Assembly (NCBI RefSeq): GCF_036227325.1
Contig: NZ_CP109467.1
Location: forward strand, 5,394,001-5,458,000
Source of the DNA: Streptomyces sp. NBC_01465
Lineage (GTDB): Bacteria > Actinomycetota > Actinomycetes > Streptomycetales > Streptomycetaceae
DNA: 64,000 bases
Direction of reading: 5' to 3'
Shown here: piece after piece, positions 1-64,000 of the stretch
How the letters are laid out: each line of letters starts with the position of its first letter
Numbering within the stretch: the stretch's first letter is position 1
Notes under the pieces: generated by a model
Told to the model about the DNA's origin: nothing
What the model saw: only the letters and a program-made list of their open reading frames with translations
Databases searched by the model: none
Made by a program: the position numbers and the translations under genes

Positions 1-115
1 TGCTTGGCATGTAGCTGAGTATGCGTGTGGCTTTTCCGTCGCACGTCGCAAGCTCGCCGAAGGATTTGGCGAGGAGATCTCTGACGGCCAATCGGCTTTT
101 GGATTCGGCAGACTG
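1..115 (-). other. Possible partial coding frame running off the left edge
   Basis: On the minus strand a frame is open from about 115 to base 1 and reads like protein (it contains RLAVRDLLAKSFGELATCDG). A TAG lies just upstream at 118-116 and I see no ATG or GTG start, only a possible TTG. Third positions are much less GC-rich than in the core genes, which suggests acquired or decaying DNA. The rest of 116-314 shows no gene I can defend. An open frame continues past the stop of the next gene at 315, but it has no start or recognisable domain. Confidence 0.2.
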
Positions 116-314
116 CTACTTGCCTTGCAGGGAAGCGGAGCGGTCGATCACGCATATCGCGCAGGACCGTGTCCGGGAACTGAGTGTCCTTGTTCCTGTC
201 ACGGTCAGTTGCAGTCCTAGTACTCCAGCCGTAGACCATGATCTTGGTGGGTTTCCAGGTCACGGTCGGGCTGATTTCCCCTCTCGATTGGACCGGCCTG
301 ACGCGCTTGCCGTA

Positions 315-707
315 TCAGCTGGACTGGTCGGGGGAGGGATTGCCGACGTTATCCGTGTAGAAGCGGCCCTGTTCACACAGCGCGTCGATCTCGAGGTTGT
401 CTTCCTTGCTCAGTTGCTCATCCAGCGCGACGCTGATGACGTGTCGAACGCGGGCCAACCGTCGCGCCACGTCCCAGTCGTCGATGAACGTTCCGACGGT
501 GTGCTCATCGGCGGTGCCGGACGCCTGGCGGGATCCGAGTCGGTCGAGGGATACCACGAACTCGTTCAGGTCTTGCAGGACTGCGACGGCCTCGGCAAGG
601 GGGATGCGGATCTCCCGGGAGGACATGTCCATCGGCGGAATCAACTCCAGGGTTGGTGCTCCAGCCTGGATGGTGATCTTACTGATCCGGGCTGGTCGGG
701 GAACCAT
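315..707 (-). CDS. Hypothetical protein, 130 aa
   Basis: I do not recognise this protein. The ATG at 707 is preceded by AGGA at a normal distance, and the translation has a balanced composition with acidic and helical stretches such as AEAVAVLQDLNEFV. The longer open frame upstream of 707 is rejected because that DNA carries a transposase remnant on the other strand. There is no signal peptide, membrane segment or known motif. It is soluble and acidic in its C-terminal half. It sits head to head with the IS701-like fragment, so it may be cargo or a survivor of an accessory island. Confidence 0.45.
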   Translation of the reverse strand: MVPRPARISKITIQAGAPTLELIPPMDMSSREIRIPLAEAVAVLQDLNEFVVSLDRLGSRQASGTADEHTVGTFIDDWDVARRLARVRHVISVALDEQLSKEDNLEIDALCEQGRFYTDNVGNPSPDQSS

Positions 708-720
708 GTTCGAGGTCCTG

Positions 721-1056
721 ATGGACCGTATCGCGCGGCGGTTCGCCGTGTGGAACCGCGCCGCCGGGCGAGGGCACTGGTCCTCGGGTTGTTGTCGGAC
801 CTGCCGCGCAAGAATTGCTGGACGCTCGCCGAGTACGCGGGGGACGCTTCCCCGGACGGCCTGCAGCATCTGTTGTCGAAGGCCAGGTGAGACTCCGACG
901 CGGTCCGCGACGACATCCGCGAGTTCATCGTCGAGCAGTTGCACCACGAGGATGCGGTGTTGGTCGTCGATGTGCGGCATGCAGCGCCAGTACACCGGTA
1001 CTGCCGGACGCATCGCGAACAGCCAGGTCGCTGCCTATCTGACAATCGACGGATAA
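721..1056 (+). pseudogene. IS701-family transposase N-terminal remnant, frameshifted
   Basis: Read across frames, this stretch gives the N-terminal part of an IS701-type DDE transposase. MDRIARRFA lies in frame 1. RVEPRRRARALVLGLLSDLP and KNCWTLAEYAGDASPDGLQH follow in frame 3. An in-frame TGA at about 889 comes next, where the family usually has Trp. DSDAVRDDIREFIVEQL and VLVVDV follow, and then QRQYTGTAGRIANSQVAAYL in frame 1. The usual ETGDLKKGTHT-like segment between VLVVD and the QRQYTGTAGR block is missing, consistent with a deletion of about 30 bp that also shifts the frame. The catalytic C-terminal half is absent after about 1056. At least two frameshifts, one stop and a truncation make it non-functional. 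Confidence 0.75.
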
Positions 1057-1269
1057 GCGACAGGTACTCACGACGGGCAACCGACCCCGATCACGCCGAA
1101 GATCATTTATGGGGCAACCCTTAGGCGGTAGGGGATGTCCGTTAGGGCATCGGAAGCCAGGAGCGGGAGAGGGCGCTTGCTGTTCTCATCGAGATGGGGG
1201 ACGTGCAGCCCGTACTCCTCGGGTTCTGGGAACTACTTGCTGAGACCGCTCGGCAGGTGATGCTCGATC

Positions 1270-1470
1270 GGGTTCTGTCCGGTGGTGATGGCACCGGGTT
1301 TCGTGGCCGGGTGCGGGTGGGTGGAGGGCCGCCTCTCCTGTCCGGTGGGGGCGGGGGCGATTCGCGTGGGCGGGTGCGGCTTACTGATGGAAAGTAGCGT
1401 GGCTGAGGTGCGTGGGTGGCTGGACTACCTCCGTACGCGCGTTGTCGGCTGCGACTCCGTCGCAACGACC
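1270..1470 (+). repeat. Inverted repeat copy A flanking the HNH nuclease gene
   Basis: This is about 200 bp that recurs in reverse orientation at 3024-3225. Bases 1279-1334 are identical over 56 bp to the reverse complement of 3161-3216. Similarity continues, with scattered substitutions, to the GTCGGCTGCG..CGTCGCAACG block at 1444-1466. The best-conserved part is the outer end of each copy, as expected for ends of a mobile unit. The surrounding gene-free DNA (1057-1269 and 1471-1591) holds nothing else I recognise. Confidence 0.8.
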
Positions 1471-1591
1471 TTTCCCCAACTGATGTGAGAAATGGGCCCG
1501 GTGGGGTGCTTCGGGTGGGCGGGCAGGGTTGCACGCCGTGTCGCGCCTTCGGCGCACAGGCGCTGGCAACACGAGGGCCGGCTGGGGGGCG

Positions 1592-2929
1592 CTATTCGGT
1601 CCAGGTGTCGGGGGTGTTGGTGTAGGTGTGTCCGGTGGGTGCCGTCCAGTGGGTCTGCCCGGTCGCTTCGTTGCGGACGACGGTCCAGCCGCCTCGGTGT
1701 TTGAGGCCGTGGTGGCGTCGGCAGAGCGGGATCAGGTTCTCGGGCACTGACTGGCCGCCTGCGGGTGGGTTGTGGTGATCGAATTCCACGACGTGGTCGA
1801 GGTCGGTGCGGTGGGCGGGCATTCGGCAGGTCGGGAACGCGCAGTGGCGGTCGCGGGCTTCGACGTGGCGAGTGGTTTCGGCGGTGGGTTTGTAGGTGGT
1901 GGGGTCGGTTTTGACGACCATGCCGGTGGTGGGGTGGGTGATGAGGCGCCGCCACACCGTGCCTTCTGCGAACGCCACGTCGCGGGCTTGTCCGGCGGTG
2001 ATGGGTCCGTAGCCCTTCAACTCGGCGGGCTCCTCGCTGGCCCCGATCAGCACGTCCAGCGGGACGGTGATCTGAACGACCGCCGCTGAACGACCGCCCA
2101 CCGACTGCGTGTTGGTGGTGCCGGTGATCAGGTCGAACAAAGCGTCCGCCCGCTTCTGGGAGAGGGTGCGGCCGTCGTCGGCGAAGGTGGCGGCGTGGGC
2201 GTCGACGGCCTGTTCCATGAGTGCGGCTTGTTCTGCCGGGATGATCGCTCCGAACATCGCCATGCCGTCCGGCTGCGGGTAGTTGACCGTGGTCCGCTCC
2301 AGACGCCGCTGCTCGTGGCGGGCGGCCGCACCCTCGGGGTCGAGGCGGGCGATCGTGCGGTTCAGCATCCGCCGGGTCTCGTGCGCCGCCTGGGTGGGGA
2401 GCTTGGCCACCACCGCGTCCTCGACCTTCGCGGTCATCTCATCGTCGAGGACCGCGCACGCATCCACCACCGTCTTGGCCTGGCGCCAGGAGATTTCCCC
2501 CTGCGCCAGCAGCTCCAGGGTCTGGGGCAGGCGGTCCATCAGCGCGCGGGCGACCTCCAGGCGGTCGCCCGCACCTGCCCCGCTCAGCTTCAGGGCGCAG
2601 GCGACCTGTTCGGCCGCGTAGTCCCAGTCATGCAGCAGGGTGGTCTCGAAGTCCGCACCCACCGGCAACTCGGCACTGGTCTGCGCCTCGATCCCCGCCA
2701 GCAACGGCACCTGACAGGCAGCCACCCAGGACGCGCAGCGCTCCAGTACCGCCAACGCATCGATCCGCCCGGCCGCGGACAGCTTCTCCGCGTCCAGGAC
2801 CGGCAGCAGGTCCATCACATGCGCCGACGGGTCCTGCGTGCGCAGAAAGGCCGCCCACTCGTCCGGTGTCCCCGGTGCTTCCCTTTGTTCTTCCATCCCC
2901 CACACCCCCGTGCGTCGGTCACCAACCAC
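1592..2929 (-). CDS. DUF222 / HNH endonuclease domain protein (13E12-repeat type)
   Basis: A protein of 445 aa from the GTG at 2929, or 434 aa from the ATG at 2896. The N-terminal two thirds is helical and matches the DUF222 type (motifs such as ISWRQAKTVVDA and DGRTLSQKRADALFDLI). The C-terminus is an HNH nuclease: CAFPTCRMPAHRTDLDHVV, then HNPPAGG, ENLIPLCRRHHGLKH, with paired Cys and His residues that would bind zinc. The family is known from mycobacterial 13E12 repeat proteins and is often multicopy. It probably nicks or cuts DNA, but the target is unknown. The inverted repeats on both sides suggest it is, or was, the gene of a small mobile unit. No partner gene is adjacent. Confidence 0.85.
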   Translation of the reverse strand: MVGDRRTGVWGMEEQREAPGTPDEWAAFLRTQDPSAHVMDLLPVLDAEKLSAAGRIDALAVLERCASWVAACQVPLLAGIEAQTSAELPVGADFETTLLHDWDYAAEQVACALKLSGAGAGDRLEVARALMDRLPQTLELLAQGEISWRQAKTVVDACAVLDDEMTAKVEDAVVAKLPTQAAHETRRMLNRTIARLDPEGAAARHEQRRLERTTVNYPQPDGMAMFGAIIPAEQAALMEQAVDAHAATFADDGRTLSQKRADALFDLITGTTNTQSVGGRSAAVVQITVPLDVLIGASEEPAELKGYGPITAGQARDVAFAEGTVWRRLITHPTTGMVVKTDPTTYKPTAETTRHVEARDRHCAFPTCRMPAHRTDLDHVVEFDHHNPPAGGQSVPENLIPLCRRHHGLKHRGGWTVVRNEATGQTHWTAPTGHTYTNTPDTWTE

Positions 2930-3023
2930 CGTCCCCTATACGGTGGTTGATACCCCTATTCTCCCTCACTCTCCGTGATAATGCCAGGTCAATCCCGTGT
3001 TTATTTCACAGTCATCAGAACCA

Positions 3024-3225
3024 GGACGTTGCGACGAAGCCGCAGCCGACCACGCGCGAAGGGACAGTTCGCCAGCCCACCACGCACCCCAACCACGCTA
3101 ATTTCCATCGGTAAGCCGCACCCGCCCACGCGTATCGCCCCCGCCCCCACCGGACCGTGGAGGCGGCCCTCCACCCACCCGCACCCGGCCACGAAACCCG
3201 GTGCCATCACCACCGGCAGAATCCG
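3024..3225 (-). repeat. Inverted repeat copy B flanking the HNH nuclease gene
   Basis: This is the reverse-complement partner of 1270-1470. The perfect 56-bp core is 3161-3216. It contains a short hairpin GTGGAGG-CGGC-CCTCCAC at 3157-3174 that copy A has only in imperfect form. Together with 2930-3023 it fills the gene-free interval between the HNH gene and the next CDS. I see no coding sequence there. Confidence 0.8.
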
Positions 3226-3234
3226 CCCCGCCCC

Positions 3235-3816
3235 TCAACCACGCTGTCTGGCTTCCATCGTGACTGCCAGAGCGAACAGCAATTGCCGGTCGATCGCATC
3301 CTCGTGCACGGTCAGCTTGTACCAGTCGTCCAGCACCTTGGGCTTCTCGATGCTGAACGCCGTCTTCCCGTCCCGTTCGAAGTCGAAGTGGTACTTCACC
3401 AGAGCTCCGGCGATCTCGCCCACCACCCCGGCGAGCCCCAGCAGGCGCCGTCCCCGCGCCGTCTTCACGCTGCGCTCCGTCCCGATGAAACGGCCCAGTC
3501 CGGGCTGGTCGAACTGCCATGTCGTGCGGTCCAGGGACTTCTTCATCAGCACACCAAATGAGCCGAGAAGCTGCCCCTCGTGATCGAATGCCTCGTACCC
3601 GGTCATCGAGGCGAGCCAGCCCTCGCTGCTTTCGTGCACGCTCACCAGTTTCTCGGTGCGCTGCTCGCCGCGGTAGATCGTCAGCCAAGTGAGACCTTCT
3701 GTGCATGGTGGATCGATTCCGGCATATGGGAAATCTAGTCCGCGCCTACCCGGCCCCGACCCGCTGTCGGCCACCTGTCGGGCCCGTGTCGGCGGTGTGT
3801 CGGCGTGCGGGAGCAC
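3235..3816 (-). CDS. Hypothetical protein, possibly LURP-one/scramblase-like
   Basis: Up to 193 aa. The C-terminal 150 residues look genuinely coding and carry the pattern of LURP-one/phospholipid-scramblase-like beta-barrel proteins: YEAFDHEGQLLGSFGVLMKK, then WQF..PGLGRFIGTE, then YHFDFERDGKTAFSIEKPK. Nothing catalytic is visible. The N-terminus is doubtful. The first 20-odd codons lie inside the TGTCGG repeat array that serves the divergent hydrolase, and no convincing ribosome site or internal ATG is present before about residue 70. The gene may have lost its true 5' end next to the accessory island. The family assignment is tentative. Confidence 0.55.
   Translation of the reverse strand: MLPHADTPPTRARQVADSGSGPGRRGLDFPYAGIDPPCTEGLTWLTIYRGEQRTEKLVSVHESSEGWLASMTGYEAFDHEGQLLGSFGVLMKKSLDRTTWQFDQPGLGRFIGTERSVKTARGRRLLGLAGVVGEIAGALVKYHFDFERDGKTAFSIEKPKVLDDWYKLTVHEDAIDRQLLFALAVTMEARQRG
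3765..3803 (+). promoter_or_regulatory. Four TGTCGG direct repeats at an exact 11-bp period
   Basis: TGTCGG occurs at 3765, 3776, 3787 and 3798. The start-to-start spacing is 11 bp each time, and the last copy lies 22 bp before the hydrolase ATG at 3826. Spacers differ in sequence, so this is not a simple tandem duplication. One-turn spacing places all four on one DNA face, as for SARP-type activator sites or other oligomeric regulators. Confidence 0.6.
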
Positions 3817-3825
3817 GCTGAGGTC

Positions 3826-4650
3826 ATGACTGAGCTACTGGCCGTCTCAGAGGACGGCACACCCATCACCGCACTCGACGAAGGCACCCGCGAGATCAGT
3901 GCAAGTCGCCCTGTTCTGCTGGTCGTTCACCCCGGCGGGAGCGACATCTCCACCTGGGACGCGGTCGCCCGCTCGCTCGCGGCCGACTTCCGTGTCGTCC
4001 GCGTCCGGCGGCGTATCTACGTCTCCGGCGCCGACATCGCCCCCGACCATTCCATGGCCGACGAGGCCGCCGACATCCTCGCCGTCGCCCGGCTTCTCGG
4101 GCCCCGGCCCGTGTTCCTGGTCGGGCACTCCTCGGGTGCGGTCGCCGCGCTGGAGGCCGCGCGGGCCGAGCCCTCGGCGTTCGGCGGGCTGTTTCTGTAC
4201 GAACCGCCTCTGCCCACCCGGTCGTTGCTCGCCGGCGTGGCCGGGCTCCGCGCCCGCGCCGCGATCGACGCGGGGGATCCGGTCGAGGCGATGCGGATCC
4301 ATATGCGCGACGTCGTACGGATGCCCGCGCCCGAGGTCGACGGGATGTTCGCCGACCCGCGCATCGCCGCCGCCTTCGCCGTGCACGCGGCGGCGCAGAT
4401 CACCGACGACGAGGCGCTCGACGCCCTCGGCGTCGGCATCGACCGCTTCAAGGGCCTCGAACTGCCGGTGACCCTCCTCGAAGGGGACCAGAGCCCGGAA
4501 CATCTCCGCGAGCGCACCGCCGACCTGGCCGCCGTACTGCCCGACGCGCGCATCGTCACGCTCGTCGGGGAGGGGCACATCGCCCAGCTCACCGCGCCGG
4601 ACCGGCTGGAGAGTGCGATCCGGGACGCGGTGTGGGAGGTCTGCGGGTGA
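3826..4650 (+). CDS. Alpha/beta-fold hydrolase
   Basis: 274 aa from the ATG at 3826, which has GAGGT just upstream; a longer frame to 3805 has no better site. The nucleophile elbow VGHSSGAVA (G-x-S-x-G, Ser at about residue 103) and the oxyanion strand VLLVVHPGGSD are clear. The C-terminal GEGHIAQL supplies the catalytic His, and an Asp in LLEGDQSPEH may complete the triad. It is cytoplasmic, with no signal peptide. Substrate unknown; an esterase or lactonase is most likely. Its stop lies 1 bp from the convergent stop of the serine hydrolase. It is probably controlled through the TGTCGG array upstream. Confidence 0.85.
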   Translation: MTELLAVSEDGTPITALDEGTREISASRPVLLVVHPGGSDISTWDAVARSLAADFRVVRVRRRIYVSGADIAPDHSMADEAADILAVARLLGPRPVFLVGHSSGAVAALEAARAEPSAFGGLFLYEPPLPTRSLLAGVAGLRARAAIDAGDPVEAMRIHMRDVVRMPAPEVDGMFADPRIAAAFAVHAAAQITDDEALDALGVGIDRFKGLELPVTLLEGDQSPEHLRERTADLAAVLPDARIVTLVGEGHIAQLTAPDRLESAIRDAVWEVCG

Positions 4651-4651
4651 G

Positions 4652-5794
4652 TCAGGCTTCCAGGCAGGCGTAGTACGTGCTGCTGTACGCGATGCCGTTC
4701 GCGGAGCCGAGCATGCCGGGCTGCATCTTGTTCATGACGTACGTGAACGTGCTGCGCGCATCGACGTCGTTGAGCACCATCGAGCCGCCCCACCCGCCCC
4801 AGAAGCAGATCCGGTGGTCGGGCAGGTGCGGGCGGGTCGCCTGCTCGGCGAGTCCGTAGCCGACGCCGAAGCGGACCGGGACGCCGAAGACCAGATCCGG
4901 GCCCGCGTACTGCTCCTCGAAGACCAGGTCGACGGTCTCGCGGCCGAGGAGCTTCACGCCGCACGCGGTGCCGTCGTGCGAGAGCGCGGACTGGATCCGG
5001 GCGAGGGAGCGGGCGTTGCCGTGGCCGTTGGCCGCCCCTATGTCGGCGCCGCGCCAGCCGTCGGTCCAGCTCGCCGTCGCGTCCAGCGGCGGTCCGGCGA
5101 ACGTCTTGAAGGTGAGGTGGTCGGGGCCGAGCGCCACGATGTCGAAGTCCTGCGGCGGTGGCGGGATCACGGGGGAGACCCGGTGGTACTGGTCCGCGGG
5201 GAGGCCGATGGTGAAGTCCGCGCCCACCGGGCCCGCGATCTCCTCGGCGACGAACTCGCGAAGGGGCTTGCCCGTGATCCGGCGGACGACCTCGCCTATC
5301 AGGTGGCCGAAGGTCAGTGCGTGGTACCCGGACGCCGTGCCCGGCTCCCACCACGGTGCCTGCGCGGCGAGGCGGGCGGTCGCGCGGTCCCAGTCGTACA
5401 GCTCCTCCATGGCCGCCGGCTGGTCCCAGCCGGAGAGACCGGAGGTGTGCGAGAGGAGGTGCCGTACCTCGATGTCCTGCTTGCCGGCCGCCGCGAACTC
5501 CGGCCAGTAGTGGGCCACTTTCTCGTGCACGTCGAGCAGACCGCGGTCGACCAGCATCAGGGCCGCGAGCGAGACCACCGTCTTGGTCGAGGACCAGACG
5601 TTGGTGACGGTGTCCTCGGCCCACTCCGTCGTACGGGACTCGTCGGTCCAGCCGCCCCACACATCGAGCACCATCTCGCCCTCGTGCACGGCGGCGAGTG
5701 ACGCACCGACCTCGTCGCCCGCGTCGATGCGACGGCTCAGTTCGTCTATCAGGGGCTGGAATCGGGGGTGGTACGTGCCGTGGATACGGGTCAT
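4652..5794 (-). CDS. Serine hydrolase, class C beta-lactamase / esterase family
   Basis: 380 aa. The ATG at 5794 is chosen because AGGGGA sits about 5 bp upstream; a GTG-type extension to 5818 is possible. The Ser-x-x-Lys motif [13 protein letters not shown] is near residue 75, and a [13 protein letters not shown] block fits the second (Tyr) motif. The C-terminal [10 protein letters not shown] replaces the usual HTG/KTG box. There is no signal peptide, so it is likely a cytoplasmic EstB-like esterase or peptidase rather than an exported antibiotic-inactivating enzyme. The substrate cannot be read from the sequence. Confidence 0.85.
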
Positions 5795-5839
5795 GGGGTC
5801 CCCTGCCGAGGTGATCACGAGTGAGGAGGTTTCCGCAGG

Positions 5840-6328
5840 CTAGGCCACCCCGCCGCCGGGAACAATCCCCGGCGGCGGATCCGTACGCACGCCGAGAAGA
5901 CTCATCTGCACCAGAGCGGGGCGGGTGTCGACATGGCCCGTGGCATCGGCGACCAGGGAGACCATGAGGGTGCGCAGTTCCGCTGCGGGTTCGGACAGGG
6001 CATACGTCCGCAGGACGAGTTCCAGCATCACCGCGTCGAACTCCGCTCCGAAATCCCGGTACCGGTCCGGATCGCGTTCCGCCTCGGCCCGGACGATGCG
6101 CCACCCGCCGCCCTCGGACGCCCCTGCCGGGGCGAACTCGGCCCGGTAGATCTCGTGCCCCGTCCAGCTCCTCAGCAGACGGACGGTGTCGCCCTCGGAG
6201 ACCACATGCCATTTGCCTTCCATCGCGCGGCTGACATGTCCGAGCCGCATCGCATCCCGCTCTTCGTCACTCCACACGCATGTGGGAAGGACGGTCAGGG
6301 GCGCTGGGCGCACCATGGAATTCCCCAT
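5840..6328 (-). CDS. Hypothetical protein, 162 aa
   Basis: I do not recognise a named family. The protein has the recurrent motif MEGKWHVVSEGDTVRLLRSW followed by TGHEIYRAEF near residues 36-65, then a helical C-terminus, and it is probably cytoplasmic. The start at 6328 overlaps the last 62 bp of the upstream transporter gene. Starts at 6316 and 6250 are possible; the last would remove the overlap but cut the TCVWSDEERDAM segment, which looks like part of the domain. It is co-directional with the EamA gene, so co-transcription is likely. Confidence 0.6.
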   Translation of the reverse strand: MGNSMVRPAPLTVLPTCVWSDEERDAMRLGHVSRAMEGKWHVVSEGDTVRLLRSWTGHEIYRAEFAPAGASEGGGWRIVRAEAERDPDRYRDFGAEFDAVMLELVLRTYALSEPAAELRTLMVSLVADATGHVDTRPALVQMSLLGVRTDPPPGIVPGGGVA

Positions 6329-7295
6329 GGGCGAGATCGTAGACGCCGGGGTCCGTGGCGTTCGGCTCGACGGCTGGTGCGGTCGCCTCCGCCGTCGGCC
6401 GCGGGGCGACTGCCGTACGCCCCCACGCCGTACCCGCGAGCACCAGCACCGCCCCCGCGAACCCGAGCCACCCCGGCCGGTCCCCGGCGAGCGCGATGCC
6501 GACGACCGCGGCCCACACCGGCTCCGTGCCGAGCAGCAGGCTGACGCGCGAGGGGGACGTCCTGCGGACCGCCCACATCTGTACGAAGAACGCGAAAAGT
6601 GTGCAGAACGCCGACAGATAGACCAGCCCCAGCCAGTCCCCGGCCCCGAAGCCCGCGGCTGCCGCCCACGGCGTGCCCCCGGTGCCCGGCGCCGCCGAAA
6701 GCAGCGCGAACACCACGACGGCGCTGGCCAGTTGGACCGTGGTCATCGACAGTGCGTCCGCGTCCTGCACCGACTTCATGCGCGACATCGCGAGGACGTG
6801 GACGGTACGGACGACGGCCGCACCCAGCATCAGCAGATCGCCGAGCGACGGCTCGGAGAACCCGGCGCCCTGCGTCAGGAGCAGCACCCCGAGCACCGAG
6901 AGCCCGGCGGCCGCGACGAACGACCCCGACAGCTTCGTCCCGCGCAGACGGCTCTCGGCGATCGGCGTGAAGATCATGGTGAGGCTGATGATGAGCCCGG
7001 CGTTGGTCGCGGAGGTGTGCACGACGCCGTACGTCTCGAGGATGAAAACCCCGGCGAGTATCAGCCCGAGGACGCCGGCCCCGCGTATCTGCGCACCGCT
7101 CAGCGCGAGCAGCTTGCGCCGGCCGACGACGAACAGCACGGGCAGCACCACGGCGAACCGCAGGACGAGCACCGCGAGCACCGTCTGGGTCGTGGTGACG
7201 CCCTTGGCGGCGAGGTAGCTGGAGCCCCACACCACTGCGACCAGCAGCACGGGCAGATCGGTCAGCCAGGCACGGCGGGCCGCGGGGACGCTCAT
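6267..7295 (-). CDS. EamA/DMT-family transporter
   Basis: 342 aa from the ATG at 7295, with GAGGAG 6 bp upstream. The longer open frame to 7598 is not used. About ten hydrophobic segments are arranged as two EamA repeats. The first opens with LLVAVVWGSSYLAAKGV and the second with LGDLLMLGAAVVRTVHVLAM. The C-terminal tail is polar. The family exports small metabolites such as amino acids or pigment precursors across the cytoplasmic membrane. The substrate is unknown. The gene is divergent from the epoxide-hydrolase-like gene at 7507. Confidence 0.88.
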   Translation of the reverse strand: MSVPAARRAWLTDLPVLLVAVVWGSSYLAAKGVTTTQTVLAVLVLRFAVVLPVLFVVGRRKLLALSGAQIRGAGVLGLILAGVFILETYGVVHTSATNAGLIISLTMIFTPIAESRLRGTKLSGSFVAAAGLSVLGVLLLTQGAGFSEPSLGDLLMLGAAVVRTVHVLAMSRMKSVQDADALSMTTVQLASAVVVFALLSAAPGTGGTPWAAAAGFGAGDWLGLVYLSAFCTLFAFFVQMWAVRRTSPSRVSLLLGTEPVWAAVVGIALAGDRPGWLGFAGAVLVLAGTAWGRTAVAPRPTAEATAPAVEPNATDPGVYDLAHGEFHGAPSAPDRPSHMRVE

Positions 7296-7506
7296 CGGGG
7301 GCTCCTCAGCAAGGGCTCGGCAGGGTGGGGCGGAGTGGGGCGGAGTGGGCGACCGCAGGTCAGCGGGCTGGGACAGCGTAATCGGCGTCAGTCGGGCGCC
7401 CTCGAACTTGCCGGAGCGGCAACAGAAATCGCGGGTGCGGCAGGGTTCGCCGGATGATCGTCGCAGGACACGGAGCGAACACCGAGCGACCCGACCCGGA
7501 GGACCC

Positions 7507-8496
7507 ATGCCGCAGACGCCCACGCCGCAGCCCGCACCCCTCACCCACCGCCTGGTCCCCGCACCGGCGGGCCGCATCCACCTCGTGGAGCAGGGCACGG
7601 GCCCACTCGTCCTCCTCGTCCACGGCTTCCCGGAGTCCTGGTACTCCTGGCGCCGCCAGCTCCCGGTGCTCGCCGCGGCGGGCTACCGCGCGGTCGCGGT
7701 CGACGTACGCGGCTACGGTCGCTCCTCCCGGCCGGACGGGGCCGCCGCGTACCGGATGCTCGACCTGGTCGAGGACGCCGTCGCCGTCGTGCGCGCGCTC
7801 GGCGAGGAGACGGCGGTGGTCGTCGGCCACGACTGGGGTTCGACCATCGCCGCGCACTGCGCGCTGGTGCGCCCCGACGTCTTCCGCGCGGTCGGCCTCC
7901 TGAGCGTCCCGTACGCACCGCCGGGCGGCCCGCGCCCGAGCGAGGTGTTCGCGGGGATGGGCGGGGACGAGGAGTTCTACGTCGCGTACTTCCAGGAGCC
8001 GGGCCGCGCCGAGGCGGAGATCGAGCCCGACGTACGGGGCTGGCTGGCCGGGTTCTACGCGGCGTTCTCCGCGGACACGATGCCGGGCCCGGACGCCCCG
8101 GACCCGCACTTCGTGACCCGGGGCGGGCGCCTGCGGGACAGGTTCCCGGCCGGACCGCCGCTGCCCGCCTGGCTGGACGAGGCCGAACTCGACGTCTACG
8201 CGGCCGAGTTCGAGCGGACGGGGCTGACCGGCGCGCTCAACCGCTACCGGAACATGGACCGCGACTGGGAGGACCTGGCGGAGTTCCGGGGCGCACCGAT
8301 CACCCAGCCGTCCCTGTTCGTGGGCGGTACGCGGGACGCCTCGACGATGTGGTTGGCGGACGCGATCAAGGCGTACGACACGACGCTGCCGGGGCTGCGT
8401 GGGTCGCATCTGATCGAGGGGTGCGGGCACTGGATCCAGCAGGAACGGCCGGACACCGTCAATGAGTTGCTCATGGACTGGCTCGGATCGCTCTGA
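7507..8496 (+). CDS. Epoxide-hydrolase-like alpha/beta hydrolase
   Basis: 329 aa. The ATG at 7507 follows CGGAGGACCC. Epoxide-hydrolase features are present: HGFPESWYSWRRQLPVLAAA (HGxP oxyanion loop), DVRGYGRSS, the nucleophile motif VVGHDWGSTIA (Asp in the Ser position, near residue 112), lid tyrosines in the cap, and the C-terminal GCGHWIQQERP with the catalytic His. This arrangement supports epoxide ring opening or dehalogenation rather than ester hydrolysis. It is cytoplasmic. A paralogue with the same layout lies at 59121-60116. Confidence 0.88.
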   Translation: MPQTPTPQPAPLTHRLVPAPAGRIHLVEQGTGPLVLLVHGFPESWYSWRRQLPVLAAAGYRAVAVDVRGYGRSSRPDGAAAYRMLDLVEDAVAVVRALGEETAVVVGHDWGSTIAAHCALVRPDVFRAVGLLSVPYAPPGGPRPSEVFAGMGGDEEFYVAYFQEPGRAEAEIEPDVRGWLAGFYAAFSADTMPGPDAPDPHFVTRGGRLRDRFPAGPPLPAWLDEAELDVYAAEFERTGLTGALNRYRNMDRDWEDLAEFRGAPITQPSLFVGGTRDASTMWLADAIKAYDTTLPGLRGSHLIEGCGHWIQQERPDTVNELLMDWLGSL

Positions 8497-8509
8497 CGGT
8501 ACTCGCGAT

Positions 8510-8594
8510 ACATCCGATCTGGTCGATCCCAACGCGCAGTATTGACACCTGTGTTCCGCGCGAGCAGGCTTCCCACGCCTCATACATCGGATGT
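8510..8594 (+). promoter_or_regulatory. Palindromic operator pair around a TTGACA promoter
   Basis: The site at 8584-8594 is a perfect odd palindrome, ACATC-G-GATGT. The site at 8510-8520 is the near copy ACATC-C-GATCT. Their centres are 74 bp apart, close to seven helical turns. Between them lies TTGACA (8542-8547) with a weak -10 candidate CAGGCT (8565-8570). The downstream site sits just before the AAGGAG ribosome site of the beta-helix gene. The arrangement fits repression, perhaps by looping, with a carbohydrate-responsive GntR/LacI-type regulator as the likeliest class. Confidence 0.55.
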
Positions 8595-8610
8595 GTCCAA
8601 GGAGTTGGGT

Positions 8611-11469
8611 ATGCCGCGTGGATCGCTGAGACGTCGTACGGTCACGGGCGGTGTGCTCCTTGCCGCCGCCCTGACGTCCCTTCCCGGCGGGCAGGCGCTG
8701 GCGAGTCCCACCGGGAGTGACGCCAGGAGTCATGCCGCCGCGGTGAACATCTACGTGGCCGTCGACGGGCGCGACTCCAACTCAGGGCGGTCCCAGGCCC
8801 GCCCGTTCCTCACCCCCGCCCGCGCCCAGACGGCCGCACGCGCCGCCTCCGCGGGCGGGCAGGCCGTCCATGTGTGGTTCGCGGGCGGTACGTACCACCT
8901 CGCCAGGACCCTCGACTTCACCTCCGCCGACTCCGGTTCGGCCGGCGCCCCCGTCACCTACTCCGCCGCCCCGGGGGCGAACGTCGTGTTCAGCGGCGGG
9001 CGGCAGGTGCGGGCCGCCTGGTCGACGTACGCAGGGGACATCCAGGTCGCCGACATCGGCGCCGGACACAGCATCGACGGGCTCTTCCTCGGCGGGTCGC
9101 AGCAGACCCTCGCCCGCTATCCCAACGCCGACCCGAACGCCGCCGTACTCAACGGGACGACCACCCTCGCGACCCTGAACGAACGGGCCAAGGGGTGGCG
9201 GGACCCCGCCACCGGGGACCTCCGCGCCCTGCACTCCGGGCACTGGGGCGGCAACGACTACAAGATCACCGGGCTCGCTCCGGGCGGTCTGCAGACCCAG
9301 TGGGTCGGCGACAACAACCGCGGCAGCGCCATGGACACCGGCAAGGTCGTCGCGGAGAACATCTTCGAGGAGCTGGACGCACCCGGCGAGTGGTTCTACG
9401 ACAAGGCCGCGGGCAAGCTCTACTTCCAGCCGCCCGCCGGCACCGGCGACCTCGACAAGGCGGTCGTCGAGACCGCCGAACTCGACGAACTCGTCCACAT
9501 CCAGGGCGCGTCCGCCACCCGCCCCGTCCACGACCTCACCTTCGACGGCCTCACCTTCACCCAGACCCACCGGACCCTCTTCGACACCCCGTACGAGCCC
9601 CTCCAGCTCGGCGACTGGGCCGTCGCCCGCGCCGGTGCCGTCCACGCGAAGAACGCCGAGCGCATCACCGTCTCGGACTCCTCCTTCGTGCAGGTCGGAG
9701 GCAACGGCGTCTTCCTCGACGGGTACAACAAGGGCGACGTGATCACTCGTAACCGCTTCACCGGATCCGGCGCCAGCGACGTCCAGGTCGTCGGCTCGCG
9801 CGACGCGGTGCGCGACCCCTCCACCTGGGGCGCCATGGTCAACCCGCCCACCGACCTGACCCCAGGTCCGAAGACGCAGGACTATCCGCGCTCCATCACG
9901 GTCAGCTACAACTCCATGGCCGACATGGGCCGCTTCGAGAAGCAGAGCGCCGGCGTCAACATCTCCATGAGCAGCCGGGTGACGGTCTCCCACAACACCG
10001 TGCACGGCAGCCCGCGTTCCTGCGTGAACATCAACGACGGCACCTGGGGCGGCCATCGCGTCGAGTACAACGACATCTTCGACTGCGTGAAGGAGACCTC
10101 CGACCACGGGCCGATCAACGCCTGGGGCCGTGACCGCTTCTGGCCGATCGCCGGGCCCAACATCAACCCGAGCGCCGCCTCCGACGCGCTGCAGAAGTCG
10201 TACGCGAAGCTGGACGTGGTCGAGCCCAACACCATCAGCAACAACCGCATCTGGCACAACAGCGAGTGGGCCATCGACCTCGACGACGGCTCCGGCAACT
10301 ACATCGTGAAGAGCAACCTGCTGCTCAACTCCGGCATCAAGCTGCGTGACGGCTTCGAGCGGACCGTCAGCAACAACATCCTGGTCGGCGGCAGCATCTA
10401 CGAACAGATCACCCACCGCGACTCCGGCGACGCGATCCACCACAACATCGTCCTCACCGACCAGCCCTACCAGCTCAACACCAGCGACCCGGCCACCGCC
10501 AAGTACACGGCCGACGACAACGTCTTCTGGAACAACGGCAAGCCCGTCACCGGTCTCGGGGGCACCTGGTCGGCCAACGGCCTGGACACCCACTCCGCCA
10601 CCGCGGACCCGCTCTTCGCCCACGGCTCGCCCTGGACCGACCCCGCGATGAAGGACTACACGGTCGCCGCCGGCTCGCCCGCCCTGGCCCACGGGTTCAC
10701 CAACATCCCCATGGACGCCTTCGGTACGGGACGCCCCGGCGAGCCCGTCCCGCCGGCCGTCATCTGGCCGACCGCGCCCACCGTGCCGACCGTGAAGTCG
10801 CAGGCCGAGCCGTTCCTCGGCGCCACCGCCAAGGAGATCTACGACAACGCGGTCCAGTCCGCGGTCGGGCTGGGCGACTTCAACGGGCTCTACCTGGAGT
10901 CCGTACCCGCCACCTCGTACGCCTACGGCCAGGGCCTGCGCACCCTCGACGTGATCCGCACGGTCAACGGCACCCCCGTCACCGACCGCGACAGCTTCTG
11001 GACCGTCTACAACAAGCTCGCCCCCGGCTCCACGGTCACCGCCGGCATCTGGCGCGGCCAGGCGGCATCCACCCTCACCCTCACCAAGCCGACCGGCGCG
11101 CAGAAGCTCAACAACACCGCGGGCGTCGTCTACACCGGCAGCGACTGGGGCTGGCGCGGGACGGCCACCGGCGGGGCCGGCTCGTACATGGACGACATCG
11201 TCGCCACCACGCACATCGGCGACTCCTTCTCCTTCACCTTCAACGGCACGGGCGTCGACTTCAGCACCGAGAAGTACAGCGACGAGGGCCTGATCGACAT
11301 CTACGTCGACGGGACCCTGCGCCAGACCGTCGACGCCACGAGTGCCACGCGCGCGTACGACCAGACCGTGTTCAGCACGGACGGACTCGCCCCGGGCGAG
11401 CACACGGTCAAGGGCGTGATGAAGAGCGGGAGTTACCTCATCGTGGACGCGTTCACGGTACGGGGCTGA
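8611..11469 (+). CDS. Secreted right-handed beta-helix protein with PDZ-like and C-terminal accessory domain
   Basis: 952 aa. The ATG at 8611 follows AAGGAG. A Sec signal with an arginine-rich start (PRGSLRRRT) ends near ASPTG at about residue 36. Residues 45-70 (YVAVDGRDSNSGRSQARPF) open a pectate-lyase-like parallel beta-helix with many N-rich turns (ISNNRIWHNSEWAIDLDDGS). A PDZ-like segment (FNGLYLESVPA..GLRTLDVIRTVNG) lies near residues 750-840. The last 130 residues form a beta-sandwich resembling a carbohydrate-binding accessory domain. It is probably an extracellular polysaccharide-active enzyme; the substrate is unknown. The palindromic operators upstream fit sugar control. Confidence 0.82.
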   Translation: MPRGSLRRRTVTGGVLLAAALTSLPGGQALASPTGSDARSHAAAVNIYVAVDGRDSNSGRSQARPFLTPARAQTAARAASAGGQAVHVWFAGGTYHLARTLDFTSADSGSAGAPVTYSAAPGANVVFSGGRQVRAAWSTYAGDIQVADIGAGHSIDGLFLGGSQQTLARYPNADPNAAVLNGTTTLATLNERAKGWRDPATGDLRALHSGHWGGNDYKITGLAPGGLQTQWVGDNNRGSAMDTGKVVAENIFEELDAPGEWFYDKAAGKLYFQPPAGTGDLDKAVVETAELDELVHIQGASATRPVHDLTFDGLTFTQTHRTLFDTPYEPLQLGDWAVARAGAVHAKNAERITVSDSSFVQVGGNGVFLDGYNKGDVITRNRFTGSGASDVQVVGSRDAVRDPSTWGAMVNPPTDLTPGPKTQDYPRSITVSYNSMADMGRFEKQSAGVNISMSSRVTVSHNTVHGSPRSCVNINDGTWGGHRVEYNDIFDCVKETSDHGPINAWGRDRFWPIAGPNINPSAASDALQKSYAKLDVVEPNTISNNRIWHNSEWAIDLDDGSGNYIVKSNLLLNSGIKLRDGFERTVSNNILVGGSIYEQITHRDSGDAIHHNIVLTDQPYQLNTSDPATAKYTADDNVFWNNGKPVTGLGGTWSANGLDTHSATADPLFAHGSPWTDPAMKDYTVAAGSPALAHGFTNIPMDAFGTGRPGEPVPPAVIWPTAPTVPTVKSQAEPFLGATAKEIYDNAVQSAVGLGDFNGLYLESVPATSYAYGQGLRTLDVIRTVNGTPVTDRDSFWTVYNKLAPGSTVTAGIWRGQAASTLTLTKPTGAQKLNNTAGVVYTGSDWGWRGTATGGAGSYMDDIVATTHIGDSFSFTFNGTGVDFSTEKYSDEGLIDIYVDGTLRQTVDATSATRAYDQTVFSTDGLAPGEHTVKGVMKSGSYLIVDAFTVRG

Positions 11470-11494
11470 CCGCACCCCGCGCCGGGACGCACAA

Positions 11495-11526
11495 GGGCCC
11501 GTACCTCCGCCGGGAGGTACGGGCCC
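11495..11526. terminator. Bidirectional hairpin terminator
   Basis: A perfect 14-bp stem, GGGCCCGTACCTCC with its complement, around the loop GCCG. It lies between the convergent beta-helix and LAKTG-protein genes. There is no long T tract, as is common in Streptomyces. Confidence 0.8.
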
Positions 11527-11561
11527 CGAACCGCTCCGGCCGCACGGGCCGTCGCGGTGGA

Positions 11562-12863
11562 TCAGGCGTCGGCGCCGGCCTTCCGGCGGCGTACGACGAA
11601 GACCGCGCCCGCGCCCAGGGCCGCGGCCGCGCCGCCCGCGAGGGCGATCTGCGGGAGGGCCGAGGGGGAGCCGGTCTTGGCGAGGCTGCCGTCGGCGGCG
11701 GAGTCCGCGCCCGAAGTGTCCTTCACCTGACCGGAGTTGCCGCCCTGCGGCTTGTCGCCCGGGAGGGACGGGTGGCTGTCGTTCGGCTCGGCGTCGTCGA
11801 CCTTGCCGGGCTTGCTGCCCGCGGGCAGGATCTCGAACTCGTACTCGCTGCCGGTGTCGCCGCCGCAGGTGCCGTCCTCATTGGCGTACGCACCGGTGAC
11901 GAAGGCCATCCCGCCGCCGGACTTGACCTTGGCGTCGATCTTCACGCGCAGCTTGACGTCGAGGTGGGCACCCGCCTTGAGGGCGCCGTGCTCGCCGGCG
12001 AGGTGGTCGCCGCCGACGGTCTTCCAGGAGGCCGACGCGGTGTCGTACCACTGGAGCGTGACGAGCTTGTCGTAGTCGACGGTGCCGGTGTCGTCCATCG
12101 CGTGGAACATGGCGAACGGGAGGACCGCGTCCACGGTCTTGGCGGTGCCGTTGGTGACGCGCAGGGAGAAGCCCACCCACTGACCGGCGACGATCTTCGA
12201 CGGCAGGCCCTTGGCCACGGCGCCGAACTTCGGGGCCACCACGCAGTCCGGGTCCTCGGCGGCCTTGGCGTCGGCGAGGGCCTTGTCGGCGGCGTTCTTC
12301 GTGTCCAGGGCGTCCCGCACGGCCTTCTGGAGGAGGGCGAGCACCTTGGAGTGGGCGACGAGGTCGTCGTCGTTCGCGTCGCCGGCCTTCCGGTACTCCT
12401 CGTCGGCCTTCGTCTTGGCGTCCGCGGCGGCCGTGACGGCCGTTGCCGCGTCGGCTATCGCCTGCTTGGCTGCGGCCTTCTCCTCCTCGGTGGCGGTGTC
12501 GGGGAGGTTGATGAGCGCGTCCCTGGCGTCGGCGAGCGCCTGCTCGGCGATGACCTGCGCGTCGGCTGCCGCAGTGGCCGCCTTCTTCGTCTCGTCGACC
12601 TTGATCGTGAGCTCGTTGGGCGTCTCGGTGTACTTCTTGAAGGCCTCCTGCCCGGCCTTCTCGGCTATGACGGCGTCGTCATAGGCCTTCTGCGCGTCGG
12701 CCGCGGCCTTCTCCAGCTCGGCGATCGTGGGCTTGCTCTGGGCCTGTGCCTGCGCGGCGGGCCTGGCGGTGGCGGCGAACGCCGGGGCCGTGACCGAGAG
12801 AAGGGCGACGGGGGCGACCACGGCGGCCACGACCGCCGTTGCGAGAGTGCGACGGATCTTCAA
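11562..12863 (-). CDS. Sortase-anchored surface protein with coiled-coil stalk (LAKTG)
   Basis: 433 aa. The best start is TTG at 12863, which gives a classic signal peptide (KIRRTLATAVVAAVV..TAPAFAA) and has AAGG upstream; an ATG/GTG extension to 12920 adds an unlikely polar leader. Residues 45-220 are an Ala/Lys/Asp/Glu-rich coiled coil. Residues 225-350 form a beta-rich domain containing a Cys pair. A Pro/Gly/Ser linker precedes the sorting signal LAKTG at about residue 394, a hydrophobic segment and an RRRK tail. LAxTG is the pattern of class E sortase substrates. It is likely wall-anchored, with unknown binding function. No sortase gene lies in the window. Confidence 0.85.
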   Translation of the reverse strand: MKIRRTLATAVVAAVVAPVALLSVTAPAFAATARPAAQAQAQSKPTIAELEKAAADAQKAYDDAVIAEKAGQEAFKKYTETPNELTIKVDETKKAATAAADAQVIAEQALADARDALINLPDTATEEEKAAAKQAIADAATAVTAAADAKTKADEEYRKAGDANDDDLVAHSKVLALLQKAVRDALDTKNAADKALADAKAAEDPDCVVAPKFGAVAKGLPSKIVAGQWVGFSLRVTNGTAKTVDAVLPFAMFHAMDDTGTVDYDKLVTLQWYDTASASWKTVGGDHLAGEHGALKAGAHLDVKLRVKIDAKVKSGGGMAFVTGAYANEDGTCGGDTGSEYEFEILPAGSKPGKVDDAEPNDSHPSLPGDKPQGGNSGQVKDTSGADSAADGSLAKTGSPSALPQIALAGGAAAALGAGAVFVVRRRKAGADA

Positions 12864-13056
12864 GGGAGCCTTTTCCTCGGTGGGACGGAGAGGGCTCGAT
12901 GCTAGATGCAGGTAAAGCACGGGTAAATGGAGTTCCTGTGCACGGCAATGCGAGGGCGAGGCGCGAGGTGGGTGACAAACCGCATCAGAGCGGGACAGTT
13001 GTGCTCACGGTAGGGGTTTCCTGTGTGGGGCTTGTCATGACGCCGGGGCACGAGAA

Positions 13057-13085
13057 GAGGGCGGCCGCCCCCCGGGGCCGCCCTC
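13057..13085 (-). terminator. Hairpin terminator of the sigma operon
   Basis: A 10-bp stem, GAGGGCGGCC with GGCCGCCCTC, 9 bp past the stop of the 13095-13757 gene. There is no T tract. Confidence 0.65.
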
Positions 13086-13094
13086 CTGGGCGCT

Positions 13095-13757
13095 CTACCG
13101 GTACACGTGCTCCGGCGGTGCGACCGTGTCGCAGGTCAGCTTCTGGTTCGTGGGCACCAGGCGCTCCACGGACCCGGGATTCATGTGTACGGCGGCCAGT
13201 TGGGCCGCGTCGAGGTAGCCGATGAACAACTGCGTGTTCGCCGGCATGTTCTCCGGCTTGAAGACGAAGGTGACCCGCCCGTCGTCCTCCCGTACGCCCT
13301 CCATCACCCGGTCCACCCCGGCGCCCTGGCCCGACTCGCTGAGCTTCCCGTCGTCGTTCGGCCCCTTGCAGAAGACCCCGGTCTTCATCAGGACGGGGAA
13401 TCCGGCCCTGCGCAGGGCCGCCTGCAGCCCCGCGTGGTCGCTGAAGTACCGCTGCTTGTCGAAGGTGGCGTGGACCGACCCGTCCGGCTGGGTGTCCACG
13501 GTGTACGCGGCCGTGTGGATGTGCACGCCCGCGCCCGACGTCGCATAGGACGGTGGCGCGGTCGACGGGTTGGCGAGGGTCGAGACCCCTACCGCGAGCC
13601 CGGACGCCAGCGCGACCGCGGCCACGCCCGTGACCTTGCGCAGCCGCCGGCGCGAGCGCCCCTTGGCGACGATCTCCTCGACGGGAGTGGCGAGATGCAC
13701 GTCGTCGAGCGAGCCCCTCAGCGCGTCGAAGAGCTGGTCGGTGTCGGTGTCGTTCAT
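13095..13757 (-). CDS. Membrane protein coupled to an ECF sigma factor (possible anti-sigma)
   Basis: 220 aa. The cytoplasmic N-terminus (about 45 aa) begins NDTDTDQLFDALRGSLDDVH and is followed by an RSRRRLRK stop and one membrane helix (VTGVAAVALASGLAVGVSTL). An extracytoplasmic domain of about 150 aa contains two Cys residues. The ATG overlaps the sigma-factor stop as ATGA, and AGGAGG sits upstream, so the two proteins are made together. Position and topology suggest an anti-sigma factor, but no HxxxCxxC zinc motif is present. Direct sigma binding is an inference. Confidence 0.75.
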   Translation of the reverse strand: MNDTDTDQLFDALRGSLDDVHLATPVEEIVAKGRSRRRLRKVTGVAAVALASGLAVGVSTLANPSTAPPSYATSGAGVHIHTAAYTVDTQPDGSVHATFDKQRYFSDHAGLQAALRRAGFPVLMKTGVFCKGPNDDGKLSESGQGAGVDRVMEGVREDDGRVTFVFKPENMPANTQLFIGYLDAAQLAAVHMNPGSVERLVPTNQKLTCDTVAPPEHVYR

Positions 13758-14260
13758 GACAGGTCCTCCTGTTGCCTCTGCTGGTGCGGTACGGATACGA
13801 GTTCGCCGCGCAGCGCCGCAACAGCCCGCGACAGATGGGCGGTTACGGTCCCGGGCGCGATCCCCAGGGCCTTGGCCGTGCCCGCCGTGTCCAGGTCCAG
13901 GAAGACCCGGAAGGCGACCACCTCCCGCTGCCTCTGCGGCAGTCGGCGCAACGCGGTCAGCAGCGCCGGGTCGAGGGCGGCATCGGTGGCGTCGGGTCCG
14001 CAGACCTCGTGGCCGTCGGCCAGCGTCACCTCCCGGCGCCTGCGCCGCCACCACGTGACGCGGGTGTTGAGCGCGGTCCGTACGACCCACGCCCTCGGTG
14101 ACGGATGCCGGCTCACCTTCGCCCACCCCGTCCACGCACGGGTGAAGGCCTCGGCCACCAGATCCTCGGCCAGCTGCCGGTCACCCACGCTCGCCAGGAC
14201 GGCCCGCAGGCAGGCGTCCCGGTCGGCCCGGTAGAACTCCTTGAAATCCAGCTGCTTCAC
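13754..14260 (-). CDS. ECF/SigE-like RNA polymerase sigma factor
   Basis: 168 aa from the GTG at 14260 (AGGGG upstream, giving the family-typical start KQLDFKEFYRADRDACLRAV). A GTG at 14341 would add 27 unconserved residues. Region 2 is recognisable (DRQLAEDLVAEAFTRAWTGW, then SPRAWVVRTALNTRVTWWRR). Region 4 is an HTH (LPQRQREVVAFRVFLDLDTA..GIAPGTVTAHLSRAVAAL). It directs RNA polymerase to alternative promoters in response to a signal held by the membrane partner encoded next. It is divergent from a second sigma gene at 14451. Confidence 0.88.
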   Translation of the reverse strand: MKQLDFKEFYRADRDACLRAVLASVGDRQLAEDLVAEAFTRAWTGWAKVSRHPSPRAWVVRTALNTRVTWWRRRRREVTLADGHEVCGPDATDAALDPALLTALRRLPQRQREVVAFRVFLDLDTAGTAKALGIAPGTVTAHLSRAVAALRGELVSVPHQQRQQEDLS

Positions 14261-14450
14261 ACCCCTGTTACGCCTGGCGGCACCGATCCGCTTACACGAA
14301 GCCGTACTCTCTTCGTTCTCCGGGACCTCGTCCTCCTTCACGTCCCCAGTGGACGAGGCCCCGGGGTCCCGGACAAGAGAGGTGTCACACTTCGGCCCCT
14401 GCTTCCGCTCTCAGTGGGCAAGAGGGACCGCTAGCAGGAGGCACGCACCC

Positions 14451-15341
14451 ATGACCGACAGCCCGCAGCCCGCTCCCACGGAGGTCTTCGTCGGCCACCG
14501 GGAGCTGCTCTTCTCCGTCGTCTACAACATGCTCGGCTCCGTGGCCGACACCGACGACGTCCTGCAGGAGACCTGGCTGGCCTGGACCGGCCGCAACTCG
14601 TCCCCGGACGCGGAGCCGATCGAGAGCCCGCGCGCCTACCTGGTGCGGATCGCCGTGAACAAGGCGCTGGCCAGGAAGGACCTGATCAGCCGCCGCCGCG
14701 AGACCTACTTCGGCCCGTGGCTCCCCGAGCCCCTCGTCACCGCCGACGACGCGACGGACGCCGACCGCAGCGACTCCGTGTCGATGGCCCTGATGGTGGT
14801 CCTGGAGACGCTGACACCGCTGGAGCGGACCGTCTTCGTCCTCCACGAGGTGTTCGGGTACGCACACACGGAGACCGCGCAGATCCTGGGCCGTTCGCCC
14901 TCCGCCGTACGCCAACTCGCCCACCGCGCAAGGGAACACGTACAGGCGCGGCGTCCGCGCTACCGCCCCGACCCGCAGATCTGGCAGCAGGTCACCGAGC
15001 GCTTCATGGCCGCCAACGCGGGCGGCGACCTGGAGGCGCTCCTGGAGATCCTCGCCGAGGACGTCACCCTGTGGGCCGACGGCGGCGGCAAGGCCCCGGC
15101 GGCGGGACGGCGACCTGTGCACGGCCGCGAGAAGGTGGCCCGGCTGCTGGCGGCCCGGTCCGGGCGCGGGGTGCCGGACGCGCGGATCCAGTACCGACGG
15201 GTCAACGGGGACCCGTCGGCACTGCTCTTCAGCGGGGACGCGCTCTTCGCCGTACTCGTCCTGGAGCTGGCGCCGGAGACCGACGAGGTGCGGAGCATCT
15301 ACATCGTGACCAACCCGGAGAAGCTCGCCGGCGTCAGCTGA
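14451..15341 (+). CDS. sigJ: SigJ-like RNA polymerase sigma factor with C-terminal SnoaL-type domain
   Basis: 296 aa. The ATG at 14451 follows GCAGGAGG. Region 2 starts FVGHRELLFSVVYNMLGSVA and continues DTDDVLQETWLAW. Region 4 holds TPLERTVFVLHEVFGYAHTE and GRSPSAVRQLAHRAREHV. The remaining 120 residues form a SnoaL/NTF2-like domain (RFMAANAGGDLEALLEILAE) that ends EVRSIYIVTNPEKLAGV, as in actinobacterial SigJ/ECF41-type factors. In that group the extra domain controls activity in place of an anti-sigma factor. ECF41 genes often sit beside carboxymuconolactone decarboxylases or oxidoreductases; here the convergent neighbour is a VOC protein. Confidence 0.88.
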   Translation: MTDSPQPAPTEVFVGHRELLFSVVYNMLGSVADTDDVLQETWLAWTGRNSSPDAEPIESPRAYLVRIAVNKALARKDLISRRRETYFGPWLPEPLVTADDATDADRSDSVSMALMVVLETLTPLERTVFVLHEVFGYAHTETAQILGRSPSAVRQLAHRAREHVQARRPRYRPDPQIWQQVTERFMAANAGGDLEALLEILAEDVTLWADGGGKAPAAGRRPVHGREKVARLLAARSGRGVPDARIQYRRVNGDPSALLFSGDALFAVLVLELAPETDEVRSIYIVTNPEKLAGVS

Positions 15342-15350
15342 CCGCGATCC

Positions 15351-15737
15351 CTAGCCGCCGTACGGCCGGGTGATGACTTCCATGGCGTGGCCCGCGGGGT
15401 CGATGAAGTAGACCCCGCGGCCCCCGTCGTTGTGGTTGATCTCGCGGGGGTGCTTCATGTGCGGGTCGGCGAACCAGTCGGCGCCCGTCGCCTTCATCCG
15501 GTCGAAGATCCCGTCGAACTCCTCCTCGGGCACGAGGAAGGCGTAGTGCTGCACGGTGATCGAATCGGCAGGGATGGCGGCGAAGTCGAGAGTGACGCCG
15601 TTCCCGGTGGTGACGGGGATGAACGGCCCCCATTCCTCGCCCACTTCGAGGCCGAGGATGCCCGCCAGGAACTCGGCGGACGCCCGGTTGTCACGGGCGT
15701 GAATGATGGTGTGGTTGAGCTGAACGGATACAGACAC
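15351..15737 (-). CDS. VOC-family (glyoxalase/dioxygenase fold) protein
   Basis: 128 aa with the two beta-alpha-beta-beta-beta modules of the vicinal oxygen chelate superfamily. The first begins QLNHTIIHARDNRASAEFLA and the second contains TVQHYAFLVPEEEFDGIFDR. Potential metal ligands are His8, His64 and the Glu in HAMEVITRP. The HNDGGRGVYFIDPAGH signature is typical. It could be a lyase, a dioxygenase or a small-molecule binding/resistance protein. It is convergent with the SigJ-like gene, with 9 bp between stops. Confidence 0.85.
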   Translation of the reverse strand: MSVSVQLNHTIIHARDNRASAEFLAGILGLEVGEEWGPFIPVTTGNGVTLDFAAIPADSITVQHYAFLVPEEEFDGIFDRMKATGADWFADPHMKHPREINHNDGGRGVYFIDPAGHAMEVITRPYGG

Positions 15738-15828
15738 GGTGGTATGCCTCCAGAGGCATGCCCGGCACCTCCATGCTCCGCCCAGGCGGCGGCCGGCACG
15801 CGATGCTGTCGTAGATCGTACGGGAGTC

Positions 15829-16476
15829 TCAGCGATCGAGGTAGGCCAGCACGGCCAGCACCCGCCGGTTGTCGCTCTCGCCCGCCAGCAGCCCCAGCTT
15901 GGTGAAGATGTTGCCGATGTGCTTGGCGACGGCCTTCTCCGTGACGAAGAGCCCCTCCGCGATCCCGGCGTTGGACCGCCCCTGCGCCAGCCACTCCAGG
16001 ACCTCGCGCTCGCGTGGGGTGAGCGCCGCGATTCGCTCGTCGCGGTCCCTGCGGACCATCAGCTGCGCGACGACCTGCGGGTCCATCGCGGTCCCGCCCT
16101 CCGCGACCCGGCGGACGGTGTCCATGAACATCGTGCCGTCGGTGACCCGGTCCTTGAGCATGTACCCGACCGCACCCCCGCCCCCGGCGAGCAACTCCCG
16201 TGCGTACAGCGGCTCCACGTACTGCGACAGCAGCAGTACGGGCAGACCCGGCACCCTGCGCCGCGCCTCCACGGCCGCCCGCAGCCCCTCGTCGCTGAAG
16301 CCCGGCGGCAGCCGTACGTCGACGATGCCGATGTCCGGGCGGGGGTCGGCGGTGAGGGCGGACAGGAGGTCCTCGCCGTTGTCGACGGCGGCGGCGACCT
16401 CATGGCCGTACGCCTTCAGCAGCCGGATCAGGCCGTCCCTCAGGAGGAAGTGGTCTTCGGCGAGGACAATTCGCAC
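15829..16476 (-). CDS. NarL/FixJ-family response regulator
   Basis: 215 aa. The receiver domain starts RIVLAEDHFLLRDGLIRLL with the acidic pocket at Glu7/Asp8 and the phosphoacceptor Asp in IVDVRLPP at about residue 53; the conserved Lys is in GYMLKDRV. The C-terminal LuxR-type HTH is LTPREREVLEWLAQGRSNAG followed by VTEKAVAKHIGNIFTKLGL. It overlaps the end of the histidine kinase gene by 37 bp, so the two form a translationally coupled two-component pair. Regulated genes cannot be deduced. Confidence 0.92.
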   Translation of the reverse strand: MRIVLAEDHFLLRDGLIRLLKAYGHEVAAAVDNGEDLLSALTADPRPDIGIVDVRLPPGFSDEGLRAAVEARRRVPGLPVLLLSQYVEPLYARELLAGGGGAVGYMLKDRVTDGTMFMDTVRRVAEGGTAMDPQVVAQLMVRRDRDERIAALTPREREVLEWLAQGRSNAGIAEGLFVTEKAVAKHIGNIFTKLGLLAGESDNRRVLAVLAYLDR

Positions 16477-17750
16477 GGCAGCTCCATCGTCACCAGGGTG
16501 GGCCCGCCCGGCGGGCTGCTCACGGCCAGTACGCCGTCGAAGGTGGCGAGCCTGCGCTCGATGCCGCGCAGGCCGGTGCCACGAGCCGGGTCCGCGCCGC
16601 CGTGGCCGTCGTCGGTCACGGTGATGCGCAGGGCGCGGCGGTCATGATCGTAACCGACCTCGATCCAGGCGCGGTCGGCCCGCGCGTGCTTGGTGGCGTT
16701 GGTCAGCACCTCGGAGACGGCGAAGTAGGCGGCGGACTCCACGGGCAGATCGGGGCGGCCCGGCAGGCCGGCGACGACCTCGGTGGTGAGCGGGCTGCCG
16801 AGCGCCAACGCCCTTACGGCGTCGACGAGTCCGCGGTCGGCGAGGACCGGCGGATGGATGCCGCGGACGAGGTCGCGCAACTCCTGGAGGGCCTTGACCG
16901 AGGACTCCCTGGCCTCGACGAGCAGCTCCCGTACGGCTTCGGGGTCGGTCGCAAGACGGTGTTCGGCGGCGTTGAGCGTCATCCCCATCGCGACCAGCCG
17001 CGCCTGCGCCCCGTCGTGCAGATCGCGCTCGATACGGCGGATCTCGGCCATCTGGTTGCCGACGGCGTCGGAGCGGGTCTCGGCGAGGTGTTTTACGCGG
17101 GCGTTCAGCAGCTCCTTCGCGCTGGGCGTCAGCACGCGCCGGGTCCAACGGGCGTGCTGGCGCACGACTTTGGGGGCGGACCACAGGGCGAGCGGGAACT
17201 GGACGAGCCCGAGGAAGCCGGCCAGGGCCGCCGTCTTCCACCCCATGACGGGGAAGAACAGATACCAGGCGTTGTTCCAGGACCCCTGGGTGAGCTGGGT
17301 TCCGTACGCGGCGAGAAAGATCCCCCAGGCCCCGCTGAGCAGCAGCGCGGCCGGTACGAAGGCGAGCGGCCCGCCGACCAGCGGCTCGTGCAGCGCCCAG
17401 AGCCGCTCGCGGCGGGTCTGCGGGTCGCTGAACAGCCACCGGTAACGGGCGACCAGTCCGCGGGCGCCGGGCGGCGCGGGTGGCAGCGGTCCGTACGGTC
17501 CCGGTATCTCGACCCCCGACCAGGCGGCGGCCAACTCGCGTTGTCTGTCCGCCTGTTGGCGGACGCCGGCCATCGCGGCCGGGACGAGACCGAGGCCCGG
17601 ACCGATCAGCCACACCGCCGAGGAGACAGCAAGGGAACGGAGGGAGACGACCGTCGCAAGGCCGCACAGGGTGAGGGAGCGGCGAAGGGCCACGAGCCCG
17701 CCGCGGAAGGTGAACTTCCCGCTGTCTGCTGCTTGTTCGTTTTCAGCCAC
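16440..17750 (-). CDS. Sensor histidine kinase (HisKA_3/NarX type)
   Basis: About 436 aa from the GTG at 17750. This start begins AENEQAADSGKFTFRGGLVA and avoids an arginine/proline-rich upstream extension, but no strong ribosome site is visible. There are four to five membrane segments in two pairs (around residues 30-60 and 125-195) with a short loop, so it has no large external sensor. The phosphorylated His is in EIRRIERDLHDGAQARLVAM (about residue 245). The ATPase domain shows EVLTNATKHARADRAWIEV, DDGHGGAD and GTGLRGIERRL. It is partnered by the overlapping response regulator. The signal is unknown and probably membrane-borne. Confidence 0.9.
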   Translation of the reverse strand: MAENEQAADSGKFTFRGGLVALRRSLTLCGLATVVSLRSLAVSSAVWLIGPGLGLVPAAMAGVRQQADRQRELAAAWSGVEIPGPYGPLPPAPPGARGLVARYRWLFSDPQTRRERLWALHEPLVGGPLAFVPAALLLSGAWGIFLAAYGTQLTQGSWNNAWYLFFPVMGWKTAALAGFLGLVQFPLALWSAPKVVRQHARWTRRVLTPSAKELLNARVKHLAETRSDAVGNQMAEIRRIERDLHDGAQARLVAMGMTLNAAEHRLATDPEAVRELLVEARESSVKALQELRDLVRGIHPPVLADRGLVDAVRALALGSPLTTEVVAGLPGRPDLPVESAAYFAVSEVLTNATKHARADRAWIEVGYDHDRRALRITVTDDGHGGADPARGTGLRGIERRLATFDGVLAVSSPPGGPTLVTMELPCELSSPKTTSS

Positions 17751-17990
17751 GGCGTCATTATGTGGTGACAGGTGGTGCCGCGTCGGTGGAGAAAACTCCC
17801 CTTTCGCAGGAGCGGACCGACGCCTAGCAGATCTCCACGGCCGCGCGCCCGGAGATGTACCAAACTTCACTTGCACGAGTGAATCGATAAAAGCATGCAC
17901 GTTTCTTCACCCCCCGCCTTCCTATCGTGAGGGTGTCGCCCTGGACTCCGGTGGCTGTCCACTCGTTCCGAGCTATCGCCAAGGACTGCC

Positions 17991-18365
17991 GTGGGTGTGA
18001 AAGATCTGCCTGGAGTTCTTCCCGATTCAGGCCACAGTGCGCACAGTTACTCCAAGAACGGCTCCACGATCGTCGAGCTGCACGGCGAGATCGACCTCGC
18101 CACCGCCCCCGAGGTCCGGCTGCACATCGATGCGGCGACCGCCCTCGTCGGCTCCCGGCTCGTCGTCGACCTGCGCCCCGTCGAATTCATCGACTGCGCC
18201 GCCTTCGCCCTGCTCTGCCGCGCCCGCCGCAGGCTCCGGGACCGGGGAGGGACCATGGTGCTGGTCTGCGTCCGGCCCTGGCACCTCAAGCTGCTGCGCG
18301 CGGCCGGGCTCGGTGACTGCTTCCGGGTGGTGGAGACCGTCGAGGAGGCGGTGGCACAGGGCTGA
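17991..18365 (+). CDS. STAS-domain anti-sigma factor antagonist-like protein lacking the phosphorylatable Ser
   Basis: 124 aa. The GTG at 17991 has AAGGA 5 bp upstream; a GTG at 17997 is an alternative. The STAS fold is clear (STIVELHGEIDLATAPEVRL, then SRLVVDLRPVEFIDCAAFAL). In SpoIIAA/BldG proteins this loop is D-S-S/T and the second residue is phosphorylated by the cognate kinase. Here it is D68-C69-A70. The protein therefore may not be switched by Ser phosphorylation and could be constitutively active or have another partner. It is divergent from the histidine kinase gene and no kinase gene is adjacent. Confidence 0.85.
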   Translation: MGVKDLPGVLPDSGHSAHSYSKNGSTIVELHGEIDLATAPEVRLHIDAATALVGSRLVVDLRPVEFIDCAAFALLCRARRRLRDRGGTMVLVCVRPWHLKLLRAAGLGDCFRVVETVEEAVAQG

Positions 18366-18416
18366 GTTCGTAAAAGCGCGGGCCCTTCGGCGTCACTCTC
18401 CGTAGGGTCGGCTCCT

Positions 18417-19184
18417 ATGAGCACCGATCGATCTTTCGAAGAACTCGTCGCCGAGGCAGACTCCGTCTCCGTGGCGGGCTGGGACTTTTCCTGGCTGGAC
18501 GGCCGCGCCACCGAGGAGCGCCCCTCGTGGGGGTACGCGCGGGCGATGGGGGAGCGGATGGGGCGGGCGTCCGCCGCGCTCGACATCCAGACCGGCGGGG
18601 GTGAAGTCCTCGCCTCCGTACCGAAGTTGCCGCCGCTCGCGGTCGCCACCGAGGCCTGGCCGCCGAACGTCGCGAAGGCGACCGCGCTGCTGCACCCCCG
18701 GGGTGCGGTGGTCGTCGCGGACCAGGAGGAGCCGCCGCTGCCGTTCGCCGACGGGGCGTTCGACCTCGTGGTCAGCCGCCACCCGGTGAAGGCGTACTGG
18801 ACGGAGATCGCCCGCGTACTGGCTCCCGGCGGTACGTACTTCTCGCAGGAGGTCGGCCCGGCGAGCGTCTTCGAACTCATCGAGTACTTCCTGGGCCCGC
18901 AGCCCGAAGGCCGCAAGGGCCGCGACCCGGAGGCGGCGCGGGCGGAGGCGGAGGCGGCAGGACTTGAGGTGGTGGACCTGCGGCTCGAGAAGCTGCGGAC
19001 GGAGTTCCTCGACATCGGGGCCGTCGTCTACTTCCTGCGCAAGGTGATCTGGATGGTGCCGGGCTTCACGGTGGCGGAGTATCTGCCCCAACTCCGGTCC
19101 CTGCACGAGCAGATCGAGAAGGAGGGGCCGTTCGTGGCGACGACCGCACGGTTCCTCGTCGAGGCCCGCAAGCCCGCCGCGTAG
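18417..19184 (+). CDS. Class I SAM-dependent methyltransferase
   Basis: 255 aa. The Rossmann core is recognisable. Motif I is SAALDIQTGGGEVLASVPKL, an acidic residue ends the second strand (GAVVVADQE), motif post-II is PFADGAFDLVVSRH, and ARVLAPGGTYFSQEVG matches motif III. The C-terminal half (YFLRKVIWMVPGFTVAEYLP) is the substrate-binding part. Similar proteins are annotated as UbiE/rRNA-type methyltransferases, but no substrate can be assigned. It is transcribed with, and 13 bp upstream of, the prepilin peptidase gene. Confidence 0.87.
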   Translation: MSTDRSFEELVAEADSVSVAGWDFSWLDGRATEERPSWGYARAMGERMGRASAALDIQTGGGEVLASVPKLPPLAVATEAWPPNVAKATALLHPRGAVVVADQEEPPLPFADGAFDLVVSRHPVKAYWTEIARVLAPGGTYFSQEVGPASVFELIEYFLGPQPEGRKGRDPEAARAEAEAAGLEVVDLRLEKLRTEFLDIGAVVYFLRKVIWMVPGFTVAEYLPQLRSLHEQIEKEGPFVATTARFLVEARKPAA

Positions 19185-19197
19185 AGGGCCGGCCGCC

Positions 19198-19926
19198 GTG
19201 GATGCCGTGCTCCTCGTGCTCACCCTCCTCGCGGGCCTGCTCGGCGCCGCCGCCGGGCTCCTCCTGCCGCGCCCCGCCCACCGGCTGTCGGTCGAGCCGG
19301 AGGAGCCCTGGCGTGCGACAGCGCCCGACGGCGCACCCCTCACCGGCTGGATCGGGCCCGCCCGCACCGCACACCGCGGGTGGTACGGACCGAGCACCCC
19401 GGTCACCGTCACCGTCACCGCACTGCTCTGTGCCGCGCTCGCACTATCAGCCGGACCTGTGCCCGAGCTGTGCGTCTGGCTGCTGATCGCGCCCGTGCTC
19501 GTACTGCTGGCCCTCGTCGACCGCGCCGTGAAGCGACTGCCCGACGTACTGACCCTTCCGCTCGCCGCCGCCACCGCCGCCCTGCTGGGTCTCGCGGCCC
19601 TGATTCCCGGCGCCCGGGGCTCCTGGATCCACGCCCTTCTCGGTGCCTGCGCGCTCGGCGGCGGTTACTACGTGCTGTTCCTCGTCAACCCGCGGGGGAT
19701 GGGCTTTGGTGACGTCAAGTTGGCTACGTCACTCGGATTAGCTCTTGGGTGGTACGGGTGGGGGGTGTTGATGCTGGGCGCTCTCGCCGGGTTCGTCTAC
19801 AGCTCCCTGTACGGGATTTCCCTGGTCGCGATGGGTAGGGCCACCCTCAAGACCGCGCTGCCCTTCGGCCCGTTCATGGTGGCCGGCGCTTGCACGGGTC
19901 TGCTGCTCGGCGGATTCGGAGCGTAG
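19198..19926 (+). CDS. A24-family prepilin peptidase, TTA-containing
   Basis: 242 aa from the GTG at 19198. There are six to seven membrane segments. The two catalytic aspartates are in DRAVKRLPDVLTLPL and in the signature GMGFGDVKL, near residue 170. It lacks the N-terminal methyltransferase domain of PilD, so it belongs to the short TadV/CpaA-like class that cleaves class III leader peptides of Flp or type IV pilins. No pilin or Tad gene is in the window. Codon 181 (19738-19740) is TTA, rare in Streptomyces, and codons around it have unusually low third-position GC. This suggests bldA-dependent translation. Confidence 0.87.
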   Translation: MDAVLLVLTLLAGLLGAAAGLLLPRPAHRLSVEPEEPWRATAPDGAPLTGWIGPARTAHRGWYGPSTPVTVTVTALLCAALALSAGPVPELCVWLLIAPVLVLLALVDRAVKRLPDVLTLPLAAATAALLGLAALIPGARGSWIHALLGACALGGGYYVLFLVNPRGMGFGDVKLATSLGLALGWYGWGVLMLGALAGFVYSSLYGISLVAMGRATLKTALPFGPFMVAGACTGLLLGGFGA

Positions 19927-19985
19927 TTGCGGCACGTCGTGGCAGCGAGCACCACTTACGAAGGGTTATGGTGGAAACCCCCCCT

Positions 19986-20027
19986 CGGGCCGGTCCGTAT
20001 CCCCCCCCACGGACCGGCCCGTTTTTT
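19986..20027. terminator. Strong intrinsic terminator with T tract
   Basis: A perfect 13-bp stem, CGGGCCGGTCCGT, followed by TTTTTT on the plus strand. It lies between the convergent prepilin peptidase and aldo-keto reductase genes and can serve both. The remaining 19927-19985 shows nothing further. Confidence 0.92.
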
Positions 20028-20033
20028 CTTCCG

Positions 20034-21071
20034 TCAGCCGCGCCCGGCCCAGATGTTGGCGCCCGCGGTGTCCACGGCGAAGGTGTCGATCTCCTTCAAC
20101 TCCGCGTCGCTGAGCGGCGCTCCGGCCAGAGCCGCGACGTTCTCCTCCAGCTGCTTCACGCTCGACGCACCGATCAGCGCGGACGTCATCCGCGGGTCGC
20201 GCAGCACCCAGTTGAGTGCCAGCTGTGCGAGCGACTGACCGCGGCGCTTCGCGATCTCGTTGAGACCGTTGAGGCGGCGCAGCACCTCGTCCGAGAGCAG
20301 ATCCGGGTTGAGGGACTTGCCCTGTGTGGCGCGCGAGCCCTCCGGGATGCCCTTCAGGTACTTGCCGGTGAGCAGACCCTGCGCGAGCGGCACGAAGGAG
20401 ATGCAGCCCATGCCCGCCGTCTCCAGCGTGTCGAGCAGCGCGTCGTCCTCGGTCCAGCGGTTGATCATCGAGTACGACGGCTGGTGGATGAGGGCGGGAA
20501 CACCCATCTCCTTCAGGATGGCGGCCGCCTGGGCGGTCTGCTCGCTCGTATAGGAGGAGACACCGACGTACAGCGCCTTGCCCTGCTGCACCGCGGAGGC
20601 CAGCGCGCCCATCGTCTCCTCGAGCGGGGTCTCCGGGTCGAAGCGGTGGGAGTAGAAGATGTCGACGTAGTCGAGGCCCATGCGCTTCAGCGAGGCGTCC
20701 AGCGACGAGGTCAGGTACTTGCGCGAGCCCCACTCGCCGTACGGGCCGGGGTGCATCAGATAACCGGCCTTGGTGGAAATGATCAGCTCGTCGCGGTACG
20801 GAGCGAAGTCCTGGGCGAAGAGCTTGCCGAAGTTGAGCTCGGCGGACCCGGCCGGCGGACCGTAGTTGTTCGCCAGGTCGAAGTGCGTGACTCCGAGATC
20901 GAAGGCGCGGCGCAGGATCTCGCGCTGGGAGTCGAGGGTGCGGTCGTCACCGAAGTTGTGCCACAGGCCGAGGGAGATCGCGGGCAGCTTCAGCCCGCTC
21001 CGGCCGGTCCGCCGGTACTCCATGGAGTCATAACGGTCACCGGCGGCGAGATAACGAAGAGAATCGGTCAT
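20034..21071 (-). CDS. Aldo/keto reductase (YghZ-like)
   Basis: 345 aa, TIM-barrel NADPH-dependent reductase. The catalytic tetrad is visible: Asp in FDLANNYGPP with its Tyr, Lys in LIISTKAGYLM, and His in YVDIFYSHRFDPETPLEETM. The ending is typical of the L-glyceraldehyde-3-phosphate reductase/YghZ subgroup (STALIGASSVKQLEENVAAL binds the NADP phosphate). Members reduce small aldehydes such as methylglyoxal, so a detoxification role is the best inference. It is divergent from the prenyltransferase gene at 21176. Confidence 0.9.
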   Translation of the reverse strand: MTDSLRYLAAGDRYDSMEYRRTGRSGLKLPAISLGLWHNFGDDRTLDSQREILRRAFDLGVTHFDLANNYGPPAGSAELNFGKLFAQDFAPYRDELIISTKAGYLMHPGPYGEWGSRKYLTSSLDASLKRMGLDYVDIFYSHRFDPETPLEETMGALASAVQQGKALYVGVSSYTSEQTAQAAAILKEMGVPALIHQPSYSMINRWTEDDALLDTLETAGMGCISFVPLAQGLLTGKYLKGIPEGSRATQGKSLNPDLLSDEVLRRLNGLNEIAKRRGQSLAQLALNWVLRDPRMTSALIGASSVKQLEENVAALAGAPLSDAELKEIDTFAVDTAGANIWAGRG

Positions 21072-21175
21072 GTCCCCTGACTATCACGGAGCTGTGACAG
21101 TCCGGGTTGGGTGGCAGTGACCCCTGCGCAGTACTGTGGCCACTTACCCCCACAGCCCTCGTGAGAGGAATCTCA

Positions 21176-21937
<762 letters not shown>

Positions 21938-22194
21938 CCTCCCCGGCTGATCCTCTCTCTGGGCACATCTCCCTCACCCGCATATGCGGTGGGTGGCATG
22001 GCTTCGGGTGTTCGAGGGCATACCCCCTCGTGAGCAGCGTTCGAGGCAGCTCACCCGGGAGGCCCTTTGCACACGGAGCCCGCAGAGAAGAGCGGGGTGG
22101 GCCGGCGCTCGGCCCGTGCATCGTGGCCTGAGACCGGTTCCACCGCTCGCGACGTCGTCGCACCCCAACCTCAGCCGAGGGGGTACGTCCTTCC

Positions 22195-23517
22195 GTGGTG
22201 ACCAGCACTAAGCGCCGCATGCCCGACAGGCGCACTTACGTTCTCGACACCAGCGTCCTGCTGGCCGACCCCAATGCCATGGCCCGATTCGACGAGCACG
22301 AAGTCGTGCTGCCGATTGTCGTGGTCACGGAGTTGGAGGCCAAGAGGCACCATCCTGAGCTCGGTTACTTCGCCCGGCAGGCGCTGCGCCTGCTGGACGA
22401 CTTCCGGGTGAAGTTCGGCCGCCTCGACGCCCCCATCCCGATGGGCGAGCTGGGCGGGACCCTGAGGGTCGAGCTGAACCACTCCGATCCCAGCGTTCTT
22501 CCCGCTGGTTACAGGTTGGGGGACAACGACTCCCGCATTCTCGCGGTCGCACGCAATCTCCAGGCGGAGGGATACGACGTCACCGTCGTCTCCAAGGACC
22601 TCCCGCTGCGCATCAAGGCCTCGTCGGTCGGTCTGCTCGCCGAGGAGTACCGCGCCGAGCTCGCGATCACCGACTCCGGTTTCACCGGAATGTCCGAACT
22701 GCAGCTCTCCGCCGACCAGGTGGACCTCCTCTTCTCCGAGGAGACGCTGTACGTCCCCGAGGCGGCCGACTTCCCCGTCCACACCGGACTCGTGCTCCAG
22801 TCGGAGCGCGGCAAGGCGCTGGGCCGGGTCACCGGCGAGGGCAACGTCCGTCTCGTACGCGGCGATCGTGAGGCCTTCGGGCTGCACGGCCGCAGCGCCG
22901 AGCAGCGGATCGCGCTGGATCTGCTCCTGGACCCGGACATCGGGATCATCTCGATGGGCGGCCGGGCCGGCACCGGCAAGTCGGCGCTGGCGCTCTGCGC
23001 GGGGCTGGAAGCCGTACTGGAGCGCGGGCAGCACAAGAAGGTCATGGTCTTCAGGCCGCTGTACGCGGTCGGGGGGCAGGAGCTCGGTTATCTGCCGGGG
23101 TCCGAGGCCGACAAGATGGGCCCGTGGGCGCAGGCGGTCTTCGACACGCTCTCGTCCGTGACGTCGCGCGAGGTGATCGAGGAGGTCCTGGGGCGCGGCA
23201 TGCTCGAGGTCCTGCCGCTCACCCACATCCGCGGCCGTTCGCTCCACGACGCGTTCGTGATCGTGGACGAGGCCCAATCCCTGGAACGGAACGTTCTGTT
23301 GACCGTTCTGTCCCGTATCGGGGCGAATTCCAGGGTTGTCCTCACGCACGATGTCGCCCAGCGCGACAATCTGCGGGTCGGGCGGTACGACGGTGTGGTG
23401 GCCGTCGTCGAGAAGCTGAAGGGCCACCCGCTCTTCGCGCACATCACCCTGACCCGCTCCGAGCGGTCGCAGATCGCCGCACTGGTGACCGAAATGCTGG
23501 AGGACGGCCAGATCTGA
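22195..23517 (+). CDS. PIN-domain / PhoH-family ATPase
   Basis: 440 aa. The N-terminal PIN nuclease domain (residues 12-150) starts [18 protein letters not shown] and keeps acidic residues at Asp18, in VTELEAKRH and in [14 protein letters not shown]. The C-terminal PhoH ATPase has Walker [16 protein letters not shown] and Walker [20 protein letters not shown]-PhoH proteins are RNA helicase/nucleases (PhoH2 type). The GTG at 22195 has GAGGGGG rather far upstream; the ATG at 22219 is an alternative. The 257 bp before it contain a perfect CCGCATATGCGG palindrome at 21979-21990 but no clear promoter. Confidence 0.9.
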
Positions 23518-23913
23518 GGCATATGCCCTCGGTTACCCAGCAGTTGGCAGAACCGGAGCCGTCCGGCGAGGCGCAGCAGCCTAGCCGGGCGGCTCTTCGG
23601 TGCGCCTGCGTTTCCGGAAATCCGTTGGGGTAAACGACGTGTGAGCTTTCACACTCAGCAGATAATTGCCTTGCGGTGCCCCCGTCCGGCAGAGTCTCTC
23701 TTCCGTCAGGCCCCGCATACGGCACCCGTGCACCAAAGCACCACACAACTCCACATCTGACGCCGTATGCCGCCCGAGCACCACGCGGCTCTCCCGCAAG
23801 GGAGTTGCCCACCGGGCCCGTGCCTCCCGTGACCCAGCAGTTGGGAGGCCTGTGCCAGGGGCACGATTGCGTCCGCGGGGTCACCGGTGCGGGCGCTGCT
23901 GGAAGGAAACCGT
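23518..23913 (+). promoter_or_regulatory. 396-bp gene-free, hairpin-rich leader of the SLT-domain gene
   Basis: No coding sequence is supported here. Structures seen are: the palindrome TTTCCGGAAA (23611-23620); hairpin GTGTGA-GCTT-TCACAC (23639-23654); GCATACGGC (23715-23723) pairing with GCCGTATGC (23762-23770); GCCTCCC (23822-23828) pairing with GGGAGGC (23843-23849); and GTGCC-AGG-GGCAC (23852-23864). ACCCAGCAGTTGG occurs twice, at 23535 and 23832. Streptomyces wall-hydrolase genes often have long regulatory leaders (c-di-AMP ydaO riboswitch). I do not see the ydaO core sequence, so no class is assigned. Confidence 0.45.
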
Positions 23914-24606
23914 GTGAGCCGGATTTCGGTTCGCGGATTCGCGGTGGCATCTGCCACTGCGGTCACCACCGTTGGCGCCGTCGTCGGCGTTGCCTCGGGC
24001 AGCACCCTGCCCGCGAACGACAACAACGACACAGCAGCTGCACCGGACACGACGCTCCTCGCGGACATTCCCACCGGCCAGCAGGCTCAGGTGCAGACCG
24101 CTTCCCTCAGTCAGCAGGCAGACGTCCAGGCCGCCCAGGCCGACGCGTCGGCCAAGAAGGATGCCGAGGCTGCGGCCCGCATCCAGGCTGCCAAGGACGC
24201 GAAGTCGAAGAAGGACGCCGCCGAGGCGAAGCTGAAGAAGGAGCGCGAGGCCAAGGAAGCGGCCAGCCGCTCCGAAGCCCGCTCCAAGATCAGCTACACC
24301 CAGCAGAGCTCGTACTCGGTGTCGCAGATCAAGGCGATGGCCCAGTCGATGATGGCGTCCGACCAGTTCCAGTGCTTCAGCAACATCGTGGAGCACGAGT
24401 CCGGCTGGAACTACCGCGCGACCAACCCCTCCTCGGGTGCCTACGGTCTCGTCCAGGCCTACCCCGGCTCCAAGATGGCCTCGGCCGGCGCCGACTGGCA
24501 GACCAACCCGGCCACCCAGATCAAGTGGGGCCTCAACTACATGGAGAACCGTTACGGCTCCCCGTGCGGTGCCTGGTCGTACTGGCAGACCCACCACTCG
24601 TACTGA
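23914..24606 (+). CDS. Secreted transglycosylase SLT-domain protein (Swl-like wall hydrolase)
   Basis: 230 aa. The GTG at 23914 has GGAAGGAAA upstream. The signal peptide (SRISVRGFAVASATAVTTVG..) ends near residue 33. Residues 60-125 are a Lys/Ala/Glu-rich coiled region. The C-terminal 80 residues are a lysozyme-like fold with the catalytic Glu in NIVEHESGWNYRATNPSSGA, then YGLVQAYPGSKM, and a Cys pair (QCFSN..SPCGAW). It should cleave peptidoglycan during growth, germination or sporulation. I recall similar S. coelicolor proteins named Swl; that link is unverified. It is followed by a terminator, so it is monocistronic. Confidence 0.88.
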   Translation: MSRISVRGFAVASATAVTTVGAVVGVASGSTLPANDNNDTAAAPDTTLLADIPTGQQAQVQTASLSQQADVQAAQADASAKKDAEAAARIQAAKDAKSKKDAAEAKLKKEREAKEAASRSEARSKISYTQQSSYSVSQIKAMAQSMMASDQFQCFSNIVEHESGWNYRATNPSSGAYGLVQAYPGSKMASAGADWQTNPATQIKWGLNYMENRYGSPCGAWSYWQTHHSY

Positions 24607-24630
24607 GCAGCCTCAGCACTCAACTTCACA

Positions 24631-24661
24631 GAGCCCCTCACCGTCCTTCGGTGGGGGGCTC
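24631..24661 (+). terminator. Hairpin terminator of the SLT-domain gene
   Basis: GAGCCCCTCACCG pairs with CGGTGGGGGGCTC (13 bp, one T-G wobble) around the loop TCCTT. It lies 25 bp after the stop codon. Confidence 0.8.
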
Positions 24662-24721
24662 CGTGCGTGTACGGTCAGCCTCGAACCGAGCCGGGGGCAC
24701 CACGGGGGAAGAAGGAACGAC

Positions 24722-26056
24722 ATGGCAGGACTGCCGGGATGGCTGGAGCGGCTCGGCGCCGAACTGACCAGCCTGGGCGAACGGCTGGAGGAACGCCGTG
24801 CGGAGGAGGACGTGAAGGCCGGCCAGGAAGAACCACAGGAATCACAGGCCGCCCCCGAACACGTACCCCCGCCGCCCGCCTACGCTCCCGCCGTGGCCCC
24901 CCGCCCCGACCCGGTGGCCGCCGTCCCCTGGGGGATGCGGGTCGCCGCCGAGGCGGGCTGGCGCCTGCTGGTCCTCGCGGGCACGCTCTGGGTCCTGATG
25001 AAGGTCATCAGCGCCATCCAGCTGGTCGTGTTCGCCTTCGTCGCGGCCCTGTTGGTCACCGCCCTGCTCCAGCCGACCGTGGCCCGCCTCAAGAAGATGG
25101 GCCTGCCGCGCGGCCTCGCCACCGCGGTCACCGCGATCTCCGGCTTCGTCCTCATGGGGCTCGTCGGCTGGTTCGTGGTCTGGCAGGTCATGGAGAACCT
25201 GGACACGCTCTCGACCAAGGTCCAGGACGGTATCCAGGAGCTGAAGCGCTGGCTGCTCAACAGCCCGTTCCATGTCACCGAGGACCAGATCAACCAGATC
25301 GCCAAGAACCTCACCGACACCATCGGCGCCAACACCAACGAGATCACCTCGACCGGCCTTCAGGGCATCACGGTCATGGTGGAGGTGCTCACCGGGATAC
25401 TGCTGGCGATGTTCTCCACGCTCTTCCTGCTGTACGACGGCCCGCGCATCTGGCAGTGGACCCTCAAGCTGGCCCCCGCAGCGGCCCGCCCCGGCCTCGC
25501 GGGCGCCGGCCCGCGCGCCTGGCGGACGCTGACCGCGTATGTGCGCGGGACGGTGATAGTGGCCATGATCGACGCCATCTTCATCGGGCTCGGGATCTAC
25601 TTCCTGAAGGTCCCCATGGCGGTCCCGCTGGCCGTCTTCATCTTCCTGTTCGCCTTCATCCCCCTGGTCGGCGCGGTCATTTCGGGCGCGCTGGCGGTGG
25701 TGGTCGCCCTGGTGACGGAGGGCGTGTTCACGGCGCTGATGGTGCTGATCGTGGTCCTCGCCGTACAGCAGATCGAGGGCCACATCCTGCAGCCGTTCAT
25801 CCTGGGCCGTGCGGTACGGGTGCATCCGCTCGCGGTGGTGCTCTCCGTGGCGGCGGGAGGGCTGGTCGCGGGGATCGGCGGCGCGGTGGTCGCGGTCCCG
25901 CTGGTGGCGGTGACCAACACGATGGTGGGCTATCTGCGCACCTACAGCCGGGAGAACGCCCTCAGGACGGCACCGGCCCCGCACGGGGCGACGGCGGTCG
26001 AGGTGGCACCGGTACTGCCGAACGACGACAGAGATGAAAACGGGGGAACCGAGTGA
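24722..26056 (+). CDS. AI-2E family transporter (UPF0118/PerM)
   Basis: 444 aa. The ATG at 24722 follows GAAGAAGGAACGAC. A polar N-terminus of about 75 residues (coiled, Pro-rich) is specific to actinobacteria. After it come eight or so membrane segments in the PerM arrangement: paired helices VLMKVISAIQLVVFAFVAAL, an extracellular helical insert around residues 160-215, a GPRIWQWT loop, and the C-terminal LVAVVVALVTEG..QQIEGHILQPFILG signature. Family members export AI-2 or act as ion/proton antiporters. The substrate here is unknown. It overlaps the next gene by 4 bp. Confidence 0.88.
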   Translation: MAGLPGWLERLGAELTSLGERLEERRAEEDVKAGQEEPQESQAAPEHVPPPPAYAPAVAPRPDPVAAVPWGMRVAAEAGWRLLVLAGTLWVLMKVISAIQLVVFAFVAALLVTALLQPTVARLKKMGLPRGLATAVTAISGFVLMGLVGWFVVWQVMENLDTLSTKVQDGIQELKRWLLNSPFHVTEDQINQIAKNLTDTIGANTNEITSTGLQGITVMVEVLTGILLAMFSTLFLLYDGPRIWQWTLKLAPAAARPGLAGAGPRAWRTLTAYVRGTVIVAMIDAIFIGLGIYFLKVPMAVPLAVFIFLFAFIPLVGAVISGALAVVVALVTEGVFTALMVLIVVLAVQQIEGHILQPFILGRAVRVHPLAVVLSVAAGGLVAGIGGAVVAVPLVAVTNTMVGYLRTYSRENALRTAPAPHGATAVEVAPVLPNDDRDENGGTE

Positions 26057-26811
26057 TATCAGAGCCGGAGATAGTGGGGGACTTCGGCGACAGCCAAGTC
26101 ATGGACTTGGCCGGAGAGTTGGAGGGCCGCCCGCCGAGAGCGCCCCGGCCGCGCAGACCGTGGCTGTGGGCGCTGGGCGGGGCGGTGGTGGCGTCGGCGG
26201 TCTGGGGCGGGGCGCTCTTCGCGTACGAGCGCGGGCGCGACGACGGGGTGGACATCAAGGGGTACGCGGTGGGGGCCGATCTCTGCCAGAAGGTCCGGCT
26301 GAAGGCGCTGACCGCCGCGATCGGAGAGCGGGAGCGGGAGAACGATCCCGTCCGCTGGGACGACCGGAACAGCACTCTCGACCGGGCGCGCTGCACGGTG
26401 GGGATCCAGTCCGCCGAGGAGAAGGCGAAGGCGGAGAAGGAGAAGTCCTCGCTGAGCTACTCGGTGGGGCTGTCCGCCGCGCTGCACAAGGTGACCGATC
26501 CGGGCCCCGAGTTCCGGGCGACCCTCAGCAAGAACGACTGGTACGTCGACCAGAAGTCGAAGGTCGAAGAGGTTCCCGGCCTGGGCGACGAGGCGTACAT
26601 GGTGACCACCAACGACGGGAACGCGGGCATTCCCGAGCTCCGGGTCCGGGACGGGTCGGCCGTGTTCACCCTGAACGTCGACATCTCCATGAACTCTTAC
26701 GGGGATATGGAGGCGGCGGGGCCCAAGCCCCCGTCCACCGCGGAGATGGCCGCCCTCCAGCCCGCGATGATCGAGGACATGCGCGCGATGATGGCGGCGC
26801 TCAAGAAGTGA
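26053..26811 (+). CDS. Single-pass membrane protein of unknown function
   Basis: 252 aa from a GTG that overlaps the permease stop (GTGA), so it is translationally coupled to the AI-2E-family gene. There is a short cytoplasmic N-terminus, one helix (WLWALGGAVVASAVWGGALF, about residues 37-56), then an extracytoplasmic domain of 190 aa with a Lys/Glu-rich stretch near residue 120 and two Cys residues. I do not recognise the fold; a lipoprotein-like or DUF3558-like sensor domain is possible but unproven. A hairpin terminator follows immediately. Confidence 0.75.
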   Translation: MISEPEIVGDFGDSQVMDLAGELEGRPPRAPRPRRPWLWALGGAVVASAVWGGALFAYERGRDDGVDIKGYAVGADLCQKVRLKALTAAIGERERENDPVRWDDRNSTLDRARCTVGIQSAEEKAKAEKEKSSLSYSVGLSAALHKVTDPGPEFRATLSKNDWYVDQKSKVEEVPGLGDEAYMVTTNDGNAGIPELRVRDGSAVFTLNVDISMNSYGDMEAAGPKPPSTAEMAALQPAMIEDMRAMMAALKK

Positions 26812-26814
26812 GAA

Positions 26815-26847
26815 GGGCCCCGGCGACAGGATCTGTCACCGGGGCCC
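26815..26847. terminator. Bidirectional hairpin terminator
   Basis: GGGCCCCGG-C-GACAG pairs with CTGTC-A-CCGGGGCCC, with one internal mismatch. It lies between the convergent 26053 and ahpD genes. Confidence 0.8.
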
Positions 26848-26867
26848 GCTCATGTCGTACGCAACCG

Positions 26868-27401
26868 CTACTGCGCCAGCACCGCTTCCGCGTCCAGCGT
26901 CGTGCCGACCGCCTGCAGGACGGCCGCGATCTTGAAGGCCTCCTGGATGGTCTCGCGGTCGACCCCGGCCTTGCGGAGCACCTGCTCGTGCGAGTCCAGG
27001 CACTGGCCGCAGCCGTTGATCGCGGAGACCGCGAGCGACCACAGCTCGAAGTCGACCTTCTCGACGCCCGGGTTGCCGATGACGTTCATCCGCAGGCCCG
27101 CGCGGAGCGTGCCGTACTCGGGGTCGGAGAGGAGGTGGCGCGTCCGGTAGTAGACGTTGTTCATCGCCATGACCGCCGCGGCGGACTTGGCGGCGGTGTA
27201 CGCCTCCGGGGAGAGGTTCGCCTTCGCCTCCGGCTCCAGCTCGCGCAGCACCTGCGGCGAGCGCGAGGCGATCGCGCAGGCCAGGACGGTGCCCCAGAGC
27301 TGCTGCTTCGGGAGGTCCGAGTTGCCGATGACCGAGCCGAGGTTCAGCTTCAGGTCCTTGGCGTAGTCCGGTATGGCGGACTTGAGTTCATCGAGCGCCA
27401 T
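26868..27401 (-). CDS. ahpD: Alkyl hydroperoxide reductase AhpD
   Basis: 177 aa starting [20 protein letters not shown]. It has the carboxymuconolactone decarboxylase-like all-helical fold with the redox pair Cys-x-x-Cys plus His in [11 protein letters not shown] (near residue 130). It passes electrons to AhpC, from lipoamide/dihydrolipoyl partners in mycobacteria, and supports peroxide reduction in the cytoplasm. The ATG lies 3 bp after the ahpC stop codon with no gap for a promoter, so ahpC-ahpD are one transcript. Confidence 0.95.
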
Positions 27402-27403
27402 GG

Positions 27404-27958
27404 TCACTCACCGGCCAGGAGGGCGACCGGGTCCAGGGTGTTCTCGCCCTTGGTCCAGTTGCACGGGCACAGCTCGTCGGTCTGGAGCGCGTCCAGGACC
27501 CGGAGGACTTCCTTCGGGTTACGGCCGACGGAGCCCGCGGTCACCATCGTGAACTGGATCTCGTTGTTCTGGTCGACGATGAAGACGGCGCGCTGCGCGA
27601 AGCCGTCCTCGCCCTCGATGCCGAGGTCGCGCATGAGCTCGTGCTTCGAGTCGGCGAGCATCGGGAAGGGCAGGTCGGTCAGGTCCGGGTGGTCCTTGCG
27701 CCAGGCGTGGTGCACGAACTCGGAGTCGCCGGAGAAGCCGAGGACCTGGGCGTCACGGTCGGCGAACTCCTCGTTGAGCTTGCCGAAGGCGGCGATCTCG
27801 GTGGGGCACACGAAGGTGAAGTCCTTCGGCCACGCGAAGACGATCTTCCACTTGCCCTCGTAGGTCTTGTGGTTGATCTGCTCGAACTCCTTGCCCGCCT
27901 CCAGCGAAACACAAGCGGTCAGGTCGAACTCGGGGAACTTGTCACCGACAGTGAGCAC
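27404..27958 (-). CDS. ahpC: Peroxiredoxin AhpC
   Basis: 184 aa from the GTG at 27958, with AGGAG 7 bp upstream; a longer frame to 28021 is rejected. It is a typical 2-Cys peroxiredoxin: peroxidatic Cys in [14 protein letters not shown] (about residue 49) and resolving Cys in the C-terminal DELCPCNW. It reduces hydrogen peroxide and organic peroxides, with AhpD encoded next. It is divergent from oxyR, which is expected to control it. Confidence 0.96.
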
Positions 27959-28090
27959 GCGCACTCCTTGCAAAGGGGCAGGAATCCCTTTTGGGGCTTT
28001 CCTGGGGGTTGGACGGCTCACAGCGTGCCACAGGATGCATTGATCACGGAAATAGCTAGACTCGGTCGTGATGATCGGAGGTGCCTATCA
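27959..28090. promoter_or_regulatory. Divergent ahpC / oxyR promoter region
   Basis: This 132-bp region separates the divergent ahpC and oxyR starts. On the plus strand TAGACT (28057-28062) is a plausible -10 for oxyR. ATAG (28053-28056) and a CTAT-containing segment (28085-28088) recall half-sites of the OxyR consensus, but the full four-part ATAG-N7-CTAT site is not evident. OxyR binding here is expected from the family, not shown. Confidence 0.45.
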
Positions 28091-29041
28091 GTGGCCACAG
28101 TAAGTAGGAGCAAGCAGAGCAAGCAGCCGAGCCTGGCGCAGCTGCGGGCGTTCGCGGCGGTGGCCGAGCATCTGCACTTCCGTGACGCGGCGGCGGCGAT
28201 CGGGATGAGCCAGCCCGCGCTGTCGGGGGCGGTCTCGGCGCTGGAGGAGACCCTCGGCGTACAGCTTCTGGAGCGGACGACGCGCAAGGTGCTGCTGTCG
28301 CCGGCGGGGGAGCGGCTTGCGGCGCGGGCGAAGACGGTGCTGGATGCGGTCGGGGAGCTGATGGAGGAGGCGGAGGCGGTGCGGGCGCCGTTCACCGGGG
28401 TGCTGCGGCTCGGGGTGATTCCGACGGTGGCGCCGTATCTGCTGCCGACCGTGCTGCGTCTCGTACGGCGCGAGTACCCGGCCTTGGATCTCCAGGTGCA
28501 CGAGGAGCAGACGTCGTCCCTGCTGGAGGGGCTGGCGGCGGGGCGGCTCGATCTGCTGCTCCTCGCGGTGCCGCTGGGGGTGCCGGGGGTGGCCGAACTG
28601 CCCCTGTTCGACGAGGACTTCGTCCTGGTGACGCCGAGGGACCACTGGCTGGCGGGCCGGGAGGACGTGCCGAGGGAGGCGCTGAAGGCGCTGGACCTGC
28701 TGCTGCTCGACGAGGGCCACTGTCTGCGCGACCAGGCGCTGGACGTGTGCCGGGAGGCGGGGAGGAGCGACGGGGCCGCGGTCACGACGACGGCGGCCGG
28801 TCTGTCGACGCTGGTGCAGCTGGTCGCGGGCGGACTGGGGGTGACGCTGCTGCCGCGGACGGCGGTACGAGTGGAGACGGGCCGCAACGAGCACCTGGCG
28901 ACGGCGTACTTCGCGAACCCCGCCCCGTCCCGCCGCATCGCGCTGGCGATGCGGGTGGGGGCGGCGCGGGGCGAGGAGTTCGAGGCGTTCGCGGCGGCGC
29001 TGCGGGAGGCGATGAGACCGCTGCCGGTGTGGCTGAATTAG
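28091..29041 (+). CDS. oxyR: Hydrogen-peroxide-sensing LysR regulator OxyR
   Basis: 316 aa from the GTG at 28091, with GGAGGT upstream. The N-terminal winged HTH is LAQLRAFAAVAEHLHFRDAA then GMSQPALSGAVSALEETLGV. The effector domain keeps the diagnostic redox pair Cys-(8)-Cys in HCLRDQALDVCREAG, matching the two cysteines that form a disulfide in E. coli OxyR. It therefore senses peroxide and should control the adjacent ahpCD and itself. Its 3' end is 6 bp from the convergent permease gene. Confidence 0.95.
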   Translation: MATVSRSKQSKQPSLAQLRAFAAVAEHLHFRDAAAAIGMSQPALSGAVSALEETLGVQLLERTTRKVLLSPAGERLAARAKTVLDAVGELMEEAEAVRAPFTGVLRLGVIPTVAPYLLPTVLRLVRREYPALDLQVHEEQTSSLLEGLAAGRLDLLLLAVPLGVPGVAELPLFDEDFVLVTPRDHWLAGREDVPREALKALDLLLLDEGHCLRDQALDVCREAGRSDGAAVTTTAAGLSTLVQLVAGGLGVTLLPRTAVRVETGRNEHLATAYFANPAPSRRIALAMRVGAARGEEFEAFAAALREAMRPLPVWLN

Positions 29042-29047
29042 AGCCGG

Positions 29048-31384
29048 TCACTCTGTCCGCAGGCCGTCAGGTCGCATCAGCCGCCACAACGGCGGCAGGC
29101 TCAGCAGCGTCACCAGGAGCACCGCGCCCCCGCTGATCCCCGTCATCGCCGCCACCACGCTCCAGTCCACCGTGATCGAGTGGCCCACCATCGCCAGCAG
29201 CATCACACCGAGCCCTACGCCCACCACCGTCGACAGGATCAGCCCCAACGCGACGGGGATCGCCGTCTGCCAGAGCACCGACCAGCTCATCGTCGAACGC
29301 CGCGTACCGAAGGCCACCAGCACCGCCAACAGCCGTTTGCGCTCGCGGAGTTGTTCAAGGAGCGCGACCAGCAGGCTCACGCCGATGAGGAGCAGGACAC
29401 CCGCGGTGCCGATGTAGAGACCCCGTCGCACCGAAGCGAACCGTTGGCTCTGTTCCGTCTCCGAGAGCCGCTGCACGCTGTAGAGCGGCGAGATCCCCGC
29501 GATGCTGTTCCGCGCCAGGTCGTTCGCGTCGGTCACCGCGGGATCCAGGCTCAGGAACATCCTCCGGCTGATCTGCCCCTCCTTGAGCGCCGGCAGCGCC
29601 CCCGGCGTGAGCAGCAGACCGCCCCCGTCCGTGCCCCCGTCGGGCGAGTTCCGTACGGTCACCGTCCGGGTGTCCGCCGGTACGGTCCAACTGATCGGCA
29701 GCGCGCGCGACTTGTCCGTGGGGAGGAGGCTCGAGCCGCTCAGGTACACCCGGTGTCCCGGCTTGGCCATCGCGACCGCGTTCGGGTCCCAGCCGCCCGT
29801 CGCGACGAACGCGTCGCCGTCCTTGCAGGACGAGCCGATGTTCGCGACCGCGCGCAGCGAGGCGCAGTCGCCGACGGTGAGGTCGCTGTACGACTCGTTG
29901 TACCGGGAGAACTTCGCCACCGAGGCGTTCCCGAGCGTGACCACCGAGCGCACCCCGTGCGTGGCCCGCAGCTTCGCCTCGACGTCCGCGCTCTGGGCCG
30001 CGGTCTTGTTGAGGCCGTACACGGACAACTGGTACCGGGAGACATCGGCGCCCGTCGTCTTCGTGTAGTCCCCGTCGATCCCCGTGAACAGCATCTGCAG
30101 CGCGATCGCCCCGGCGACGGCCACCGCGATCCCGTTGACCGTCCTGGCTGCCGTGCCGCTGGTCAACTGCAGCCGCCGTACGGCCAGTTGCCAGGCGGTC
30201 GCGCCCCCGCCGAGGCGGTTCACGACGGCCTCCACCACCCAGGGGAGCAGCGCCACGACCCCGGAAAGGAACAGCGTCGTACCGCTGATGACCTGGACCT
30301 TGTTGAAGCCGCCCCCGGAGCGGCCCTTGCCGATCATCGGGGCGAGCAGGACGAGTCCGGCGGCCGGCAGCGCCAGCCGCCACCAAACCCGGCGACGGCG
30401 TGCGGTCGCGGTCCGTACGACACCGAGCGGCTCGACGACCACCCCGCGCATCGACAGCAGCGTCACCCCGACGGCCGCCGCGGGCACGGCGAGCGCGACG
30501 AGCACCGCGAGGGCGGGCGAGGGGTCCACGTCGGCGGGGAAGAGATTGATCCCCGCGACGGTCATGTCGCCGATGAACTGCCGCCCAAGGAGGAAGAATC
30601 CGGCGCCGAGCACCAGCCCGACGAGCGCCCCGGCGAGCGCCTCGCCCGCCGCGATGCGCCGCGTCGCCTGCGCGTCAGCGCCGACCAGCCGCAGTGCGGC
30701 CAGCCTGCGGTCGCGGCGGTCGCCGCCGAAGCGGACGGCGGCGGCGATGAAGACGCCGACGGGCATCAGCAGCACGATGAAGATGATGACGACGAGCAGC
30801 GCCATCACCGGGTCCATGGGCTCCTGCTGCTGCTGACCGCCGTAGGAGCTGATCCGCCGGACCTCGCCGCTGCCCAGGGTGAGACTGTCCACGCCCCCGT
30901 AGTAGGCGAGTTCGTGCGGGCCGAGCAGCCCGGCGTCGGAGATCGTCCCGACGTCCTTGTACGGGATGCGCTCGCGCAGGAGCTTGCCCGCGGGGGAGTC
31001 GAGGAGGGCCCCGAGGGCGGGGGAGACCACCATCGTGCCCGTCGCGGGCAGCGAGCCGAGGCCCGGCGGGACGGGGGCGGCGGCGCTCTCGCCGTGCACG
31101 AGGCGGCCGCGGACGTCGTCCATTCCGTACTGCGTGTCCGTGATCGCCTGCAGGGTCGTGTCCCCGCGCTTGTCGGTCATCTGCGCCGTGAAGTCGTCGC
31201 GCGCCGCGCTGCGCTGGTCGCGCGCGGACAGGGCGCCGGGCACCGCGGTCGTGAAGAGCAGCACGGCGACGCCGAGCCCGACGCCGACGGCGGTCAGCAG
31301 GGTCCGCATCCAGCCCTCGCGGCCGCCCGCGACACCGAACTTGGCGCCTATGGACAGGTCCGTGGCCCAGCTGGACGCGCTCAT
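29048..31384 (-). CDS. ABC transporter permease, FtsX/MacB-like
   Basis: 778 aa. One N-terminal helix (MRTLLTAVGVGLGVAVLLFT, about residues 26-48) is followed by an extracytoplasmic domain, three core helices from about residue 200 (VMALLVVIIFIVLLMPVGVF), further helices, a second large outside domain (about 480-650) with two Cys, and a final FtsX-type three-helix unit (GLYIGTAGVLLLIGVSLLVA). It pairs with the ATPase encoded upstream (ATGA overlap). Such systems export lipids, peptides or antibiotics, or transmit signals. The cargo is unknown; the PadR gene in the operon suggests drug or envelope-stress response. Confidence 0.88.
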   Translation of the reverse strand: MSASSWATDLSIGAKFGVAGGREGWMRTLLTAVGVGLGVAVLLFTTAVPGALSARDQRSAARDDFTAQMTDKRGDTTLQAITDTQYGMDDVRGRLVHGESAAAPVPPGLGSLPATGTMVVSPALGALLDSPAGKLLRERIPYKDVGTISDAGLLGPHELAYYGGVDSLTLGSGEVRRISSYGGQQQQEPMDPVMALLVVIIFIVLLMPVGVFIAAAVRFGGDRRDRRLAALRLVGADAQATRRIAAGEALAGALVGLVLGAGFFLLGRQFIGDMTVAGINLFPADVDPSPALAVLVALAVPAAAVGVTLLSMRGVVVEPLGVVRTATARRRRVWWRLALPAAGLVLLAPMIGKGRSGGGFNKVQVISGTTLFLSGVVALLPWVVEAVVNRLGGGATAWQLAVRRLQLTSGTAARTVNGIAVAVAGAIALQMLFTGIDGDYTKTTGADVSRYQLSVYGLNKTAAQSADVEAKLRATHGVRSVVTLGNASVAKFSRYNESYSDLTVGDCASLRAVANIGSSCKDGDAFVATGGWDPNAVAMAKPGHRVYLSGSSLLPTDKSRALPISWTVPADTRTVTVRNSPDGGTDGGGLLLTPGALPALKEGQISRRMFLSLDPAVTDANDLARNSIAGISPLYSVQRLSETEQSQRFASVRRGLYIGTAGVLLLIGVSLLVALLEQLRERKRLLAVLVAFGTRRSTMSWSVLWQTAIPVALGLILSTVVGVGLGVMLLAMVGHSITVDWSVVAAMTGISGGAVLLVTLLSLPPLWRLMRPDGLRTE

Positions 31385-32076
31385 ACGGTGAACTCCAGGT
31401 CGCGGGACTTCCCGTCCCGTACGACGATTTCGCGGTCCGAGTACGCGGCGACCCGCGCCTCGTGGGTGACCAGGACGACAGCCGCGTTGGTGGAGCGGGC
31501 GGCCTGGGTGAAGAGCTCCATGACGCGCTCCCCGTTGAGGGAGTCGAGCGCACCGGTCGGCTCGTCCGCGAAGAGGACCCGCGGCGAGGTGACCAGCGAA
31601 CGGGCGACGGCGACGCGCTGCCCCTGCCCGCCGGAGACCTCGCCGGGACGCTTCCCGGCCAGGTCGTCGACCTCCAGCTGCTCCATCCACTCGGCGGCCC
31701 TGCGCTCGGCCTCCTTGCGCTTGACCCCGTTGAGGCGCAGCGGGAGCGCCACGTTCTCGACGCAGGTCAACTCCGGGACCAGCTGGCCGAACTGGAAGAC
31801 GAAGCCGAAGTCGCTGCGGCGCAGCGCGGAGCGGCCGGCGTCCGGCATCGAGGAGAGCTCGTGGCCGTTGTACGTGATGGTCCCGGCGTCCGGGCGGACG
31901 ATCCCGGCGAGGCAGTGCAGCAGCGTCGACTTGCCGGAGCCCGAGGGGCCCATGACGGCGACGATCTCGCCGGGGTGGATGGAGAAGGACGCGCCGTCGA
32001 GGGCGGGGGTCTGCCCGTACGTCTTGTGCAGGTCCTTGGCGACGAGCAGGGAGCCGGCGGGGGCCGAGGGGGTCAT
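31381..32076 (-). CDS. ABC transporter ATP-binding protein (LolD/MacB type)
   Basis: 231 aa. All nucleotide-binding motifs are present: Walker A GPSGSGKSTL, Q-loop FVFQFGQLVPELT, signature VSGGQGQRVAVARSL, Walker B VLFADEPTGALDS and the switch His in VLVTHEARVA. It powers the adjacent FtsX-like permease. Its start overlaps the PadR stop, and its stop overlaps the permease start, both as ATGA. A fixed protein ratio from one mRNA is likely. Confidence 0.94.
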   Translation of the reverse strand: MTPSAPAGSLLVAKDLHKTYGQTPALDGASFSIHPGEIVAVMGPSGSGKSTLLHCLAGIVRPDAGTITYNGHELSSMPDAGRSALRRSDFGFVFQFGQLVPELTCVENVALPLRLNGVKRKEAERRAAEWMEQLEVDDLAGKRPGEVSGGQGQRVAVARSLVTSPRVLFADEPTGALDSLNGERVMELFTQAARSTNAAVVLVTHEARVAAYSDREIVVRDGKSRDLEFTV

Positions 32077-32597
32077 GCCCGTACCTCCGTGGAGAGCTGG
32101 CCGAGGCGGGCCGCGGTCAGTTCCAGCCAGCGCAGATCGGCTTCCAGATGGAACAGGGCGTGGTCGCAGATCAGTTGGTCGGCGAGGTCGCCGCGGCGCT
32201 TGCGGTCGGTGAGGATGCGCATCAGCCGCAGGTGCTCGGCCCGCTGGGTGTCGAGGAGGTCGGCGGCGCTGCGGTCGGTCAGCAGGGCCAGGACGACCTT
32301 GGTGTAGAGCGTCGACTGGAGGTAGGGCTCGGGCTTCTCGGGCTGCGCGAGCCACTGGTCGACGTCGCTGACGCCGGCCTCGGTGATGGCGTACCGCTTG
32401 CGCTCGGGACCGCCGCCGGCCTCTATGCCGTCGACCTCCACGAGGCCGTTCTTCAGGAGCCGCGACATGGTCGAGTAGACCTGCCCGTAGTGCAGCGGGC
32501 GGTCGTGCCCGAACTTCTCGTCGAAGGCGCGCTTGAGGTCGTATCCATGGCGGGGGCCGGACTCCAGGAGCCCGAGCAGGGTGTGGCCGATTGACAT
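32073..32597 (-). CDS. PadR-family transcriptional regulator
   Basis: 174 aa from the ATG at 32597. The PadR winged helix is SIGHTLLGLLESGPRHGYDL, then YGQVYSTMSRLLKNGLVEV, with wing residues GPERKRYAITEAG. The C-terminal helical part (Vir_act_alpha_C-like) mediates dimerisation. PadR proteins usually repress a transporter and are released by its substrate. The palindrome just upstream (32604-32639) is the probable operator for autoregulation of the PadR-ATPase-permease operon. Confidence 0.92.
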   Translation of the reverse strand: MSIGHTLLGLLESGPRHGYDLKRAFDEKFGHDRPLHYGQVYSTMSRLLKNGLVEVDGIEAGGGPERKRYAITEAGVSDVDQWLAQPEKPEPYLQSTLYTKVVLALLTDRSAADLLDTQRAEHLRLMRILTDRKRRGDLADQLICDHALFHLEADLRWLELTAARLGQLSTEVRA

Positions 32598-32603
32598 GCC
32601 GAG

Positions 32604-32639
32604 CACTATACACACCACGTATACCTACAGTGCATAGTG
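32604..32639 (-). promoter_or_regulatory. Probable PadR operator, nested dyads
   Basis: The inner dyad TATAC-N7-GTATA is 32607-32623. The outer dyad CACTAT/ATAGTG is 32604-32609 and 32634-32639. On the minus strand TATAGT (32610-32605) could be the -10 of the operon, so bound repressor would block it. The site is only 7 bp from the PadR start codon, implying a very short or absent leader. Confidence 0.6.
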
Positions 32640-32743
32640 GCCGACTTATGCGACATTTCGCACCTCATCGGTCAACTTCGGTCGGGATTGGCAACCTTGC
32701 GTGCGCTTCGCTCGTCGGTTCCCTAGAGACAGGTGCTGATTGT

Positions 32744-32787
32744 CACGTACGGAAAAGTGCGGATCAGCCGTCCTTTGTCCGTACGTG
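32744..32787 (+). promoter_or_regulatory. Large dyad upstream of the PBP gene
   Basis: CACGTACGGA (32744-32753) is the exact inverse of TCCGTACGTG (32778-32787). Pairing extends inward by AAAG/CTTT with one unpaired G. The centre is about 80 bp before the PBP ATG. It may be an operator for an envelope-stress regulator or a 5'-UTR hairpin. Confidence 0.5.
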
Positions 32788-32846
32788 CGGTGTTAGCTTG
32801 CGAGCTGAGCTGACCTGGCAGAGAAGAAGGCGGAGCGTACAGAGCG

Positions 32847-35102
32847 ATGGGCCGTGCAGAGGAGCGACGAGCCCGGCAGAGCGGGGCGCGCCGGGCGAAG
32901 CCGAAGAAGTCCGGCATACGCCGGCTCTTCACCTGGAAGAAGATGCTGGGCACGTTCTTCGGGATCGTGCTGCTCGGCATGGCCGCCTTCATCGGGCTCT
33001 ATCTGTACGTCGACGTACCCACGGCCAACGCGGACGCCGAGCAGCAGAGCAACGTCTACAAGCTCGCCAACGGCAAGGTGATCGCCCGCACCGGAGAGAT
33101 CAACCGGGAGAAGGTCGGACTCGACCAGATACCCACCGACGTCCAGCACACCTTCGTCGCCGCCGAGAACAAGTCCTTCTACGACGACAACGGCATCGAC
33201 ATCAAGGGCCTGGCCCGCGGCCTCTACAACACGGCCAGCGGCAAGGGGAAGCAGGGTGGCTCGACCATCACCCAGCAGTACGTGAAGAACTACTACCTCA
33301 CCCAGGACCAGACCGCGACGCGCAAGCTCAAGGAACTGGTGATCTCCCTCAAGGTCGACCGGAAGTTCTCCAAGAGCGAGATCCTCGAGGGGTACATCAA
33401 CACCAGCTACTACGGGCGCCAGGCGTACGGGATCCAGGCCGCGGCCCAGGCGTACTACGGCATCGACGCCAAGAAGCTCAACGTCGCGCAGGGCGCCTAT
33501 CTCGCCTCGCTGCTGCAGGCGCCGAGTCAGTACGACTGGCAGGCGGCGACCGCCGAGGGCAAGCGGCTGGTCACCAACCGCTGGAACTACACCCTCGACA
33601 ACATGGTCGAGAAGAACTGGCTGAGCGCCTCCGACCGTGCGGCCCTGAAGGACCTCCCGAAGCCCCGGGCGCCCAAGGCCGAGGCCGGGCTGAAGGGCGA
33701 GACCGGCTATCTGGTCAAGGCCGCCAAGCAGGAAATGATGGCGTCCGGCATCTCCGAGGCGGAGATCGACGCGGGCGGCTGGACGATCACGCTCAACATC
33801 GACGCCAAGAAGCAGGCGGCGCTGGAGAAGACGATCAAGGAGCAGGTCACCGACAAGCTGGACCCGAAGAAGCGGAAGGTCGACGCCGACCTCCAGGCGG
33901 GTGCGGTCTCGGTCGACCCGCACACGGGCGCGATCCTGGCGCTGTACGGCGGCACGGACTACCTCAAGCACGAGTTCAGCAACGCCAAGCGCACGGACTA
34001 CCAGCCCGCTTCCACCTTCAAGCCGCTGATTCTTGCCGCGGCGCTGGAGAAGAAGGCGAAGACGCAGGACAACCAGGCGATCACCGCGGACACGATGTAC
34101 AGCGGCAAGAGCAAGCGGCCGGTGGAGGGGAGCGACACCCCCTTCGACCCGCCCAACGAGGACAACGTCAGCTACGGCGAGGTCACCGTGCAGACCGCCA
34201 TGAACAAGTCGATCAACTCGGTGTTCGCGCAGATGGGCGTGGACGTCGGGCTCGCGAACGTCAAGCAGCTGGGCATCGAACTCGGCCTCAGCCGGATGAA
34301 GACCGCCGAGAACGTTCCCGCGATGACGCTCGGTTCGTACGGTGCGAGCCCCATGGAGATGGCCGGGGCCTACGCCACCTTCGACAACCACGGCAAGAAG
34401 GTCACGCCCACCATCATCAAGACCGCGACGCACGCCAACCGTGAGCCGTACTCGAAGATGAAGGACGCGATCGGCGAGCAGGTGGTCAGCCGGTCGACGG
34501 CCGACGCGCTGACCTCCGTGCTGACCGGTGTGGTCGACGAGGGCACCGGCAAGGTCGTCAAGAACAAGGACCAGCAGGTGGCGGGCAAGACCGGTACCTC
34601 CGACAACAACAAGTCGGCCTGGTTCACGGGCTATACGCCGGATCTCGTCACCTCGGTGGGCCTCTTCGGTGAGGCGGCCACGCCGCGCACGGTGGACGGC
34701 GTGAAGATCCTCAAGGGCGGCCAGGTCACCATGAGCGGCGCCGCGGGCAGCCCCACGGGCCGTATCAACGGTGGTGGTTTCCCGGCGCAGATCTGGGCCG
34801 CGTACACCTTCGGGCTCGACATGAAGAACGCCAAGTTCGACCTGGACACCGACCAGGGCGCCGCCGTCGAGCCGACCTGGACCCCGTCCGAGACCCCGTC
34901 GGAGACGCCCTCCGAGACGCCGTCCAACACCCCGAGCAGGACCCCGTCGGAGACCCCGTCCGAGACGCCGTCGGAGACGCCCTCCGAGACGCCGGTGGAT
35001 CCGGATCCGGGCCAGAGCAGCAGCGGGCCGCCGGACCCGGGCCAGAGCAGTTCGGCGCCCAATCCGGGCGGCAGTCAGAACGCCCTGCCGAACGACGACT
35101 AG
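32847..35102 (+). CDS. Bifunctional class A penicillin-binding protein
   Basis: 751 aa. There is a short basic cytoplasmic tail and one membrane helix (about residues 33-54). The GT51 glycosyltransferase domain has FVAAENKSFYDDNGIDIKGL with catalytic Glu, GGSTITQQYVKNYYL, and RKLKELVISLKVDRKFSKSE. The transpeptidase has S-x-x-K in ASTFKPLI (Ser about 389), S-x-N in NKSINSVF (about 454) and K-T-G in AGKTGTSDNN (about 580). The C-terminus is an 80-residue Pro/Thr/Ser/Glu-rich tail with tandem TPSE repeats. It polymerises and cross-links peptidoglycan outside the membrane. Confidence 0.95.
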   Translation: MGRAEERRARQSGARRAKPKKSGIRRLFTWKKMLGTFFGIVLLGMAAFIGLYLYVDVPTANADAEQQSNVYKLANGKVIARTGEINREKVGLDQIPTDVQHTFVAAENKSFYDDNGIDIKGLARGLYNTASGKGKQGGSTITQQYVKNYYLTQDQTATRKLKELVISLKVDRKFSKSEILEGYINTSYYGRQAYGIQAAAQAYYGIDAKKLNVAQGAYLASLLQAPSQYDWQAATAEGKRLVTNRWNYTLDNMVEKNWLSASDRAALKDLPKPRAPKAEAGLKGETGYLVKAAKQEMMASGISEAEIDAGGWTITLNIDAKKQAALEKTIKEQVTDKLDPKKRKVDADLQAGAVSVDPHTGAILALYGGTDYLKHEFSNAKRTDYQPASTFKPLILAAALEKKAKTQDNQAITADTMYSGKSKRPVEGSDTPFDPPNEDNVSYGEVTVQTAMNKSINSVFAQMGVDVGLANVKQLGIELGLSRMKTAENVPAMTLGSYGASPMEMAGAYATFDNHGKKVTPTIIKTATHANREPYSKMKDAIGEQVVSRSTADALTSVLTGVVDEGTGKVVKNKDQQVAGKTGTSDNNKSAWFTGYTPDLVTSVGLFGEAATPRTVDGVKILKGGQVTMSGAAGSPTGRINGGGFPAQIWAAYTFGLDMKNAKFDLDTDQGAAVEPTWTPSETPSETPSETPSNTPSRTPSETPSETPSETPSETPVDPDPGQSSSGPPDPGQSSSAPNPGGSQNALPNDD
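34881..34993 (+). repeat. In-frame tandem repeat encoding the PBP TPSE tail
   Basis: Roughly nine degenerate 12-bp units of the form CCGTCSGAGACS encode T-P-S-E/N. They are followed by two 20-odd-bp units (GATCCGGGCCAGAGCAGC and GACCCGGGCCAGAGCAGT near 35007-35055) encoding DPGQSSS. Such repeats change copy number easily, so tail length probably varies between strains. Confidence 0.8.
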
Positions 35103-35485
35103 GCGTTGCGGAGCACCGTCCAGAGGACGGCCGCACCGAGGATCAGAGCCTGGGTGCGGCCCCCGAGGGCGGGGCGCCAGTGGCGTCCGCGCACTCCGTT
35201 CCAGGCCCAGCGGGCCAGCAGGCCGAGGGCGAACGGGGAGGCGAGCAGCAGCATCCCGTTGTCGTGCCAGGCGGCCGTGAACCGGCCGTGCATCAGGTCG
35301 AACGCCATCCGCGTGCCCCCGCAGGCGGGGCAGAGCAGCCCGGTCGCCAGGCGGAACGGGCACCGGGGGAGAAGGTGCCCGGGCTCGTGCGGGTCGGTGC
35401 CGTAGAGGTACACCGCCCCGGCCGCCGCCCCCGCGAGTACCGCGAGGGGCGCGACGGCCGGGGACCAGGGGCGGCGGTCAGCCAC
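35099..35485 (-). CDS. DUF2752 membrane protein
   Basis: 128 aa with three hydrophobic segments and the DUF2752 hallmark CPFRLATGLLCPACGGTRMA (Cys-x2-Cys-Gly-Gly-x-Arg), usually seen once per genome next to a TM2-domain gene. Function unknown. Its stop codon shares the CTAG tetranucleotide (35099-35102) with the convergent PBP stop. The gene overlaps the end of the TM2-domain gene by 8 bp, so the two are translationally coupled. Confidence 0.88.
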   Translation of the reverse strand: MADRRPWSPAVAPLAVLAGAAAGAVYLYGTDPHEPGHLLPRCPFRLATGLLCPACGGTRMAFDLMHGRFTAAWHDNGMLLLASPFALGLLARWAWNGVRGRHWRPALGGRTQALILGAAVLWTVLRNA

Positions 35486-35921
35486 CGCGCAGCACCCGGC
35501 CGTCGCTGTCGGTGGCGTTGTCGCTGGCCAGCATGATGATGGCGTCGACGAGGGCCCAGATGCCGAGGCCGCCGCAGGTGCAGAGCTGGGCGATGGCGAT
35601 GCCGGTGTGCCCGGTGTAGAAGCGGCCGGCGCCGAAGCAGCCGAGGAAGAACTGGAGCAGGCCCGCGACGATCTTCGACTTGTCGGAGTACGGGCGGCCG
35701 TAGCGGTCGTAGCCGTACGGCGCGGCCGGGTCGCCCGTGTAGGTGCCGGGCGGCGGCGGGTAGGGGTAGCCGTACGGCGGCTGTTGGCCGTACGGGTTCG
35801 CGCCCTGCGGCGGCTGCTGCTGCCCGTACGGGTTCGCGTCCTGCGGCGGCGTCTGGCCGCCCGCCGGTCCCTGGCCGGTCCGGTCCTGGGGGGTCTCGTC
35901 GGACGGGGTCTGTTCGGACAC
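35478..35921 (-). CDS. TM2-domain membrane protein
   Basis: 147 aa from the GTG at 35921, with AGGAG upstream; it begins SEQTPSDETPQDRTGQGPAG. The first 90 residues are disordered, rich in Pro, Gln, Tyr and Gly, with repeated NPYGQQ units. The C-terminal TM2 domain has two helices joined by a short turn: KSKIVAGLLQFFLGCFGAGR, FYTGHTGIAIAQL, then WALVDAIIML. The family's molecular role is unsettled. It pairs with the DUF2752 gene downstream. Confidence 0.88.
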   Translation of the reverse strand: MSEQTPSDETPQDRTGQGPAGGQTPPQDANPYGQQQPPQGANPYGQQPPYGYPYPPPPGTYTGDPAAPYGYDRYGRPYSDKSKIVAGLLQFFLGCFGAGRFYTGHTGIAIAQLCTCGGLGIWALVDAIIMLASDNATDSDGRVLRGG

Positions 35922-35996
35922 GTGGTTCTCCTGCTCGTGTGGTCGGTGCCGCGCCATCATGCCAGTAGAGGCTGGCGACTTCGGCGCGGCCCGACC

Positions 35997-37826
35997 TCAC
36001 CGCAGCGGCAGTTCGAACCACACCACCTTGCCGGTCGACAGCCGGGTCGCTCCCCACCGCCGGGCCAGCCGGTTCACCAGGAAGAGCCCGCGGCCGCCCT
36101 CGTCCGTGTCGCGGGCGCGCCGCTGGCGCGGGAGTTGGGGCGCGTCGTCGCCGACCTCGCAGCGCAGCACGTCCGTACGGAGCAGACGCAGCGTCACCGG
36201 ACGCTCCGCGTACCGCACGGCATTGGTCACGACTTCGCTGACCAGCAGCTCCATCGAGTCCGACAGCTCCTCCAGGCCCCAGCGCGCCAGCGCCTTGCGG
36301 GCGAGCTTGCGGGCGCGGCCCGGCGCCTGCTCCTCCGGGTCCAGGTACCAGTACGCGACGTCGCTCGGCGCGATCCCGTCGAAGCGGGCGGCGAGCAGCG
36401 CGATGTCGTCGTCGCGGTCGCCCGGGCCGAGCATGTCCAGTACGTCGTCGCAGAGGGCTTCCAGCGGCGGCGAGTGGTCGGGTCCGGTCAACTGGGCGGT
36501 GGCGGCGAGGCGTTCGCGCAGCTGCTCGATGCCCGTCCAGACGTCGCGCAGCCGGGACTCGACGAGCCCGTCCGTGTACAGGAGCAGCGTGGCGCCCGCA
36601 GGGGCGTCCAGCTCGACGGCCTCGAAGTCGACCCCGCCGACGCCGATGGGCGCGCCCGGAGGGACACGCAGCACCTCGGCCCGCCCTCCCAGGTGCAGCA
36701 GTACGGGCGGAGGATGGCCGGCGTTGGCGATGGTGATGCGGTGCGCGACCGGGTCGTAGACCGCGTACAGGCAGGTCGCCATCCGGTCGGAGCCGAGCCG
36801 CTGCGCCTGCTCGTCGAGGTGGTGCAGCACTTCGGCGGGCGGCAGGTCCAGCTGCGCCAACGTCTGTGCGGTGGTGCGGAGTTGGCCCATGATCGCGGCC
36901 GAGGTCATGGAGTGTCCCATGACGTCCCCGACGACGAGTGCGACCCGGCTGCCCGGCAGCGGGATCGCGTCGTACCAGTCGCCGCCCACGCGCGCGGTCT
37001 CCGCGGCGGGCAGATAGCGCGAGGCCAGCTTCACGCCGGTCGGCTGGGGGAGCGAGTCGGGCAGCATGGTGCGCTGGAGCTCGTCGGCGATGTACGCCTC
37101 GCGCCCGTACAGCACCGCCTTGTCGATGCCGAGCGCGGTGTGCGTCGCCAACTGGGCTGCCACGAGCAGGTCGTTGGGCTCGAAGGAGGGCCCCTCGGGG
37201 CGGCGGATGAAGACCGCGGCGCCGATCACCCGGCGTCTGCCCCTGAGCGGGGCCAGGATCGTACGATGCCCGGTCGGGACCGGGTGGCCGCCGCCGAGCA
37301 GCTCGGGCAGTGCGGCGCGGGCGGCCGCGGAGTCGCCGAAGACCGGGCGTACGCCCCGGAGGACCTCGGCCAGCGCGCCCCCGGACCGGACCTCGCAGAG
37401 CTCGGCGGCGAGAGGCTCCAACGCCTCTTCCTGATCGGTCTCTTCAGGTAAACGCAGCCGGTCCGTGCGGCGCAGCCGCAAAACGAACGGGGTCACCGGA
37501 CGCTCGTCGCCCACCGGCAGCGGGTCCCGGAGGAAGACGAGTATCGCGTCCGAGAACGTCGGCACGGTCGCCCGGCACAGCCCGAGCACGATCTCGTCGA
37601 GGTCTATGCCGCGCGCGATGCGGCGCGTCGCCGCACCCACGAACCGCAGCCGGTCGCCCTCGGGACGCGCGGGGGCCGCGGGCGCCGGGATCGCCGCCGC
37701 GGCGGCGATGTCCTTGGCGGCCTTGGCCTCGTCCGCGTCCGCCTCCTGGCGCGGACGGGTACGTTCGTACGGCCTGGCAGCGGTGGTGGGCTGCCGGCCT
37801 TCGTGGGAGGTGGAGTGCTCCGTCAC
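35997..37826 (-). CDS. PP2C-type (SpoIIE) phosphatase with GAF and kinase-like ATPase domains
   Basis: 609 aa. The polar N-terminus is followed by a GAF domain (about residues 55-245), a PP2C_SIG phosphatase (YLPAAETARVGGDWYDAIPL, VVGDVMGHSM, LLYTDGLVESR, DRDDDIALLAARF) and a C-terminal HATPase_c_2 anti-sigma kinase domain (SMELLVSEVVTNAVRYAERP, DEGGRGLFLVNRLARRWG). One protein thus combines the antagonist-activating phosphatase and a kinase/anti-sigma module, a layout common in Streptomyces. Likely targets are STAS antagonists, which are not adjacent here. The 206 bp upstream show no clear regulatory site. Confidence 0.92.
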   Translation of the reverse strand: MTEHSTSHEGRQPTTAARPYERTRPRQEADADEAKAAKDIAAAAAIPAPAAPARPEGDRLRFVGAATRRIARGIDLDEIVLGLCRATVPTFSDAILVFLRDPLPVGDERPVTPFVLRLRRTDRLRLPEETDQEEALEPLAAELCEVRSGGALAEVLRGVRPVFGDSAAARAALPELLGGGHPVPTGHRTILAPLRGRRRVIGAAVFIRRPEGPSFEPNDLLVAAQLATHTALGIDKAVLYGREAYIADELQRTMLPDSLPQPTGVKLASRYLPAAETARVGGDWYDAIPLPGSRVALVVGDVMGHSMTSAAIMGQLRTTAQTLAQLDLPPAEVLHHLDEQAQRLGSDRMATCLYAVYDPVAHRITIANAGHPPPVLLHLGGRAEVLRVPPGAPIGVGGVDFEAVELDAPAGATLLLYTDGLVESRLRDVWTGIEQLRERLAATAQLTGPDHSPPLEALCDDVLDMLGPGDRDDDIALLAARFDGIAPSDVAYWYLDPEEQAPGRARKLARKALARWGLEELSDSMELLVSEVVTNAVRYAERPVTLRLLRTDVLRCEVGDDAPQLPRQRRARDTDEGGRGLFLVNRLARRWGATRLSTGKVVWFELPLR

Positions 37827-38032
37827 GCGTGGGGTTCCGTCCGTCCGGGGCAGGTGTGCGGTGCAACCGCTTCGTGGAGTCGTATACCCGCTGTCATGGC
37901 CGCACCCCCCTGTAGTGACATTCGGTCAGATAGTGCACCGCGCCCGGTTCGTTGGCGGTTTTCAATTCGTTGCAGGGCGCAGCCTTACGGAAGCCGATCC
38001 TACGTTTGGACCCCGGGGGCGCATCAAGGGTC

Positions 38033-38698
38033 TCACGCAGGCATATGCGCCGGGGCGCGATCCCAGTCGTTCGGCAGCTCAGGAACAGGCCATCGTGCGT
38101 CGGGCCGCCACTTCTCCCACCCGTCGGAGAACGGCGCACCCCACGCCTCGACGGCCGCGACAGCAGAACGCCCCGCTTCAGTTACGTGCCGGGCCTCGTC
38201 CGCGTTCATCAGCCCGTCGCGCTGGGCCTGCGCGAACTCGTCCTCGTCCAGCCAGCGCCAACTCCGGTCCGGCTCCACGGCGATGTCCAGAAAGTGGTCC
38301 ACGGAGTCGACGCCGCCGGCCCAACGGGTGCGCGGCGCCTCGAGGTTCACGTACCAGTTCCGGAAACGCCACCCGCGATCCCAGAACAGCCACACCGACC
38401 AGGGCTCCCCGGGCCGCGCCAGCTTGAGCACGCCCATACCGAACCACTGGGAGCGCTCGACGGTGCGGGCCTTGGTGTAGCGGGTCGCGAGGGGCTCCTG
38501 GTGCACGGGGGTGCCGTCGGCGATGACGGGGCGTACGCACTCGGTGCCGGGGGCCATCCAGACGGCGAGGAGATCGTCGGTGTCCTGGACGACCGTGACG
38601 GGCCGGCAGATGTGGGGGTCGCCGGAGGCGTTGCCGAGATAGCGCCAGAGGATGTGATCTCCGGGCGCCCAGTGTTGGTTACCTCCGGTGCCTGTCAT
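38033..38698 (-). CDS. DUF402-domain protein
   Basis: 221 aa. The DUF402 beta-barrel is recognisable in PWSVWLFWDRGWRFRNWYVN and VDHFLDIAVEPDRSWRWLDE, with the conserved acidic residues that in relatives such as FomD and Ntdp bind divalent metal for nucleotide phosphohydrolase activity. A hydrolase of nucleoside diphosphates or CMP conjugates is therefore possible, not shown. It is cytoplasmic. It lies between the PP2C gene and fumC, all on the minus strand. Confidence 0.85.
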   Translation of the reverse strand: MTGTGGNQHWAPGDHILWRYLGNASGDPHICRPVTVVQDTDDLLAVWMAPGTECVRPVIADGTPVHQEPLATRYTKARTVERSQWFGMGVLKLARPGEPWSVWLFWDRGWRFRNWYVNLEAPRTRWAGGVDSVDHFLDIAVEPDRSWRWLDEDEFAQAQRDGLMNADEARHVTEAGRSAVAAVEAWGAPFSDGWEKWRPDARWPVPELPNDWDRAPAHMPA

Positions 38699-38742
38699 GA
38701 GCAGATCTTAGTGACGGGCAGGGGCCGCCGCTGCGATCCACG

Positions 38743-40131
38743 TCACGGGTGCGTCATGCCCAGCACGTCCAGGGCGGAGTCCAGTTGCTCCAGCGTCAGG
38801 TCGCCCCGCTCGACGTAGCCTCCCTCCAGCACCGTCTCCCGGATCGTCTGCCGCCGCGCCAGCGCCCGCTTCGCGACCTTCGCCGCCTCCTCGTACCCGA
38901 TGTACTTGTTCAGCGGCGTCACCACCGACGGCGACGACTCCGCGTACTCCCGCGCCCGCTCCACGTGCGCCGTGATCCCGTCCACCGTGCGGTCCGCCAG
39001 CAGGCGCGTGACATTGGCCAGCAGCCGCACCGATTCCAGTACGTTCTTCGCGATCACCGGCAGCATCACGTTCAACTCGAAGTTGCCCGCGGCCCCGGCC
39101 GCCGCCACCGTCGCGTCGTTCCCCGTGACCTGCGCCGCCACCATCAGCACCGCCTCGGGGATCACCGGGTTCACCTTCCCCGGCATGATCGACGACCCCG
39201 GCTGCAGATCCGGCAGCGAGATCTCCGCCAGGCCCGTGCGCGGCCCCGACGCCATCCACCGCAGATCGTTCGCGATCTTCGTCAGACCGACCCCGATCAC
39301 CCGCAGCTGCCCGGACGTCTCCACCAGACCGTCCCGCGCCCCCTGCGCCTCGAAGTGGTTGCGCGCCTCGGTGAGCGGCAGCCCCGTCGCCCGCGCGACC
39401 TCCGCGATGACCGCGGCCGAGAAGCCGGGAGGAGTGTTGATCCCCGTCCCCACCGCGGTCCCCCCGAGCGGCAGCTCGGCCAGCCGCGGCAGCGACGCGT
39501 GCAGCCGCTCGACCCCGTACCGGACCTGCGCCGCGTACCCCCCGAACTCCTGCCCCAGCGTCACCGGCGTCGCGTCCATCAGATGCGTACGCCCCGACTT
39601 CACGACCTCCGCGAACTCCTCCTCCTTGCGCTCCAGCGCCAGCGCCAGCTGCTCAAGTGCCGGGATCAGATCGGCGGTTACGGCCGCCGTGGCCGCGATG
39701 TGGATCGACGACGGGAACACGTCATTGGACGACTGGGAGGCGTTGACGTGGTCGTTCGGGTGCACGTCGCGCCCCAGCCGCTCGCTCGCCAGCGTCGCCA
39801 CGACCTCGTTCATGTTCATGTTGGAGGAGGTGCCGGAGCCGGTCTGGAAGACGTCCACCGGGAACTGGTCGTCCCACTGCCCGCCCGCGACCTCCCCGGC
39901 CGCGTCCGCGACCGCCCCGGCGATGTCCTTGTCGAGGACCCCGAGCTCCGCGTTGACCTTGGCCGCGGCCGCCTTGATCCGGGCCAGCGCCTCGATGTGG
40001 GCGCGCTCCAGGCGCTGCCCGGAGACGGGGAAGTTCTCCACCGCGCGCTGGGTCTGCGCCCGCCATTTGGCGTCGGCGGGGACCCGTACCTCGCCCATGG
40101 AGTCGTGCTCGATGCGGTACTGCTGCGTCAT
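38743..40131 (-). CDS. fumC: Fumarate hydratase class II
   Basis: 462 aa. The ATG at 40131 has GGAGG upstream. It interconverts fumarate and malate in the TCA cycle without an iron-sulfur cluster. The superfamily signature [15 protein letters not shown] is intact, as are [31 protein letters not shown] and [20 protein letters not shown] (catalytic His region). A second, unrelated class I fumarase is encoded at 43393-45060. FumC would be the oxidation-resistant form. Confidence 0.96.
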
Positions 40132-40200
40132 GGTCCTACCTCCGTCTGTGGCAGCAACGGTCCGGTAGTGGATGTTCCCGTCCGGCGTTACGTTCGATTT

Positions 40201-41052
40201 ATGATCGGAATACTCTCCGTGGTCGCCGCAGCACTCACCGCGACCCTCGCCCCCGTCCAGCAGGGCGGCCAGTCCGCCGACGACATACGGGCGTACTGGA
40301 CCCCCCAGCGCATGCACGAGGCGATGGCCGCCTCGGCCCCGGACGGCGATCCGGCCCCGCCGGACGGCGTCCCCTGGACCCAGGGCAAGGACTCCGTACG
40401 CCAGGTCGGCCGCCTCTTCATGGTCCTCCCCGCCGGCCAGAAGGCCACCTGCACCGCCGCCGTCGTCGACTCCCCGAACCACGACACCATCGCCACGGCG
40501 GGCCACTGCGTCCACCTCAACGAGTACGGCGGCTTCATGAAGGCGCTGATGTTCGTGCCGGGGTACGACACCGACGACTGGCCGCACGGAGGGTTCGCCG
40601 CCCGCTCCGTCGGCATCGCCCCGGCCTGGGCGGACAAGGAGGACCACAAGGCGGACTTCGCCTTCGTCGCCCTCGACACCGACGTGAAGAACCGCCACGT
40701 CCAGGACGTGGTCGGCGCCCGGCGGGCGGTCTTCGCCCCGGTGGCGGGGGAGAAGACGGCGCTCGGCTATCCGTACGTGAAGCCGTACGACGGCGAGACC
40801 CTCCAGTACTGCTCCGGCCCCACCACCCCGGTCGACGACCCCCGCCTGGCCGGCGGCGAGCAGCTCCAGCCGTGCCGAATGACGAACGGCGCGAGCGGCG
40901 GTCCCTGGTACGCGCGCACCGCCCAGGGCGAGGAGGTCCAGGTCGGGGTCACCAGCTCGCGGCTGAAGTCGGCGGGGGCGGACGACGAGGCGTGGGGGGC
41001 GATGTTCGACGACACGGCACGTCAACTCCACGACGCGCAGGGGAAGTTGTAG
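40201..41052 (+). CDS. Secreted trypsin-like serine protease
   Basis: 283 aa. A short hydrophobic signal ([18 protein letters not shown]) is followed by a mature domain with the chymotrypsin-fold triad: His in [11 protein letters not shown], Asp in KADFAFVAL and Ser in [11 protein letters not shown]. Two Cys pairs (ATCTA/GHC and YCSG/PCRM) could form disulfides. It belongs to the Streptomyces V8/trypsin-like exported peptidases. No ribosome site precedes the ATG, and the 69-bp gap to fumC leaves room for a leaderless mRNA. The propeptide, if any, is short. Confidence 0.88.
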
Positions 41053-41056
41053 CGAG

Positions 41057-41081
41057 GGGGGCGGGCGTGGCGCCCGCCCCC
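41057..41081. terminator. Bidirectional hairpin terminator
   Basis: A perfect 11-bp stem, GGGGGCGGGCG with CGCCCGCCCCC, around the loop TGG. It lies between the convergent protease and channel-like genes. Confidence 0.85.
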
Positions 41082-41090
41082 GTAACGCCG

Positions 41091-42446
41091 CTAGGTCGCG
41101 AAGACGAACAGCGTGAAGACGAAGAACAGCCCGATCAGGACCGGCCAGTACAGCAGCGTCGGCAGCAGGTTGTCCTGCCACTCCAGCGCGCGGAACTTCG
41201 TCTCGGAGCCGATCAGGATGGCGTTCGCGAAGATGCCCATGATCACGATGTACTGCGCGATCGCGAAGTACTCCAGATAGGTGAGCGACGTGTCCCCGGC
41301 GATCTCCCGGATCTGGGTCTGGTCCACGACCACGACCAGCAGCAGCGAGACCGAGAACGAGATCGCCGTCCAGGTGGAGAAGCCGAAGCGCGGGTTCTTG
41401 TTGTCGTCCTTCGTGTAGACGAAGAGCGCCAGGAACATGATCGCCGCGATGAAGAAGGACTGGAGCAGCTTCCCGGCGAGCGGGCCCGCCCAGCTGCGCT
41501 CCATGCCGACGTTGAAGTAGAGCTCGGGCGCGGCGACGAACGGCTTGTTCCAGTCCTGGAGGCCCTGGGTCATCGTGTACTTGTGCTGGTCGAAGCTCCA
41601 GCCGGTGAAGTACGGCGCCCAGCCGCTGGTCACGATGTCCTGGTCGAGGCCGATCTCGCCGTACTTCCAGGGCGGGTACGAGGCGAAGTCGGGGACCAGC
41701 ACATCGTTGGTGAAGGTGGCGTTCGACCACATCCGCAGCCAGATGTTCTGCTTGTCCAGCGGGTACTGGGCGTAGTCGAACTTCTGGCGCAGGGTCAGGT
41801 TGAAGTGCCAGCCCTTGAGGCGCTGCCCGTCGGTCGTCTTGGTGTCGTACGCCTCGTCGAGCGAGTACCCGTCCGGCGCCTCGGGGAAGACGACGCCCAT
41901 CGAGGACTCGGGGATGTCGGGGGAGTAGCGCTGCCAGACATAGCCGCTGACCTCGACCTCCTGGGGGCTGGCGAACTTGGAGCCCTGGATGAACACTCCG
42001 GTCGGGATGTAGCGGAGCTTGACGCCCGGGAAGGTCTTCTTCATGTACGCCGAGGTGTCCTTGGTGCTCATCAGCGGCGTCCCGACGATGGTGTCGGTGA
42101 CCTTGTCGTGCGAGACGATCTGCCAGATCGTGCCGATGCCGAGCGCGAAGATCAGGCTCGCCACGGTCGCCATCAGCGCGCAGCGTCTGGTCTCCATCCG
42201 GAACGGCCTGATCAGCGCGGCCGCGCCGAACAGACACACCAGGACGAGGCACCCCAGGAACGGGGCCCAGCCGGAGCGCTGGGTGTGGCCCGCGTGGACG
42301 CTGCCGTCGGCGAAGTAGACGATGCCGAAGACGACGGCGCCCACGGCGGAGAGCGCCAGCAGGGCGAGGTTGATCCTCTCGGCCTTGCGGACCCGGGTGG
42401 ACGGCGGGGCTGCGGGGCGGTGACGCTCCTTCTCGGTGTCGGTCAT
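41091..42446 (-). CDS. Pentameric ligand-gated ion channel (Pro-loop receptor)-like membrane protein
   Basis: 451 aa. Three N-terminal membrane segments (about 26-44, 63-80, 92-110) precede a beta-rich outside domain (112-320) and four C-terminal helices: M1 326-344, M2 357-375, M3 389-412, M4 427-450. The beta domain holds [20 protein letters not shown], in which Y-P-L-D matches the Pro-loop (FPxD) of Cys-loop-type receptors, followed by an IWLRMWS strand. The M2-M3 link [17 protein letters not shown] matches the typical YLTYxD..xxxY pattern. The extra N-terminal helices are unusual. It is likely an ion channel or receptor; the ligand is unknown. It lies 10 bp downstream of the 41-aa ORF. 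Confidence 0.65.
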
Positions 42447-42456
42447 GGTCCGCAGA

Positions 42457-42582
42457 TCACCCCGGCATGATGGCTAGAAGGTTGTCGAGCTCGCAGTCCG
42501 CGATCTCTCCGGCGTTCGCGTCCTCGAGCTGTTCCACGGTCGCGTCGTCGAGCGAGTCGGTGCCCTGGCGGACGGTGCTCAT
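42457..42582 (-). CDS. 41-aa acidic peptide sharing LDNLLAI-x-PG with its neighbour
   Basis: The ATG at 42582 overlaps the stop of the upstream gene (ATGA) and has GGGAG upstream, so it is translationally coupled. The peptide is acidic, with DDATVEQLEDANAGEIADC followed by ELDNLLAIMPG at the C-terminus, and has a single Cys at residue 30. Its last 18 residues match residues 97-114 of the upstream exported protein at 12 positions, including LDNLLAI-x-PG. There is no signal peptide. It could be a regulator or assembly factor, a RiPP-like precursor, or a degenerate duplicate. It is not an artefact of overlapping frames, because it has its own start and no conserved gene opposite. Confidence 0.6.
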   Translation of the reverse strand: MSTVRQGTDSLDDATVEQLEDANAGEIADCELDNLLAIMPG

Positions 42583-43265
42583 GACGTACTCCCGGAAGGG
42601 CTCGGGGTGGTGGTGGGAGACGGCGTGGCGGACGGCGTGGGCGTGGCGGTCGGCTGCGGCTTGTCCCACGGGAACTTGAAGTCCGGCACGGTGAAGGTCG
42701 GCAGCGGGAACGGGATGAACGCCTGGGCGATGCTCAAACCGAGCCCGAAGAAGATGTCGGCGGCGAGCAGTGCCAGATGCACCATCAGGAACGCGGCGGT
42801 GCCCATGAACGACGCCACGTCGCCCTTCACCCCGGCTTCGACGAGCGCGCGCTGGTCCGTCTTGAGGAGCGCGACCGAGCCCCTGATGTCGTAGCCGGCC
42901 ATCTTCGCCCGCGTGAGGGAGCCGCCGGGGATGATCGCGAGGAGGTTGTCGAGCCCCTTGTCGGCGTCGGCCAGAGCGGCGTCGAGCGTCTTGGGGTCCC
43001 GCTCCCCGCCGATGACCAGCCCGGCCAGCTCGGCGGTCGCCCCGGTGGCCCCGCCGAACTTCCCGACCGTACGGAACCCGACGGCCATCCGCTCACGCTC
43101 CCGGAGCGGGTCCTCCTGGATGGTCAGCTTGGAGGACGCGCTCGGGGTGGGCGTCGGGGTGGGTGTCGGCGTCGGCGGTACGGGGGAGGCGGCTGCGACG
43201 GGGCCGGCGACCAGGGAGCAGCAGAGGGCGGCGCTGACGACCAGACAGAACTTTTTCCGGGCCAT
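42579..43265 (-). CDS. Exported Pro/Thr-rich protein with one membrane helix, unknown function
   Basis: 228 aa from the ATG at 43265 (a GTG at 43304 is possible). The signal peptide is ARKKFCLVVSAALCCSLVAG, with cleavage near VAAA-SP. A TPTPTPTPTPS linker follows, then a conserved-looking helical domain (45-150) containing DKGLDNLLAIIPGGSLTRAK, a hydrophobic stretch (about 153-186), and a Thr/Pro/Ser tail (TATPTPSATPSPTTTPSPSG). I do not recognise the family. It heads an operon with the 41-aa peptide and the channel-like protein, and shares the LDNLLAI-x-PG motif with the peptide. Confidence 0.75.
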   Translation of the reverse strand: MARKKFCLVVSAALCCSLVAGPVAAASPVPPTPTPTPTPTPSASSKLTIQEDPLRERERMAVGFRTVGKFGGATGATAELAGLVIGGERDPKTLDAALADADKGLDNLLAIIPGGSLTRAKMAGYDIRGSVALLKTDQRALVEAGVKGDVASFMGTAAFLMVHLALLAADIFFGLGLSIAQAFIPFPLPTFTVPDFKFPWDKPQPTATPTPSATPSPTTTPSPSGSTS

Positions 43266-43288
43266 GAGGGTGGGCGTTCCTTCCGCAC

Positions 43289-43315
43289 GGGACACACGAG
43301 GCACACGTGTGTCCC
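43289..43315 (-). promoter_or_regulatory. Dyad in the leader of the channel-like operon
   Basis: GGGACACAC and GTGTGTCCC (9 bp each) are separated by 9 bp. A perfect 10-bp palindrome, CACACGTGTG (43302-43311), overlaps the right arm. It lies 24-50 bp upstream of the 43265 ATG and could be an operator or an mRNA hairpin. Confidence 0.5.
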
Positions 43316-43328
43316 ACCCTCAGCCACA

Positions 43329-43368
43329 AGGTCACCCTCCGCAATCTATGGATTGCGGTGGGTGACCT
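43329..43368 (-). terminator. 40-nt near-perfect hairpin after class I fumarase
   Basis: AGGTCACCC-T-CCGCAATC pairs with GATTGCGG-T-GGGTGACCT around the loop TATG, giving a 17-bp stem with one T-T mismatch. It lies 24 bp after the fumarase stop and 64 bp before the next gene, so it can end fumarase transcription. The extreme symmetry also allows an operator role. There is no T tract. Confidence 0.6.
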
Positions 43369-43392
43369 CGGTGTGATGGGGCGGCGCTTCCC

Positions 43393-45060
43393 TTACGCGA
43401 GCCCGGGGCCGCGGACCGGGATGCTCGTGAAGGTCGGCGCGGGCGCAGGCTCCGTGAAGAAGTCGTTGCCCTTGTCGTCGACCACGATGAACGCGGGGAA
43501 GTCCTCCACCTCGATCTTCCAGACCGCCTCCATGCCGAGCTCCTCGTACTCGACGACCTCGACCTTCTTGATGCAGTCCTGCGCCAGACGGGCCGCGGGT
43601 CCGCCGATCGAGCCCAGGTAGAAGCCGCCGTGCGCGTCGCACGCGTCCGTGACCTGCTTCGAGCGGTTGCCCTTGGCCAGCATCACCTTGGAGCCGCCCG
43701 CCGCCTGGAACTGCTCCACGTAGGAGTCCATACGGCCGGCCGTGGTCGGGCCGAAGGAGCCGGAGGCGTAGCCCTCGGGGGTCTTGGCCGGGCCCGCGTA
43801 GTAGACCGGGTGGTCCTTCAGGTACTGCGGCATGTCCTCGCCCGCGTCGAGGCGCTCCTTGATCTTGGCGTGCGCGATGTCGCGGGCCACGACCAGCGGG
43901 CCGTTGAGGGAGAGGCGGGTCTTGACCGGGTACTTGGTGAGCTCGGCCAGGATCTCGTCCATGGGCTGGTTGAGGTCGATCTTGACCACGTCGCCGGCCT
44001 CGTCGAGGTGCTCGTCCGTCGTCTCCGGGAGGAACCTCGCCGGGTCGCGCTCCAGCTGCTCCAGGAAGACGCCCTCGGCGGTGATCTTCGCCAGCGCCTG
44101 GCGGTCCGCCGAGCAGGAGACGGCGATCGCGACGGGCAGGGACGCGCCGTGGCGGGGCAGGCGGACGACCCGTACGTCGTGGCAGAAGTACTTGCCGCCG
44201 AACTGCGCGCCGATCCCGATCTTCTGCGTCAGCTCGAAGACCTTCTGCTCCAGCTCCACGTCACGGAAGCCGTGGCCGGTGGCCGAGCCCTCGGTGGGCA
44301 GCTCGTCCAGGTAGTGCGCGGAGGCGTACTTCGCGGTCTTCAGCGCGAACTCGGCGCTCGTGCCGCCGACGGTGATCGCCAGGTGGTACGGCGGGCAGGC
44401 CGCCGTACCGAGCGAACGGATCTTCTCCTCCAGGAACTTCATCATGGACGCCTCGTTGAGGACGGCCTTCGTCTCCTGGTAGAGGAAGGACTTGTTGGCC
44501 GAGCCGCCGCCCTTGGCCATGAAGAGGAACTTGTACGCGCCGCCGTCGGTCGCGTAGAGCTCGATCTGCGCGGGCAGGTTCGAGCCGGTGTTCTTCTCCT
44601 CCCACATGGTGATCGGCGCCATCTGGGAGTAGCGCAGGTTGAGCTGCGTGTACGCGTCGTAGATGCCCCGCGAGAGAGCCTCCTCGTCGCCGCCCTCGGT
44701 CAGCACGTTCTGGCCGCGCTTGCCCATGACGATCGCCGTGCCGGTGTCCTGGCACATCGGGAGGACGCCGGCCGCCGCGATGTTGGCGTTCTTGAGGAGG
44801 TCGAGCGCGACGAACTTGTCGTTGCCCGAGGCCTCGGGGTCGTCGATGATCTTGCGCAGCTGGGCGAGGTGCGCCGGGCGCAGGTAGTGCTGGATGTCGT
44901 GGATCGCCTCGGCGGAGAGCTTGCGCAGTGCCTCGGGGTCGACCTTGAGGAACGTACGGCCGTCGGCCTCGAAGGTGGAGACACCCTCGGCGGTCACCAG
45001 GCGGTAGGGCGTGGTGTCCTCTCCCAGAGGGAGCAGATCGGAGTACGCAAACTCTGGCAT
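43393..45060 (-). CDS. Fumarate hydratase class I (iron-sulfur)
   Basis: 555 aa, the fused FumA/FumB form with N-terminal alpha and C-terminal beta parts. The ATG at 45060 is chosen because AGGA lies 9 bp upstream; the ATG at 45069 would touch it. Cluster cysteines are in [33 protein letters not shown] and the VSCSADRQ region. The beta part shows [20 protein letters not shown] and [20 protein letters not shown]. It hydrates fumarate to malate using an oxygen-sensitive 4Fe-4S cluster. It duplicates the activity of the nearby fumC product. Confidence 0.95.
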
Positions 45061-45174
45061 TACGGCCATTCCTCACTCGGCAGACGGCGCCCGGCCTCCA
45101 TTGGCCCGGCGCCCACCAGCCTAGAACCCCATCGATCCCACTCTGTTGTGAGGTAGGGCTCACCTCGCCCTAGT

Positions 45175-45200
45175 CGCGATCTATCGCGTTTGGGTACGCT
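45175..45200 (+). promoter_or_regulatory. Palindrome and -10 box for a leaderless transcript
   Basis: CGCGAT-CT-ATCGCG (45175-45188) is a perfect dyad in the -35 zone. TACGCT (45195-45200) is a -10-like box only 6 bp from the GTG of the DUF1707 gene, so transcription probably starts at the start codon. Confidence 0.45.
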
Positions 45201-45206
45201 GGGGAG

Positions 45207-45917
45207 GTGGACCTCGAAAAGCAACCCCACCAGCCCCCGGTCGCCCCCGCCGCGCCGACCGCCCCGGCCGAGCCCGCGCTCCGCGCCTCCGACGCCGACC
45301 GCGACCGCATCGCGGACATCCTCAGGGACGCCCTGGCCGAGGGGCGGCTGACCGCCGAGGAGCACGCCGAGCGCATCGACTCGGTCTACCGCGCCAAGAC
45401 CGTCGGCGAACTGGAGCCGCTGGTCAAGGACTTGCCGGCCCCCGGTGGCGGCCACCGCGACCAGACCGCGGCCGCCTGGGCCGCCCAGCCCGATCCGAAC
45501 CTCCCCGCCACCTCCGAGAGCCTGGTCGCGGTCTTCTCCAGCTCGACCCGCAAGGGACGCTGGCGCGTCGGGAGCCGTACGAGGGCCTTCTCGCTCTTCG
45601 GCAACATCGAGATCGACCTCACCGAGGCCCTCTTCGAGCAGCGCCTCACCGTCATCGACGCCACCTCCATCTTCGGCAACGTCGAGGTCACCGTCCCCGA
45701 GAACATCTCGCTGCGCGGCAGCGGCACCGGGATCTTCGGCAATTTCGAGGTGGAGAACCTGGAGTCGGAGAATCCCGAGGCCCCGGTCGTCGTCGTCAAC
45801 GGCTACTCGGTCTTCGGGAACATCGAGGCCAAGCCGAAGCGCGGCAAGCTCGTCACCGACCTGCACAAGCGCCTGGAAAAGCATCTGGACAAGCACATGC
45901 GCAAGCACTTCGGCTGA
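45207..45917 (+). CDS. DUF1707 protein with LiaF-like C-terminal domain
   Basis: 236 aa. A Pro-rich start is followed by the DUF1707 motif LRASDADRDRIADILRDALA EGRLTAEEHAERIDSVYRAK (residues 27-66) and then a beta-helical LiaF/DUF2154-like domain with repeated FGNIEI/FGNVEV/FGNFEV turns. The end is a basic amphipathic helix (KRLEKHLDKHMRKHFG) that could touch the membrane. It is cytoplasmic, with no membrane segment. LiaF relatives inhibit envelope-stress kinases, and a similar role is an inference. The mRNA seems leaderless. Confidence 0.88.
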   Translation: MDLEKQPHQPPVAPAAPTAPAEPALRASDADRDRIADILRDALAEGRLTAEEHAERIDSVYRAKTVGELEPLVKDLPAPGGGHRDQTAAAWAAQPDPNLPATSESLVAVFSSSTRKGRWRVGSRTRAFSLFGNIEIDLTEALFEQRLTVIDATSIFGNVEVTVPENISLRGSGTGIFGNFEVENLESENPEAPVVVVNGYSVFGNIEAKPKRGKLVTDLHKRLEKHLDKHMRKHFG

Positions 45918-46044
45918 CTCTGTCCGGACTCGTCCGGGGCTGTAGGAACGTGTGCACATCGGAACTCAGTGCATAGGCGCGCGTACAGCGGGTAGGGAGT
46001 GCTGCATCGTCTCTCGCTCGCGAAGCCGTCGTCAGGAGTAGACC

Positions 46045-46413
46045 GTGCTGCATCCGCCGTACCAGTCCGTGCAGGTCGCCGCCGTCCCGCCGCAGCGAGG
46101 TTCCGCGCGGGAGGACCAGGCCGGCCCCTGGCATGCGGAGGCGGTGTGCCGCCGGGACGAGGCGGGCCTCTTCTTCGCACCGTCCAAGGAACCGACGGCC
46201 GCCCGGCTCTCCCGGGAAGAGGCGGCGAAACGGGTCTGCGCGCGCTGTCCCGTCATGGTCGAGTGCCGCGAACACGCCCTGCTCCAGCCCGAGCCGTACG
46301 GGGTGTGGGGTGGCCTGACCGCCGCCGAGCGCCGGGTCGTTCTGGCCAGGCGCCGCCGGCGCGAGGTGGAGCTGAGGAACGCCGCGACGGACCACATCGC
46401 CCAAGCGGGCTGA
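46045..46413 (+). CDS. wblI: WhiB-family iron-sulfur regulator
   Basis: 122 aa from the GTG at 46045, with AGGAG upstream. The four cluster cysteines are Cys35, Cys65, Cys68 and Cys74 (C-x29-C-x2-C-x5-C), followed by the family motif GVWGG (86-90) and a basic tail RRRRREVE for DNA contact. WhiB proteins carry a redox/NO-sensitive 4Fe-4S cluster and work with sigma factors. The symbol rests on its place between class I fumarase and glpX, which I recall for wblI of S. coelicolor. A terminator follows. Confidence 0.92.
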   Translation: MLHPPYQSVQVAAVPPQRGSAREDQAGPWHAEAVCRRDEAGLFFAPSKEPTAARLSREEAAKRVCARCPVMVECREHALLQPEPYGVWGGLTAAERRVVLARRRRREVELRNAATDHIAQAG

Positions 46414-46433
46414 TTTCACCGCGAGTTGACGGA

Positions 46434-46464
46434 GGGGGACGCACCCGCACCGGGTGCGTCCCCC
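46434..46464 (+). terminator. Hairpin terminator of the WhiB-like gene
   Basis: A perfect 14-bp stem, GGGGGACGCACCCG with its complement, around the loop CAC. It lies 20 bp after the stop codon. Confidence 0.88.
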
Positions 46465-46613
46465 GCTGTGCGTTACCTGTCCATACGCTCCCTTGACCGG
46501 GAGATGACCTGATCGGGATTCAGCCAACACCCCTGCAGCGGCAAGTATCTACGCGCGTATCCCCTTGTGCCGGGCCAGTCCCACCGGTCCCACCAGTTCC
46601 ACAGGAGACGTGC

Positions 46614-48434
46614 ATGCCGATCAACCGCCGGGAATTCATCAACAAGTCCGCAGCGACGGGTGCCGCCGTGGCCGTCGCCACCGCCGCAGGCACCACGGCA
46701 GCGAGCGCCGCCGAGCGCAATCACGGGAAGCACGAGAAGCCGAAGAAGACCCACTCCTTCTCCATCCTCGGCACGTCCGACCTGCACAGCCACGTCTTCA
46801 ACTGGGACTACTACACGGACGCGACGTACAAGGACAGCGCGGGCGACGCCGTCGGCATCGCCAAGATCGCCACCCTGGTGAAGAAGCTGCGCGCCGAGAA
46901 GGGCGCCGACCGCGTCCTGCTCATCGACGCCGGCGACATCATCCAGGGCACGTCCCTCGCGTACTACTTCGCACGCGTCGACCCGATCACCGGCACCGAC
47001 GGCAAGCCCGGCCCCAAGCACCCGATGGCGCTCGCCATGAACGCGCTGCAGTACGACGCCGCCGCGCTCGGCAACCACGAGTTCAACTACGGCATCCCGG
47101 TGCTCCGCAAGTTCGAGAAGCAGCTCAACTTCCCGCTCCTGGGCGCGAACGCGCTGGACGCGAAGACGCTGAAGCCCGCCTTCCACCCGTACACCGTCAA
47201 GCACGTGCGCGTGCACGGCGCCCCGGACATCAAGGTCGGCATCCTCGGGCTCACCAACCCCGGAATCGCTCTGTGGGACAAGGACAACGTCTCGGGCGAG
47301 ATGGCCTTCCCCGGGCTGGTCGAGCAGGCGAAGAAGTACGTCCCGAAGCTGCGCTCGCTCGGCTGCGACGTGATCTTCCTCAGCGACCACTCGGGCCTCG
47401 ACGGCTCCTCCTCGTACGGCGATTCCCTCCCGTACATCGAGAACGCCTCGAACCTCGTCGCCGAGCAGGTCCCCGGCATCGACGCGATTCTCGTCGGTCA
47501 CACGCACACCAACGTCCCCACCTACACCGTCACCAACACCGAGACGGGCAAGGACGTCGTGCTCTCCGAGCCGTTCTGCTACGGCAAGCGCCTCTCGGTC
47601 TTCGACTTCGAACTGGAGCTGGAGCCGCACGGCCGCTGGAAGGTCACCGCCGTCACCTCCGACACCCTCAGCCCCGCGGCCGAGGAGGAGGACCCGGTCA
47701 TCACCCGGCTGATCAAGGCCGACCACGACCTGGTCGTGAAGTACGTCAACACCCCTGTCGGCACCTGTACCGAGGAGATGTCGGCCGCCGAGGCGTGCTG
47801 GAAGGACGTCCCGGTCATGGACTTCATCCAGAAGGTCCAGATGGACACGGTCGCCGCCGGACTCTCGGCCGCCGACGCCGCCCTGCCGATGGTCTCCATC
47901 GCCGCGCCCTTCAGCCGCACCGCGGACATCCCGGCGGGCGACGTGACGATCCGCGACATCGCCGGGCTCTACACGTACGACAACACGCTGTACGGCAAGA
48001 AGCTGACCGGTGCCCAGCTCAAGGACTACCTGGAGTACGCGGCGAAGTACTACGCCCAGGTGCCGGCCGGGACGAAGGTCGACACCGCGACCCTCACCAA
48101 CGCCAACAGCTTCTGGGACTACATGTACGACACGATGGCCGGCGTCGACTACGAGATCGACATCGCGCAGCCCATCGGCTCCCGCGTCAAGAACCTCACC
48201 CTGAACGGCGCCCCGGTCGACGACGCCCAGGTCTTCGTCATCGCGGTCAACAACTACCGCGCCAACGGCGGCAGCGGCTACCCGCACATCGCGACCGCCG
48301 AGATCGCCTTCTCCTCCACGATCGAGATCCGCCAGACGATGATCGACTACGTCGTCGCCAAGGGCGCCCTGGACCCGAAGGACTTCGCGGTCTCCAACTG
48401 GAAGCTGACGCAGGCCGGCACGCCGGTCTTCTAG
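46614..48434 (+). CDS. Tat-exported 5'-nucleotidase / cyclic-nucleotide phosphodiesterase
   Basis: 606 aa. There is a twin-arginine signal (NRREFINKSAATGAAVAVAT), with cleavage near ASA-AE. The N-terminal metallophosphatase has all metal motifs: GTSDLHSHVFNWD, LIDAGDIIQGTSL, ALGNHEFNYG, FLSDHSG and ILVGHTHTN. The C-terminal 5'-nucleotidase domain (about 375-590) binds the base and ends YRANGGSGYPHI. It matches the 2',3'-cyclic phosphodiesterase/3'-nucleotidase group and should release phosphate and nucleosides outside the cell. I do not see a clear PHO box in the 150 bp upstream. Confidence 0.93.
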   Translation: MPINRREFINKSAATGAAVAVATAAGTTAASAAERNHGKHEKPKKTHSFSILGTSDLHSHVFNWDYYTDATYKDSAGDAVGIAKIATLVKKLRAEKGADRVLLIDAGDIIQGTSLAYYFARVDPITGTDGKPGPKHPMALAMNALQYDAAALGNHEFNYGIPVLRKFEKQLNFPLLGANALDAKTLKPAFHPYTVKHVRVHGAPDIKVGILGLTNPGIALWDKDNVSGEMAFPGLVEQAKKYVPKLRSLGCDVIFLSDHSGLDGSSSYGDSLPYIENASNLVAEQVPGIDAILVGHTHTNVPTYTVTNTETGKDVVLSEPFCYGKRLSVFDFELELEPHGRWKVTAVTSDTLSPAAEEEDPVITRLIKADHDLVVKYVNTPVGTCTEEMSAAEACWKDVPVMDFIQKVQMDTVAAGLSAADAALPMVSIAAPFSRTADIPAGDVTIRDIAGLYTYDNTLYGKKLTGAQLKDYLEYAAKYYAQVPAGTKVDTATLTNANSFWDYMYDTMAGVDYEIDIAQPIGSRVKNLTLNGAPVDDAQVFVIAVNNYRANGGSGYPHIATAEIAFSSTIEIRQTMIDYVVAKGALDPKDFAVSNWKLTQAGTPVF

Positions 48435-48448
48435 TACGCGGACATGCG

Positions 48449-48486
48449 TGAGGGGCGCCCCGTCCGCACAACGGGAGCGCCCCTCA
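48449..48486. terminator. Bidirectional hairpin terminator
   Basis: TGAGGGGCGC-CCCGT pairs with ACGGG-A-GCGCCCCTCA around a 7-nt loop. It lies between the convergent nucleotidase and glpX genes. Confidence 0.85.
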
Positions 48487-48495
48487 CATCAGTTG

Positions 48496-49527
48496 TTACT
48501 TGGCGCGGTCGAAGTCGATCTGGCTGTACGCGCGCAGCTTCGAGAGCCGGTGCGTCGAGTCGATCCGGCGGATCGTGCCCGACTTGGACCGCATCACCAG
48601 CGACTCGGTCGTGGCGGTCTCCGCGCGGTACCGCACCCCGCGCAGCAGCTCGCCGTCGGTGATCCCGGTGGCGACGAAGAAGACGTTCTCGCCGCTGACG
48701 AGGTCATTGGTCGAAAGCACCCGGTCGAGGTCGTGGCCCGCGTCGATCGCCCGCTGCCGCTCCGCCTCGTCCTTGGGCCAGAGCTTGCCCTGGATGGTGC
48801 CGCCGAGGCACTTGATCGCGCAGGCCGAGATGATGCCCTCGGGAGTGCCGCCGATGCCCATCAGCAGATCGACGCCGGTGCCCTCCCGTACGGCCATGAT
48901 CGAACCGGCGACGTCGCCGTCCGAGATGAACTTGATCCGCGCACCCGTCTCGCGGATCTCCTTGACCATGCCGTCGTGGCGCGGCCGGTCGAGGATCATC
49001 ACGGTGACGTCTTCGGGGCTGGAGTTCTTCGCCTTGGCCACGCGCCGGATGTTGACGGAGACCGGGGCGTTGATGTCGACGAAGTCGGCGGCCTCGGGCC
49101 CGGTGACCAGCTTCTCCATGTAGAAGACGGCCGACGGGTCGAACATCGTCCCGCGGTCGGCGGCCGCGAGCACCGCGATGGCGTTGGGCTGGCCCTTGGC
49201 GTTGAGCGTCGTCCCGTCGATCGGGTCGACGGCGATGTCCACCTCGGGGCCGGTGCCGTCACCGATGTGCTCCCCGTTGAAGAGCATCGGCGCTTCGTCC
49301 TTCTCGCCCTCGCCGATGACGACGACGCCGTTCATCGAGACGGTGGAGACCAGGGTGCGCATGGCATTGACGGCGGCGCCGTCCGCGCCGATCTTGTCGC
49401 CGCGCCCGACCCACCGGCCGGCGGCCATGGCGGCGGCCTCCGTGACCCGGACGAGCTCCAGGGCGAGGTTGCGGTCGGGGGCCTCGGGAGAGACCTCGAG
49501 CTGGGACGGAAGCTGATGCTCGGTCAT
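48496..49527 (-). CDS. glpX: Class II fructose-1,6-bisphosphatase GlpX
   Basis: 343 aa from the ATG at 49527 (a GTG at 49533 is in frame but too close to AAGG). It hydrolyses fructose 1,6-bisphosphate in gluconeogenesis. GlpX metal and substrate motifs are intact: [43 protein letters not shown] and [20 protein letters not shown]. It is probably the only FBPase of the organism, since actinobacteria rely on this class. It is divergent from the DUF4245 gene. Confidence 0.96.
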
Positions 49528-49651
49528 CGGCACGCACCTTTCTGATACGACGACGGCCGTATGTAGATGTTGAGGGTTCGTTCGATTCTATCGTTTGGGC
49601 GATAAAATGAGCAGGGGCCCCCACGTATGAGCACTGTCACCACCTGAGACC

Positions 49652-50188
49652 ATGGGCGACATGGCAGGTGCGCGAAAGCAGACAGTTCGGGGTGCGTTCG
49701 CATCCATGGCGGTGATCGGTGCGGTCGTCGCCGGTATTTACGTGTTCGTCCCGCACGACGACAAGGCGAGCCCGATCAAGAAGCCGACCGACTACCGGGT
49801 CGAGCTGATGCAGGCGCAGCGGAGCGCCTCGTACCCCGTCGCGGCACCGCAGGGCCTCTCCAAGGAGTGGCGTGCGACCTCGGTGACGTACGACGGGAAG
49901 AACGGCGAGGCCTGGCACCTGGGCTTCGTCGACCCGAACGAGCAGTACGTCGCCATAGAGCAGTCGGCGGTGACCGGTGCTGCCGCGGACAAGTACGCGC
50001 GCTCGGTGAGCCAGCAGGCGAAGAAGACCGCGGCGACGCAGCAGGTCAACGGCGAGACCTGGCAGCGCTGGGAGGGCTCGCACTACGACGCGCTGGTGCG
50101 CCGGGACAAGGGCTCCACGACGGTGGTGACGGGCACGGCGCCGTACGAGCAGCTGGCGAAGATGGCGGCGGCGCTGCGCACGAAGTAG
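49652..50188 (+). CDS. DUF4245-domain membrane protein
   Basis: 178 aa (175 if the ATG at 49661 is used). One N-terminal helix (GAFASMAVIGAVVAGIYVFV) anchors an outside DUF4245 domain: YRVELMQAQRSASYPVAAPQ then YAVxIEQ-like strands and QVNGETWQRWEG. The family is actinobacterial, often beside glpX, and of unknown function. The intergenic space has a small dyad TATCG-N6-CGATA at 49589-49604. A terminator follows. Confidence 0.85.
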   Translation: MGDMAGARKQTVRGAFASMAVIGAVVAGIYVFVPHDDKASPIKKPTDYRVELMQAQRSASYPVAAPQGLSKEWRATSVTYDGKNGEAWHLGFVDPNEQYVAIEQSAVTGAAADKYARSVSQQAKKTAATQQVNGETWQRWEGSHYDALVRRDKGSTTVVTGTAPYEQLAKMAAALRTK

Positions 50189-50200
50189 CGGGTACGCGAA

Positions 50201-50235
50201 GAGGCGGCCACCCCGGGACCGGGGGTGACCGCCTC
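50201..50235. terminator. Bidirectional hairpin terminator
   Basis: GAGGCGG-C-CACCCC pairs with GGGGGTG-A-CCGCCTC with one mismatch, followed by TTGTT. It lies between the convergent DUF4245 and nitroreductase genes. Confidence 0.8.
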
Positions 50236-50252
50236 TTGTTGCGCTTGGTGAC

Positions 50253-50843
50253 TCAGACGGTGGTGATGACCTCGTCGAGCTCCAGGCGCGGAGAGCGCGG
50301 GAACCAGGCGTCGTCGCCCGGCTTGCCGATGTTGACGACCATCAGCGCGGAGTGGTCGCCGTCCAGGAACTCCTTCTGGACACCGGCGAAGTCGAAGCCC
50401 GTCATCGGGCCCGCGGCCAGACCGGCGGCGCGGATGCCGACGATGAAGTACGCGGCCTGGAGGGCGCCGTTGACCAGGGCGGCCTGCTCGCGGACCGGGC
50501 GCTCGGCGAAGAACATGTCCTTGGCCTGCGGGAAGTGCGGGAGCAGCTTCGGGAGCTCCTCGTGGAACTCGTTGTCCACGGAGAGGATCGCGACGAGCGG
50601 GGCGGAGGCGGTCTTGGGCTGGTTGCCCTCGGCCATCAGCGCGACGAGGCGCTCGCGGGCCTCGGGGGAGCGGACCAGCGTGACGCGCAGCGGCGACTGG
50701 TTGAAGGCGGTCGGGCCGAACTTGACCAGGTCGTAGATCGCCTGCACCTGCTCCTCGGTCACCGGCTCGTCGGTGAACGTGTTGGCGGTGCGGGCCTCGC
50801 GGAACAGGAGGTCCTGGGCGGCGGGGTCAAGAACGAGGGACAT
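50253..50843 (-). CDS. Nitroreductase, malonic semialdehyde reductase (RutE/HadB) family
   Basis: 196 aa from the ATG at 50843. It has the FMN-binding nitroreductase fold typical of the RutE branch: LFREARTANTFTDEPVTEEQ, FGPTAFNQSPLRVTLVRS, and GIRAAGLAAGPMTGFD followed by GKPGDDAWFPRSPRLE. It may reduce malonic semialdehyde or quinone/nitro compounds with NAD(P)H. The rest of a Rut pathway is absent. A dyad (50904-50924) 61 bp upstream suggests control by a MarR/HxlR-type repressor. Confidence 0.9.
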   Translation of the reverse strand: MSLVLDPAAQDLLFREARTANTFTDEPVTEEQVQAIYDLVKFGPTAFNQSPLRVTLVRSPEARERLVALMAEGNQPKTASAPLVAILSVDNEFHEELPKLLPHFPQAKDMFFAERPVREQAALVNGALQAAYFIVGIRAAGLAAGPMTGFDFAGVQKEFLDGDHSALMVVNIGKPGDDAWFPRSPRLELDEVITTV

Positions 50844-50903
50844 CAGTCGTACCTTCCGGACGTGCATGAACGATCAGGCGATGTCCCGACTGTACGACGC
50901 ATT

Positions 50904-50924
50904 AGATTAAGTTTCAACTAATCT
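50904..50924 (-). promoter_or_regulatory. Dyad operator upstream of the nitroreductase gene
   Basis: AGATTA-N9-TAATCT, with an inner AGTT-TC-AACT. It is strikingly AT-rich against the surroundings and sits where the nitroreductase promoter should be. The form is that of MarR/HxlR-type redox-responsive operators. Confidence 0.6.
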
Positions 50925-50943
50925 GGCCCCCGGGTGACCGTCC

Positions 50944-51198
50944 TCACACCGCCCCGTCGCCGCCCTCCGGAGTCTCGCCCTCCGCCAGCGCCGCGTTCAG
51001 CCGCGCCCGCGCCCCGTCCAGCCAGCGCCGGCAGACCTTGGCCAGCTCCTCGCCGCGCTCCCAGAGGGCCAGGGACTCCTCCAGGGTCGTGCCGCCGGCC
51101 TCCAGCCTCCGTACGACATCGATCAGTTCGTCCCGCGCCTGCTCGTACCCGAGGGCCGTGTCCCCGGTCCCGGTGGCTGCCGTGTCCGTCTTCGCCAT
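50944..51198 (-). CDS. xseB: Exodeoxyribonuclease VII small subunit
   Basis: 84 aa, ATG at 51198 with GGTGGAG upstream. The XseB core is [20 protein letters not shown], then [20 protein letters not shown]. It is a small helical subunit that coats XseA in the exonuclease VII complex, which trims single-stranded DNA from both ends. It lies 9 bp downstream of xseA and is co-transcribed with it. Confidence 0.95.
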
Positions 51199-51207
51199 GA
51201 TCTCCAC

Positions 51208-52437
51208 CTAGTCCTGGACCTGCTGGTCCTGCGCCGTCACTGTCACGTTCAACTCGCCCCCGGCCACCCTGGCCCGCAGCGCATCCCCGTCCCCGACCTC
51301 CGCCGGGTCCCGTACGACCGCACCGTCCGCCCGCTGCAGCACCGCATAGCCCCGCTCCAGCGTCGCCGCCGGCGAGAGCGCCACCACCCGGGCCCTGGTG
51401 TGCGAGAGCTCGGAGTCCGCGCGGTCCAGGAGGTGCCCCAGCGTGCGCCGGCTGCGCTCCACCAGCGCGTCCACCACCGCCTCGCGCTCCTCCACCATCC
51501 GCTGCGGACGCTCCATCGAGGGCCGGGCCAGCGCGGCGGCGAGCCCCCGCTCCTCCCGGTCCAGCGCGCCCTGCACGGTCCGCAGCGCCCGGTCGCGCAG
51601 GCCCTGCACCCGGTCCAGTTCCTCACCCACGTCCGGTACGACCTTCTTCGCCGCGTCCGTCGGGGTCGAGGCCCGCAGATCCGCCACGAGGTCGAGCAGC
51701 GGGGAGTCCGGCTCGTGCCCGATCGCGGAGACGACCGGCGTACGGCACGCGCCCACCGCCCGTACGAGCTGCTCGTCCGAGAACGGCAGCAGGTCCTCCA
51801 CGCTGCCCCCGCCGCGCGCCACGACGATCACGTCGACCTCGGCCAGCTCGTCCAGCTCCTTCACCGCCTGGACGACCTGCGGCACCGCGTGCACCCCCTG
51901 CACCGCCACATTGCGCACCTCGAAGCGGACGGCGGGCCAGCGCCGCCGCGCGTTCTCCAGCACGTCGCGCTCGGCCGCCGAGGCCCGCCCCGTCACCAGA
52001 CCGATCAGCTGCGGCAGGAACGGCAGCGGCTTCTTGCGGTCCAGCGCGAAGAGCCCTTCGGCCGCGAGGGTCTTCTTCAACTGCTCGAGCCGGGCGAGCA
52101 GCTCACCGATCCCCACCGGCTTGATCTCCACGGCCCGCAGGGACAGCTGCCCCCGCGGCGCGTACCACTCGGGCTTCGCGTGGACGACGACCCGCGCGCC
52201 CTCGGAGACGACGTCGGCGACCGCGTCGAAGACCTGCCGGAAACAGGTCACCCCCACCGAGACGTCGTGCGACGGATCGCGCAGCGTCAGAAAGACGACA
52301 CCGGCCCCCGGCCGCCGGGACAGCTGGGTGATCTGCCCCTCGACCCAGACCGCGCCCAGGCGGTCGATCCACCCCCCGATGAGCCGCGAGACCTCGCCGA
52401 CGGGAAGCGGCGCATCCGCACTCGTATTCAGAGCCAT
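51208..52437 (-). CDS. xseA: Exodeoxyribonuclease VII large subunit
   Basis: 409 aa. The N-terminal OB-fold ([33 protein letters not shown]) binds single-stranded DNA. The catalytic domain has [40 protein letters not shown] and [20 protein letters not shown] with the ASTPTDAA motif. The C-terminus is a long coiled region for XseB binding. It lies 9 bp downstream of the APC permease gene, a gene order that may be accidental. Confidence 0.95.
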
Positions 52438-52446
52438 ACGGAGAGG

Positions 52447-53805
52447 CTAGCCGCCTGCACTGACACGGCGCCGCAGCTGAACGGCGAGCACCACCAGTCC
52501 GATCGCCAGCCAGATCAGCCCGACGACCTGCGCGGTCCCCGTGGCCTCCACGATCACCGCGATCGTGATCGCCGCACCCAGCACCGGGGCCAGGACGTGC
52601 CGCCACCAGATGACGGGTCCCTCCATCTTCCGTACGGCGAACCAGCCCACCACCGAGGCGTGCAGCAGGACGAAGGCGGTCAGCGCCCCGATGTCCACCA
52701 CCGAGACCAGATGGTCCATGCCGTCGTCGCGCCGGGCCGCCCACACCGCGGCCACCAGCGTCACCGTCGCGGCCAGGAGCAGCGCGGGCCTCGGCACCCC
52801 CGACTCGGTCTTCGACAGCACCTTCGGCAGCCTGCGCTCCCTGGCCATCGCGAAGAGCAGCCGTCCGGCCGCCGCCTGCCCGGCCAGCGCGGCGAAGGCG
52901 GCGCCGATCGCCTTGGAGACCGCGACCAGATCGTGCAGCCAGCCGCCCACGGCCGCGTCCACGGTGTCGTAGAACGCCGTCCCCTGAGCCTCCGGATCGG
53001 CGGCCAGCTGGGCCGACGACATGGGCTCGAGGACGGCGGCCAGATAGGTCTGCGCGATGAAGAGGACACCCGCGAGGACCAGACAGAACAGCACCGCCCG
53101 CGCCACCTTCGCCGAGCCCCCGGTCACCTCCTCGGCGAACGAGGCGATCGCGTCGAAGCCGAGATACGACAGGACGGCCACCGACACCGCCCCGAGCACC
53201 GCGCTCATCGAGAACCCGACGTCGCTGGTGAACGGCGTCAGCAGCCCGCGCGTCGCCCCGTTCTGCGAGATCTCCACCAGCGCGGAGACCACGAACACCA
53301 GCAGCACCACGATCTCCATCGCGAGCACCGCGAAGCCGACCCGGGCGGCCGCCCGCACCCCCCACAGGTTGAGCAGCGTCGTGATGACGACGGCGATCGC
53401 GGTCCACACCCAGCGCGAGACGGACGGCACGAGGGAGTTCATCGCGATCCCGGAGAAGAGGTACGCGACCGCCGGGATCAGCAGATAGTCGAGCATCGCC
53501 ATCCACCCGGCGATGAAACCGGGCCCCTCGCCCAGGCCCTTGCGCGCGTACGCGAAGACCGAGCCCGTCTGGGGGACGACCCGCACCATCTGCGCATAGC
53601 TGAAAGCGGTGAACGCCATGGCCACCGTCGCGACGACATAGACCAGCGCCACGGCGCCGTGCGACTTCGCGTCGAGCGTGCCGAAGACACCGACCGGGGC
53701 CATGGGGGCGATGAAGAGCAGCCCGTAGACGACCAGATCGCGGAAGCCGAGGTTCCGTCGCAGGGTCCCGGCCTCGCCGGTGTCTGTGCTCTCTCCCGTA
53801 CTCAT
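52447..53805 (-). CDS. APC-family amino acid permease
   Basis: 452 aa with about twelve membrane segments. APC-fold unwound helices are visible: [20 protein letters not shown] (TM1) and the TM6 region [20 protein letters not shown], which carries the usual acidic pair. Substrates may be amino acids, polyamines or ethanolamine-like compounds; none can be chosen. It is divergent from ispH with a 63-bp gap and likely leads a transcript into xseA-xseB. Confidence 0.88.
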
Positions 53806-53868
53806 GCGCCTCAGTCTTCCCGCAGAGCCGATCTTTGGCCCGCCGGGCACGGCCTTACGATGGAGAAC

Positions 53869-54849
53869 ATGACTGCAACGACAGCTCGCCGTGTCCTCCT
53901 TGCCGCTCCCCGCGGGTACTGCGCGGGTGTGGACCGTGCCGTGATCGCCGTCGAGAAGGCCCTGGAGCAGTACGGTGCGCCGGTCTACGTCCGCCACGAG
54001 ATCGTGCACAACAAGTACGTCGTGCAGACCCTGGAGAAGAAGGGCGCCATCTTCGTGGAGCGCACGGAGGAGGTCCCCGAGGGCTCCATCGTGATGTTCT
54101 CCGCGCACGGCGTCGCCCCGACCGTCCACGCCGAGGCCGCCGAGCGCAATCTCGCGACGATCGACGCGACGTGCCCGCTCGTCACCAAGGTCCACAAGGA
54201 AGCCGTCCGGTACGCCAAGGAGGACTACGACATCCTCCTGATCGGCCACGAGGGCCACGAAGAGGTCATCGGCACGAGTGGCGAGGCCCCGGACCACATC
54301 ACGCTGGTCGACGGCCCGGACGACGTAGCGAATGTCTCGGTCCGCGACGAGTCCAAGGTCGTCTGGCTCTCCCAGACCACGCTCTCGGTCGACGAGACGA
54401 TGGAGACGGTCGACGCCCTGAAGTCCAAGTTCCCGAACCTTCTCTCCCCGCCGAGCGACGACATCTGCTACGCCACGCAGAACCGCCAGATCGCGGTGAA
54501 GAAGCTGGCCGAGGACGCCGAACTGGTCATCGTCGTCGGCTCCAAGAACTCCTCCAACTCCATCCGCATGGTCGAGGTCGCCCTGGACGCGGGCGCCCCC
54601 GCCGCGCACCTGGTCGACTTCGCCTCCGAGATCGACGAGGCCTGGCTGGAGGGCGTGACGACGGTCGGCCTGACCTCGGGCGCCTCGGTCCCCGACGTGC
54701 TGGTCGACGGCGTACTGGAGTGGCTGTCCGAGCGGGGCTACGGAGACGTGGAGACGGTGAAGACGGCCGACGAGTCGATCACCTTCTCGCTGCCCAAGGA
54801 GCTCCGCCGCGACCTGCGCGCGGAGGCGGCCGAACTGTCTGCCAAGTGA
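53869..54849 (+). CDS. ispH: 4-hydroxy-3-methylbut-2-enyl diphosphate reductase
   Basis: 326 aa from the ATG at 53869, with GGAGAAC just upstream (ATG at 53860 also in frame). This is the last step of the MEP isoprenoid pathway: a 4Fe-4S enzyme that makes IPP and DMAPP. The three cluster cysteines are in [23 protein letters not shown] and [11 protein letters not shown]. The substrate-binding [14 protein letters not shown] and [18 protein letters not shown] are intact. Products feed enzymes such as the cis-prenyltransferase at 21176. Confidence 0.96.
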
Positions 54850-54879
54850 GTGTCAGCGGTCCGTCGTAACGTGGGGGCC

Positions 54880-55626
54880 ATGCAGATCTTCGGCGTGGAC
54901 ATCGGCGGATCCGGCATCAAGGGCGCTCCGGTCGACCTCGACCGCGGCGACCTCGCACAGGAGCGCCACAAGGTACTGACCCCGCAGCCGGCCACACCCG
55001 ACGGTGTGGCCGGCTGTGTCGCGGAGGTGGTCTCCCACTTCGACTGGGACGGCCCCGTGGGCATCACCTTCCCCGGCGTCGTCACCGACGGCACGGTCCG
55101 TACGGCGGCCAACGTGGACAAGGGTTGGGTGGACACGGACGCGGCGTCGCTGCTCTCCCGGCGCCTGGACGGCCGCCCCGTCACCGTCCTGAACGACGCG
55201 GACGCGGCCGGCATCGCGGAGGTGACCTTCGGCGCGGGCCGCGACCGCGAGGGCACGGTCATCCTGCTCACGTTCGGTACGGGAATCGGCTCGGCCCTCT
55301 TCAGCGGCGGCCGCCTGATCCCCAACACCGAGCTCGGTCACCTGGAGCTGCACGGCCACGACGCGGAGACCCGCGCCTCCACGAAGGCCAAGGACGACGA
55401 GGAGCTCAGCTGGCAGCACTGGGCGCACCGGGTCCAGAAGTACCTGGCCCATGTGGAGATGCTCTTCTCGCCGGAACTTTTCATCATCGGCGGCGGAGTC
55501 AGCCGCAAGGCCGACAAGTTCCTGCACCTCATCGAGGACATCAGGGCCGAGATCGTGCCGGCGGAGCTGGAGAACAACGCGGGGATCGTAGGGGCCGCGA
55601 TGGCGGCCTCGCGCATGGTGGCCTAG
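54880..55626 (+). CDS. ppgK: Polyphosphate glucokinase
   Basis: 248 aa from the ATG at 54880. It has the ROK-type sugar kinase fold: phosphate loop [16 protein letters not shown], catalytic Asp in [12 protein letters not shown], a second phosphate loop in [14 protein letters not shown], and [16 protein letters not shown], typical of PpgK. It phosphorylates glucose using polyphosphate, and often ATP. It follows ispH by 30 bp, so read-through transcription is plausible. Confidence 0.95.
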
Positions 55627-55702
55627 CTGTATTGCCCGGCCCTGCCGGGAATCGGATCGCCATCAACGGGGTTGGTGGAGGACGAACCGATATTGGAGAG
55701 TC

Positions 55703-56713
55703 ATGCGAGCGATTCAGGTGCACGAAGTGGGCGGTCCCGAGGTGCTGCAGGAGGCCGAGGTGGACCTGCCGCGGCCGGGTCCGGGCGAGGCGATCGTGGA
55801 GGTCGCCGCATCCGGGGTCAACTTCCTCGACGTCTACCACCGCGAAGGCCGTTACAGCCTCCCGCTGCCCTTCACCCCGGGCGCCGAGGGCGCCGGCACG
55901 GTCGTCGAAGTGGGACCCGGCGTCGCTGACGTCGCAGTCGGGGACCGGGTCGGTTGGGTGGAGATTCCCGGCTCGTATGCCGAGCGGGCCGTCGTGGACG
56001 CCTCCCGGCTGGTGCCGCTGCCCGACGACATCGGCTTCGAGACAGCCGCCGCCGTGCTCCTCCAAGGCATGACCGCGCACTATCTCGTCAAGGACGCCTA
56101 CCCGGTTCAGGGGGGCGACACGGTGCTCGTGCATGCGGCTGCCGGCGGCATGGGGCTGCTTCTGACCCAGCTCATCACCCATCTCGGCGGCAGGGTGATC
56201 GGCACGACGTCGACCACGGCGAAGGCCGAGCTGGCGAAGCGTGCCGGGGCCGCTGAGGTGATCCTTTCCTCCGCGGTCGACGATCTCGCAGCCGAGGTGA
56301 GGCGGCTCAACGGCGGTCAGGGACTGCCGGTCGTCTTCGACGGCGTCGGCGCGCACACCTTCGATGCGAGCCTCGCCAGCCTGCGAACCCGCGGCCATCT
56401 CGTGCTCTTCGGCGCGGCAAGTGGTGCCGTGCCGCCGTTTGATCCGATCCGGCTCGCCCACGGCGGTTCGCTGACCCTGATCCGGCCCAGCCTCGGGGAC
56501 TTCATCGCCGATCGGTCCGAACTGCTCCGACGGGCCGCCGATGTGTTCGAGTGGGTGCGCTCCAAGGCGCTCGAGGTCACTGTGACGGGTCGCTACGCAC
56601 TGTCCGAGGCCGCCCAGGCCCACAGCGATCTGGAGGCTCGGCGTACCACCGGCAAGCTGCTCCTCGTACTCGATGCGGCCGCTGTGGGACGCCGCGAGGA
56701 GACGCAGAGCTGA
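55703..56713 (+). CDS. NADPH:quinone oxidoreductase, zinc-free MDR family
   Basis: 336 aa; GGAGAG precedes the ATG. It is a medium-chain dehydrogenase/reductase of the quinone oxidoreductase type: RAIQVHEVGGPEVLQEAEVD, GVNFLDVYHREG, TPGAEGAGTVVEVGPGV, and the Rossmann loop VLVHAAAGGMGLLLTQ. There are no structural-zinc cysteines. It reduces quinones or enones with NADPH. Codon choice is slightly less GC3-biased than its neighbours (CAT, GAT and GGT are frequent), perhaps indicating later acquisition. Confidence 0.9.
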   Translation: MRAIQVHEVGGPEVLQEAEVDLPRPGPGEAIVEVAASGVNFLDVYHREGRYSLPLPFTPGAEGAGTVVEVGPGVADVAVGDRVGWVEIPGSYAERAVVDASRLVPLPDDIGFETAAAVLLQGMTAHYLVKDAYPVQGGDTVLVHAAAGGMGLLLTQLITHLGGRVIGTTSTTAKAELAKRAGAAEVILSSAVDDLAAEVRRLNGGQGLPVVFDGVGAHTFDASLASLRTRGHLVLFGAASGAVPPFDPIRLAHGGSLTLIRPSLGDFIADRSELLRRAADVFEWVRSKALEVTVTGRYALSEAAQAHSDLEARRTTGKLLLVLDAAAVGRREETQS

Positions 56714-56757
56714 TCGCGGGTGACGAGGTCGGGGCGTCACCTCCCGGAACGGAAGAC

Positions 56758-57282
56758 CTAGCGCTCGCGGCGGCGCTCGGAGATGACGCGTACGCGCCGT
56801 ACGACCATGATCACCGCGGCGACGAGCGTGCCGGCGTACAGCCAGCCGGCATGCAGCGCCAGCGTCGTCAGGACGCCCATGAGGCTGCCGCCGAGCCCGT
56901 CGCCCGCCCCGTCGGAGATCGGCACGGCCCCGACGGCGAAGGCGATCGGGACGCTGATCGGCGCGGTCACGAGGTCGGCGGGGCGTACCCACATCGCGGT
57001 CGCCACGCTCACCGGCAGGAACAGCAGCCCGTACGCCACCGCGGACCCGCCGAAGAGCAGCCAGTCGAGACCGCCGGCCGCCAGCATCGCCACCATGGCG
57101 AAGAGCCCGCCACCGAGCCCGGTCAGCCGCGGACCGGGCATCTTCCGCAGGGCCAGCACCAGCGGCGCCACGGGCCGTGCGGGCCGCGCTCCGGAGACCC
57201 GGTAGACGGTCGAGGTCTCGCCACGGCCGGCCTGCGAGGGAACGTCGGGGCGGGGGGTCCGGGTCCTGTGTTGCTGCTCCAC
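56758..57282 (-). CDS. DUF6542-like membrane protein
   Basis: 174 aa from the GTG at 57282. A polar N-terminus of about 50 residues is followed by four membrane helices (GLFAMVAMLAAGGLDWLLFG, YGLLFLPVSVATAMWV, LVTAPISVPIAFAVGAV, TLALHAGWLYAGTLVAAVIM) and a basic tail RRVRVISERRRER. It resembles the small DUF6542 proteins conserved next to ychF in Streptomyces. No function is known. It is divergent from ychF. Confidence 0.8.
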   Translation of the reverse strand: MEQQHRTRTPRPDVPSQAGRGETSTVYRVSGARPARPVAPLVLALRKMPGPRLTGLGGGLFAMVAMLAAGGLDWLLFGGSAVAYGLLFLPVSVATAMWVRPADLVTAPISVPIAFAVGAVPISDGAGDGLGGSLMGVLTTLALHAGWLYAGTLVAAVIMVVRRVRVISERRRER

Positions 57283-57461
57283 CCGACCAACGTAGGTCGC
57301 CGGGTGGGGTCAATCCGGCGCGGGACACGCGCTTTGGGCGAGCTTGGCGATGAGTTCGACGTACGGGAACAGGAATCAGCTCCGTCCGCGCCCGTAAACT
57401 GGTACATCGGCCCGCCCAACCAGGGCCGATCCATCACCCTCTGTAACGGGAAGTCGCCAAC

Positions 57462-58550
57462 GTGTCGCTCACGATCGGAATCGTCGGCCTGCCGAATGTC
57501 GGCAAGTCGACCCTGTTCAACGCCCTGACCAAGAACGACGTGCTGGCGGCCAACTACCCGTTCGCCACCATCGAGCCGAACGTCGGCGTCGTCGGCGTCC
57601 CCGACGCCCGCCTGACCAAGCTCGCCGAGATCTTCTCCTCGCAGAAGATCCTCCCGGCGACGGTCGACTTCGTGGACATCGCGGGCATCGTCCGCGGCGC
57701 CTCCGAGGGCGAGGGCCTGGGCAACAAGTTCCTGGCGAACATCCGCGAGTCCGACGCGATCTGCCAGGTCATCCGCGCCTTCAAGGACGAGAACGTCGTC
57801 CACGTCGACGGCAAGGTCTCGCCCAAGGACGACATCGAGACCATCAACACCGAGCTGATCCTCGCCGACCTCCAGTCCGTCGAGAAGCAGATCCCCCGCC
57901 TCCAGAAGGAGTCCCGTCTCCAGAAGGAGAAGGTCCTCGTCCTCGCCGCGGTCGAGAAGGCCCAGAAGATCCTGGAGTCCGGCGAGACGCTGTTCTCCGC
58001 GGGCATCACCAAGGGCACCGAGCAGGGCGACCTCCTGCACGAGCTGCACCTCCTCACCACCAAGCCGTTCCTCTACGTCTTCAACGTCGACGAGGACGAG
58101 CTGGTCGACGAGGAGTTCAAGGACGAGCAGCGCGCCCTGGTCGCCCCCGCCGAGGCGATCTTCCTCAATGCCAAGATCGAGTCCGAGCTCATCGAGCTCG
58201 AGGACGACGAGGCCCTCGAACTCCTCCAGTCGATGGGCCAGGAGGAGCCCGGCCTCGCCACCCTGGGCCGCGTCGGCTTCGCCACGCTCGGCCTGCAGAC
58301 CTACCTCACGGCAGGCCCCAAGGAGTCCCGCGCCTGGACGATCCCCCAGGGCGCGACGGCCCCGGAGGCGGCCGGCGTGATCCACACCGACTTCCAGAAG
58401 GGCTTCATCAAGGCGGAGATCATCTCCTTCGCCGACCTGGTGGAGACCGGCTCGGTGGCCGAGGCCCGCGCGAAGGGCAAGGCCCGCATGGAGGGCAAGG
58501 AGTACGTCATGCAGGACGGCGACGTGGTGGAGTTCCGCTTCAACGTGTGA
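57462..58550 (+). CDS. ychF: Redox-regulated ATPase YchF (OLA1 family)
   Basis: 362 aa from the GTG at 57462. The G-domain has P-loop GLPNVGKSTLFNALTKNDV, switch region ANYPFATIEPNVGVV and VDFVDIAGIVRGASEGEGLG. The usual NKxD is replaced by NVDEDEL, consistent with the ATP preference of this family. A coiled-coil insert and a C-terminal TGS domain (TDFQKGFIKAEIISFADLVE then YVMQDGDVVEFRFNV) complete it. It associates with ribosomes and stress responses. Confidence 0.95.
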   Translation: MSLTIGIVGLPNVGKSTLFNALTKNDVLAANYPFATIEPNVGVVGVPDARLTKLAEIFSSQKILPATVDFVDIAGIVRGASEGEGLGNKFLANIRESDAICQVIRAFKDENVVHVDGKVSPKDDIETINTELILADLQSVEKQIPRLQKESRLQKEKVLVLAAVEKAQKILESGETLFSAGITKGTEQGDLLHELHLLTTKPFLYVFNVDEDELVDEEFKDEQRALVAPAEAIFLNAKIESELIELEDDEALELLQSMGQEEPGLATLGRVGFATLGLQTYLTAGPKESRAWTIPQGATAPEAAGVIHTDFQKGFIKAEIISFADLVETGSVAEARAKGKARMEGKEYVMQDGDVVEFRFNV

Positions 58551-58569
58551 CAGCGCTGCACCCCGGTTC

Positions 58570-58597
58570 AGGGGCCGGGCCTTCGGGTCCGGCCCCT
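58570..58597 (+). terminator. Hairpin terminator of ychF
   Basis: AGGGGCCGGGCC pairs with GGTCCGGCCCCT (one G-T wobble) around a stable TTCG tetraloop. It lies 19 bp after the ychF stop and 18 bp before the next start. Confidence 0.85.
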
Positions 58598-58615
58598 TGC
58601 TGTTGGATGGCGTGC

Positions 58616-59098
58616 ATGACGAAGGACATAACCGACCGCCGGGGCCGGCGCGTGACGCTCGAGGACATCACCGACGAGAACTGGCGCGACGTCGCCGACG
58701 TGGCTCCCGCCGACGACCAGCGTCGTTTCGTGGCCGCCCTCGGCGCGCGCTATCTGCTGCTCTCCATGAGGGGCGGGCTCTGGAACTCCCTCGCGGTCCG
58801 GGCCGGTGACGAGGTCGTGGGCCATGTGATGTGGGCGTACGACGACGAGGAAGGCGCCCACTGGATCGGCGGCATGATCGTCGATGCCGCCGAGCAGGGC
58901 AACGGCGTGGGGCGTGCCGCCGTGCGCGCGCTGATCGGGCGCCTTGCCACGCTCCCCGGGTACCGGGAGGTCCGGCTCTCGTACCACCCGGACAACGCCC
59001 CGGCCGCGCGCCTGTACGCATCGCTCGGCTTCGTACCCACCGGCGACTTCGAGGACGAGGAGATCGTCGCCGCCCGGACGGGTGCGGCCGAAGCCTGA
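58616..59098 (+). CDS. GNAT-family N-acetyltransferase
   Basis: 160 aa from the ATG at 58616; the ribosome site is weak (TTGGATGG). The acetyl-CoA loop is visible in GGMIVDAAEQGNGVGRAAVR (Q/R-x-x-G-x-G/A type), followed by LSYHPDNAPAARLYASLGFV. The pattern fits spermine/spermidine-type or general small-molecule acetyltransferases. The acceptor is unknown. Only 21 bp separate it from the convergent hydrolase stop. Confidence 0.88.
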   Translation: MTKDITDRRGRRVTLEDITDENWRDVADVAPADDQRRFVAALGARYLLLSMRGGLWNSLAVRAGDEVVGHVMWAYDDEEGAHWIGGMIVDAAEQGNGVGRAAVRALIGRLATLPGYREVRLSYHPDNAPAARLYASLGFVPTGDFEDEEIVAARTGAAEA

Positions 59099-59120
59099 CC
59101 GCGGGGCGCCGGCGACCGGC

Positions 59121-60116
59121 TCAGTCGGGCAACCCGCCCAGGAAGTCGATCAGTGCCTCGTTCACCTCGGCCGGGCGTTCCTGCTGGGTCCAGTGGCCGC
59201 AGCCGGGGAGCGTGACCGTGGGGCGGAGGGTCGGGTTCAGTTGTTGGAGTGCGGGGAGGAGTTGGTCCATGCCGGGGAAGACTCCTACCAGGTCTCGGTC
59301 GCCGACCACGTAGAGCGCGGGGACCTTGATCGGGAGGGCGTCCCAGGCCGCGCCCAGCTCCCAGTTGCGGTCGATGTTGCGGTACAGGTTCAGGCCGCCG
59401 GTGAAGCCGTTGTTCCGGTACTCCTCGGTGAACACCGCGATGTCGTCCTCGGTCAGCCAGGACGGCAGTTCCTTCGGCTCGTCCAGGGTCTCCAGGAAGG
59501 TGCTGCCCGGGGGGACCAGGGGCTGCGGGGGCGGGTCGGTCTGCGGGTTGTCGCCGCTCGCTCCGTAGAGGAAGCGGCGGAAGGTGTTCTCCGGGGCCTC
59601 GGCGAACTCGGCGTCTGCCACGCCCGGTTGGCAGAAGTAGTTCTGGTAGAAGCGGCCGTCGAACATCTCCGTCAGCGCGGTGAGCGGCGGGGTGTGCCCG
59701 GGGTCCGGCACGGGCGGCGGCACGCTCAGGCCTACGACGCCGCGCACCAGGTCCGGGCGGAGCTGTGCGGTGAGCCAGGCGACGGGGGCGCCCCAGTCGT
59801 GGCCGACCACGGCGAATCGGTCGCGGCCCAACTGCCGTACGAGAGCCACTACATCGCCCACCAGGTTCGGCAGCGCGTACGCCTCGACGGCCGTCGGGGC
59901 GTCGCTGCGGGCGAAGCCGCGCTGGTCCGGGGCGACGGCGCGGTAACCGGCCGCGGCGAGCGCGGTGAGCTGGTGGCGCCAGGAGTACCAGCACTCCGGG
60001 AAGCCGTGCCGCAGCACCACCAGCGGGCCGTCCTCCGCGCCCGCCGCGGCGTAGTGCAGGGTGAGGCCCTTGACCTTGATGCTGTGATGCTCCACGCCCT
60101 CGATGTGCCCCGCCAC
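59121..60116 (-). CDS. Epoxide-hydrolase-like alpha/beta hydrolase (paralogue)
   Basis: 331 aa from the GTG at 60116, with AAGGAGGGGCC upstream. It has the same plan as the 7507-8496 product: RHGFPECWYSWRHQLTALAA (an Arg precedes the HGFP loop), DQRGFARSD, nucleophile motif AVVGHDWGAPVAWL, and C-terminal GCGHWTQQERPAEVNEALID. The cap domain carries the Tyr residues expected to activate an epoxide. The substrate is unknown. It probably arose by old duplication, as the two differ throughout the cap. Confidence 0.88.
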   Translation of the reverse strand: MAGHIEGVEHHSIKVKGLTLHYAAAGAEDGPLVVLRHGFPECWYSWRHQLTALAAAGYRAVAPDQRGFARSDAPTAVEAYALPNLVGDVVALVRQLGRDRFAVVGHDWGAPVAWLTAQLRPDLVRGVVGLSVPPPVPDPGHTPPLTALTEMFDGRFYQNYFCQPGVADAEFAEAPENTFRRFLYGASGDNPQTDPPPQPLVPPGSTFLETLDEPKELPSWLTEDDIAVFTEEYRNNGFTGGLNLYRNIDRNWELGAAWDALPIKVPALYVVGDRDLVGVFPGMDQLLPALQQLNPTLRPTVTLPGCGHWTQQERPAEVNEALIDFLGGLPD

Positions 60117-60296
60117 GGCCCCTCCTTGGTTCGTGCTCCGTCAACTCCCGTCAGACTAGGCATATGCATCCCGTACGGAACACTGCGCGTCCCCCGCGGA
60201 TCGTCGTGAAGCGCTGACAGGACCCTGCAGGTCCGCTGTCGTAGGGGCCGCTTATGCTGCCCCCGACGATCACGTGGGACCTGGGGAGGGCTCGGG

Positions 60297-61283
60297 ATGC
60301 TGGGGAAGTTGTTCGGCAGAGGTGGGGAGAGTGCGCAGGCGGGGCCGCACGTGCTTCCCGCGCCGCGCAAGCGGAAGAACGGGATGTACGAGCTGCGGGC
60401 GCTCGGCGACCGGCGCGTTCTGGACGTGGTGGAGGCGGCCGACTCGCGGGACTGGGAAGCCGTCAAAGCGGCGCTGGTTCCCTTCGATCTCGGGCGCGAT
60501 CACGGTGTCCTCGGGGAGCTCGTCGAGCTCGACGGGGTGGAGGAGTGGATCGGGCGGGCTGTCGAGGAGGACAAGGAGCACCGGGCCGCCGCCCTGCTCA
60601 TATCCGGGGCGCGGCACATCACTTGGGGGTGGGAGGCGCGTACTTCCGCGCGCGCCAAGAACGTCACCCAGGAGCAGTGGAAGGTCTTCCACGAGCGGCT
60701 CGACATCGCCGAGGCGCAGCTGTTCGAGGTCGCCGAGCTGCGGCCCGAGTGGGTCACCCCCTGGCGGCAGCTCCTCACGTCCGGGCGGGGCGTGTCGCTG
60801 GGGCGCACCATCAACGAGACCCGGTGGGACGCCGCCCTGCGCCGTGATCCGCTGGACCTCGACTGCCACGAGGAGTGGCTGTCGCAGCTCCAGCCCCGTT
60901 GGGGCGGAGAGCCGGGCGAGGCCGGGGCGTTCGCCCGGCAGGCGTACGACCGCGCACCCGAGGGGCACCGGCTGGGCTGTGTGATCGCCATGGCCCGCAT
61001 CGAGGACTGGGTCGAGTCGGACGACGGGGCCTGCCTCGTCGCGCCGGAGGTTCGTGACGAGCTGGTCGAGGCGGCCGAGCACAGCATCCTGCACCCCTCC
61101 TACGAGCGGAGCCCCGGCTGGCAGGGCGACTTCAACAAGTTCGCCATGGCCCTGTCGCTCTCCGGTGAGCACCACACGCTCCGCCGCGTCTTCAAGGAGC
61201 TCGACGGCGCCTACACCCCATGGCCCTGGCGCTATCTCGCGGATCCGCAGGCGGAGTTCGCCCGCCGCAGCCGCCGCGCCTGA
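60297..61283 (+). CDS. Hypothetical protein upstream of the HSP90-family gene
   Basis: 328 aa; GGGGAGGG precedes the ATG. I do not recognise the family. It is all helical, with helix-pair spacing like TPR/Sel1 solenoids (for example EAVKAALVPFDLGRDHGVLG and QAYDRAPEGHRLGCVIAMAR), many conserved Trp residues and no signal or membrane segment. It lies 46 bp before the HSP90-family gene in the same direction, and similar helical partners flank that gene on both sides. A cofactor or client-adaptor role is a guess. Confidence 0.75.
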   Translation: MLGKLFGRGGESAQAGPHVLPAPRKRKNGMYELRALGDRRVLDVVEAADSRDWEAVKAALVPFDLGRDHGVLGELVELDGVEEWIGRAVEEDKEHRAAALLISGARHITWGWEARTSARAKNVTQEQWKVFHERLDIAEAQLFEVAELRPEWVTPWRQLLTSGRGVSLGRTINETRWDAALRRDPLDLDCHEEWLSQLQPRWGGEPGEAGAFARQAYDRAPEGHRLGCVIAMARIEDWVESDDGACLVAPEVRDELVEAAEHSILHPSYERSPGWQGDFNKFAMALSLSGEHHTLRRVFKELDGAYTPWPWRYLADPQAEFARRSRRA

Positions 61284-61329
61284 ACCCGCCGCCCTCCTTC
61301 CACCACCCCTGCCATCCCCGGACTGCCCC

Positions 61330-63162
61330 ATGACTCAGCCCACTTCCGCCACCGATCGCACCTTCCAGGTGGATCTGCGCGGCCTCGTCGATCTCCTCTC
61401 CCATCACCTCTACTCCAGTCCCCGCGTCTATCTGCGCGAGCTGCTGCAGAACGCCGTGGACGCCCTCAGCGCACGGCATCTGCATGAACCGGGCGGTGCG
61501 CCCGGTACGTACGGCATCCGCCTCTACGCCGACGGGGCCGTCGTGCGCGTCGAGGACGACGGCATCGGTCTCACCGAGGCCGACGTCCACACGTTCCTCG
61601 CCACCATCGGCCGCAGCAGCAAGCACGCCGAGCGCATCGCCGAGCAACGCGCCGACTTCATCGGGCAGTTCGGCATCGGGCTGCTCTCTTGTTTCCTCGT
61701 CGCCGACGAGATCCATGTCGTGAGCCGCAGCGCCCGTACGCCCGACGCGCCCGTCGTGGAGTGGCAGGGGCGCGGCGACGGCAGCTACACCGTCCGTACG
61801 CTGCCCGCATCCGCCCGGACCCGCCCCGGGACCACCGTCACCCTCACCCCCCGTGCGGACGCGGGCGAGTGGACCCGGCCGGGCCAAGTGCACTCCCTGG
61901 CACGCCACTTCGGCGCCCTGCTGCGCCACCCCGTGACCTTCGACGACGGCAGTGCGGGCCCCGCCGTACCCGTCAATCCCGACCCCGCCCCCTGGTCGGT
62001 CGCGTACCCGACGCCGGGAGCCCGGAGCCGCGCGCTGGCCGCGTACGGCGAGGACGTGTTCGGGTTCACGCCGCTCGACACCATCGAGCTCGACCTCCCC
62101 GCCGTCGGTCTCAAGGGCATCGCCTGCGTGCTGCCCGAGGCCGTCCCGGCCGGGCGCCGCCACGGGCACCGCGTGCACGTCAAGGGCATGCTCCTGTCGG
62201 AGCGGGCCGAGGAGATCCTGCCCGAGTGGGCGTTCTTCGTACGGTGCGTGGTCGACGCCGAGAGCCTGCGCCCGACGGCGTCGCGCGAGGCCCTGTACGA
62301 GGACGACACCCTCGCCGCCGTACGCGACGCCCTCACCGAGCGGCTGCGCGACTGGATCGCCAAGGCCGCCGCCAGCGACCCCGACCTCCTCTCCCGCTTC
62401 CTCCAGGCGCACCACCTGGCGGTGAAGTCCCTCGCCGTGCACGACGACGAGATCCTGCGGATGCTGCTGCCCTGGCTGCCGTTCGAGACGACCGACGGGC
62501 ACGCCACCCTCGACGAGTTCGCGCGCTCGCACCGCACCGTCCTCGTCACCTCCAGCGTGGAGGAGTTCCGGCAGGTCGCCGCGATCGCCTCGGCCGCCGG
62601 GCTCGGCGTCGTCAACGGCGGCTACACGTACGACCGCGAACTGGTCCACCGGCTCCCGGAGATCAGGCCGGAGAACACGGTCGCCGACCTCGACCCGGAG
62701 ACCCTCACCGCCCACCTCGACCCCGTCGACCGCGAGACGGAACTCGCCGCCGGCGCCTATCTGAGCCGCGCCCGTGACGCCCTCGCCGTCTTCGACTGCG
62801 ACGTCGCGCTGCGCTCCTTCCAGCCCGCCTCCGCCCCCGCCCTCCTCGTCGACAGCCGCGAGGCCCGCCACGAGCGCACCCGCTCCCAGCTCGCCCGCGA
62901 GCAGGAGGGCGGCCTGTGGGGCGACATCCTCGGCGCGCTCCGCCAGGAGGCCCCGCGCGCCCAGCTGATCCTCAACCAGCTCAACCCGCTGGTCCGTACC
63001 GCCGTCGCCATCGACGAGCCCGAACTCGCCCGCACCAGCGCCGAAGCCCTCTACGGGCAGGCCGCGCTGTTGTCCCGGCGCCCCCTGCGGCCCGCCGAGT
63101 CCAGCCTCATCAACCGCTCCTTCCTCGACCTCCTCGCCCACGCCCTCCGCAAGGACAGCTGA
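61330..63162 (+). CDS. HSP90-family ATPase (divergent HtpG-like)
   Basis: 610 aa. The N-terminal GHKL ATPase has the N-box YLRELLQNAVDALSARHL, DDGIGLTEADVHTFLATIGR and the lid GQFGIGLLSCFLVADEIHVV. The middle domain keeps FFVRCVVDAESLRPTASREA and the client-binding region. The C-terminal third is weakly related to HtpG and lacks an MEEVD tail. It is therefore a chaperone-like ATPase, distinct from canonical HtpG. It is followed after 2 bp by a helical gene, suggesting a dedicated complex. Confidence 0.9.
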   Translation: MTQPTSATDRTFQVDLRGLVDLLSHHLYSSPRVYLRELLQNAVDALSARHLHEPGGAPGTYGIRLYADGAVVRVEDDGIGLTEADVHTFLATIGRSSKHAERIAEQRADFIGQFGIGLLSCFLVADEIHVVSRSARTPDAPVVEWQGRGDGSYTVRTLPASARTRPGTTVTLTPRADAGEWTRPGQVHSLARHFGALLRHPVTFDDGSAGPAVPVNPDPAPWSVAYPTPGARSRALAAYGEDVFGFTPLDTIELDLPAVGLKGIACVLPEAVPAGRRHGHRVHVKGMLLSERAEEILPEWAFFVRCVVDAESLRPTASREALYEDDTLAAVRDALTERLRDWIAKAAASDPDLLSRFLQAHHLAVKSLAVHDDEILRMLLPWLPFETTDGHATLDEFARSHRTVLVTSSVEEFRQVAAIASAAGLGVVNGGYTYDRELVHRLPEIRPENTVADLDPETLTAHLDPVDRETELAAGAYLSRARDALAVFDCDVALRSFQPASAPALLVDSREARHERTRSQLAREQEGGLWGDILGALRQEAPRAQLILNQLNPLVRTAVAIDEPELARTSAEALYGQAALLSRRPLRPAESSLINRSFLDLLAHALRKDS

Positions 63163-63164
63163 CG

Positions 63165-64000
63165 ATGCCGACGACCACACCGCAGTCCACCGACGAGCTG
63201 CGCCACGCGCTCCAGGAGAACGACCAGCGCCCCTACGGGCGCACCCGTACCGTCACGGCCGAGGAACTCACCGAGGCCGCCGAGCAGTTCGACGACCCGG
63301 AGCTGCTGGTCCTCGCACTGTTCGAGCTCCAGGAGGCCTACACCTACGGCTCCGAACCCCGTAAGTCGCCCGTCGTCTTCGCCCGGCTGCTCAACCTCTT
63401 CGACGAGCAGCCCGACCTCTTCGACGAGCGCGGGCGCCACCAGCTCTTCTGGCGCTTCAAGTGGGTGGCGAACGCCCTGCTCGCCCTGCCCGAGATGCCG
63501 CTCGGCAGCCTGCGCCAGTGGCTCCAGGAGATGCGCGACCGGTACGTCAAGGCCGGCCTGGAGCTGCAGCCGTACTACGGGCAGGCGTACCAGCTCGCCT
63601 CCCACGTCGGCGAGGACACCGCGCTGGCCTACGAACTGTGGGCCGCCCGCGCCCGCACCCGGCTCAGCGACTGCGGGGCCTGCGAGATCTGCGAGCGCGC
63701 CCAGTTCCACCTCGGTGCGGGCGACGACGTACGGGCGCTGCGCGAGTGGGAGCCCGTACTGGCGGGGCAGGGCGCCTGCCAGGAGGAGCCCGCGCGCTCC
63801 ATTTCGTACGCCCTGCTGCCCCTTCTCCGTACGGGCGACACCGAACGCGCCCGCGAACTGCACCTCGCCGGCTACCGCGCCTGCCGCCACAACCCCTCGA
63901 TGTCCGGGGAGGTGGGCCGGCATCTGGAGTTCTGCGCGCTGACCGGCAACGAAGCGCGGGGACTTGAACTGCTCTCCGAGAACCGCTCGCTGTTCGAGGA
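63165..64000 (+). CDS. TPR-like helical protein, truncated by the window edge
   Basis: At least 278 codons from the ATG at 63165, open to the end of the window. The start lies 2 bp after the HSP90-family stop, with AAGGA inside that gene's last codons, so translation is coupled. The protein is helical with TPR-like units (ELLVLALFELQEAYTYGSEP, ALAYELWAARARTRLSDCGA, RARELHLAGYRACRHNP). A Cys cluster, C-x2-C-x2-C in DCGACEICERAQ near residue 170, could bind metal. It is probably a partner of the HSP90-family ATPase. The C-terminus is outside the window. Confidence 0.8.
   Translation, partial: MPTTTPQSTDELRHALQENDQRPYGRTRTVTAEELTEAAEQFDDPELLVLALFELQEAYTYGSEPRKSPVVFARLLNLFDEQPDLFDERGRHQLFWRFKWVANALLALPEMPLGSLRQWLQEMRDRYVKAGLELQPYYGQAYQLASHVGEDTALAYELWAARARTRLSDCGACEICERAQFHLGAGDDVRALREWEPVLAGQGACQEEPARSISYALLPLLRTGDTERARELHLAGYRACRHNPSMSGEVGRHLEFCALTGNEARGLELLSENRSLFE

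Follow-up and report, generated by a model that had tools for sequence, protein, structure and literature searches.

A 41-codon open reading frame ending in an exported-protein signature, placed between an exported helical protein and a predicted pLGIC in Streptomyces sp. NBC_01465

A small open reading frame (ORF) of 41 codons lies between the gene of an exported helical protein and the gene of a predicted pLGIC in Streptomyces sp. NBC_01465, and the end of its product repeats the signature of the exported-protein family. The locus is situated in a stretch of 64,000 nucleotides (contig NZ_CP109467.1, positions 5,394,001 to 5,458,000), hereafter called the window, in which the three genes follow each other on the minus strand. 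By its statistics the small ORF looks like a real gene, and as far as sequence comparison reaches it is an orphan among the genomes examined. Our preferred but tentative reading is that it encodes a translated, lineage-specific microprotein which would act by helix mimicry through its exported-signature tail. The features of the locus, in coordinates of the window, are as follows.

42579..43265, minus strand: gene of the exported protein, 228 aa, with the family signature LDNLLAIIPGG at residues 105-115
42457..42582, minus strand: small ORF, 41 aa, acidic, with the tail EIADCELDNLLAIMPG
42460..42489, minus strand: LDNLLAIMPG, ten codons common to the small ORF and the exported gene, from the codon comparison
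42924..42953, minus strand: counterpart LDNLLAIIPG (residues 105-114) in the exported gene, at the C-terminal end of the predicted helix 91-111
42579..42582, minus strand: ATGA stop/start overlap of the exported gene TGA and the small ORF ATG, from the sequence
42593-42589, minus strand: GGGAG, Shine-Dalgarno-like, 6 bases upstream of the small ORF ATG, by eye
42457..42463, minus strand: GGGGTGA, end of the small ORF; by eye also Shine-Dalgarno-like with respect to the channel gene, whose ATG follows after 10 bases
41091..42446, minus strand: channel gene, 451 aa, pLGIC fold (predicted)
43330..43367, no strand given: inverted repeat with 17-base arms and one mismatch, between the fumarase and exported genes, by eye

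These coordinates agree with the initial annotation, which had the small ORF joined to the exported gene by ATGA and followed after 10 bp by the channel gene: the spacer between the small ORF stop and the channel ATG (42446) consists of ten bases (42456-42447). The terminal P-G-stop of the small ORF is encoded by CCG GGG TGA, and since this contains the Shine-Dalgarno-like GGGGTGA there is a possible second cause for the PG ending common to the small ORF and the exported protein. Upstream of the exported gene a class I fumarase gene is set apart by the inverted repeat at 43330-43367, which is probably the end of the fumarase transcript. A terminator scan did not flag this repeat and returned three weak terminator-like sites, all within the channel gene. 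No promoter was found by a scan at the locus, and an Rfam search of the region 40900-43500 gave no match at gathering scores. Downstream, on the opposite strand, comes a gene whose match to trypsin is weak and narrowly passes the cut-off (E 0.00029), and then fumarase C. In Pfam the four flanking genes were assigned to fumarase C, the weak trypsin match, class I fumarase and a DUF1707/LiaF-like protein. Between positions 38743 and 45069 of the window, the exported-channel unit and the trypsin-like gene are enclosed by two fumarase genes, one of fumarase C and one of class I. By eye, a fumarase-like gene also lies upstream of the exported gene in four other loci (L030, L031, L058 and L063), and a similar inverted repeat occurs 3' of the fumarase in L058.

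The gene that had been described as channel-like is, by its predicted fold, a pLGIC. The model (pLDDT 88.4, pTM 0.86) has three N-terminal helices (17-46, 60-79 and 86-112), followed by a beta-sandwich with strands between residues 145 and 317 and by four pore-domain helices (320-343, 358-383, 390-413 and 427-450). It had 676 matches in the PDB with E values up to 0.001, and the best 50 of these 676 were pLGIC chains; matches to GABA-A, nicotinic, GLIC and ELIC chains had E values of about 1e-9, with a TM-score by target length of up to 0.69 for GLIC. At the sequence level, a profile of 19 channels (the channel itself and its close relatives) had no matches among PDB sequences at E up to 1, and Pfam found no ligand-gated-channel family in the channel. 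The protein contains YPLDKQ at residues 228-233, in which P229 is invariant and Y228 and D231 are nearly invariant among 57 aligned sequences; we take YPLD to correspond to the Pro-loop motif. A protein search with the channel returned 118 proteins including the query (7,999 candidates scored). Those close channels (P0005-P0023) that carry organism names are from Streptomyces, and the distant ones, some of them with Cache domains, include proteins of Chloroflexi, a cyanobacterium, an archaeon and Proteobacteria. A contig scan gave no loci with the channel alone as query and 27 loci with the alignment as query; on plasmids, four distant channels were found, in Acaryochloris and Vibrio. The host genome has a second channel copy, 45% identical (L028, G000:C1:4709961-4711253), which by eye lies beside a different exported-looking protein.

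The exported protein has, by eye, an N-terminal signal-peptide-like segment and Pro/Thr-rich linkers, and a helical bundle is predicted at residues 53-183. In the helical model (pLDDT 65) the motif forms the C-terminal end of helix 91-111, and the structural matches listed for this model are generic helical bundles, FAT domains among them. Pfam assigned none of the 11 family members (0/11) to a family at E 0.01. In a search of 5.8 billion proteins (7,996 candidates scored) two proteins were found besides the query itself. Further members were added from loci in S. mesophilus (L063), S. indicus (L030), NRRL B-3428 (L031) and G284 (L058), and four more genes consist of an unlinked one in G284 (L064), one in S. 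spiroverticillatus (L075), a host paralogue (L026) and a diverged two-part gene (L078). The alignment of 11 members shows no variation at L105, D106, N107, L108, G114 and G115, and LDNLLAI...PG is the signature of the family. The unlinked paralogues in the host genome (L026:1459-2055) and in G284 (L064:1171-1863) carry the LDNLLA signature; a 56-codon ORF without the motif overlaps the end of the host paralogue. The two-part protein of NRRL B-3428 (L078:1402-2337) has GELDNLLGGFAGG in its second half and a degenerate version in its first half. Of 150 genomes, 10 apart from the host gave weak matches to the single exported protein (E 1e-6 to 9e-4, L016-L025), and none of these was recovered with the family profile at E 1e-6. 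Viral contigs and plasmids yielded no relative of the exported family.

Sequence evidence supports the view that the exported gene belongs together with channels of the close form. The two genes are directly adjacent in three of the relatives examined (L030, L031 and L058). A channel match at E 1e-40 occurred in 4 of 392 Streptomyces genomes, in three of them as the close form (G000, the host, with G205 and G284), and in a survey of 319 Streptomyces genomes the exported family (E 1e-6) was detected in these same three. At E 1e-4, an exported-family gene was present in 6/6 genomes with a close channel and in 0/6 with a distant channel only, in a comparison of 13 genome handles of which 12 are distinct (S. 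mesophilus appears as both G205 and G512, with identical rows) and from which L036, L038 and L040-L055 were left out. The co-occurrence is partly ascertained, several profile sequences having been taken from beside the same channels, and the counts ignore kinship. The more independent part of the evidence is provided by the absences and by S. spiroverticillatus (G509), where the two genes are not neighbours and the exported gene is absent from the 11 kb around the channel (L029).

The small ORF product, MSTVRQGTDSLDDATVEQLEDANAGEIADCELDNLLAIMPG, was compared with its upstream neighbour. In the best ungapped window of 18 residues 12 are identical, at exported residues 97-114, and the longest common word is the 7-mer LDNLLAI (exported residues 105-111). 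Upon shuffling of the small ORF a common word of 7 residues arose once in 20,000 shuffles, and 12/18 identities were reached in 0/300 shuffles, with a maximum of 8. Against the exported-family profile, which includes the neighbouring exported protein itself, the small ORF scored 15.5 bits, a value not attained in any of 20,000 shuffles (best 9.9). The pattern YTNGAYAAYYTNYTNGSNNNNNNNSCNGG had six matches across 384 Streptomyces genomes, and the same pattern read backward, as a control, had one. Three of the six are in the host genome, namely the exported gene, the small ORF and the unlinked exported paralogue, and one each was found in G205, G284 and G239; we read those in G205 and G284 as exported-family proteins and that in G239 as an unrelated LacI-like frame. 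A looser motif pattern matched 12/12 genomes and was set aside. The word LDNLLAI was not found in the literature searched. The match noticed at the outset, with its 12 of 18 positions, contiguous LDNLLAI and PG ending, is thus confirmed, and by the shuffles and the pattern search in 384 genomes it is not due to chance. The copied residues include the invariant L105, D106, N107, L108 and G114. Over the last ten residues the small ORF product agrees with the exported stretch in 9/10 positions, the sole change being I to M, and this form, LDNLLAIMPG, is also natural in the family member P0002 of NPDC059009. It is highly probable, in our judgment, that the small ORF tail either descends from the exported signature or is constrained to it.

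We consider the small ORF very likely to be translated, and its codon usage is gene-like. Taken whole, it ranks at the 42nd percentile among 41-codon windows from the long gene-like ORFs of the window, a score reached by 0.2% of off-frame windows. Its first 25 codons, which have no clear similarity to the exported gene, are at the 66th percentile (0.07% of off-frame windows as high), and the last 16 are weaker, at the 19th percentile (7% as high). The motif itself contains the rare Leu codons CTT and CTA, which account for 2% and <0.5%, respectively, of the Leu codons of the 27 ORFs used for training. The product is acidic, with 10 D/E and 1 K/R, and no signal-peptide-like segment was seen by eye, nor a hydrophobic run in residues 1-30. 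Between the small ORF and the exported gene the last ten codons have 6 nucleotide differences, all at third positions (6/10, as against 0/20 at first and second positions). The six preceding codons have 9 base differences across all codon positions, so that the 16 aligned codons differ at 15 bases (2, 4 and 9 at positions 1, 2 and 3, respectively). For this segment of ten codons, which was picked after the match had been seen, the third-position-only pattern has a p of 0.00035 if all changes occurred in the small copy and of 0.03 if half did. In neutral simulations at most one amino-acid difference remained in 0.2% of runs with all changes in the small copy and in 15% with half of them in the exported copy. 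The codon comparison suggests amino-acid constraint on the tail, which we regard as a lead, not as proof.

The slot between the exported and channel genes is arranged differently in relatives. In G284 (L058) and NRRL B-3428 (L031) the exported gene runs straight into the channel gene through a stop/start overlap (GTGA), and in S. indicus (L030) 12 bases separate the two genes; such overlaps or short gaps indicate that close coupling is probably ancestral. The small ORF is missing from this slot in 3/3 relatives that have the exported-channel pair and were examined as DNA (L030, L031 and L058). In S. mesophilus the exported gene and the channel are both present on separate contigs, each near a contig end, and in S. 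spiroverticillatus both are present but apart. The slot before the S. spiroverticillatus channel (L029:4784-4942), with no adjacent exported gene of the family, contains a different, unrelated ORF of 52 codons that by eye has a signal-peptide-like start; its codon usage is at the 47th percentile, with 0.15% of off-frame windows as high. Searches with the small ORF as protein query gave itself and one match at E 1.08 in seven genomes, nothing below E 0.16 in 149 other Streptomyces genomes, and itself as the sole protein listed from the protein database. Thirteen weak matches in 12 of the 149 genomes (E 0.16-0.69) were rejected; the 7/13 inspected resemble frames inside or opposite unrelated genes. 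The three-gene order proposed in the initial annotation therefore holds for the adjacency of the exported and channel genes and fails for the small ORF between them (0/3), and with the small ORF lacking in all three examined relatives that have the pair, a designed three-part module is not supported. The initial annotation had named such a lack of conservation as refuting its idea, which by this measure fails as far as these relatives go.

The explanation that competes most closely with helix mimicry, and is nearly as likely, takes the small ORF as a coupling bridge or duplication remnant: a short duplication would have inserted about 130 bp, and the ORF would be translated for no other purpose than handing ribosomes on to the channel gene from the end of the exported one, its peptide being inert. 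The orphan status of the small ORF fits this, as do the direct overlaps and the 12-bp gap in relatives, since the window keeps the coupling via ATGA and GGGGTGA. A bridge needs no specific residues, yet the last ten codons differ at third positions only; likewise, the N-terminal 25 codons score strongly as coding sequence although they do not clearly resemble the exported gene. Whether the small peptide does more than bridge translation is, in our estimate, about evenly balanced. The orphan status could also be read as chance, with an untranslated small ORF, found in a single genome among those searched, whose tail similarity is accidental, but the shuffle tests, the rarity of the motif across genomes and the coding statistics make this very unlikely. 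An older three-gene unit restricted to a narrow clade, in which NPDC059002, NPDC059009 and NPDC050095 have the small ORF and other lineages lost or never gained it, appears unlikely. These nearest relatives are known here as proteins alone. In NPDC059002, which has the closest channel (77%), the exported protein and the channel carry the neighbouring locus tags 19650 and 19645, between which an unannotated 41-codon ORF could be hidden, and the LDNLLAIMPG form of NPDC059009 P0002 points the same way. Annotation pipelines often omit such short ORFs. Against a clade-wide unit stands the protein search, which listed no homologue of the small ORF.

Two further readings give the peptide a life outside the cell. 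As a decoy resembling a pheromone inhibitor, the released C-terminal peptide would compete with an excised fragment of the exported protein for binding to a receptor, for which the channel encoded in the same operon is a candidate, and the agreement of 9/10 residues ending exactly at the C-terminus would suit this. Sex pheromone inhibitor ORFs have a hydrophobic, signal-like N-terminus for secretion, which on inspection the small ORF lacks, with its 10 D/E and 1 K/R; moreover, the motif lies inside a predicted helical bundle (residues 105-114) and not in a signal peptide, and no such ORF accompanies the channel and exported genes of three relatives. We hold this reading to be quite improbable. 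The initial annotation had also considered a RiPP-like precursor, the C-terminal CELDNLLAIMPG being a modified and exported core peptide. The small acidic ORF with a Cys-containing C-terminal segment is compatible with it, but Pfam found no modification enzyme among the four flanking genes and the tail is already accounted for by the exported-family signature, which makes a RiPP extremely unlikely.

For helix mimicry, the explanation we prefer, we infer a translated small ORF of copied origin whose product would stay in the cytoplasm and bind a target there. The ORF would have arisen in the gap that separates the exported helical protein from the pLGIC, its partner, and would have acquired as its tail a partial copy of the end of the signature helix (LDNLLAIxPG) of the exported gene. 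It would help to pass translation on from the exported gene to the channel gene, with ATGA at its start and its stop inside the Shine-Dalgarno-like site of the channel gene. The tail would then have been retained at the amino-acid level, and if it is so kept the peptide most likely mimics the helix. The acidic peptide, with an amphipathic LDNLLAI helix at its end, would compete for or pre-occupy the surface used by the exported helix, either on the exported bundle itself or on a shared partner. Action in the cytoplasm is favoured by the lack of a visible export signal; since the exported protein leaves the cell, the two would meet only before export. Evidence against mimicry comes from the weaker coding statistics of the last 16 codons, from the rare CTT-CTA codons within the motif, from the failure to find a second copy of the small ORF and from the three relatives that manage without it. 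The more specific proposal of a new regulatory microprotein, born by partial duplication inside its own operon and serving as a helix decoy that regulates the exported partner before export or tunes channel assembly, is doubtful on the present evidence.

In this operon a bacterial relative of neurotransmitter receptors is paired with an exported helical protein that belongs to no known family. The small ORF may exemplify a microprotein that came into being when a helix of the neighbouring gene was copied, and should its tail prove important, mimicking a helix would be an easy way to gain a new regulator; the decoy reading, if true, would mean that a microprotein from a within-operon partial duplication controls a channel unit of the nerve-receptor type in a single lineage. 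To our knowledge, bacterial pLGICs are mostly without known physiological partners, which makes the exported protein a testable candidate for a subunit, sensor or ligand carrier, and we know of no precedent for a helical-bundle operon partner of a pLGIC. The system was not recognised in a literature search on pLGICs with Streptomyces or with an operon partner and on Streptomyces small ORFs, which for the most part covered papers outside subscription journals.

Compared with known systems, the channel resembles bacterial pLGICs of the GLIC/ELIC type in its predicted beta-sandwich and four-helix pore domain and differs from them by three extra N-terminal helices. DeCLIC is likewise a pLGIC with an added N-terminal module, which here consists of three predicted membrane helices. 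Tasneem et al. place bacterial pLGICs in predicted operons with genes of PBP-II or Cache proteins, so that a soluble sensor partner would be a known theme (PMC549065). In contrast to the PBP or Cache partners of those operons, the partner here is an exported helical-bundle protein without a Pfam family, and an extra small ORF is present (PMC549065). For the small ORF, the enterococcal pairs cCF10/iCF10 and cAD1/iAD1 offer a parallel, in which a short peptide with its own gene is the competitor of a similar one released by cleavage of an exported protein (PMC7117660). The enterococcal pheromone is cut from a lipoprotein signal peptide (PMC7117660), whereas the stretch considered here lies within a predicted bundle and no export signal can be seen in the ORF. 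A further analogy is the paxillin LD motif LDXLLXXL, which forms an amphipathic helix that docks on a hydrophobic patch of four-helix-bundle FAT domains, and with which LDNLLAI(I/M) has the same spacing (PMC7703752). The exact consensus differs at the last position, which is not Leu in LDNLLAIM or LDNLLAII; as an analogy, the LD motif provides a precedent for the helix docking suggested for the small ORF.
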